Below, piece by piece: positions 1-19,788 of a DNA stretch of 19,788 bases. Under the pieces are notes generated by a model. That model was not told the origin of the DNA and did not search any database. It saw only the letters and a program-made list of their open reading frames with translations. Position 1 is the stretch's first letter, and each line of letters starts with the position of its first letter. The stretch comes from Deltaproteobacteria bacterium (GTDB lineage Bacteria > Desulfobacterota > Desulfobacteria > Desulfobacterales > SURF-15), in assembly GCA_024644775.1 (NCBI GenBank), contig JAHEHB010000043.1:1-19788 (forward strand). Reading direction: 5' to 3'. Both the position numbers and the translations under genes were made by a program.

Positions 1-48
1 TTGCAATGATAATTGAAATGTTACTAACATTAAAAATAAGGGGGGAAA

Positions 49-795
49 ATGGGGAAAAAATCAATTTTAACTCTATTAACTATTTTTTTATTCTTTAATG
101 TATTCTTCCTGCCAAAAACATCTATGGCCTTGCCAGTGTCAACGTCGGACCTTTGGGATGTGAGTAATGGCATTGTTATAGATGCTACAAGTGGACCTCT
201 GTATTACAACAATTCCTACCGATCTTACGTCGAAAATATTTTCGGCGCCAGTGGAGGGATTGCAGGATCCTACACTCTTTTCAAAGATTATAACTCACCT
301 TTCTATAGTGGGGGCTCTGTTCCAGCGGGGTACATCCATTATGTCGAATGGCATACACTTGATCCAATTACTTTGAGAAGCTTCAATCTCGTCGCATACA
401 ATGAAGGTATGGATCGACGAGCATTCGATCATTTTGAACTCTTGGCGTATTTCGGTGGTGGTTGGCAAACGATCTATGAGAAAGACTATGCTGCCTCAGC
501 CGGAAATCCATATGGGTATGGCGGGAGCCCGACTTACAACCCAACTACTAATTGGTTGGAACTTGAGGTTGATCTACTCAATTCGGTGGACGCACAATAT
601 TTTCGATCAGAATTTCGACAGGCCTCATGGACGGACAGTCGTGCTATCGGCCCTCGAGTTTGGGAACTGGATGGATATGACACATTTCTAGATGGTTCAA
701 CAGGTACGGATCCCGTTCCCGAACCCACCACTATGCTGCTTTTCGGTTCTGGTTTAATTGGTCTTGCAGTGTTCAGAAGGAGACTTAAAAAATAA
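49..795 (+). CDS. PEP-CTERM sorting-domain exported protein
   Basis: A 248-residue protein with a Sec signal peptide (basic MGKK start, hydrophobic stretch to about residue 27 ending SMA). It ends in a PEP-CTERM signal: VPEP at residues 223-226, a hydrophobic helix, then the basic FRRR cluster at the end. Proteins with this signal are known to be exported and processed by an exosortase, usually in bacteria that make exopolysaccharide. The roughly 195-residue middle is rich in Gly, Tyr, Asp and aromatic residues and is probably a beta-rich extracellular domain; I do not recognise its family. The ATG is supported by a GGGGGG ribosome-binding site a few bases upstream. No exosortase is in the window. 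The PEP-CTERM call is firm; the function of the mature domain is unknown. Confidence 0.9.
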   Translation: MGKKSILTLLTIFLFFNVFFLPKTSMALPVSTSDLWDVSNGIVIDATSGPLYYNNSYRSYVENIFGASGGIAGSYTLFKDYNSPFYSGGSVPAGYIHYVEWHTLDPITLRSFNLVAYNEGMDRRAFDHFELLAYFGGGWQTIYEKDYAASAGNPYGYGGSPTYNPTTNWLELEVDLLNSVDAQYFRSEFRQASWTDSRAIGPRVWELDGYDTFLDGSTGTDPVPEPTTMLLFGSGLIGLAVFRRRLKK

Positions 796-806
796 TATTC
801 CTCATG

Positions 807-852
807 TGGGCCTAATAAAAGGTTGTGGGCCCCCAACCTTTTATTAGGCCCA
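807..852 (+). terminator. Perfect 19-bp hairpin after the PEP-CTERM gene
   Basis: The arms at 807-825 and 834-852 are exactly complementary (TGGGCCTAATAAAAGGTTG and its reverse complement) around an 8-base loop. The hairpin begins 11 bases after the stop codon, so it most likely ends transcription or protects the 3' end. There is no downstream T-run, so a canonical intrinsic terminator is not certain. The right arm overlaps the outer edge of the mobile element that starts near 847. Confidence 0.7.
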
Positions 853-1963
853 GTTAGAACATAGCTGCGTTTTCACCCAATATAAATACCTTAAATCAGA
901 ATGGCTGTCCCTACCAAATATTCGTCTGCATTGAATTCGCTTGATTTTTTTACAATAAAAAACCATTCTGAAGCATGATGAAAACGTATCTCGGGCTTGC
1001 ACTCAGAAAAATCGTATCCGCGCTTTGCGAGCGATGGGATCTGGTGCTCGAGAACGTGGCGCTTAAGCATCAGATTGACGTTCTTGAACGTTCCGGGATA
1101 CGATCTCAATTTACGAATGCCGATCGGCTGGTGTGGGTCTTCTTGTCAACGGTCTGGCCCCGCTGGCCGGAAGCGCTGGAGATCATGAATGCGGACACCG
1201 TAAAGCGCTGGCGCCGACAGGGCTTTCGACACTATCTGCTGGGAAAAAGCCGACGGCGTCGGCCGGGACGTCCTGCCATTGAACCGGAGATCCGAAGCCT
1301 TATCCAACGCATGAGCCGGCAAAATGTGCTCTGGGGCGTACCTCGAATCCACGGCGAACTTCTGAAACTCGGCGTGAATGTCTGCCAGACCACGGTCGCA
1401 AAATACATGGTCCGCCGCGTTGGCCCACCGTCACAGCGCTGGGGTACCTTTCTTCGCAATCACGTCCGGGAACTTGTCCTCAGCGTAATATTTTCAAGAC
1501 TCATCAGGAGCTTTCGATCGCTTATCACCCGGATTGCAGGCGCTGTTAATTGCTGGCTAACGGATCTTTTCTGCAATCTGCTGAGTCCTCCTGTCACCAC
1601 TGCGAGGCGCATCGTAGATGACCCCGTCAGTTGTCAATCCATACTTCGGCTTCGACACCAGACAGTGATCGTCCCGGTCGGCCTTACCGGCCCTGGACCA
1701 CCGATTGTGAAGCAATTATTCAACGATTCGTCATCCCCTGGAACGCCGGTCGCCGTAGTTTACCCGGCACCCATTGGCGATACCGATACATATGGTTTTC
1801 GGTGGAGTATAGTTACGCAAACGATTCATCTGCACCACTTTCCACACCGATCCAATCCGTTGGCCGTGTGACAGTGGCAACGGATAGAATTTCTGATAGC
1901 GACAGCCATTTACAAAAACGGTAATCCTACAGGACAAAAACGCAGCTATGTTTCTGTTGGGCC
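847..1963. mobile_element. Degenerate insertion element with long imperfect inverted ends
   Basis: The ends at 847-909 and 1901-1963 are inverted relative to each other. Both begin GGCCCA, both contain a perfect 16-base block (AACATAGCTGCGTTTT at 858-873, its complement at 1937-1952), and both carry a second matching block (AATGGCTGTC at 900-909, complement at 1901-1910). The spacing between blocks is exactly 26 bases on each side. Inside is the front part of an integrase-type transposase (975 to about 1485) and then about 400 bases I cannot assign. The right end falls inside an MFS transporter reading frame. The IS family is not recognised, and a nested or deleted element is possible. No target duplication is visible, because the left flank is unrelated to the transporter. 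Confidence 0.6.
975..1871 (+). pseudogene. Truncated integrase-core transposase
   Basis: The first about 170 residues (to about position 1485) read like the N-terminal half of the integrase-core transposases related to IS481/IS3. There is a helical start (LENVALKHQIDVL), then DADTVKRWRRQGF-like wording, a basic RRRRPGRP linker, an HTH-like segment (WGVPRIHGELLKLG) and the TFLRNHVREL stretch that normally comes just before the first catalytic Asp. The DDE catalytic core should follow, but the frame runs on for about 125 residues of low-quality sequence with no recognisable D, D or E motif. It is therefore a 3'-truncated, inactive gene. It lies between the inverted ends of the element. The truncation point is approximate. 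Confidence 0.75.
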
Positions 1964-2187
1964 GATAAGGCATAGCCCAATTGGAATCCGCTGGCGATGA
2001 GACCCGCTGCGGCCCCGGACATCGCCCATACGTTCTGTAAAATGGGCAGAGCGGCTGCATAGGTCATAAACACGAGACCATTTAACATCCGCGATAAGCA
2101 AAAACCCGCCAACCACCAATCAAATTTAGCCAACCTGCCCATTCGGCATGGGTTTAACGGTTTCGGTCCCCTGCTCGCCATTGCCAC
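1963..2187 (-). pseudogene. 5' fragment of an MFS transporter, cut by the element
   Basis: The reading frame from a GTG at 2187 (or a later ATG at residue 16) gives about 75 residues typical of the N-terminus of a major facilitator superfamily permease. The first transmembrane helix contains LVFMTYAAALPIL, the loop contains NVWAMSGAAAG, and the second helix begins SGFQLGYALS. At that point the frame enters the inverted end of the element and stops 12 codons later. It lies 70 bases downstream of the aminotransferase on the same strand, so the two genes were probably cotranscribed and the permease may have carried the aminotransferase substrate. The rest of the permease is not found on the other side of the element, so the 3' part is deleted or moved. 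Confidence 0.7.
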
Positions 2188-2257
2188 ACTCAGGCATCAG
2201 CATCCAGGCGAAGCTCGCAGCGGTATTTGTATAACGATAAGCCGATTATCATTCCAG

Positions 2258-3592
2258 CTACATTCCCATATCTTTTTCTTCTTCGGTGATGCTTGCGTCA
2301 AGAATTCGAATCGCCTCATCAACTTCTTTTTTTTGAATAATCAACGGAGGGGCAAACTCAAGGGCCGGTCCCATAAACCGGGTTAGAAGACCTTTGTGCC
2401 TGGCTCGGTTGATAATGTTGTTTATCCGTTCCGTCGGATAAGGTGCTCGTGTATTTTTGTCGGTCGTAAAATCGATTGCGAGCCACAACCCGGTTCCCCT
2501 CACTTCCCCAATCGTTGGATGAGAGGATAGCTCCTGGAGTCCCTCCAAAAAATAAGCCCCCATCTTTGCCGAGTTTTCTACGAGATTTTCTCCCTCAAGA
2601 ATTTCAAGATTTCTCAGCCCGGCAGCGCAAGATACCGGATGGTTTCCATAGGTGTGAATATGCATAAATGTCTCAACCGGCTCGAGTACTTTATCACTGC
2701 ATCCGACGGCCCCCAGGGGAACGTATCCACTGGTGAGCCCTTTGGCCATCGTGAGGAGATCCGGTTGAATGTCAAAATGTTGAATTCCAAACATTTTGCC
2801 GGTTCTTCCAAATCCACAAATAACCTCATCGATGATGAGAAGAATACCGTATTTGTCACATATTTCCCGAATGATGGTCCAATATTCCTTGGGGGGCTTA
2901 TAGGCGCCGAACCCCTGCTGTATCGGTTCCCCGATAAACGCCGAGACAAGTTCCGGATCCTCAAATTCTATTGTTTGTTCAACCGCCCGTGCGCAAGCGA
3001 TATCACAATCCGGATAGGTTAGATTGTAAGGGCATCGGTAACAATAGGGAGATTGGGCGAAAACACCTCCAGGTGCAACCGGTTCCATCATTTGCCGCAT
3101 TGGCAATACCGTACCAAGGGCTCTTACCCCAATCCCATTTACACCGTGATACGCACCGACCCTTGAGATAATCTTATACCGTGCTTTATCTCCATTGTAG
3201 TAATGATAGTGCTTTGCAAGCTTCATGGCCGTTTCCACCGCTTCTGAACCATCACAATCAAAGATAAATCGATTGATTGGCGGCGGTGTAATCTCTGAGA
3301 GCCGTTCAGCAAGCTTTATGGCCGGTTCGTTTGCAAACATACAGGGGGTGTAATAGGAGAGCTCACAACACTGATCATATACCGCTTGCGCAATTTCCTT
3401 TCGGCCATAGCCCGCATGAACCGGCCGGGTTGCTCCAGCATTTAGATCGATATATCGGTTACCATCCCGATCATATACATAAACGCCTTCACCCTTTGAA
3501 ATGACCAAGATACCCTTTTTCAGTTCGCCTCTCGGCGTTCGATGGGGAATTAAGTGGGAATTTTCGTTCATCAGATTTCCATTACCGCTCAT
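2258..3592 (-). CDS. Class III PLP-dependent aminotransferase
   Basis: A 444-residue fold-type I aminotransferase of class III (omega-transaminase/ornithine aminotransferase group), cytoplasmic. Features seen: the N-terminal segment YVYDRDGNRYIDLNAG, the cofactor phosphate loop DGSEAVETAMKLA near 114-126, YHG at 148-150 where an aromatic residue stacks on PLP, the DEV motif with Asp255 that contacts the pyridine nitrogen, and the PLP lysine Lys284 in MAKGLTSGYVPLG. The length is normal. The start was placed at 3592 rather than at the longer frame from 3715, because AAGGAGG lies seven bases before this ATG. A Cys-rich insert (CYRCPYNLTYPDCDIAC, about 184-200) is unusual for the class. The substrate (an amine, beta-amino acid or taurine-like compound) cannot be decided. 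An interrupted MFS permease follows on the same strand. Confidence 0.9.
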   Translation of the reverse strand: MSGNGNLMNENSHLIPHRTPRGELKKGILVISKGEGVYVYDRDGNRYIDLNAGATRPVHAGYGRKEIAQAVYDQCCELSYYTPCMFANEPAIKLAERLSEITPPPINRFIFDCDGSEAVETAMKLAKHYHYYNGDKARYKIISRVGAYHGVNGIGVRALGTVLPMRQMMEPVAPGGVFAQSPYCYRCPYNLTYPDCDIACARAVEQTIEFEDPELVSAFIGEPIQQGFGAYKPPKEYWTIIREICDKYGILLIIDEVICGFGRTGKMFGIQHFDIQPDLLTMAKGLTSGYVPLGAVGCSDKVLEPVETFMHIHTYGNHPVSCAAGLRNLEILEGENLVENSAKMGAYFLEGLQELSSHPTIGEVRGTGLWLAIDFTTDKNTRAPYPTERINNIINRARHKGLLTRFMGPALEFAPPLIIQKKEVDEAIRILDASITEEEKDMGM

Positions 3593-3929
3593 TTCAATCC
3601 TCCTTGTAAAAAAGTTTTCGAAAGCAGATTTTTGCTTGATATAAAGGTGCCTAATCCAATATCTGAAATGAGAGTTGAACACAACACCTAATGATTTCTG
3701 GCCGAAGAATGACAATTTCTGAAAATTCCAAGGCGTTCCGAATCTCTAAAATACAAGATCGATAATAATGATAAGGACGGTTTAAAAGGGGTTGACAAAC
3801 CTACAAAATAAGGTACAAAAATTTATTTCAGATCCGCTTTCACATTACGTCCTTTTGCCTCTTTAATCGTAAAGAAAATATTTCTACAAGTAACCACGAA
3901 ACAAATCAAAGAAAGGAGGGTTTTAGGCG
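3593..3929. other. Divergent intergenic region
   Basis: This 337-base stretch separates the minus-strand aminotransferase from the plus-strand TPR gene. It holds the aminotransferase ribosome-binding site at its left edge, a plausible plus-strand promoter near 3792-3819 and the AGGAGG at 3914-3919 for the TPR gene. No convincing minus-strand promoter or operator palindrome was seen, and no RNA gene. Confidence 0.5.
3792..3819 (+). promoter_or_regulatory. Candidate sigma70 promoter for the TPR gene
   Basis: A perfect -35 hexamer TTGACA at 3792-3797, then 16 bases, then TACAAA at 3814-3819 as a moderate -10 match (4 of 6). It lies about 110 bases before the TPR gene, in an AT-rich stretch. Confidence 0.45.
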
Positions 3930-4901
3930 ATGAGAAGACACCCGTTATTTTTATTACTTTTTGCGGTACTTATGGTAACGTTCGATGTTTCGTATGGCAT
4001 ATCTGAAAAAGATATTCGCGCCGAAGATTGGTTTCAAAAGGGTATATCCTATTTTGAAACCAAACAATATGAAAAGGCTATCGAAGCATTTAACAAAACT
4101 CTGGAATTGAATATGCGGTACGCAAGGGCGTACATCAACAGAGGAAATGTTTTGAGCAAACAGGGAGAATATGATGGCGCAATTACCGACTATACAAGGG
4201 CGCTTGAAATCAACCCTCAATTCGCAGATGCATATTTCAATCGAGGCATCGCCTGGAGCAACCAGGACAACTATACGTCAGCCATTGAAGATTTTACAAA
4301 TAGTATCAACCTGAATCCCGATGATGCCGAAAGTTATCACAGTCGGGGAATTGCCCGGGCAAAATTGGGCGAATTCGACCGCGCAATCGAAGACTATACC
4401 AAGGCCATCGGAATCGATTCCCAAAATGCAAATATTTACTACAACCGCGGAAACGCTTTGGCCAAGCAGGGTGATTTGGATGGTGCTATTGGAGACTATA
4501 CAAAAGCGTCGGAGCTTAACCCGGAGAATGCGGATATTTATCACAGTCGAGGCAATTTATGGGTGAGGAAAGGACAATTTGACAAAGCCATCGCAGATTA
4601 CTCGGAGGCCCTCAAAATCAATCCAAAATTAGTCGATGCTTATTATAATAGAGGGCGCGCCTGGGATAGCAAAAACGAATTCGATCGCGCGATTTCGGAT
4701 TTTACCCAGGTTCTTACCATCAACCCACGCTTTGACGAAACTTATTTTAACCGAGCCCGTGCCCTCTTTCAGACAGGCGCACTGCAAAACGCAATATCGG
4801 ATGCAAAAAAAGCCCTTTATTTGAATCCAGATGACAGAGACTATAAGGATTTGGTCGGTTTATTGGAAAAAAAAGCCGAAGAATTAAAATCAAAAAAATA
4901 G
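3930..4901 (+). CDS. Secreted tetratricopeptide-repeat protein (eight TPRs)
   Basis: A 323-residue protein with a signal peptide (MRRHPLFLLLFAVLMV, cleavage expected near residue 23). Eight consecutive 34-residue TPR units fill residues about 31 to 305, each with the consensus pattern (A-Y-x-N-R-G, then D-x-A-I-x-D-Y/F, then A-x-x-x-N-P). TPR solenoids bind proteins, so a periplasmic scaffold or lipoprotein-like adaptor role is likely; there is no lipobox. The C-terminus is a Lys/Glu-rich helix. A strong AGGAGG ribosome-binding site lies 10 bases before the ATG. The next small gene starts 4 bases after the stop, suggesting coupled translation. The repeats are close to consensus, consistent with a beads-on-a-string scaffold rather than an enzyme. 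Confidence 0.9.
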   Translation: MRRHPLFLLLFAVLMVTFDVSYGISEKDIRAEDWFQKGISYFETKQYEKAIEAFNKTLELNMRYARAYINRGNVLSKQGEYDGAITDYTRALEINPQFADAYFNRGIAWSNQDNYTSAIEDFTNSINLNPDDAESYHSRGIARAKLGEFDRAIEDYTKAIGIDSQNANIYYNRGNALAKQGDLDGAIGDYTKASELNPENADIYHSRGNLWVRKGQFDKAIADYSEALKINPKLVDAYYNRGRAWDSKNEFDRAISDFTQVLTINPRFDETYFNRARALFQTGALQNAISDAKKALYLNPDDRDYKDLVGLLEKKAEELKSKK

Positions 4902-4905
4902 CGCC

Positions 4906-5148
4906 GTGACAAAACAAAAAAAAGGGAAAATTCTGTTCCTTTTGAGTGGGTTAGGCGTATTGATCATCTTAATCGGTGTGGCTTTCTGGCTGACGATCCA
5001 TATGATGAATTTATCACAAAGAATAGACCGGTCAACGATGGCCATCCGATCACCAGAGGTGAAACAAACCGTCTCTTCTTCTGCTGCAGCGAAAAAAAAA
5101 GAGGCTGACACACGGAGCAACGATCTCAAATCCTTAGAGTCTTACTAG
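4906..5148 (+). CDS. Small single-pass membrane protein
   Basis: An 80-residue frame beginning with GTG 4 bases after the TPR stop codon. A Lys-rich start (MTKQKKGK) is followed by one hydrophobic helix (about residues 9-30, ILFLLSGLGVLIILIGVAFW), then a hydrophilic tail rich in Ser, Lys and Glu. By the positive-inside rule the tail should face the periplasm, the same compartment as the TPR protein. No ribosome-binding site is visible, so it would depend on translational coupling. No family is recognised. The gene could be spurious, but the clean membrane-helix design and tight spacing favour a real one. Confidence 0.55.
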   Translation: MTKQKKGKILFLLSGLGVLIILIGVAFWLTIHMMNLSQRIDRSTMAIRSPEVKQTVSSSAAAKKKEADTRSNDLKSLESY

Positions 5149-5540
5149 AAATCAACCCTTCTATGAAAGAGCTTGTGTGATTTAAAATAATCTTTTGATT
5201 TTATATATTTTTTTGCACTATTTTGTTTAATATAAAATTCCGTTTCTAGTACAAAAGTATTACTCTACTTACCGTTTTTAATCGATGTGCGTAGGCTTTC
5301 CTACGCGTCATTTAATAAAAATACGAATGAAAACCATACATTTGACGTATTGCTTTCAAGGTCGAAATTCGTTTATATTGCTAACAACCCGGTTAAACAA
5401 TTCTTTATTAAATCTATTCTTTCATAAAACTGTAGATTGAGAATCGCTCTAATTAATTTTTGAGCGAAAATATATTTGGGATATTAACCAGTTACGAGAA
5501 AATATCCCTGGCAGATAAATTCAACCCGAGGTATGATGAT
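5149..5540. other. AT-rich intergenic region with a small hairpin
   Basis: About 390 AT-rich bases upstream of the transglycosylase. The only clear structure is a hairpin with 7-bp arms GCGTAGG (5289-5295) and CCTACGC (5300-5306) around a 4-base loop, without a T-run. A weak promoter-like pair exists (TTGCTT and TATATT, 18 bases apart, near 5350-5378). The transglycosylase frame is open from a TTG at 5460, so the last 81 bases could be coding if that start is used. No tRNA or riboswitch was recognised. Confidence 0.45.
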
Positions 5541-6350
5541 ATGGTATATAACAACACACAGATAAACTCGACATTCGGGATTCCATTGCGTAGCGTGGTG
5601 TTCCTTGCAGTGTTGCTGGCCCTTGTGTCTTTTTTGTTCACCGGTAGCTATGCCAACAATCTACCGGCAGTTGATATCCCAACCAACCCTATGATGGACC
5701 CATATCTTTCCGAAAGAACAGATGACATAACCGACGAAGAACTTATGGACGGCAGTTTATCGGCCCATATACCCGCTAATCCATTTAACGAACCATTTGC
5801 ACCACTTGTTTTGGATCCTCCTGCAGATTCGTATCGCATCTGTAACACTGCCGGCTTAAACGTTCCGGCAGATTCTATCGCAAGCTTACCGGAGGTCCGA
5901 CAAACAGTGGAGATTGATACGAGAGTACCCGCTACTAAAAAAAGAAAAGCAGAGGATGTATTTACACCGATTATTCTCAAAGCCGCGAATCATCATGAAG
6001 TAGACCCTGCGATAATTAAAGCGATTATTATGGCCGAATCCAGTTACAATCCGAAAGCGGTATCCAAAAGCGGGGCCATTGGTCTTATGCAGTTGATGCC
6101 GACCACAGCAAGGGCGCTGGGGGTTGATGATATTTTCAATCCGGAACAAAATATCAATGCCGGTGTCCGGTACTTTAAGCAAATGCTCAAGCGATTTGAT
6201 GGTGACACCGCGCTTGCCTTGGCGGCTTATAACGCTGGAAGTGCAAAAGTCAGAAAATACAACGGAATTCCTCCGTACAAGGCCACAAAAAGCTATATCA
6301 AAAAAGTTTTCAAATACCAAAAGATCTATCAAGCGAAATTAGATGGCTAA
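5541..6350 (+). CDS. Lytic transglycosylase (SLT domain), membrane-anchored or exported
   Basis: A 269-residue protein, family 1 soluble lytic transglycosylase type, which cleaves the MurNAc-GlcNAc bond of peptidoglycan in the periplasm. An N-terminal hydrophobic segment (SVVFLAVLLALVSFLFTG, about 19-36) serves as signal peptide or anchor. A Pro/Asp-rich linker of about 90 residues follows. The catalytic domain (about 145-262) has the expected motifs: catalytic Glu166 in MAESSYNP, GAIGLMQLMPTTA and AYNAG, with the usual ending of tyrosines and lysines. The start at 5541 is preferred because GAGG lies nine bases upstream; an in-frame TTG at 5460 would add 27 residues before the hydrophobic segment and has no ribosome-binding site. 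An inverted-repeat element begins right at the stop codon. Confidence 0.88.
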   Translation: MVYNNTQINSTFGIPLRSVVFLAVLLALVSFLFTGSYANNLPAVDIPTNPMMDPYLSERTDDITDEELMDGSLSAHIPANPFNEPFAPLVLDPPADSYRICNTAGLNVPADSIASLPEVRQTVEIDTRVPATKKRKAEDVFTPIILKAANHHEVDPAIIKAIIMAESSYNPKAVSKSGAIGLMQLMPTTARALGVDDIFNPEQNINAGVRYFKQMLKRFDGDTALALAAYNAGSAKVRKYNGIPPYKATKSYIKKVFKYQKIYQAKLDG

Positions 6351-6475
6351 GGCTCGCTTAAAAATAAATTGGCGTTTTAGGCGCCCGGATTCGGATCAAA
6401 TCAGTTTGATCGGAGATTGGCAAGATGGTCTGAAAAAGGGGATGCATTAAATGCCAATTTATTTTTAAACGAGCC
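6351..6475. repeat. MITE-like 125-bp element with 23-bp terminal inverted repeats
   Basis: The arms at 6351-6373 and 6453-6475 are complementary at 22 of 23 positions; they begin GGCTCG and end with AAATAAATTGGC on the inner side. The interior of about 79 bases contains a second, perfect hairpin (GATCAAA at 6394-6400, TTTGATC at 6405-6411). There is no open reading frame. Size and layout fit a miniature inverted-repeat transposable element, or a large 3' stem for the transglycosylase mRNA. No clear target duplication is visible. Confidence 0.6.
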
Positions 6476-6604
6476 CTTGAACCTGCCGACTTCATCTTAT
6501 AATATCGTAAATTCAAAAAAGTGCTTTCAAATTCACCTCAAACCTGTTTAAGTAAACTCATCCAACACAGATTACGGCTTCAAAAATTTTTGAACAAATA
6601 TTTG

Positions 6605-6631
6605 CTTTGTGTCTTAGCGCCTTTGTGGTAA
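6605..6631. repeat. Half copy of the CTTTGTG palindromic repeat
   Basis: CTTTGTGTCTTAGCGCC followed by TTTGTGGTAA matches the right arm of the repeat at 15066-15085. No left arm is found upstream. A short CCCGCC/GGCGGG hairpin follows at 6647-6661, just before the next gene's ribosome-binding site. Confidence 0.5.
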
Positions 6632-6691
6632 CTCCTTTTTGCTTCTCCCGCCGTAGGCGGGAACCGGGTTAGAAGAAAGGGTCTCAAATCG

Positions 6692-7141
6692 ATGGAAGAA
6701 ACAATCTTGCGATATGTCATTCCGGCGGCACTTGGGTTTCTGGGTGGGCTCATCGGCTCCTTCATCGCACCCTGGGTGCACTGGGGGGTGGAGAAACGAA
6801 AACTTCGTCAAGCGAAACGTCGGGAGCTTATCAATTCATGTCGGGTTTTACTTACCACGGACATTGACAAAAAAACATTCCGGGAAACCGAGGTGTACGC
6901 AAAACTGCGCCCCCATTTATACCAATTGGTGATCGAAGCGATTGAAAGCGATGAAGCCCCAAATGATAACAAACCAGGTGATACCAAATCGGACGATACC
7001 AAGTCGGATGAAATGAAACCGGATGAAATAAAACCGGATGAAATAAAATCAGATGATTCGCATCATGACGATATGAACGCTTTTAAGAAAAAGACCTTAA
7101 ATGACGTGGCGCGAATCGAAAAGGAATGGGTGCTCATCTAA
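6692..7141 (+). CDS. Membrane-anchored hypothetical protein with acidic pentapeptide repeats
   Basis: A 149-residue protein with an N-terminal transmembrane helix (about 8-29, VIPAALGFLGGLIGSFIAPWV) followed by a basic helix (EKRKLRQAKRREL). A low-complexity segment lies at about residues 93-125, in which K-[SP]-D-[DE]-x units are repeated about seven times and encoded by near-identical 15-base units. The C-terminal about 25 residues are helical and contain ARIEKEWVLI. The bulk of the protein is likely cytoplasmic. AAAGGG lies 8 bases before the ATG. I do not recognise the family. The next gene begins 120 bases downstream on the same strand, so the two may be cotranscribed. Confidence 0.75.
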   Translation: MEETILRYVIPAALGFLGGLIGSFIAPWVHWGVEKRKLRQAKRRELINSCRVLLTTDIDKKTFRETEVYAKLRPHLYQLVIEAIESDEAPNDNKPGDTKSDDTKSDEMKPDEIKPDEIKSDDSHHDDMNAFKKKTLNDVARIEKEWVLI

Positions 7142-7261
7142 TATGAAAGGGCTTGGGTATGTTTTTTGCATACTATTAATGCCAAACCCGATACCGACAT
7201 ACCGTACCGGGGTCGAAAATAACAACGCCTTTTATGTTGATCGTGTCTTTATCTGTATTTT

Positions 7262-9046
7262 ATGCGTGAAAACACCCAAATCCAAAAGGACATCCGTACA
7301 ATCCATGAGATATTCCACGCCTTTGATCTTGCCGGTTCTAAAGCACAAATTTTCGATTATCTGGCGTGCTTTGAACAAAAAACATCTTCTTTTCTAACGT
7401 CTCCCGCTATATCCGCTATCATCAAATGGCACAAAAATCTTTTTTTACAAAAGGTGCTGCTGTTTCCCCGTGCGGAGCAGCTGTTGGACGAGGCCATCGA
7501 TATATTAGAAGATCAAACCGAATCGTTATACAATCGTTGGAAAATAAAAATCTACATATCCTTGGGGCATGTCCACAATGCGCAGTGGAATTATTTAGAC
7601 GCAGAATCCTACCTGACCGATGCGCTGAACCTGGCACAGTCAGAACCGTCATTATCCAAGTACTTGGGAGAAATATACGCGCTGCTCAGCAGAGTTAGCC
7701 TATCAATTGGTAACCATCACCAATCAAAACAATATGCGGCCTTAGAAAAAGAAGTTTGCTATCAAAACCACATTGCAAATCCGTCCGATCAGCCACTTGC
7801 CAACATCTATGCATACGCACTGGTCAATTATAGTCGGATCAATCGTCTCGTCGGCTTAGTCGATCATCAGATATTGGAAAATCTAAATGAGGCCGTTCGC
7901 ATTTTCAGTCACCACAACAACGAAAAAGGCCGGATATTGTCCCGCTTAGAGAAGGCAGAGTTTCAATACTTGATTAATCAGGTGGATCATGCGCTGGAAA
8001 CAGCCCTGGCTTTGGAGCCGTTCTTTAAGAAAAAAGAGATGCACACCGAAAGCATGCAGGCCGGATTATTGGCAGCAAAAATCTATCGAAAAATTCTTGA
8101 TTATGGAGAGGCGGAGACAAAGCTAAGCGACCTGCTATCTATGGCCAAGGAGCATCGACTAAAATCTGATCCTCTCATGGCCGACGTACTGTATGAAATG
8201 GGTGCGGTGTATTACGCCATAAATGAGGAACCTAAAGCGTATGAAAATTTCAAAGAGTCCGCCAAATTGGGGATGGTGCTTGGTATCAGGGATATCATCA
8301 TACGCGCTTTTAATGCCGTACGCGCCATTGATAGATATAAAGCCACAGAACTGTTGACGTCCGATCTGGTATATGACGATTCCGTATTTGTAAAAAACCG
8401 CCTGGGCAGACACGTCAGTCCATTTAAAACGTCGCGGGCAAGAACCAAACTATTCGCCTCAACCTTATTTGTCGATATAGTCGATTTCAGCAGATTGATG
8501 AAAAAATCTGATGAGAGTCTCACCGTAAAAATGGTCGATGAGCTAATCGATCGAATGTATCTCCTTATCTATCAGTACAATGGCTATATCGATAAGTTTC
8601 TTGGAGATGGCTTTATGGCGATATTTGAACATGGACACATTCTCTCTTCCGATAAGGCCTTTCGTGCAATTAATTCCGGGATGGACATCCACCGGGCGCT
8701 GAAGCATAAAAATCGTAAGCTAAAGAAGATATACGGGGTTGATAAAAATATTCGTGTCCGTATCGGCTTGAGTACGGGTGAAATCTATGCCATTTTATTG
8801 GGGAATTATATCAAAACAGAGTTTACATATTTGGGAAATTCGGTCAATTTAGCCTCAAAACTTGAAAGCCATGCGGCCAATGAATGTATGCTAATTGATG
8901 AAGAAACCTATCGATTGGTCAATAGCCGAATCATTTCGGAACCCCAAAAAATCATCATTCCCGGCCTCGGAGAAACAACAACCCACAGAGTGCTGAGACT
9001 TGCCAGGATGCATGATCGTTCGGTTCCAGGTAAGGCGCCCCATTAA
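7262..9046 (+). CDS. TPR-class III adenylate/guanylate cyclase
   Basis: A 594-residue, apparently cytoplasmic protein. Residues about 1-380 are all-helical with TPR-like pairs (for example LGHVHNAQWNYLDAESYLTDAL and MGAVYYAINEEPKAYENF) and are probably a sensory or protein-binding region. A class III cyclase homology domain covers about 395-575. Metal-binding Asp405 is in FVDIVDFS and Asp449 in KFLGDG. Lys445 and Thr522 occupy the purine-specifying positions, a pair usual for bacterial adenylate cyclases. Asn529 is the transition-state Asn. The transition-state Arg, normally in VNxAxR, is Lys533 here (VNLASKLE). The likely reaction is ATP to cyclic AMP. No ribosome-binding site is seen before the ATG. 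No cAMP-binding regulator is in the window. Confidence 0.85.
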   Translation: MRENTQIQKDIRTIHEIFHAFDLAGSKAQIFDYLACFEQKTSSFLTSPAISAIIKWHKNLFLQKVLLFPRAEQLLDEAIDILEDQTESLYNRWKIKIYISLGHVHNAQWNYLDAESYLTDALNLAQSEPSLSKYLGEIYALLSRVSLSIGNHHQSKQYAALEKEVCYQNHIANPSDQPLANIYAYALVNYSRINRLVGLVDHQILENLNEAVRIFSHHNNEKGRILSRLEKAEFQYLINQVDHALETALALEPFFKKKEMHTESMQAGLLAAKIYRKILDYGEAETKLSDLLSMAKEHRLKSDPLMADVLYEMGAVYYAINEEPKAYENFKESAKLGMVLGIRDIIIRAFNAVRAIDRYKATELLTSDLVYDDSVFVKNRLGRHVSPFKTSRARTKLFASTLFVDIVDFSRLMKKSDESLTVKMVDELIDRMYLLIYQYNGYIDKFLGDGFMAIFEHGHILSSDKAFRAINSGMDIHRALKHKNRKLKKIYGVDKNIRVRIGLSTGEIYAILLGNYIKTEFTYLGNSVNLASKLESHAANECMLIDEETYRLVNSRIISEPQKIIIPGLGETTTHRVLRLARMHDRSVPGKAPH

Positions 9047-9173
9047 ATTTGTACATGATAAAACGATTACTATCTCCTTTCCGGCTTTCGGATAAAGACA
9101 CACAGAGTAACATTAAAAGTAGATCGTAACCCAACTATATGAAAACAATTTGATCCTCCGGATACAGGCAAAA

Positions 9174-9350
9174 AAATCCCAAATCCAAATACTCAAATTC
9201 CAAACAATATCCAAATTCCAATATCCAATGATCGAAACATTCTAATGGGTTATCTGGTATCTTGTGGCCGATCTAAATGTTTTGAATTTTGTATTTTGGT
9301 CATTGATTTTTATTTGGTATTTGTTTTTTGGTGCTTGGAATTTCCATGAT
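9174..9350. repeat. Low-complexity CCAAAT-type inverted repeat
   Basis: The left arm (about 9174-9242) is built of variations on CAAATTCC, CCAAAT and AATATCC. The right arm (about 9278-9350) is built of the complementary words TTTGG, TTGGAATTT and GGTATTTG. CCAATGATCGAAACATT on the left matches the complement of the segment ending TTTTGGTCATTG on the right. The two arms could fold into a long imperfect stem. There is no coding potential. I recall similar AAATCCCAAATTCC repeats between genes of Desulfobacterota, but could not check this. Confidence 0.55.
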
Positions 9351-9430
9351 TCCGAAAAATAATTAAATTTACGCATATCCAAGTAATTACGTGTCTACAT
9401 GACCTGGCCCTGTAAGGACACTTCATTCGG

Positions 9431-9459
9431 TTGACAAAACGGCTCAAATTCTGTATTTT
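9431..9459 (+). promoter_or_regulatory. Sigma70-type promoter of the hdr operon
   Basis: A perfect TTGACA at 9431-9436, an optimal 17-base spacer, and TATTTT at 9454-9459 (5 of 6 to TATAAT). Transcription would start near 9466, giving a leader of about 87 bases before hdrC. No other promoter of comparable quality was seen in front of the operon. Confidence 0.65.
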
Positions 9460-9552
9460 AATCAAAGCATGGCCTTCGATTTGGAATCTTATCATTTCAT
9501 CTAAGGCATATTAAACCTGCCAGCAAAAATCAGTTTAAATAAGGCGGACAAG

Positions 9553-10113
9553 ATGAAAGCTACGAAAACCTGTGGAATAGATTACCATTTTTATAAAGAG
9601 ATATCCAGGCAGCCAAAAGGTGAAGGAATTACCAAATGTTTGAGTTGCGGGACGTGCGCCTCCACCTGCCAGGTATTTTCGGTGAATCCGGCGTATAACC
9701 CCCGAAAGTTGATTCAAAAAGCGGTGCTGGGCTTAAAAGACGAGGTACTGAAATCGGAAATGATCTGGATCTGTGCCCGATGTAACAGTTGCCTGGAAAA
9801 ATGTCCGAAAGGTATTAAGCCCGGTGACATAATAATGGCATTACGGCATATTGCGCTAAAGGAAGGGGTTATTAATTTCAAAGGTGTAAGGCATTCTTTA
9901 TATTTCAAAAAGAGCATCTTAAAAACAGGTAAAATCAACGAGATGATCCTACCGCTTCATACATTGCGGTTTGGTATCGTCTCTCAGATCCCCCAATCAA
10001 TAAGAATGCTGTTTAAAGGAAAGCTTCCGCCTTTGCTGCCCAGAAGAATAAAACGAATGAACGACGTAAAAAAACTGAGTCGGATGATTGAACATAGAAG
10101 AGAAAAACAATGA
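9553..10113 (+). CDS. hdrC: Heterodisulfide reductase subunit C-like ferredoxin protein
   Basis: A 186-residue cytoplasmic iron-sulfur protein. Two complete [4Fe-4S] motifs are visible: Cys29, 32, 35 and 39 (CLSCGTCASTC) and Cys74, 77, 80 and 84 (CARCNSCLEKCP). The second is followed by GIKPGDIIMALRHIA, typical of HdrC. HdrC carries electrons between the flavin of HdrA and the active-site clusters of HdrB. The last about 90 residues form a basic helical tail. Start: AAGGCGG lies 5 bases before the ATG. The gene overlaps hdrB by four bases (ATGA), so the two are translationally coupled. It is the first gene of a six-gene run. Confidence 0.92.
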   Translation: MKATKTCGIDYHFYKEISRQPKGEGITKCLSCGTCASTCQVFSVNPAYNPRKLIQKAVLGLKDEVLKSEMIWICARCNSCLEKCPKGIKPGDIIMALRHIALKEGVINFKGVRHSLYFKKSILKTGKINEMILPLHTLRFGIVSQIPQSIRMLFKGKLPPLLPRRIKRMNDVKKLSRMIEHRREKQ

Positions 10114-10976
10114 AATACTCCTTGTATCCAGGATGTGCCGGTGAAGCGACTGCCAAAGAAGCCTGGTTGGCAACCAGCAGTGTGTTGGATTTTCTGGGAT
10201 TGGACGTTACCGAAAACAATGCATATTCCTGTTGCGGTGCCGGCGTTGTTGAGGAAGAAGACCCCGATTTCGAATACACACTTAACGCCAGGAACTTCGC
10301 TTTGGCAGAAAAGGAAGAAAGGGATATCGTCTTAATCTGTAATACCTGCCTGCTGACAATGCTGAATACAAAAAAAACCTTAGCGGAAAATCAAACGCTT
10401 TATCAACAGGTAAACGCGGATCTGAAGCAAGTGGGGCTCGAATACAAGGGTGAGGTTCGGATAAAACACTTTCTGTGGCTCCTGCGTGACGACATCGGGC
10501 TTGACAGGCTGAAAGAATTGATTAAGGTACCTATCAGGAATGTAAAAATCGCACCCTTTTACGGTTGTCATATCGTCAGGCCCTCAGATATCATAGCCGA
10601 TGAGAGAGAACCCGATTTTTTAAACAAACTTATCAGCGTCTGCGGGGCTCAAGAGGCAGACTACGAGGATAAGTACAACTGCTGTGGTTTTCATATATTG
10701 CTAAACGATCAGGCCACTTCATTGAAAATGACCGGAAAATGCCTGTCGAATGCAGTAAAGGCGAAGGCCGACATGCTGGTTACCCCCTGCACCCTGTGTC
10801 ACCTTAGCCTTGACGGTTATCAAAAACCCGCAAATAAATCGAACCGGTCAGACATTCCCGTCCTGCATCTTGCTCAAATGTTAGGACTGGCGTTGGGGAT
10901 TAAACCGCGGAAATTGGGCTTAGACAAGAATATGATTGGTGTCAGTAAGCACCTATCAGCATTGATGAATTCGTAA
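10110..10976 (+). CDS. hdrB: Heterodisulfide reductase subunit B-like CCG protein
   Basis: A 288-residue protein with two CCG domains. The first uses Cys9 (YPGC), Cys41-Cys42 (CCG), Cys77 and Cys80 (CNTC). The second uses Cys153 (YGC), Cys191-Cys192 (CCG), Cys227 and Cys230 (CTLC). In methanogen HdrB these hold two noncubane [4Fe-4S] clusters that cleave the CoM-CoB disulfide. A bacterium without that substrate must use another disulfide or pass electrons on to a partner. All expected cysteines are present, so the clusters should form. It overlaps hdrC by four bases. It is separated from hdrA by about 110 bases containing a decayed palindromic repeat. Confidence 0.92.
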   Translation: MKYSLYPGCAGEATAKEAWLATSSVLDFLGLDVTENNAYSCCGAGVVEEEDPDFEYTLNARNFALAEKEERDIVLICNTCLLTMLNTKKTLAENQTLYQQVNADLKQVGLEYKGEVRIKHFLWLLRDDIGLDRLKELIKVPIRNVKIAPFYGCHIVRPSDIIADEREPDFLNKLISVCGAQEADYEDKYNCCGFHILLNDQATSLKMTGKCLSNAVKAKADMLVTPCTLCHLSLDGYQKPANKSNRSDIPVLHLAQMLGLALGIKPRKLGLDKNMIGVSKHLSALMNS

Positions 10977-11014
10977 TAAGCAGAATTCATCAAGTATTGA
11001 AGGAATAAAAAAAC

Positions 11015-11070
11015 TTGTCGCAAAGACACAAAGATATTATTTTTTATGACTTTTTTGTGCCCTGGTGGCG
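11015..11070. repeat. Decayed CACAAAG palindromic repeat between hdrB and hdrA
   Basis: The left arm TTGTCGCAAAGACACAAAG (11015-11033) faces a degenerate right arm, CTTTTTTGTGCCCTGGTGG (from 11050). It is the same layout as the cleaner copy at 15014-15085. The right arm covers the GTG at 11065, which argues against that GTG as the start of hdrA. Confidence 0.5.
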
Positions 11071-11085
11071 GAAATCATAGGTAAA

Positions 11086-14000
11086 ATGGGGAATAATAAA
11101 AAAATTGGCGTCTTTCTTTGTCGATGTGGAGGCAACATATCCCAAGTGGTCGATCTTGATCGCCTAAAGGAATATGCCATAGAGCAGCCGGACGTTGAAT
11201 TTGCCGATTATCAGTCTTTTACCTGTTCCAGTGAAGGACAAGCGGTTATTCAAAACGCCATAAAAGAACAGGACTTGGACTCGGTGGTCATCGGTTGCTG
11301 TACTCCCAAACAATACGAAGAGCTGTATAGGGAATGTATCAAGGAAACCGGACTAAACCCCTATCTACTTGAAATGATCAACCTGCGTGAACAGTGTTCC
11401 TACCCACATCACAATGAACCGGAAAAAGCCACCCAAAAAGGGATAAGACTGCTTGAAGGTGCGGTTGATAAAGTTCGTCTTTTGAAACCCTTAAAAATAG
11501 AAAAGGTAAAAGTCAACAAGGATGTCGCCGTCATCGGCGGTGGAATTGCCGGTGTTCACGCCTCCCTTTCTCTGGCAAAGATGGGGTACAAGGTTTATCT
11601 TATCGAGAAAGAAACCACCATCGGCGGTAATATGGCCAAATTGGTCAAGACCTTTCCCACCGACGACTGTGCCATGTGCACCCTATCACCCAAGCTCGAC
11701 GAAGTGGCTAAAAATAAAAATATCAGCCTGATGACCTACTCGGAAGTGCAGGATGTGGAGAAGATACCCGAAGGCTTGCGACTAAAGGTTTTAAGAAAAG
11801 CGCGTTATGTGGATGAAGAAAAGTGCACCGGATGCGGCAAATGTTCCGAGGTTTGTCCCGTAGATGTCTATAATGAATACGATCAGGGATTATTCTCGAC
11901 AAAAAAGATTGCTTACAAACATTTTGCCGCGGCCGTGCCGAATTTATATACCATACAAAAAAGGCAAATGGCACCCTGCAAGGCCGCCTGTCCGGTGAAT
12001 CAGGCTGCCCAGGGGTACTTGGCGCTGGTGGCGGAAAAACGGTATAAAGAAGCCTTCAACGTCGTCTGTCGGGATAATCCTCTGCCATCCGTCTGCGGTC
12101 GGGTGTGCGACCATATGTGCGAAACTGAGTGTACAAGGAATGATATCGATGAACCCATAGCGATCCGGGGGGTTAAACGATTTCTGGCCGATTATGCCAG
12201 AGAACATAACATCAGGCCGGCGGTCCTCCCAATTATAAATCAAACGGATATAAACCAGACCGACAATCAGACAGACGCAAACAAAAAGCACATTGCCATC
12301 GTCGGTGGAGGACCGGCCGGTTTGAGCTGCGCCCATTCGCTTCGCCACCTCGGCTATGATGTTTCAATTTTTGAGGCAATGCCGGAACTCGGCGGAATGC
12401 TGCGGTATGGCATTCCCGAGTACCGGTTACCCAAAGAGATTCTGAACTGGGAGATTCAAGGTATTTTGGATCTCGGTATTCATGCCCAAACAAATACGAA
12501 ACTCGGGCAAGATATTGATCTCGAATCTCTTATATCCGGAAAATATGATGCGGTTTTTCTCGGAATAGGCGCTTGGAAAGACTATGCACTCGGAGTGGAT
12601 GGTGAAAACCTTACCGGCTGTTACACCGGAATCGATTTTCTCTCAAAAATCGGGCGCGGCGAATCCGTGCCCATCGGTCGCAGGTGTGCCGTTATCGGCG
12701 GCGGAAACACCGCCATCGATTGTGCGCGTACCCTGATCCGCCTGGGCGCTGAAGAGGTCTCCATCATCTACCGTAGAACCAAAGCGGAAATGCCTGCAAT
12801 CAAGCCTGAAATCGATGCGGCAGAACATGAAGGGGTAACATTTCATTTTTTGGCGGCACCGGCCGGGATGCTGGGTGATGCAGAAAATCGCATGACTCAC
12901 CTGGAATATATCAAGATGAAACTCGGCGAACCGGATGATAGCGGAAGACGGCGCCCGGTTCCCATTGAAGGCTCTGAAACACGCGTTGAACTGGATATGC
13001 TGATTACGGCGACCGGTCAGGGACCCGATTTAGGATTTATGGGAGATAGCGTCAAACTGAACGTCAATCGCAGAGGGCTAATAAAAACCGAAGAAAATAG
13101 CACGTCTACCGGGTTGGAAAAGGTTTTTGCCGGCGGGGACATAACGACCGGACCTTCTACCGTTATCGGATCCATTGCCAAAGGACAATTGGCCGCCCAA
13201 GAGATTGACTGTTATTTGAATCAAAAGACTTACCCGGGGAAAGCACAACCCTACCAGAGAATGGATTATAACCGGCAGGAAATCATTCAATCAAAAGAGG
13301 GGTTCTACGAATCAACTCCGAGAATTAAAATGCCCGAAATCCCTTTGCAGGAAAGGAATGATTTTACCGAGGTAGAAACCGGGTTCACCGAAGAGATGGC
13401 CATCGCCGAAGCCAAACGATGCCTCCAGTGCGGGGATTGTTCCGATTGCCGGGCGTGCGAAATCGCCTGTGAAGCCAATGCGGTGGATCACTTTCAAAAA
13501 GATAACATGGAGAGCATTGAGGTCGGGGCGGTGATAGTGGCCACGGGGTTTAAGGAGTTTGATCCCACCACCCTGCATTACGGTTATGGGAAATACCCGG
13601 ATGTCGTTACCCAGCTTCAATTCGCCAGAATGCTCGATCCGGTCGGCCCGACAAACGGTGAAATTCTAAAGGTCAGCAATAAAAAACCTGCCAAAAAAAT
13701 CGTTATGGTACAATGCGTGGGCTCTCGTGCCGCCGAACAAGGTATTGAGGGCGCGCATCGGTATTGTTCCAGGGTCTGCTGTATGGCTGCCTTAAAGCAT
13801 GCCGGGTTGGTAAAGAAATATTTTGATACGGATGCCGAGATATACATCTGCTACATCGATATCCGTGCCTTTGGCAAAGGTTATGAGGAATATTTTGAAG
13901 CGGTGAAGGGCATGGGAGTAAAATTTATCAGAGGATTACCCGGCAATATTATAGAAGATAAAGAGACCGGTAAACTCCTGGTAACGGTGGAGGACGCCAA

Positions 14001-14544
14001 TACCAGCGCACTGCTGGAAATCGAGGCCGATCTGGTGGTTCTTTCCAGCGCCACCGAAGCCGCCGAAAATTCCGATCTAATACGAAAACTCAATATTTCC
14101 AGAGATGAAAGCGGCTTTGTAAAGGAGTTTCATCAAAAGATACGGCCCACAGACACCATGGTAAAAAATATTTTTGTCTGCGGCGCCGCTCAAGGACCCA
14201 AGGATATACCCGACACCATCGCCCAGGCGGGCAGTGCGGCTTCCAGCGTCGTATCATACCTCGGTGACGGTTATGTTTGGTTAAACCCGATGATCGCGAC
14301 CTTCGATGCCTCTCTCTGCCGGGCCTGTGGTAGATGCGAGGAAGGATGTGAATTTGACGCTGTTCGGGTCGATGCGGCTCAACTCTGTGCCTGTGTGGAG
14401 CCCAGCATGTGCGAGGGCTGCGGCAAATGCGCAGTTTTGTGCCCCACCGGAGCCGCCAGTGTCCATTCAGGAACCGACGAACAGATAGGCGCCTTGATAG
14501 ATGGTTTAAAATTGGATAGACGGTTTAAAATTGGAGACCGGTAA
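11086..14544 (+). CDS. hdrA: HdrA with an embedded GltD/NfnL-like NAD(P)H module
   Basis: A 1152-residue flavoprotein, much longer than ordinary HdrA. Order: HdrA N-terminal domain (CRCG at 12-15); FAD site GGGIAG at 151-156; first ferredoxin motif Cys247, 250, 253 and 257. A complete GltD-like module follows from about 296 to 760: Cys298 and 302, Cys337, 341, 345 and 349 (CGRVC...CETEC), FAD motif GGGPAG at 407-412, NAD(P)H motif GGGNTA at 538-543, AGGD near 682-685. HdrA then resumes with Cys779-795 (CLQCGDC...CEIAC), VGAVIVATGF and YCSRVCCM, and ends with two more ferredoxin motifs (Cys1078, 1081, 1084 and 1088; Cys1109, 1112, 1115 and 1119). HdrA holds the bifurcating FAD; the inserted module should exchange electrons with NAD(P)H. 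Start: the ATG at 11086 is preferred to a GTG at 11065 that lies inside a repeat. It abuts mvhD. Confidence 0.92.
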   Translation: MGNNKKIGVFLCRCGGNISQVVDLDRLKEYAIEQPDVEFADYQSFTCSSEGQAVIQNAIKEQDLDSVVIGCCTPKQYEELYRECIKETGLNPYLLEMINLREQCSYPHHNEPEKATQKGIRLLEGAVDKVRLLKPLKIEKVKVNKDVAVIGGGIAGVHASLSLAKMGYKVYLIEKETTIGGNMAKLVKTFPTDDCAMCTLSPKLDEVAKNKNISLMTYSEVQDVEKIPEGLRLKVLRKARYVDEEKCTGCGKCSEVCPVDVYNEYDQGLFSTKKIAYKHFAAAVPNLYTIQKRQMAPCKAACPVNQAAQGYLALVAEKRYKEAFNVVCRDNPLPSVCGRVCDHMCETECTRNDIDEPIAIRGVKRFLADYAREHNIRPAVLPIINQTDINQTDNQTDANKKHIAIVGGGPAGLSCAHSLRHLGYDVSIFEAMPELGGMLRYGIPEYRLPKEILNWEIQGILDLGIHAQTNTKLGQDIDLESLISGKYDAVFLGIGAWKDYALGVDGENLTGCYTGIDFLSKIGRGESVPIGRRCAVIGGGNTAIDCARTLIRLGAEEVSIIYRRTKAEMPAIKPEIDAAEHEGVTFHFLAAPAGMLGDAENRMTHLEYIKMKLGEPDDSGRRRPVPIEGSETRVELDMLITATGQGPDLGFMGDSVKLNVNRRGLIKTEENSTSTGLEKVFAGGDITTGPSTVIGSIAKGQLAAQEIDCYLNQKTYPGKAQPYQRMDYNRQEIIQSKEGFYESTPRIKMPEIPLQERNDFTEVETGFTEEMAIAEAKRCLQCGDCSDCRACEIACEANAVDHFQKDNMESIEVGAVIVATGFKEFDPTTLHYGYGKYPDVVTQLQFARMLDPVGPTNGEILKVSNKKPAKKIVMVQCVGSRAAEQGIEGAHRYCSRVCCMAALKHAGLVKKYFDTDAEIYICYIDIRAFGKGYEEYFEAVKGMGVKFIRGLPGNIIEDKETGKLLVTVEDANTSALLEIEADLVVLSSATEAAENSDLIRKLNISRDESGFVKEFHQKIRPTDTMVKNIFVCGAAQGPKDIPDTIAQAGSAASSVVSYLGDGYVWLNPMIATFDASLCRACGRCEEGCEFDAVRVDAAQLCACVEPSMCEGCGKCAVLCPTGAASVHSGTDEQIGALIDGLKLDRRFKIGDR
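14503..14535 (+). repeat. 19-base direct duplication at the 3' end of hdrA
   Basis: GGTTTAAAATTGGA occurs at 14503-14516 and again at 14522-14535, offset by 19 bases and therefore read in different frames. The second copy supplies the GGAG that serves as ribosome-binding site for mvhD, which starts at 14545. Confidence 0.6.
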
Positions 14545-15009
14545 ATGAGCTTTGAACCCGATGTTCTGGGCTTTGCCTGCAACTGGTGCGGTTATGCAGG
14601 TGCCGATCAGGCTGGCATGAACAAAATGCAATATCCGGCAAATATCAAACTGCTGAGAGTGATGTGCCTCGGCCGGGTGGATACACCCCTGGTGCTGGAA
14701 GCCTTTGAGAAAGGATTCGATGGTGTCATGCTCGTTGGCTGCCATATCGGCGACTGCCACTATGTATCCGGCAATAAAAATGCCGTACTTGTTGTGGATC
14801 AGCTAAAAAAAATCCTGTACTACCTGGGTATCGAACCCGAACGATTGAGGATCGAAGAAGTCTCGGGTGGCGAAGGTCCTTTATTCGTAAAAGTCGTTAC
14901 GGAATTTGTCGAGGAATTAAAAAAACTGGGACCAAGCCCCCTGACAAGGAACAACATCGCGGCTTCCCGCGATAGTATAGACGAAAGTAAGGTAAAAGCA
15001 TCAGGCTAA
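14545..15009 (+). CDS. mvhD: MvhD-type [2Fe-2S] adaptor protein
   Basis: A 154-residue member of the methyl-viologen-reducing hydrogenase delta subunit family. The five conserved cysteines are all present: Cys12 and Cys15 (CNWCGYAGAD), Cys41 (MCLGRVD), Cys66 and Cys71 (GCHIGDCHY). MvhD docks on HdrA and passes electrons to it from hydrogenase, formate dehydrogenase or another donor. Its ATG follows the hdrA stop codon directly, with GGAG upstream, so it is cotranslated with hdrA. No hydrogenase or formate dehydrogenase gene is present here, so its donor is either the downstream dehydrogenase pair or is encoded elsewhere. The length is normal for the family. Confidence 0.93.
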   Translation: MSFEPDVLGFACNWCGYAGADQAGMNKMQYPANIKLLRVMCLGRVDTPLVLEAFEKGFDGVMLVGCHIGDCHYVSGNKNAVLVVDQLKKILYYLGIEPERLRIEEVSGGEGPLFVKVVTEFVEELKKLGPSPLTRNNIAASRDSIDESKVKASG

Positions 15010-15013
15010 TATT

Positions 15014-15085
15014 TTTGCCACAAAGACACCAAGTTGATATTACTATTGCAAACCATTTTTTAACCCTTCGTGCCTTTGTGGTAAA
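15014..15085. repeat. CACAAAG/CTTTGTG palindromic intergenic repeat
   Basis: The left arm TTTGCCACAAAGACACCAAG (15014-15033) is complementary, with three mismatches, to the right arm CTTCGTGCCTTTGTGGTAAA (15066-15085) around a 32-base AT-rich loop. It fills most of the 103-base gap between mvhD and the HdrD-like gene. It could fold in the mRNA and affect expression of the two downstream genes. Confidence 0.65.
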
Positions 15086-15112
15086 CTTATTATTACGAAA
15101 CAGGTTTTTTTC

Positions 15113-16228
15113 ATGGACAAATCAAACACCAGCGAACTTGAATGTATACAGTGCAACAAGTGCCAGCTCAGTTGCCCTTTGAATCGGGTCGACCCCACCT
15201 ATTCTCCCAGGGGTAATACATTGCAATTACTGTTAGAGGGGGATGAAAAATTCACAGAGGACAAAGATCTTTTCCGGTGTCTTACGTGTTTTCAATGTAA
15301 AGAAGTTTGCCCGTCAAGTATCAAGTACATCGAAGCCGTCAGGCAGGCCCGCAAGAAAGCCCGAGAAAAGGGACAAATCGATGAGTGCAAACATGGAACG
15401 ATTCTACGTACCATTCAACAATTTCAGGCGGATTTGCAGGTTCCCCAAAACCGGTTGGTAAATTTAGATACGGATACGTTTGTCGACTCCGGTGAGATAC
15501 TATATTTTGTCGGTTGCCTGCCGGTATTCGATTTTGTTTTCCCTCATACCACTAGCATAACGACGGCTAAAAATACGCTAAAGATTTTAAATGGTGCCGG
15601 AATCAAACCGGTTGTTTCCAATAGTGAAAAGTGCTGTGGTTATGACCTTTTATGGAACGGAGAGACCGGCGTTTTTCGGAAGCTGGCAGAATCAAACCTT
15701 AAGTTGTTTAAGGAACTGGGAATAAAAAAAATCATCACCAGTTGTGCTGAATGTTTTGCGACGTTAAGAGACGAATATCCTGCAATAGAAAACGTAGACT
15801 GGGAAGTGCAGCATATAACGGAGTTTATAGCGGAAGCACTGGGACAAGGAGACCTGAAGCTAACCACATCGGTGGAGGAAACGGTGACCTATCACGATCC
15901 CTGCAGACTCGGCAGGGTCGGCCACAATTATGATGCACCCCGACATATTCTGAAAAATATCGCCGGACTCGACTTTAAAGAGATGGAGTTTATCCGGGAA
16001 AACTCACGCTGTTGCGGAGTCGGTGGTTTCTCAAATTGTGACTCATACATCAAGTTTTTGCAGTCCGATCGCCTGGAAGAGGCGGCAGAAACCGGCGCAA
16101 AACACGTCATAACAGCCTGTCCCAAATGCCGGATCCATTTTAACTGTTATCTTGACGGCAAACCCATCAGGGATCTGCCGCCGTTAAATATCACCGATAT
16201 CACAGAGATCGTAGCTAAAGCCTTGTAA
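15113..16228 (+). CDS. HdrD/GlcF-like Fe-S oxidoreductase with two CCG domains
   Basis: A 371-residue protein that equals an HdrC fused to an HdrB. The N-terminal ferredoxin part has Cys11, 14, 17 and 21 (CIQCNKCQLSC) and Cys56, 59, 62 and 66 (CLTCFQCKEVC). The first CCG domain has Cys135, Cys174-175, Cys211 and Cys214. The second has Cys264, Cys300-301, Cys336 and Cys339. This layout is shared by HdrD, GlcF and the iron-sulfur subunits of lactate and glycerol-3-phosphate dehydrogenases. Directly upstream of a GlcD-like flavoprotein, it is most likely that enzyme's electron-accepting subunit, passing electrons toward MvhD/HdrA. It follows mvhD after a palindromic repeat. The ribosome-binding site is weak (CAGG). 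Confidence 0.88.
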   Translation: MDKSNTSELECIQCNKCQLSCPLNRVDPTYSPRGNTLQLLLEGDEKFTEDKDLFRCLTCFQCKEVCPSSIKYIEAVRQARKKAREKGQIDECKHGTILRTIQQFQADLQVPQNRLVNLDTDTFVDSGEILYFVGCLPVFDFVFPHTTSITTAKNTLKILNGAGIKPVVSNSEKCCGYDLLWNGETGVFRKLAESNLKLFKELGIKKIITSCAECFATLRDEYPAIENVDWEVQHITEFIAEALGQGDLKLTTSVEETVTYHDPCRLGRVGHNYDAPRHILKNIAGLDFKEMEFIRENSRCCGVGGFSNCDSYIKFLQSDRLEEAAETGAKHVITACPKCRIHFNCYLDGKPIRDLPPLNITDITEIVAKAL

Positions 16229-16265
16229 ATTCAATTTATTTACAGTAAAAACAAACCCTGAAAAA

Positions 16266-17759
16266 ATGACCAGCAAAAAACAATTCCAAGAGTATTGCCG
16301 CGAAGAAAACATCTTATTCAGCGAAAACCTGGACCAGCGCTACAAGAGTGACGCTTCTTTCTTGACACTGGGCAAACCCTTTGCCCTTGTGTTTCCCAGA
16401 AATGAGTCGGAGGTAAAAAAGGTAATTTCTTTCGCCGCTCAACACAAACTGGCGATTACGCCCCGTGCCATGGGATCCAGTACAGCCGGTGCAGCACTGG
16501 CTGATGCACACGCCATTCTGATGGTGGTCGATCGGTTGGGGGTCTGTGACCAATGGGGTATGCGCCAAAGAAAACCGAAGATTAAAATTGTTGACAGGGA
16601 TTTACAGCCCACCGAAATTAAGGAAAATGATGATAGAGAGTTGTATGCCATTGTCGGAAGTGGCCTCTCCACTGATGAACTGGATCGATATCTAAAAAAA
16701 ATAAACTACCACACAGCGGTCGTTCCTTCCTCCGGCTGGTCGAGTATTGCCGGTAATTTTGCAACAAACGCCGGGGGAAACGGCACACCCAAATACGGAA
16801 CCTTCAAGGATATCGTCGGTTACCTGAAAATGGTGGTAGTCGATGACCAAGGTGAAAAAACCGTTGAAATTACTGACAAAAATGAAATTGAAATATTGGG
16901 CGGATTTCAGGGCACCTTGGGGGTAATTTTGGAAATCGGCGTGCTAATCGTCCCGATTCTGGATTCCTCCGATACGGAAAACGTCGTATTGTCGTACGAA
17001 TCGGATGATATCGCGGAAATCGGAGAAAAAATGGGGACCCTAATCGAAGATACCCAGAAAAACTGTTCCTTTTTAAACGCGGAATTTTTGTTTATCGATC
17101 CCCTGCTGTTACAAAAGGATGATGTCTTATGGGAAAATAAGGAGCTGGCCGATTTCCTTAAAGTCGAAGAACAGAACAGAAAGATGCTGCTATTGTACCA
17201 GGGTGAAAAAAACGGTATGCATAATCTGGAAAGCATTGTCAAAAAATATAACGGCGTAATCTATCGAAATATTTCCGTCGAAAATATGAACATCATGCTG
17301 GGGGTCAGAAAGGCAGCCACCGGAAAATCAACGGCAAGAGTGGCGATTCCGGGATTTGAGGATATCTATGTCACCAAGCCTTCAAAGTTGGGAATCGTTC
17401 TTAAGAAAATATTTGAGCTATGTGAAGGAAAACTCCCCGGAAGACCCATTGGGCATCAGTATATCGATGGAATCGTCATCCACTACAGGCCTCAAGCGCT
17501 GGTTACCAAAGAAGAGTATTTGAAAGCCTGGCAGTTAACCCAGGAATTGAATGAAGCGATTGTCAATAACGAAAAGTATTTTACCCTCAAGAGAAAAGAA
17601 CACGGCCTTGGTCTTGAGCTGTTTAAATTGTCCGACACACAGAGAAAGGCGGAGTTAACCATGCTCAAAAAGAAATACGACCCCCAGAATATTTTTAATC
17701 CCCACCTTTTTTCGAGTGAACCAAAAATCAATTTTATCGGAGCAGAGCTTAAAATCTAA
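16266..17759 (+). CDS. GlcD-like FAD-binding dehydrogenase
   Basis: A 497-residue flavoprotein of the vanillyl-alcohol oxidase/PCMH family, the group of glycolate oxidase GlcD and D-lactate dehydrogenase. The FAD domain (about 35-230) contains FALVFPRNESEVKKVI, RAMGSSTAGAAL, VGSGLSTDEL, GWSSIAGNFATNAGGNG and the GTLGVI segment. The FAD-oxidase C-terminal domain ends EHGLGLELF...KKKYDPQNIFNP. Unlike most relatives, a charged insertion of about 30 residues (about 88-122) splits the first half of the FAD domain, and the expected GHxGDGNxH motif reads GHQYIDGIVIH. A 2-hydroxyacid substrate is likely from the family, but the changed motif warns against naming it. It begins 37 bases after the HdrD-like gene; no clear ribosome-binding site is seen. 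It is the last gene of the operon. Confidence 0.85.
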   Translation: MTSKKQFQEYCREENILFSENLDQRYKSDASFLTLGKPFALVFPRNESEVKKVISFAAQHKLAITPRAMGSSTAGAALADAHAILMVVDRLGVCDQWGMRQRKPKIKIVDRDLQPTEIKENDDRELYAIVGSGLSTDELDRYLKKINYHTAVVPSSGWSSIAGNFATNAGGNGTPKYGTFKDIVGYLKMVVVDDQGEKTVEITDKNEIEILGGFQGTLGVILEIGVLIVPILDSSDTENVVLSYESDDIAEIGEKMGTLIEDTQKNCSFLNAEFLFIDPLLLQKDDVLWENKELADFLKVEEQNRKMLLLYQGEKNGMHNLESIVKKYNGVIYRNISVENMNIMLGVRKAATGKSTARVAIPGFEDIYVTKPSKLGIVLKKIFELCEGKLPGRPIGHQYIDGIVIHYRPQALVTKEEYLKAWQLTQELNEAIVNNEKYFTLKRKEHGLGLELFKLSDTQRKAELTMLKKKYDPQNIFNPHLFSSEPKINFIGAELKI

Positions 17760-17799
17760 AAAAAAACAATCTCCTTTTATGATGATAACTGCATACACC

Positions 17800-17829
17800 T
17801 TGACGGGTTGTCTGCTTCTATCGTATCTT
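17800..17829 (+). promoter_or_regulatory. Candidate sigma70 promoter for the GHKL ATPase gene
   Basis: TTGACG at 17800-17805 and TATCTT at 17824-17829 are 18 bases apart. They lie about 60 bases before the GTG start, in the 132-base gap after the operon, and suggest separate transcription. No terminator is visible between the two units. Confidence 0.4.
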
Positions 17830-17891
17830 TAACTTTCTTGAGCGAATTGTTAATATCAGAATAACCAAACGACAGCTTCTGGAGATTGGCG

Positions 17892-19736
17892 GTGGCAAAA
17901 TCCACTCAGAAAAGAGGAAAAAAAGACCCCTCTGCCGGGAAGCTGCGCATCGCCGATCATTGGAATGCGATCAGCATCATTGCCAGCTCTCAAGCCAATC
18001 CGCTGAAAGCAGTGGCTGAGTTTGTGGAAAACAGTATTGATGCACGGGCCCAAAAAATTGCCATCACGCGGGGAAAGAAGAAGGGTGAATTTTATCTCAA
18101 GATCAGCGACGAGGGTGAAGGCATTCCGAGGAATGAAAGCGGATTGCCCGATTTTCGGTACGTAGCGACGCACATTTGTGATTCCATAAAGCGACAATTA
18201 AAGGCCAAGGGCGCAGAAGGAGTCCAGGGCGAATTCGGCATTGGCCTCCTTAGTTTTTGGACGGTTGGCCAGAACCTGAGTATGGCCTGTTGCGGAGCCG
18301 ATGGAAACAAATACGAAATGATCATGGCCAAAAATTCACCGGATTTTTCGGTTCTGAAGAAACGTGTATTGATTCCCTTCGAAGGAACAGACCTGATGAT
18401 CTATCCCCTATTGCCCGGGTTACGATCCTTGACCGGTGAGAAGATCCAGCGCTATCTTGCGTCCGAACTCAGAGACCGAATCAAGGAATCGGAGGTAACG
18501 ATCACAGTTGTGGATCGAACAAGCCGAACCGAGCATATCGTGGTTCCGCGACAGTTCACCGGGCGGCTGCTTCATGACCTGCGGCCTGATGAGACCGCAC
18601 CGGGTGATATCTACCTGGAACTGTATCTCAGCGATCCCGGCTCCGCCAATGAGGTTGGATTGTATCGGGGGGGAACACGGGTCCTATCGTCGGTAAGTGA
18701 ACTCGATCATTTTCAAAAAGAACCGTGGAATGCAGGGTATTTGCAGGGTATTGTCGACGCTCCGTTCCTGAATCTGACACCGGGGACCCGCCAGGGGATT
18801 ATTCGTGATGACCGGTTTGAAGCGTTCTGCCGGGCAATGGAACCGGTTGAAGAGCGGCTTCAGCAGATAATCGACGAACAGCGCAAGGCGGAAGAAGAAC
18901 GGTCCAGTCGCCAGATTCTGCGTACGGTTCAGCGCGCCCTGAGGGAAGCGTTTTTGCGTCTTCCCCAGGAGGAATATGACTGGTTCGAGATTCATGCCCG
19001 GAAAACTCCAAAAAAAAGAAACCCTCTTTATCCTGCAGGGTCGGTTATGGATGCTGCCCGGGATACGAATGGCCGGGCGGGTGAAACGCCCGAAAAAGCG
19101 CTTGAGCCTGAGGGTGATGACCGGGAGCAAAGAAAATTCTTTGAGTACGCCGGCCCGCTGTTCAGTGCACTGATCTCCCCAAAGTCGAGTGTGGTCCCTG
19201 TTTGCAAACAAAAGAAATACCACGCGGTATGCCGGGATCGCTCAAGACGAACCCTCTGGGAAAACCTAGACTATCACTGGGAAATTTCCGAGGGTGAAGG
19301 TCAACTCGAGAGCAACGATGGGGATGCTGTGATCTTTAAGGCCCCCCCGGAGCCATGCCTCACCACACTGAGGCTCATCGTCCGTCAGGGCATTTCGGAA
19401 CGTAGGGATGAGGCGTTGATAACCGTCACCGAATCACTAATGGATCAACCGACAGGGGCCGGAGGGGTGCGTAAAGGGCTCCCCGGGTATACGTATCGCA
19501 GGGCTCCGGGGGAGATGTGGCGTTCAAGATTCGATGTGGACAAAAACGTGATCCTGATCAACAACGGGCACCGAGACTTTGTGTACGCCGGCAAGCAGAA
19601 GACCCGCAAGCTTCGCTATATTTGTCGCCTGTTCTGTAAGGAATTGGTTCGTCACAATTTTCCCGGTATGCAGACCGATGACCTCCTTGAGCGAATGATC
19701 GAACTGTCTTTGTACACCGAAGAGCATCTGAAATAA
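17892..19736 (+). CDS. GHKL-type (Hsp90/MutL/MORC-like) ATPase of unknown role
   Basis: A 614-residue protein, apparently cytoplasmic. The N-terminal GHKL ATP-binding fold has its motifs intact: N-box EFVENSIDA (Glu43, Asn47, Asp50), DEGEGIP (Asp73, Gly75, Gly77) and GEFGIGLLSFW (from 113). A transducer-like region extends to about 310 and a charged helical segment rich in Glu, Arg and Gln follows (about 315-360). Residues about 415-510 resemble a small beta-sandwich (WEISEGEG, VIFKAPPEP, LRLIVRQG). The C-terminal about 80 residues contain VILINNGHRDF and a helical end. There is no kinase dimerisation domain, and no membrane segment. Start: the GTG at 17892 has GGAG seven bases upstream; the in-frame TTG at 17886 is too close to it. 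Role unknown; DNA handling, chaperone or phage defence are all possible. Confidence 0.8.
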   Translation: MAKSTQKRGKKDPSAGKLRIADHWNAISIIASSQANPLKAVAEFVENSIDARAQKIAITRGKKKGEFYLKISDEGEGIPRNESGLPDFRYVATHICDSIKRQLKAKGAEGVQGEFGIGLLSFWTVGQNLSMACCGADGNKYEMIMAKNSPDFSVLKKRVLIPFEGTDLMIYPLLPGLRSLTGEKIQRYLASELRDRIKESEVTITVVDRTSRTEHIVVPRQFTGRLLHDLRPDETAPGDIYLELYLSDPGSANEVGLYRGGTRVLSSVSELDHFQKEPWNAGYLQGIVDAPFLNLTPGTRQGIIRDDRFEAFCRAMEPVEERLQQIIDEQRKAEEERSSRQILRTVQRALREAFLRLPQEEYDWFEIHARKTPKKRNPLYPAGSVMDAARDTNGRAGETPEKALEPEGDDREQRKFFEYAGPLFSALISPKSSVVPVCKQKKYHAVCRDRSRRTLWENLDYHWEISEGEGQLESNDGDAVIFKAPPEPCLTTLRLIVRQGISERRDEALITVTESLMDQPTGAGGVRKGLPGYTYRRAPGEMWRSRFDVDKNVILINNGHRDFVYAGKQKTRKLRYICRLFCKELVRHNFPGMQTDDLLERMIELSLYTEEHLK

Positions 19737-19788
19737 ACTGAAACTGCTCAGTTCAAGGCTTTTTGATAAGTATATAAAGATCACCTTC

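Follow-up and report, generated by a model that had tools for sequence, protein, structure and literature searches.

The window analysed here, a stretch of 19,788 nucleotides from a Deltaproteobacteria bacterium, carries six genes on the + strand in the order hdrC-hdrB-hdrA-mvhD-hdrD-glcD-like (Table 1), an arrangement that recurs in distant lineages. Tentatively, we read the six products as one soluble complex, an Hdr-confurcating D-2-hydroxyacid dehydrogenase that would be linked to NAD(P)H and whose substrate would most likely be D-2-hydroxyglutarate.

Table 1. Coordinates of the six genes and associated features in the window
Feature	Position	Strand	Description
Promoter-like site TTGACA-17-TATTTT	9431..9459	+	upstream of hdrC; site numbers in the region at chance level
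hdrC	9553..10113	+	186 aa; Fer4 + HdrC; two CxxCxxCxxxC 4Fe-4S motifs
hdrB	10110..10976	+	288 aa; CCG + HdrB; two complete C-x(n)-CC-x(n)-CxxC (non-cubane cluster) motifs
hdrA, type III	11065..14544	+	1159 aa; HdrA halves flank Fer4_20/Pyr_redox_2 (GltD)
GltD insert of HdrA (NAD(P)H-dehydrogenase-like)	11965..13230	+	residues about 301-722
Second Rossmann motif GGGNTA...YRR	12697..12777	+	HdrA residues 545-571; NADP(H)-type
mvhD (FlpD)	14545..15009	+	154 aa; FlpD/MvhD family; five Cys
hdrD-like	15113..16228	+	371 aa; Fer4 + two CCG (HdrD/GlpC/TfrB-like); two 4Fe-4S motifs
GlcD-like FAD dehydrogenase	16266..17759	+	497 aa; FAD_binding_4 (weak GlcD); own subfamily

The gene order, proposed in a preliminary description made from the letters alone, was confirmed by the open reading frames together with Pfam and NCBIfam matches. 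The hdrC and hdrB genes overlap by 4 bp and the intergenic gaps within the module are 88, 103 and 37 bp, in which a scan for terminator-like sites on the + strand found none (site counts being at chance level). At two related loci, L002 and L007, each listed reading frame of the six overlaps the next or lies at most 30 bp from it. The listed start of hdrA is a GTG, with an alternative ATG at 11086. A Pfam scan of 14 proteins from the window showed neither hydrogenase, formate dehydrogenase nor Flox, all three said earlier to be missing, and the MvhA and MvhG hydrogenase subunits and the ETF family (EtfAB partner) were likewise absent from these 14.

The cluster-ligand cysteine residues expected in HdrA, HdrB, HdrC and MvhD were all found in the window, as had been claimed, those of HdrB and MvhD being assigned by motif and presumably the ligands. 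In HdrA they form an N-terminal set, an inserted-ferredoxin set split between residues 254/257/260/264 and 792/795/798/802, and C-terminal sets at 1085-1095 and 1116-1126; two ligand-type exceptions were seen among the homologs, Cys78 replaced by Ala in L007 and Cys1119 by Phe in L004. The 10 motif cysteines of HdrB were invariant in the 8 copies compared, as were the 5 of MvhD (10 copies) and the 8 of HdrC (6 copies, rows L003 and L077, which are HdrD N-termini, being left out). HdrD, presumed to be the electron partner of the GlcD-like flavoprotein, has two complete C-x(n)-CC-x(n)-CxxC motifs, and its 21 motif cysteines were invariant in 10 copies.

The six-gene order was found in a Deltaproteobacteria MAG, in a Bacteriovoracaceae MAG (L002), in a Pseudomonadales MAG (genome G007, locus L007) and, with exceptions, in an archaeal-type group, giving at least eight module loci, a lower bound because the contig scan, which used two peptide patterns, did not return G332. 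All six genes stand in order in L001, L002, L005, L006 and L007, L003 and L004 hold hdrA to glcD only, the contig being cut there, and L008 and L077 run from hdrB to glcD with no hdrC in place. The four archaeal-type loci (L005, L006, L077 and L008) are close relatives and were counted as one context; in L006 and L008 the genes were located by tblastn and reading frames, the ORF listing of this GC-rich DNA containing shadow ORFs. L008 is labelled Actinomycetota, yet its module genes compared are 67-92% identical to the archaeal copies, so that the label or bin is suspect.

Pairwise distances among HdrA, MvhD, HdrD and GlcD were correlated at 0.94-0.99 (45 pairs), and those involving HdrC at 0.44-0.71, values that cannot be relied on, since HdrD N-termini (rows L003 and L077) were included. 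The retained order and the co-divergence in distant lineages argue for one functional unit and rule out a chance adjacency of the six genes; the HdrD- and GlcD-like genes are conserved beside hdrA-mvhD, the point on which the preliminary description had staked its proposal. Its interpretation is supported in part, as regards a single unit, a hydroxyacid substrate and a GltD port, but does not apply generally, GltD being missing from all four archaeal-type copies and hdrC from two of them. The module is rare and patchy: the search proposed earlier yielded little among near relatives, the GlcD family occurring in 1 of 241 genomes of the class of G001 (Deltaproteobacteria in its record, Myxococcota in the HdrA tree). 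Named relatives of the window GlcD belong to Thermodesulfobacteriota (84%) and Desulfobacterales (78%). Two clusters from ocean metagenomes, P0050 and P0065, comprise 49 and 21 contigs, and P0050 matches the L007 protein identically over 494 residues.

The composite HdrA is of type III, described in excerpts of PMC12054007 as having GltD inserted in the ferredoxin-facing domain, and in the window this insert divides the inserted ferredoxin domain, with one 4Fe-4S motif on either side. All six module copies having the GltD part carry GGGNTA or GGGNVA, followed by YRR in the window and L001 and by CLE in L002, L003, L004 and L007. The insertion is the same as that in the published proteins, but the GxGxxG NAD motif that the available text of PMC12054007 reports for nine archaeal type III sequences was found in none of the six module GltDs, which have GxGxxA instead (with YRR in the window). 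The nucleotide-binding motif and the type III reading in that same text support the earlier assignment of GltD as the NAD(P)H end, and our best reading is that the pyridine nucleotide would be NADP(H) in the window lineage and NAD(H) in some relatives. HdrA may still be the ferredoxin end, as assigned earlier, but an insert at this place could block ferredoxin, as argued in excerpts of PMC12054007. Such an HdrA is not itself the novelty, a candidate that was ruled out, since many members of the class of G001 have one (61 of 147 genomes with full-length matches). The GlcD family was absent from the stretches fetched around 20 non-module type III HdrAs. A branch with support 100/100 separates the module HdrAs from 20 other type III HdrAs in a midpoint-rooted tree, which carried a program warning about long branches joined at this very split.

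The GlcD-like protein has a VAO-type fold over its whole length, nearest to the LDHD/LctD/GlcD/D2HGDH group. Its putative metal triad, H397/H406/E445, is invariant in alignment A1 and would correspond to the His, His, Glu ligands of D2HGDH-type enzymes; by alignment only, H397 and E445 match H366 and E412 of A2, with the second histidine offset by two residues. Further residues are R348 and T352, the latter at R+4. All ten module GlcD copies have Thr at that position, as in human D2HGDH, which speaks for D-2-hydroxyglutarate; the GlcDs have Phe there, and the LDH-D-like protein of G007 has Tyr. Sequence orthology with known D2HGDHs was not found, identity with the Pseudomonadales enzymes being about 22% over 432 columns. 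The D2HGDH profile score was tied with that of GlcD, and fold and profile scores gave D-2-hydroxyglutarate no advantage over lactate or glycolate.

The neighbours of the module in the window give no pointer to the substrate. At other loci, genes for SerA, LarA, Ldh_2 and L-2-hydroxyglutarate-oxidase-like proteins lie next to it and support the earlier suggestion of a 2-hydroxyacid. In G007 the module lies between rpiA and serA, the latter scoring 649.6 bits with NF008759 (cut-off 404). Ten relatives of G007 (the top of a list of 96, G552 skipped) all have D2HGDH-type orthologues, 54-70% identical among themselves, whose best PDB matches are 3pm9 and human D2HGDH, above glycolate and lactate enzymes. 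This gene abuts serA and/or rpiA in eight relatives, lying between both in three and beside one in five; in G712 rpiA is 2.1 kb away, and near it in G523 neither was seen. No D2HGDH gene was found in G007, where the two FAD-oxidase_C proteins detected match the orthologues at <=32%; at the serA-rpiA locus the module thus seems to have been swapped in for that gene. In L002, larA, Ldh_2 and the genes from hdrC onward are consecutive, and the LarA specificity sites (Y,F,H,T) follow the HGR (2-hydroxyglutarate-racemase) pattern of PMC11770544. An L-2-hydroxyglutarate-oxidase-like gene and a LarA homologue adjoin the module at all four archaeal-type loci, with Ldh_2 at three. D-2-hydroxyglutarate is the best substrate candidate.

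In the proposed complex, the GlcD-like FAD protein would oxidize the D-2-hydroxyacid to the 2-oxoacid and pass the electrons to HdrD, its Fe-S partner, from which they would reach the HdrA flavin through HdrCB and/or MvhD. With the GltD insert as the pyridine-nucleotide port, HdrA would most likely confurcate them with low-potential (ferredoxin) electrons to NAD(P)H, or run in reverse, because the potential of a hydroxyacid/oxoacid pair is too high for it to reduce NAD(P)+ by itself. The Ldh-EtfAB complex offers a parallel for lactate, with another flavin module.

That D-lactate or D-malate is the substrate of the same confurcating complex seems to us rather unlikely. LarA and Ldh_2 are families whose classical substrates are lactate and malate, and the top fold matches of the GlcD-like protein are LDHD and LctD. 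D-malate in particular is suggested by L002, whose larA has malate racemases as its closest relatives and whose Ldh_2 is nearest to malate dehydrogenase 1v9n, and it is also oxidized by Pseudomonas D2HGDHs, according to excerpts of PMC9504171. However, the L002 LarA sites fit neither the malate pattern, whose last two residues are H/Q,K, nor the lactate one (F,F,W,E/Q), G007 has no detectable D2HGDH yet keeps its LDH-D-like protein, and the archaeal-type loci carry the L-2-hydroxyglutarate-oxidase-like gene.

Improbable, in our estimate, is a bifurcation in which the hydroxyacid electrons enter via MvhD, one pair going to NADP+ via GltD in the place of ferredoxin and the other to a disulfide at HdrB, which keeps both complete CCG motifs. 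In its favour, the adjacency of mvhD, hdrD and glcD resembles that of MvhD with the donor genes FdhBA and MetVF in the available part of PMC5736913, and GltD occupies the ferredoxin port (excerpts of PMC12054007). MvhD adjoins its donor genes in other Hdr clusters too. Against it, this route would require a disulfide near 0 V, with the hydroxyacid couple at about -0.17 to -0.19 V and NADP at -0.32 V or lower; we know of no fitting disulfide common to sulfate reducers, Pseudomonadales and Thermoplasmata. Quite improbable is that the operon makes two separate soluble enzymes, HdrABC-MvhD and an HdrD-GlcD resembling YdiJ, that have only a small carrier in common, with no flavin bifurcation of hydroxyacid electrons. 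E. coli YdiJ is indeed a fused GlcD-GlpC-type D2HGDH, and D-2-hydroxyglutarate builds up when ydiJ is deleted in strain MG1655 (excerpts of PMC9504171). For Korarchaeia and Methanomethylicia, the accessible text of PMC10667645 discusses HdrD/GlcD apart from HdrABC/MvhD, but the parts here are co-linear and co-diverge in distant hosts.

The 2011 comparative genomics of sulfate reducers by Pereira may describe parts of the six-gene set; our literature search of CC-licensed PMC papers found no description of the set or of an Hdr-linked D2HGDH. In the HdrABC-MvhAGD and Fdh-Hdr complexes of methanogens (PDB 5odc, 8rvu, 9sfi, 7bkb), both halves of the HdrA core are related to those of the window protein, cluster cysteines included, and the HdrC, HdrB and MvhD families are the same, whereas the window adds the GltD insert and has HdrD-GlcD in place of hydrogenase or formate dehydrogenase. 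HdrABC-MvhD-MetVF of Moorella likewise joins an Hdr core to a dehydrogenase replacing hydrogenase, with NADH as partner, but through MetVF and methylene-THF (excerpts of PMC5736913) and with two fused HdrA domains (excerpts of PMC9012536); LctBCD (Ldh-EtfAB, PDB 7qh2) uses EtfAB, not Hdr. The D2HGDHs in the available parts of PMC9504171 and PMC10025160, the ETF-linked Pseudomonas enzyme and YdiJ, share the H/H/E metal residues, the R and T/S at R+4, and the GlcD-GlpC fusion of YdiJ is the same domain pair as HdrD-GlcD; no Hdr partner appears for them there, the Pseudomonas enzyme feeding ETF. The HdrD-GlcD pair of Thermoproteota is alike, but in the accessible text of PMC10667645 it is Fpo-linked, with lactate suggested, and no operon shared with HdrABC-MvhD is described for it. 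A coupling of hydroxyacid oxidation to NAD(P)H, and perhaps to ferredoxin, as proposed here was not found described for such enzymes.

HdrABC-MvhD without hydrogenase is often without a known partner, for example in Korarchaeia (excerpts of PMC10667645). The module would give it a named partner and a candidate substrate, and would be the Hdr-based equivalent of Ldh-Etf. More speculatively, the module may be a dedicated, horizontally moving D-2-hydroxyglutarate:NAD(P)+ oxidoreductase that confurcates electrons through Hdr. In oxygen-poor habitats it would then take the place of the ETF-linked D2HGDH of respiration, and its nucleotide port would be exchangeable, serving NADP, NAD or no nucleotide at all. 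Where SerA makes D-2-hydroxyglutarate, the module would recycle this by-product, a possible route for its reoxidation without ETF and quinone; if so, serine synthesis and hydroxyglutarate turnover could proceed without the quinone pool.

The GlcD-like protein forms a subfamily of its own, 1269 of 8000 scored proteins reaching E 0.001 (best 120 of the 1269 listed). When an alignment of 25 subfamily members was used to scan the collection of 84,980 species genomes, 25 loci emerged: eight full or long relatives of at least 37% identity (L001-L008), one 65-residue GlcD fragment of 82% identity (L009) and 16 remote ones. As far as the contigs reach, the module genes precede glcD in the same order in all eight relatives. 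The complete six-gene set was found in the deltaproteobacterial L001, the Bacteriovoracaceae L002, the archaeal-type L005 and L006 and the Pseudomonadales MAG copy L007, hdrA to glcD in L003 and L004, and hdrB to glcD in the archaeal-type L008 and the later-found L077. In L005 and L006 hdrC lies between larA and hdrB; there is neither space nor sequence for it there in L008 and L077, two of the four archaeal-type loci, and hdrC is thus not universal in the module. The pairwise identities of HdrA, MvhD, HdrD and GlcD were correlated at 0.94-0.99 (45 pairs), and in a midpoint-rooted tree of HdrA cores, which carries a long-branch warning, the eight module proteins were split from 20 other type III HdrAs by a 100/100 branch. 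Since gene order is kept in L001-L008, identities correlate and the module HdrAs separate in the tree, the objection foreseen in the preliminary description, that hdrD and glcD might not be conserved beside hdrA-mvhD, falls away. The six genes very likely form one functional unit.

Features of the window (Strand column as recorded) and of related loci
Feature	Coordinates	Strand	Remark
PEP-CTERM protein	window 49-795		upstream of module
Class III aminotransferase	window 2258-3715	minus	upstream of module
TPR plus adenylate/guanylate cyclase protein	window 7262-9046		upstream of hdrC
hdrC, hdrB, composite hdrA, mvhD, hdrD-like and glcD-like flavoprotein genes	window 9553-17759	one strand	six genes
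GltD insert of HdrA	window 11965-13230		
MutL/HSP90-type ATPase domain (HATPase_c_3) protein	window 17886-19736		616 aa, TTG start
Place of hdrC between larA and hdrB	L008:5348-5497; L077:15139-15445		hdrC absent
Second, more distant HdrD-like gene	L005:11403-12494; L006:11567-12631; L077:9048-7951		after glcD
Module at rpiA-serA	L007:2688-12736		D2HGDH gene at this locus in L067, L070-L076
GlcD C-terminal fragment (82%), then integrase-core and DDE transposase genes	L009:3-6056		labelled Planctomycetota

The cluster-binding cysteines expected in the preliminary description are all present, the ligand set of the window proteins being complete. These ligands were invariant in the copies compared of HdrB (8), HdrC (6), HdrD (10) and MvhD (10), with two exceptions among the HdrA copies, one in L007 and one in L004. 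The remaining window genes (PEP-CTERM, HTH, class III aminotransferase, TPR, transglycosylase, cyclase, MutL-like ATPase) are not telling. The TPR/cyclase protein has a 73% counterpart in the same place in L001 and none was found in L002-L009; the ATPase-domain protein, with weak likeness to MutL and BbrUII-type restriction enzymes, had no counterpart in L001-L009.

The GltD domain occupies HdrA residues 301-722, within the inserted domain that faces ferredoxin and between its two 4Fe-4S motifs, the same class and placement as in the type III HdrA described in PMC12054007, where the authors argue that GltD admits NAD(P)H and could block ferredoxin. The GltD motif reads GGGNTA...YRR in the window and L001, with YRR also in 20/20 non-module type III HdrAs, and GGGNVA...CLE in L002, L003, L004 and L007; the archaeal-type HdrAs have no GltD. 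An Arg pair favours NADP(H) and Glu favours NAD(H), so the choice between the two cofactors seems, judging from these motifs, to vary among module copies. The window GltD insert is 41-46% identical to non-module type III HdrAs, 47% to L002 and 38% to L007, unlike the HdrA core, which is far closer to module HdrAs than to non-module ones; by this comparison the insert has either been swapped or changes at a higher rate.

The substrate was approached through gene neighbourhoods. In G007, the genome of L007, rpiA and serA flank the module and share its strand, and serA scores above the NCBIfam cut-off. Among its 96 listed relatives, the 10 examined all carry a D-2-hydroxyglutarate dehydrogenase (D2HGDH)-type gene (54-70% mutual identity, one being a contig-edge fragment). 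Against solved structures it scores best with 3pm9 (319 bits) and human D2HGDH (298 bits), glycolate/lactate enzymes reaching 205 bits at most. This gene sits between serA and rpiA in three (L067, L072, L075), adjoins one of them in five (L068, L070, L071, L073, L076) and is 2.1 kb from rpiA in L074; neither was seen near it in L069. Further genes at this locus, namely up2009, up947, a hydrolase and those on the pgk and tkt sides, can be recognised in several relatives. Two FAD-oxidase_C proteins were found in G007, GlcD (56-61% to the GlcDs of relatives) and an LDH-D-like protein (at most 33% to all others compared), both at most 32% identical to the relatives' D2HGDHs. Across 10 module-bearing genomes (G009 with a module fragment only), full-length D2HGDH matches were all at most 32%, with partial ones (<200 residues) up to 40% in G006 and G008. 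In Pseudomonas stutzeri, D-2-hydroxyglutarate is made by SerA and reoxidised by D2HGDH via ETF, according to PMC9504171. Because of its position at rpiA-serA, the D2HGDH-type gene of relatives and this SerA/D2HGDH link, the L007 module looks like an in-place substitute for D2HGDH in this one, possibly incomplete, MAG.

In L002, larA, an Ldh_2 dehydrogenase gene and the six module genes are consecutive on one strand. The LarA specificity sites are Y,F and H,T, aligned to Y,K and H,K of the malate racemase Mar2; according to PMC11770544, 2-hydroxyglutarate racemases have Y,F,H/Q,T and malate racemases H/Q,K at the last two sites. The best NCBIfam model for this LarA is malate racemase LarAH6, below cut-off. 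In L005, L006, L077 and L008, close kin counted as one context, a LarA homologue, oriented divergently from the module at each locus, and an L-2-hydroxyglutarate-oxidase-like gene adjoin the module. At specificity sites one and two these LarA homologues carry Y,F, but sites three and four lack H/Q,T (gapped alignment; L006 masked). The oxidase-like proteins of L008 and L077 score 210-213 bits against a cut-off of 299, those of L005 and L006 being 76-82% identical to that of L008; their best solved relative is 8w75, listed as FI05204p, which we take to be fly L2HGDH. Ldh_2 occurs in 3/4 archaeal-type loci, at 50-53% identity to that of L002.

Around the module, what the window has in common with L001, its nearest relative, is an adenylate-cyclase gene plus two more genes upstream, and we therefore infer the substrate in the window lineage by homology, the window GlcD being 82% identical to that of L001, 67% to L002 and 45% to L007. 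The module substrate is very probably a 2-hydroxyacid.

The 2-hydroxyglutarate couple is expected to act like lactate/pyruvate. The latter is too positive for NAD(P)+ reduction, as stated in PMC12051018. Three couples would meet at one confurcating flavin, hydroxyacid high, NAD(P)H in the middle and ferredoxin low, the same logic as in Ldh-EtfAB; the Moorella HdrABC-MvhD-MetVF proposal of PMC5736913 resembles this scheme with NADH in the middle position. That the module confurcates with D-2-hydroxyglutarate as substrate is our preferred joint reading, held at slightly less than even confidence, and its weak points are ferredoxin access, HdrD's port and the copies without hdrC or GltD.

The module is rare and probably mobile. 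With a threshold of E 1e-80, members of the GlcD subfamily occur in 1/241 genomes of the class of G001, 3/200 of the class of G006, 1/244 of the order and 1/206 of the family of G007, and among relatives in 1/96 (G001), 1/97 (G007), 2/89 (G003) and 1/97 (G002), these sets overlapping and each counting its centre genome. Type III HdrA is common, with full-length matches (rows from residue ≤14 to ≥1132) in 61/147 genomes of the class of G001, G001 counted. The GlcD family was found in 0/20 fetched non-module type III HdrA loci, within stretches of 6-17 kb (L149 reaching only 0.5 kb past mvhD and L136 being without mvhD). The integrase-core and DDE transposase genes that follow the GlcD fragment in L009 may point to mobility, or else to a contig placed in the wrong bin. 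Dozens of HdrA-like frames of roughly 1,480-1,530 codons in the class of G001 (e.g. G079:C290, G086:C38) each hold one in-frame TGA, possibly selenocysteine.

HdrABC cores, type III HdrA, HdrD/GlcD pairs and D2HGDHs are each already known separately; in the literature searched we found no account of these parts joined in one conserved operon, nor of the D-2-hydroxyglutarate assignment. We class the module as a variant of Hdr-based complexes, and not as a D2HGDH or LctBCD member.
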